Assembly (NCBI GenBank): GCA_027028665.1
Contig: JALVIU010000098.1
Coordinates: 1 to 5,409 of the forward strand
Length of the DNA: 5,409 nucleotides
Source: Candidatus Atribacteria bacterium
GTDB lineage: Bacteria; Atribacterota; JALVIU01
Reading direction: 5' to 3'
The position numbers and the translations under genes are program-made. The notes beneath the pieces are model-generated. The model saw only the letters and a list, made by a program, of their open reading frames with translations. It was not told the DNA's origin and made no database searches. This document shows positions 1-5,409 of this stretch, in pieces (positions within the stretch are counted from its first letter, which is position 1; the number at the start of each line of letters is the position of its first letter).

Positions 1-1
1 A

Positions 2-112
2 AAAGAAAGAGGCGGTCTTTCTTTAAATGATGAGAATATGGTAACCTTTAAAGAATTTGCAGACATTGTAGGTCTTCCTGAGATTTTAAAGAGGGAAAAA
101 AGATACAAATAG
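2..112 (+). CDS. C-terminal fragment of an unidentified protein (gene enters from the left)
   Basis: An open frame runs from the left edge without a stop and ends at TAG 110-112, giving 36 residues. The tail reads ...FADIVGLPEILKREKRYK. It is charged and lysine-rich at the end, as expected for a C-terminal helix of a soluble protein, and I see no membrane segment. The codon use (AGA, AGG, TTA, AAA) resembles the neighbouring genes. Its one internal ATG (38-40) lacks a purine-rich site before it, so this is more likely the end of a longer gene than a small ORF. I do not recognise the family and assign no function. It lies 83 bp upstream of the methylthioadenosine phosphorylase gene on the same strand, so co-transcription is possible but not shown. 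Confidence 0.6.
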   Translation, partial: KERGGLSLNDENMVTFKEFADIVGLPEILKREKRYK

Positions 113-136
113 CTATTTCTTTTTTATGATACCGTA

Positions 137-165
137 TAGACTTTTTATATGACTTATGCTATATA
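137..165 (+). promoter_or_regulatory. Candidate sigma-70-type promoter of the methylthioadenosine phosphorylase gene
   Basis: TAGACT at 137-142 matches four of six bases of TTGACA. It is followed after 17 bp by TATATA at 160-165, preceded by TG at 157-158, which gives an extended -10 element (TGC-TATATA). A transcript would begin near 172 and leave a leader of about 24 nt containing the AGGGAGG ribosome binding site. The region is AT-rich, so chance matches are common; the spacing and extended -10 are the supporting points. Confidence 0.4.
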
Positions 166-195
166 TTAAATAATAAAGCACATAGGGAGGTAAAA

Positions 196-993
196 ATGGA
201 TAGAAAGATAAAAATTGGAGTATTTGGGGGTTCGGGTTTTTATTCTCTACTTGAAAATGCGGAAAAGATAAAAGTGGATACTCCATATGGTCCCACAAGT
301 GATTTGATTACTATAGGAGAAGTGGATGGTAGAGGGGTTGCCTTTCTTCCAAGACATGGAGAAAGACATACGCTTCCTCCCCATAAGATCCCTTATAGAG
401 CGAATCTTTGGGCCATGAAACAATTGGGTGTAGAGCGTATTATAGGACCTTGTGCAGCAGGTAGCCTTCAACCACATGTAAAAATAGGTGATTTTGTTAT
501 ATCTGATCAAATTGTAAATAGGACATATAGGAGAGAAGATACATTTTATGATGGGCCAGTGGTTACCCATGTAAGTTTTGCAGATCCGTATTGTCCAGAA
601 CTTAGAAAGATATCTATTGAGAGCGCAAAGAAGCTTGGTCTACCCCATCACGAGAAAGGTACAGTAGTTGTTATAGAGGGTCCCCGGTTTTCTACACGGG
701 CAGAAAGTAAGTTTTATTCTGCTCAGGGCTGGGAAGTAATAAATATGACACAATATCCCGAAGCGATACTTGCAAGAGAGCTTGAAATGTGTTATGTAAA
801 TATTGCTCTCATTACAGATTATGATGTAGGAATGGAGGGGAAGGTTCCTCCCGTTTCTCATGAACATGTTATAAAGGTATTTCAGGAAAACAATGAAAAA
901 CTTAAAGAACTTATATTTGAAATAATAAAAAATATTCCTGATGAAAGACATTGTAATTGCGGTTCTGCATTAGATGGCGCAAGATTTGAATAA
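196..993 (+). CDS. mtnP: S-methyl-5'-thioadenosine phosphorylase (MTAP)
   Basis: This cytoplasmic enzyme of the purine nucleoside phosphorylase/MTAP family cleaves 5'-methylthioadenosine with phosphate to adenine and 5-methylthioribose-1-phosphate, salvaging the by-product of polyamine synthesis. The 265-residue length is normal. Visible motifs are the N-terminal GGSG loop (11-14), RHG (53-55, phosphate-binding Arg-His), CAAGSL (86-91), EGPRFSTRAES (161-171), VINMT (181-185, ribose and phosphate contacts) and TDYD (207-210). The two Asp residues of TDYD (D208, D210) occupy the position where 6-oxopurine PNPs have Asn, which favours adenine nucleosides. The C-terminal HCNC (C253, C255) resembles the Cys-X-Cys of archaeal thermostable MTAP/PNP enzymes. 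The ATG start follows AGGGAGG (184-190) by 5 nt. The gene appears monocistronic at its 3' end because a strong hairpin follows. A guanosine/inosine PNP is the main alternative and is less likely given TDYD. Confidence 0.95.
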   Translation: MDRKIKIGVFGGSGFYSLLENAEKIKVDTPYGPTSDLITIGEVDGRGVAFLPRHGERHTLPPHKIPYRANLWAMKQLGVERIIGPCAAGSLQPHVKIGDFVISDQIVNRTYRREDTFYDGPVVTHVSFADPYCPELRKISIESAKKLGLPHHEKGTVVVIEGPRFSTRAESKFYSAQGWEVINMTQYPEAILARELEMCYVNIALITDYDVGMEGKVPPVSHEHVIKVFQENNEKLKELIFEIIKNIPDERHCNCGSALDGARFE

Positions 994-994
994 G

Positions 995-1040
995 GTTTAA
1001 GGCAGGTTTTGTTATTTTAAACCTGCCTTAAACGATTTTT
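995..1040. terminator. Rho-independent terminator, probably bidirectional, between convergent genes
   Basis: A perfect 15-bp inverted repeat pairs 995-1009 (GTTTAAGGCAGGTTT) with 1019-1033, around a 9-nt loop. On the plus strand it is followed by GATTTTTATTATTT, a good U-tract for the mtnP transcript, whose stop codon ends 1 bp before the stem. The minus-strand gene stops at 1042, so its transcript would read through the same stem, but with only a weak T-rich tail (CTTATTC). It is therefore most convincing as the mtnP terminator and plausible for both directions. Confidence 0.88.
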
Positions 1041-1041
1041 A

Positions 1042-1620
1042 TTATTTAGGCAAAAGACTTAGACCTTCTTTACTTAGTTCTTCTTCTCTTTTTCTTAGTG
1101 CTTCAATCATAAATTCTATATGTTCTTCTATAGGTATCCCAAGTTCCTTTGCTCCTTTGTATATTTCTTCTCTATTTACCTTTCTTGCAAATGCCTTATC
1201 TTTTAGTTTTTTCTTTATTGACTTTACCTTAAGCCCATCAAAATTTCTATTTGGTCTTACAAGCACAGCTGCCACAATAAAACCTGCAAGCTCATCTACA
1301 GCAAATAATACCTTATCCATAAGATGGACCCTCGGAAATTCAGGGCGAGATGCATGGCCCTGGACTGCATATATAATATCCTCCGGCCAACCTCTTTCTC
1401 TTAATATCTTTTCTCCTTCTGTAGGGTGATTATCAGGATATTTTTCATAATCAAAATCGTGGATAAGCCCTACTATACCCCACTTTTCTATATTTTCTCC
1501 ATACTTTTCCGCATATGCCCTCATGCCTGCCTCAACTGCCAGTGCATGTCTTATAAGACTATCAGACTTTGTAAATTCTGTTAAGAGTTTCCATGCATCT
1601 TCTCTTGTTGGATTCTCCAT
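1042..1620 (-). CDS. HD/HDIG-domain metal-dependent hydrolase of unknown substrate
   Basis: This is a 192-residue soluble protein of the HD superfamily, whose members are metal-dependent phosphohydrolases acting on nucleotides or other phosphoesters. The HD metal-ligand series is visible: H25 in RHALAVE, H54-D55 in LIHDFDYE, and D109 in FAVDELAGF. Extra histidines at H65 (NHPTEGEKIL) and H89 (QGHASR) could allow a two-metal site. The DELAGFIVAAVLVRP stretch followed by VKSIKKKLKDKAFA is, as I recall it, typical of a widespread uncharacterised HDIG subfamily, and here the domain fills nearly the whole protein. It lacks the GYP signature of cyclic-di-GMP phosphodiesterases. The ATG start (1618-1620 on the complement) has AAGGAGG 5 nt upstream (1626-1632). 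It is divergent from the histidine kinase gene and convergent with mtnP, so it seems to be transcribed alone. The substrate cannot be told from the sequence. Confidence 0.85.
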   Translation of the reverse strand: MENPTREDAWKLLTEFTKSDSLIRHALAVEAGMRAYAEKYGENIEKWGIVGLIHDFDYEKYPDNHPTEGEKILRERGWPEDIIYAVQGHASRPEFPRVHLMDKVLFAVDELAGFIVAAVLVRPNRNFDGLKVKSIKKKLKDKAFARKVNREEIYKGAKELGIPIEEHIEFMIEALRKREEELSKEGLSLLPK

Positions 1621-1653
1621 ATGAGCCTCCTTTTGTTATTTATATCTATCTTA

Positions 1654-1659
1654 ATTATA
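1654..1659 (-). promoter_or_regulatory. Candidate -10 box for the HDIG hydrolase gene
   Basis: The complement of 1654-1659 reads TATAAT exactly, preceded by TG without the usual spacer base. It lies 34 bp upstream of the minus-strand start codon, leaving room for a short leader that carries AAGGAGG. No good TTGACA-like -35 is visible at 16-18 bp, where the complement reads about TATGTA, so the call rests mostly on the -10 and its position. Confidence 0.4.
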
Positions 1660-1674
1660 CATCATTAAAAAAAT

Positions 1675-1751
1675 TTTACATATTTGATTTATTCTTTAAA
1701 ATTTATGTTATAATAAAACAAATTTACATTTATTATTACAAGGATTTACAT
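1675..1751 (+). repeat. Three TTTACAT direct repeats in the divergent intergenic region
   Basis: TTTACAT occurs at 1675-1681, 1723-1729 and 1745-1751. The second and third extend to ATTTACAT and are exactly 22 bp apart, about two helical turns. The third overlaps the start codon of the histidine kinase gene, and both lie just downstream of its predicted -10. They could be operator half-sites or a chance product of AT-rich sequence; there is no direct evidence of binding. Confidence 0.25.
1684..1714 (+). promoter_or_regulatory. Candidate promoter of the kinase-PEBP-beta-helix operon
   Basis: A perfect TATAAT lies at 1709-1714, preceded by TG at 1706-1707 with one spacer base (TGT-TATAAT, an extended -10). 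A possible -35, TTGATT at 1684-1689, matches TTGACA at four of six positions, but its 19-bp spacer is long. Extended -10 promoters can function with a poor -35. Transcription would start near 1721, giving a leader of about 29 nt before the kinase ATG. Confidence 0.5.
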
Positions 1752-3423
1752 GGATAGAAAAATATTTAGAAGAGAGTCAACAAAAAAGTATATTGACGCT
1801 TTTTCTAAGGTAGCAAAGATTCTTCTATGGGAAGAGGATCCAGATGTATTTATGGAGCCAGTACTTAAGATACTTGGTGAGATAACCCATGCAGATAGGA
1901 CTTATTGGTTTAGGAGATTTATGAGGGATGGTAAATGGTATCTAAGCCAAAAATATGAATGGGTAAGGGAAGGGGCTTCTTCTCAGATAGACAATCAGCA
2001 ACTTCAGAATATACCGGAGGATGGCGTATTTACATCTTATCATAATGCACTTCTTAAGGGAGGGATACTACATGCCCTGGTCAAAGATCTTCCTGAATTT
2101 GATAGAAAACTCCTTAAAGCTCAGGAAATAAAGGCAATTTTGAATATTCCTTTATATATACAAGATACATTTTGTGGGGTAATAGGTTTTGATAATATCC
2201 ATGAGGAGAAATTATGGATGGAGGAAGAAGTAAGTGCTTTGAAGCTTATGGCAGATATGATAGCTCTTTCACTTTTGAAATATGAAAAAGAACAGGATAG
2301 GAAAAAGCTTACAAGAAGACTTGAAACGCTTATGGAGGTAATTCCTGATTTCATAATATTTAAGGATAACAAAGGAAATTGGGTTTATGCAAATAATAGA
2401 GTACTAGAAATCTTTGGCCTTTCGAAGGTAGATTATAGGGGCAAAAGTGATAAAGAACTTATAAGGCAGGTACCAGAGGATTTAAAGGATATTTTATTAA
2501 AAATACTCAAAACAGATGGAGAAAGAAATGCAATATATATCTTAAAGAAAAATGATAAAACTTATTACATAAGGCCAGATAGAATCATTATACAAAATCC
2601 TGAGAGAGATATGGGAGATACCCTTATCATAGGAAATGATATTACAAATGAAATGGAAATAAAGAAAAAAGAGATAGCCCTTCTGGAGAGGGAAGCACAC
2701 CTAAATAAGATGGAAGCATTAGGTGTGATTACAGGGAGTATAGCTCATGATATCAATAATAAACTTTCTGTTGTAGTAGGAAATCTTTCGCTTTTAAATC
2801 TTAAAATAGATGATCCATCTATTTTAAGATATGCTAAAGATGCTTTGGAAGCAATAGAAGAGATAAGTGCTATTGTAAAAAGAATGCTCCTTTTTGTGGG
2901 AGATGAGTTTCATAGAGAGGATAATATAAAGTTGGAAGAAGAAATAAAAGATATAGTAAATGAATTTAGAGAAGAAACAAATTATGAAGGGGAAATCAAA
3001 GTTTCTTTTCCTGTAGAAGAATTACCTGTAAAGATGACAAAATTTGAATTTAGAGAGCTGATCTTAAATATCCTTGTAAATGCTAAAGAGGCTATGGAAA
3101 ATTCTTCTGAAAAACTCATTAAGATTATTTTGCATAAAGATCATGTTGTAGATCCTTCTGAAATTCTATACCCTCTACAAATGAAATCAGGAGAAGATTA
3201 TTGTATAATAGATATAAGAGATACAGGAGAGGGAATCTCGAATGATGTTTTACCACATATATTTGAGCCCTTTTATACTACTAAATTTATAGGTAGAGGT
3301 CTTGGACTATCTACGGTAATTGGAATAATGGGAGCCCATGGGGGCGGAATAGATGTGGTTTCAAGTGAATCTGGAACTACTTTTTCACTTTATTTTCCTT
3401 TAAGGAGAGGTGATAGGCAATGA
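1750..3423 (+). CDS. Soluble GAF-PAS sensor histidine kinase
   Basis: This 557-residue two-component kinase has no signal peptide or transmembrane segment, so it should sense a cytoplasmic signal. The order is a GAF-like domain (about 34-178, with EIKAILNIPLYIQ and CGVIGFDNI), a PAS domain (about 190-303, with VIPDFIIFKDNKGNWVYANN), a short coiled linker (300-325), a HisKA helix with phosphoacceptor H333 in GSIAHDINNKLS, and a HATPase domain. ATP-site motifs are the N-box around N440/N444 (NILVNAKEA), G1 DTGEG (491-495), F-box FEPFYTT (505-511), G2 GRGLGL (515-520) and SGTTF (541-545). D334 and N337 after the histidine fit the phosphatase motif, so it may also dephosphorylate its partner. There is no receiver domain, and no response regulator lies in the window. 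The ATG has a modest AAGGA 5 nt upstream, and an in-frame stop at 1714-1716 excludes a much longer form. It overlaps the next gene by 4 bp. The ligand is unknown. Confidence 0.93.
   Translation: MDRKIFRRESTKKYIDAFSKVAKILLWEEDPDVFMEPVLKILGEITHADRTYWFRRFMRDGKWYLSQKYEWVREGASSQIDNQQLQNIPEDGVFTSYHNALLKGGILHALVKDLPEFDRKLLKAQEIKAILNIPLYIQDTFCGVIGFDNIHEEKLWMEEEVSALKLMADMIALSLLKYEKEQDRKKLTRRLETLMEVIPDFIIFKDNKGNWVYANNRVLEIFGLSKVDYRGKSDKELIRQVPEDLKDILLKILKTDGERNAIYILKKNDKTYYIRPDRIIIQNPERDMGDTLIIGNDITNEMEIKKKEIALLEREAHLNKMEALGVITGSIAHDINNKLSVVVGNLSLLNLKIDDPSILRYAKDALEAIEEISAIVKRMLLFVGDEFHREDNIKLEEEIKDIVNEFREETNYEGEIKVSFPVEELPVKMTKFEFRELILNILVNAKEAMENSSEKLIKIILHKDHVVDPSEILYPLQMKSGEDYCIIDIRDTGEGISNDVLPHIFEPFYTTKFIGRGLGLSTVIGIMGAHGGGIDVVSSESGTTFSLYFPLRRGDRQ
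3402..3423 (+). promoter_or_regulatory. Shine-Dalgarno and ATGA stop-start overlap coupling kinase and PEBP genes
   Basis: AAGGAGAGG at 3402-3410 lies inside the kinase's last codons, 9 nt before the ATG at 3420. That ATG shares the bases ATGA with the kinase stop codon (TGA 3421-3423). This arrangement decides the PEBP start and suggests translational coupling, so the two proteins are probably made together. Confidence 0.75.
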
Positions 3424-3875
3424 AGGCATGGAGCCCCAGGTTTTTAAAAGGAGGGAGGATTCCAATCATATACACCTGTATGGGAAAGGATATATCACCA
3501 CCTATCCTTTGGGAAGATGTGCCGGAGGACACTTCTTCTTTTGCCCTTATAGCTTATGATCCAGATGCACCAGGGGGAACCTGGATACATTGGGTAATAT
3601 ACAATATCCCATCTACGGTAAGAAACCTTCCAGAAGGATTACCTGCCAAAGCTAAACTTCCTGATGGAACAATGCAAGGGAGAAATGACTTTGGTAATAT
3701 CGGTTATGGAGGTCCATGTCCTCCCTCTGGAAAACCTCATAGGTATTTTTTTACACTCTATGCTATAGGCAGTTCGATTAAATTAGGAGAGGGGATTACA
3801 AAGGATAGGCTTTTAAGAGAGGTAAAGGATTCAATTTTGTCAGAGACTAAGTTTTACGGTATATTCTCAAGATAA
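3420..3875 (+). CDS. PEBP-family protein, YbhB/YbcL (Raf-kinase-inhibitor-like) type
   Basis: This is a 151-residue single-domain protein of the phosphatidylethanolamine-binding protein fold, bacterial YbhB/YbcL branch. Eukaryotic members bind lipid head groups or phosphorylated ligands and inhibit kinases such as Raf; bacterial roles are poorly known. The N-terminus (RIPIIYTCMGKDISPPILW) is typical of the branch. The anion pocket is visible as DPDAP (47-51), HW (57-58), GGPCPPSG (97-104) and HRY (107-109). By motif, D47, H57, H107 and Y109 correspond to pocket residues D70, H86, H118 and Y120 of human PEBP1. No signal peptide is present, so it should be cytoplasmic like the kinase before it. 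C20 and C100 are the only cysteines. It overlaps the kinase gene by 4 bp and ends 21 bp before the exported beta-helix gene. A link to kinase control is tempting from the family name but is only inference. Confidence 0.92.
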   Translation: MKAWSPRFLKGGRIPIIYTCMGKDISPPILWEDVPEDTSSFALIAYDPDAPGGTWIHWVIYNIPSTVRNLPEGLPAKAKLPDGTMQGRNDFGNIGYGGPCPPSGKPHRYFFTLYAIGSSIKLGEGITKDRLLREVKDSILSETKFYGIFSR

Positions 3876-3896
3876 ATAAAAAAAGGGGGTTATATT

Positions 3897-5405
3897 ATGA
3901 AGAAGTTTTTTGTTTTATTAATAGGCGTAATTTTGATTTTGGGATTTTCAACTATCTCTTTTGCTGCAAGAGGAGTGGTGGTTTTACCAAAAACCTCTGG
4001 AGAATATGATATTGTGGTATCTCAAGCAGGGGATGGTGATTATAAAAATATCCAGGATGCACTTGATGAGGCAAAAGAAGGAGATACCATTTTTGTAAAG
4101 GCAGGGAAGTATGAGGAATCACTATATGTTGAGGCAAACGGAATAAAACTCATAGGAGAGGGAAAGGATAAGGTAGAAGTAATTGCGAAAAATGGTGAGT
4201 CAGTTATAAGTATAGCAGATGTGAAAGGGGTGGAGGTAAGTGGATTCACATTTACATATGTAGCACCTGAAAATGATGAAGGAAATGCCTGTGTATGGAT
4301 TTCAAATGGTGATGACATATCATTCCATGATAATAAGGCACAAGGGGCTACATATTCTGGTATAGAGCTTTCCAATGTACAAAATTCCAAGATCTATAAT
4401 AATATAGCAGAGAATAATAAGCAAAGTGGTATTTTTGTAAATAATGGGGCATACAATTTGCTTATATATAAAAATATCTCTCGTAATAACGGCTATCATG
4501 GTTTAGAGGTAACAGATGATGGTTCAGTTCCTTTTGTCTTCTCTAATAATTTTAAAGAAAATAAAGAAGCAGGTATATATATTCATGATTATGCAGGACC
4601 TATTATAAAAAATAATAATATTACTGGAAACGGACACTCAGGGATTGTGATATCCAAACAGGGTAGAGCCCTTGTCGTATCAAATGAAATAACAGGCAAT
4701 AAAGAAGATGGTATATATATGTATAAAAATGGAAGCGCAAGGGTGATTTCAAATAAACTTGTCAATAATGGAATATCTGGTATGACTATTAATAATAGTT
4801 TTGCAACTATTATTAATAATTTTATACTTAATAATAAACAATTCGGTATAGATGCCTATGGTAAGCCAGACGAAGATGCAGAGGACCTCTATGAGGTTAC
4901 CATTACAAAAAATACCATTCAGGGCAATAGCTATTCTGGTATTGGTTGTGGGGGTAATTTACTCAAACTTTCAGCCTCTTACAACTTAATAAAGAGCAAC
5001 AAGGAGGATGGTATACTAGTATACGAAGAATCAGAAGGTAATGTGTTTAACAATCTTATCATAGGTGCTGGACTCAATGGTATCGAAGTAAGAAAAGATG
5101 CCCGCGCCTTTGTTATGAATAATACACTGGTGAAAAATGAAACAGGTATATATTCACATGATAATGGATATGGAACATATATTTATAATATTGTAGCTTT
5201 TAATAAACTTGGCATAAGGTATAAGGAAGAGGATAGAGAGCTTAAAATCGTGCACATGATGAATGTCTATTGGAAGAATAAAAAGACAAATACAGGTATA
5301 GAACTTGGAGATGATAATTTTAATAAAGATCCTGGATTTGTTGATGAGGAAAATGGAAACTATAAGGTAAAAAGTGATTCTGAATTTGCAGGTTGGGGGT
5401 ATTAA
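3897..5405 (+). CDS. Exported right-handed parallel beta-helix protein (NosD/PbH1-type repeats)
   Basis: This 502-residue protein begins with a signal peptide: MKK, a hydrophobic core at about 4-17, and a likely signal peptidase I cleavage after SFA (A23). There is no lipobox cysteine. Mature residues 38-75 (YDIVVSQAGDGDYKNIQDAL, then EGDTIFVKAGKYEESL) form the usual N-terminal cap seen in pectate-lyase-like and DUF1565-type proteins. About twelve coils follow (154-438), each starting with a [S/D/A/N]-G-[I/L/M] turn and rich in Asn, as in carbohydrate-binding or -cleaving beta-helices. The end, DPGFVDEENGNYKVKSDSEF, matches a common terminal cap. No pectate lyase catalytic signature is recognisable, so enzyme activity is uncertain; a surface, polysaccharide-binding or polysaccharide-modifying role is equally possible. 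The ATG follows AGGGGGT (3884-3890) by 6 nt. It is the third gene of the apparent operon, and its stop TAA overlaps a possible next ATG. Confidence 0.9.
   Translation: MKKFFVLLIGVILILGFSTISFAARGVVVLPKTSGEYDIVVSQAGDGDYKNIQDALDEAKEGDTIFVKAGKYEESLYVEANGIKLIGEGKDKVEVIAKNGESVISIADVKGVEVSGFTFTYVAPENDEGNACVWISNGDDISFHDNKAQGATYSGIELSNVQNSKIYNNIAENNKQSGIFVNNGAYNLLIYKNISRNNGYHGLEVTDDGSVPFVFSNNFKENKEAGIYIHDYAGPIIKNNNITGNGHSGIVISKQGRALVVSNEITGNKEDGIYMYKNGSARVISNKLVNNGISGMTINNSFATIINNFILNNKQFGIDAYGKPDEDAEDLYEVTITKNTIQGNSYSGIGCGGNLLKLSASYNLIKSNKEDGILVYEESEGNVFNNLIIGAGLNGIEVRKDARAFVMNNTLVKNETGIYSHDNGYGTYIYNIVAFNKLGIRYKEEDRELKIVHMMNVYWKNKKTNTGIELGDDNFNKDPGFVDEENGNYKVKSDSEFAGWGY
4356..5210 (+). repeat. Coding repeats: tandem beta-helix coils of 22-24 residues
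   Basis: Residues 154-438 of the beta-helix protein break into coils starting at 154, 177, 201, 225, 248, 271, 294, 316, 347, 371, 394 and 416. Each opens with a small residue-Gly-hydrophobic turn (SGI, HGL, AGI, DGI, SGM, FGI, NGI, TGI) and carries an Asn-rich turn near its end (NNK, GNG, GNK, VNN). The period is 22-24 residues except the coil at 316-346, which is 31 residues because of an acidic insertion (GKPDEDAEDLYE). The repeats are clear in protein but degenerate in DNA. Confidence 0.85.
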
Positions 5406-5409
5406 TGAG
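5405..5409 (+). CDS. Possible start of a further operon gene (five bases only)
   Basis: The beta-helix gene ends in TAATG, so its stop codon shares one base with an ATG at 5405-5407. GGGGGT at 5395-5400 lies 5 nt upstream, a purine run much like the one used by the beta-helix gene itself. This is the usual look of a coupled downstream start, but only one full codon is in the window, so the product and even the reality of the gene are open. Confidence 0.3.

Follow-up and report, generated by a model that had tools for sequence, protein, structure and literature searches.

Tight packing of bacterial genes invites the assumption that their products work together, and the question raised by the present locus is whether a compact trio of genes, encoding a soluble histidine kinase, a PEBP protein and an exported beta-helix protein, represents a signalling module or a local arrangement of genes whose products act apart. 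A sequence-only reading of this DNA had suggested that the PEBP protein could bind a ligand or modulate the kinase and that the beta-helix protein could act on a polymer outside the cell, while allowing that the gene order might be a lineage-specific accident. The window, by which we mean the whole stretch of DNA analysed, comprises 5409 bases and corresponds to one complete contig; the genome to which it belongs was recovered in 413 contigs.

Gene layout and transcription signals

The kinase, PEBP and beta-helix genes lie head to tail on the + strand (Table 1), and ORF coordinates and Pfam matches agree with the positions and families that the sequence-only reading had assigned to them. Both features of spacing that it described were also found: the kinase and PEBP genes overlap by ATGA (3420-3423), and a gap of 21 bp (3876-3896) separates the PEBP gene from the beta-helix gene. 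A 4-bp overlap of start and stop codons is usually a sign of translational coupling, and such coupling is enriched among functionally related genes. Upstream of the kinase gene, the candidate promoter element TGTTATAAT is the sole perfect TGnTATAAT in the window when both strands are scanned. A terminator scan of the window revealed no terminator-like site in either gene junction; the nearest one (3355-3380) falls within the kinase gene, and the count of such sites in the window is not above that in shuffled sequence. RNA elements were likewise absent from the window at Rfam gathering thresholds. The spacing of the genes, the extended -10 element upstream and the terminator-free junctions make it likely that all three are carried on one transcript. 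Co-transcription had earlier been called very probable; the close spacing of the genes and the single good promoter-like site make it plausible. The contig ends (5409) 4 bp past the stop codon of the beta-helix gene, so that the transcription unit may be longer, with its 3' end outside the sequence, and a response regulator might be encoded there.

Table 1. Features of the window, with the evidence or context for each.
Feature	Position	Strand	Evidence or context
MTA phosphorylase gene	196-993	+	beyond HD gene
HD/HDIG-domain protein gene	1042-1620	-	divergent from kinase operon
Extended -10 promoter-like element TGTTATAAT	1706..1714	+	35 bp upstream of kinase ATG; weak -35
Ribosome-binding-site-like AAGGA	1740..1744	+	upstream of kinase; sequence
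Soluble sensor histidine kinase, 557 aa	1750-3423	+	ORF, Pfam, motifs
Domains of the kinase	GAF aa 30-175; PAS 190-284; HisKA 328-382; HATPase_c 434-552		
YbhB/YbcL-type PEBP protein, 151 aa	3420-3875	+	Pfam, TIGR00481, motifs
Exported right-handed parallel beta-helix protein, 502 aa	3897-5405	+	Pfam, signal-peptide-like residues 1-24

Composition and the upstream flank bear on the provenance of the contig. The tetranucleotide usage of the contig correlates with that of its own bin at r 0.947, against 0.938 +/- 0.018 for other contigs and about 0.76 or less for stretches from twelve other genomes, and relatives of the divergent HD gene occur in 40 of the 49 other genomes of the phylum. The possibility that the contig is foreign to its bin was considered and ruled out by this composition together with the neighbouring HD gene, and on the same grounds it is unlikely that the operon is a binning error. 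A perfect 15-bp inverted repeat (GTTTAAGGCAGGTTT ... AAACCTGCCTTAAAC) with a 9-base loop occupies positions 995-1033, where the MTA phosphorylase and HD genes converge; it is probably a bidirectional terminator, passed over by the terminator scan because of its loop length.

Families and features of the three products

Both sequence hallmarks of a histidine kinase, HATPase_c boxes and a phospho-acceptor His, are intact in the first product. Its HATPase_c domain (PF02518, 1.5e-16) contains the N, G1, F and G2 boxes at aa 440, 491, 505 and 515, and H333 lies within AHDINN at the expected place of a HisKA domain that itself scores below threshold (PF00512, 22.2 bits versus a cut-off of 26.9). Kyte-Doolittle analysis gave no transmembrane segment in this protein, which also has no receiver domain, and no response regulator is encoded next to it within the contig. 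At E 1e-30 the kinase has no match in any of the 49 further genomes of the phylum. Its five best relatives, among 386 genomes searched, share 28-32% identity with it. The nearest, a hybrid of 1222 aa, combines multiple PAS and GAF domains with a receiver, so that the window kinase is a short version lacking the receiver. The host genome is small (1.8 Mb), with 22 receiver domains and 17 HATPase_c matches, and thus offers many possible partners for an orphan kinase. Many of these domains lie within hybrid kinases.

In the second product, a PBP domain (PF01161) extends over the full length (136.6 bits, 9e-40), and a score of 146.9 bits against TIGR00481 (cut-off 57.75) places the protein in the YbhB/YbcL family. 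The pocket Asp and two His are kept (DPDAP at 47, HWV at 57, PHRY at 106), the E. coli YbhB structure 1fjj is matched at 1.7e-30, and with neither a transmembrane segment nor a signal peptide found (Kyte-Doolittle), the protein is predicted to be cytoplasmic. The family name "Raf kinase inhibitor-like" derives from the mammalian homologue, and Raf itself, a serine/threonine kinase, has no relationship to histidine kinases. On bacterial PEBPs the label is an inherited annotation that carries no evidence of kinase control, and no function should be inferred from the term "kinase inhibitor" as applied to YbhB proteins. According to a review published in 2022, genes of the FT/PEBP/YbhB family seldom show conserved positional associations; the review also argues that family members are possibly small-molecule enzymes, and describes links of YbhB to sugar and nucleoside metabolism as well as fusions in which a pectate-lyase-like carbohydrate-binding module occurs (PMC8793217).

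The third product matches Beta_helix/NosD families in Pfam, is pectinesterase-like over an N-terminal stretch, and has one hydrophobic stretch, within residues 1-31 (Kyte-Doolittle). Its score against the NosD model TIGR04247 is 58.9 bits versus a cut-off of 300, nos genes are absent from the window, and the protein contains no DPHD, GxxDFI or LGRxW, the sequences searched for as AlgG and pectinesterase catalytic motifs. The mean pLDDT of a single-sequence structure prediction was 44.8, a quality insufficient for fold searching. Apart from the host genome, no genome of the phylum yielded a match to this protein at E 1e-15.

Conservation of the gene order

PEBP was detected in 27 of 60 other genomes searched, for which flanks of at most 1.5 kb were taken, some ended by a contig edge; a scan covering 84,980 species genomes contributed its best 80 loci. 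After two partial or second copies were left out, the set compared with the proteins of the window comprised 106 PEBP loci, of which 25 belong to the same phylum and 81 do not, with the host family represented by one genome in all gene-order comparisons. Close neighbours, defined as genes on the same strand within 200 bp according to a simple ORF caller, numbered 57 upstream and 48 downstream. A histidine kinase was the close upstream neighbour in one case of 57, which is about what chance would supply by a rough estimate from a kinase gene share of ~1% (17 HATPase_c in a 1.8-Mb genome), and a beta-helix protein was the close downstream neighbour in 0 of 48. Within flanks of at most 1.5 kb, some of them shortened at a contig edge, the kinase-PEBP order occurs at none of the 25 loci of the same phylum; outside the phylum it occurs at one of 81. 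At this locus (L041, from a Calditrichota MAG) the gene directly upstream of PEBP encodes a PAS hybrid kinase with a receiver, in which no GAF was detected and whose 5' end is lost at the contig edge.

The complete kinase-PEBP-beta-helix order was found in no other examined genome, whereas a conserved module would recur in several lineages. The sequence-only reading had proposed a search for the three-gene order in other genomes and a test of whether the PEBP gene always sits beside a GAF-PAS kinase, and had taken an order seen in a single strain as counting against the functional link. Set against the 106 other loci, the order was indeed confined to this one genome, and the single upstream kinase found elsewhere is of different architecture. 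Moreover, in the genomes of the five nearest kinase relatives, PEBP lies on another contig in two and was not detected in three.

Within the phylum, the neighbours of PEBP differ by family, with PfkB and DUF4139 genes in one and RimK-type or AP_endonuc_2 genes in others. In the first of these families, across several genera, a gene for a PfkB-type sugar kinase stands directly before PEBP and one for DUF4139/DUF4140 directly after (L015, L016, L021-L023, L025 and L027; tallies of 7 PfkB and 6 DUF4139, assigned to loci from ORF lengths, the L021 PfkB alone having been checked individually). Such a neighbourhood fits the notion of a role for YbhB proteins in the metabolism of small molecules.

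Interpretation of the cluster

We consider it likely that the cluster is a short, lineage-specific transcription unit of three functionally separate genes, each from a common family. The kinase would then be an orphan of the cytoplasm, its GAF and/or PAS domain sensing an internal signal; H333 is the predicted site of autophosphorylation, from which the phosphoryl group would pass to a response regulator whose gene lies at another place in the genome or past the contig end. The PEBP protein, a member of the YbhB type, may be a small-molecule binder or possibly an enzyme, acting independently in the cytoplasm, and the beta-helix protein, once exported, would most likely bind a surface or extracellular polymer. 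Against such separateness stands the ATGA overlap, since the translational coupling that it usually marks is enriched among functionally related genes. As the case stands, it illustrates that an overlapping gene pair in one genome is weak evidence for a pathway. The same overlap, the 21-bp gap, the predicted cytoplasmic location of both kinase and PEBP, and the kinase gene that directly precedes PEBP in the Calditrichota genome would all speak for a functional module, in which the kinase would either receive a ligand from PEBP or be inhibited by it, and would itself govern how the gene for the exported beta-helix protein is expressed. We nonetheless judge this very unlikely, since the order is missing from all 25 PEBP loci of the same phylum and from nearly all others, the one exception is a PAS receiver hybrid, PEBP shows no linkage to the closest relatives of the kinase, and a literature search turned up no paper that connects bacterial PEBPs with histidine kinases. 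The lack of conserved order and of linkage among these relatives likewise leaves unsupported the roles first proposed for PEBP, as ligand binder or kinase modulator, and for the beta-helix protein, as outside effector. Also very unlikely, in our estimation, is a PEBP-fold protein that in this lineage is translationally coupled to the cytoplasmic histidine kinase and modulates it. Were that true, the pair would be a bacterial counterpart of Raf and its regulator RKIP, and bacterial PEBPs, whose function is unsettled, would gain a testable signalling role.

Shared timing offers another account, whereby the products answer the same condition, such as polymer or sugar availability, without contact, the PEBP protein being a small-molecule enzyme of the sort proposed for the YbhB family. 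The sugar and nucleoside links of YbhB, the pectate-lyase-like carbohydrate-binding-module fusions (PMC8793217) and the adjacency of PEBP to PfkB sugar-kinase genes in the same phylum are in keeping with it. We regard it as unlikely, in that the order of PEBP with the kinase or beta-helix gene is not conserved and a catalytic motif was not identified in the beta-helix protein.

Relation to known systems

Considered as the separate genes that we favour, the three products each have recognizable relatives. The kinase resembles the AtoS/CckA/VirA-like soluble PAS/GAF kinases in its HisKA H-box of the form AHDxNN, its HATPase_c boxes N, G1, F and G2, and its PAS domain ahead of HisKA. It differs from CckA, which possesses a receiver, and from the group as a whole in having no adjacent response regulator in the contig. 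The beta-helix protein shares repeated coils, a signal peptide and the pectinesterase-similar N-terminal stretch with right-handed parallel beta-helix proteins (PF13229; NosD, pectinesterase-like), and departs from NosD, AlgG and pectinesterase by falling below the NosD cut-off and by its lack of both the AlgG DPHD and the pectinesterase active-site motifs. The PEBP protein conforms to the YbhB/YbcL family (TIGR00481, COG1881) in score, pocket motifs and its match to 1fjj, with nothing notable that differs; because it has no signal peptide, it is YbhB-like and unlike the secreted, YbcL-like form.
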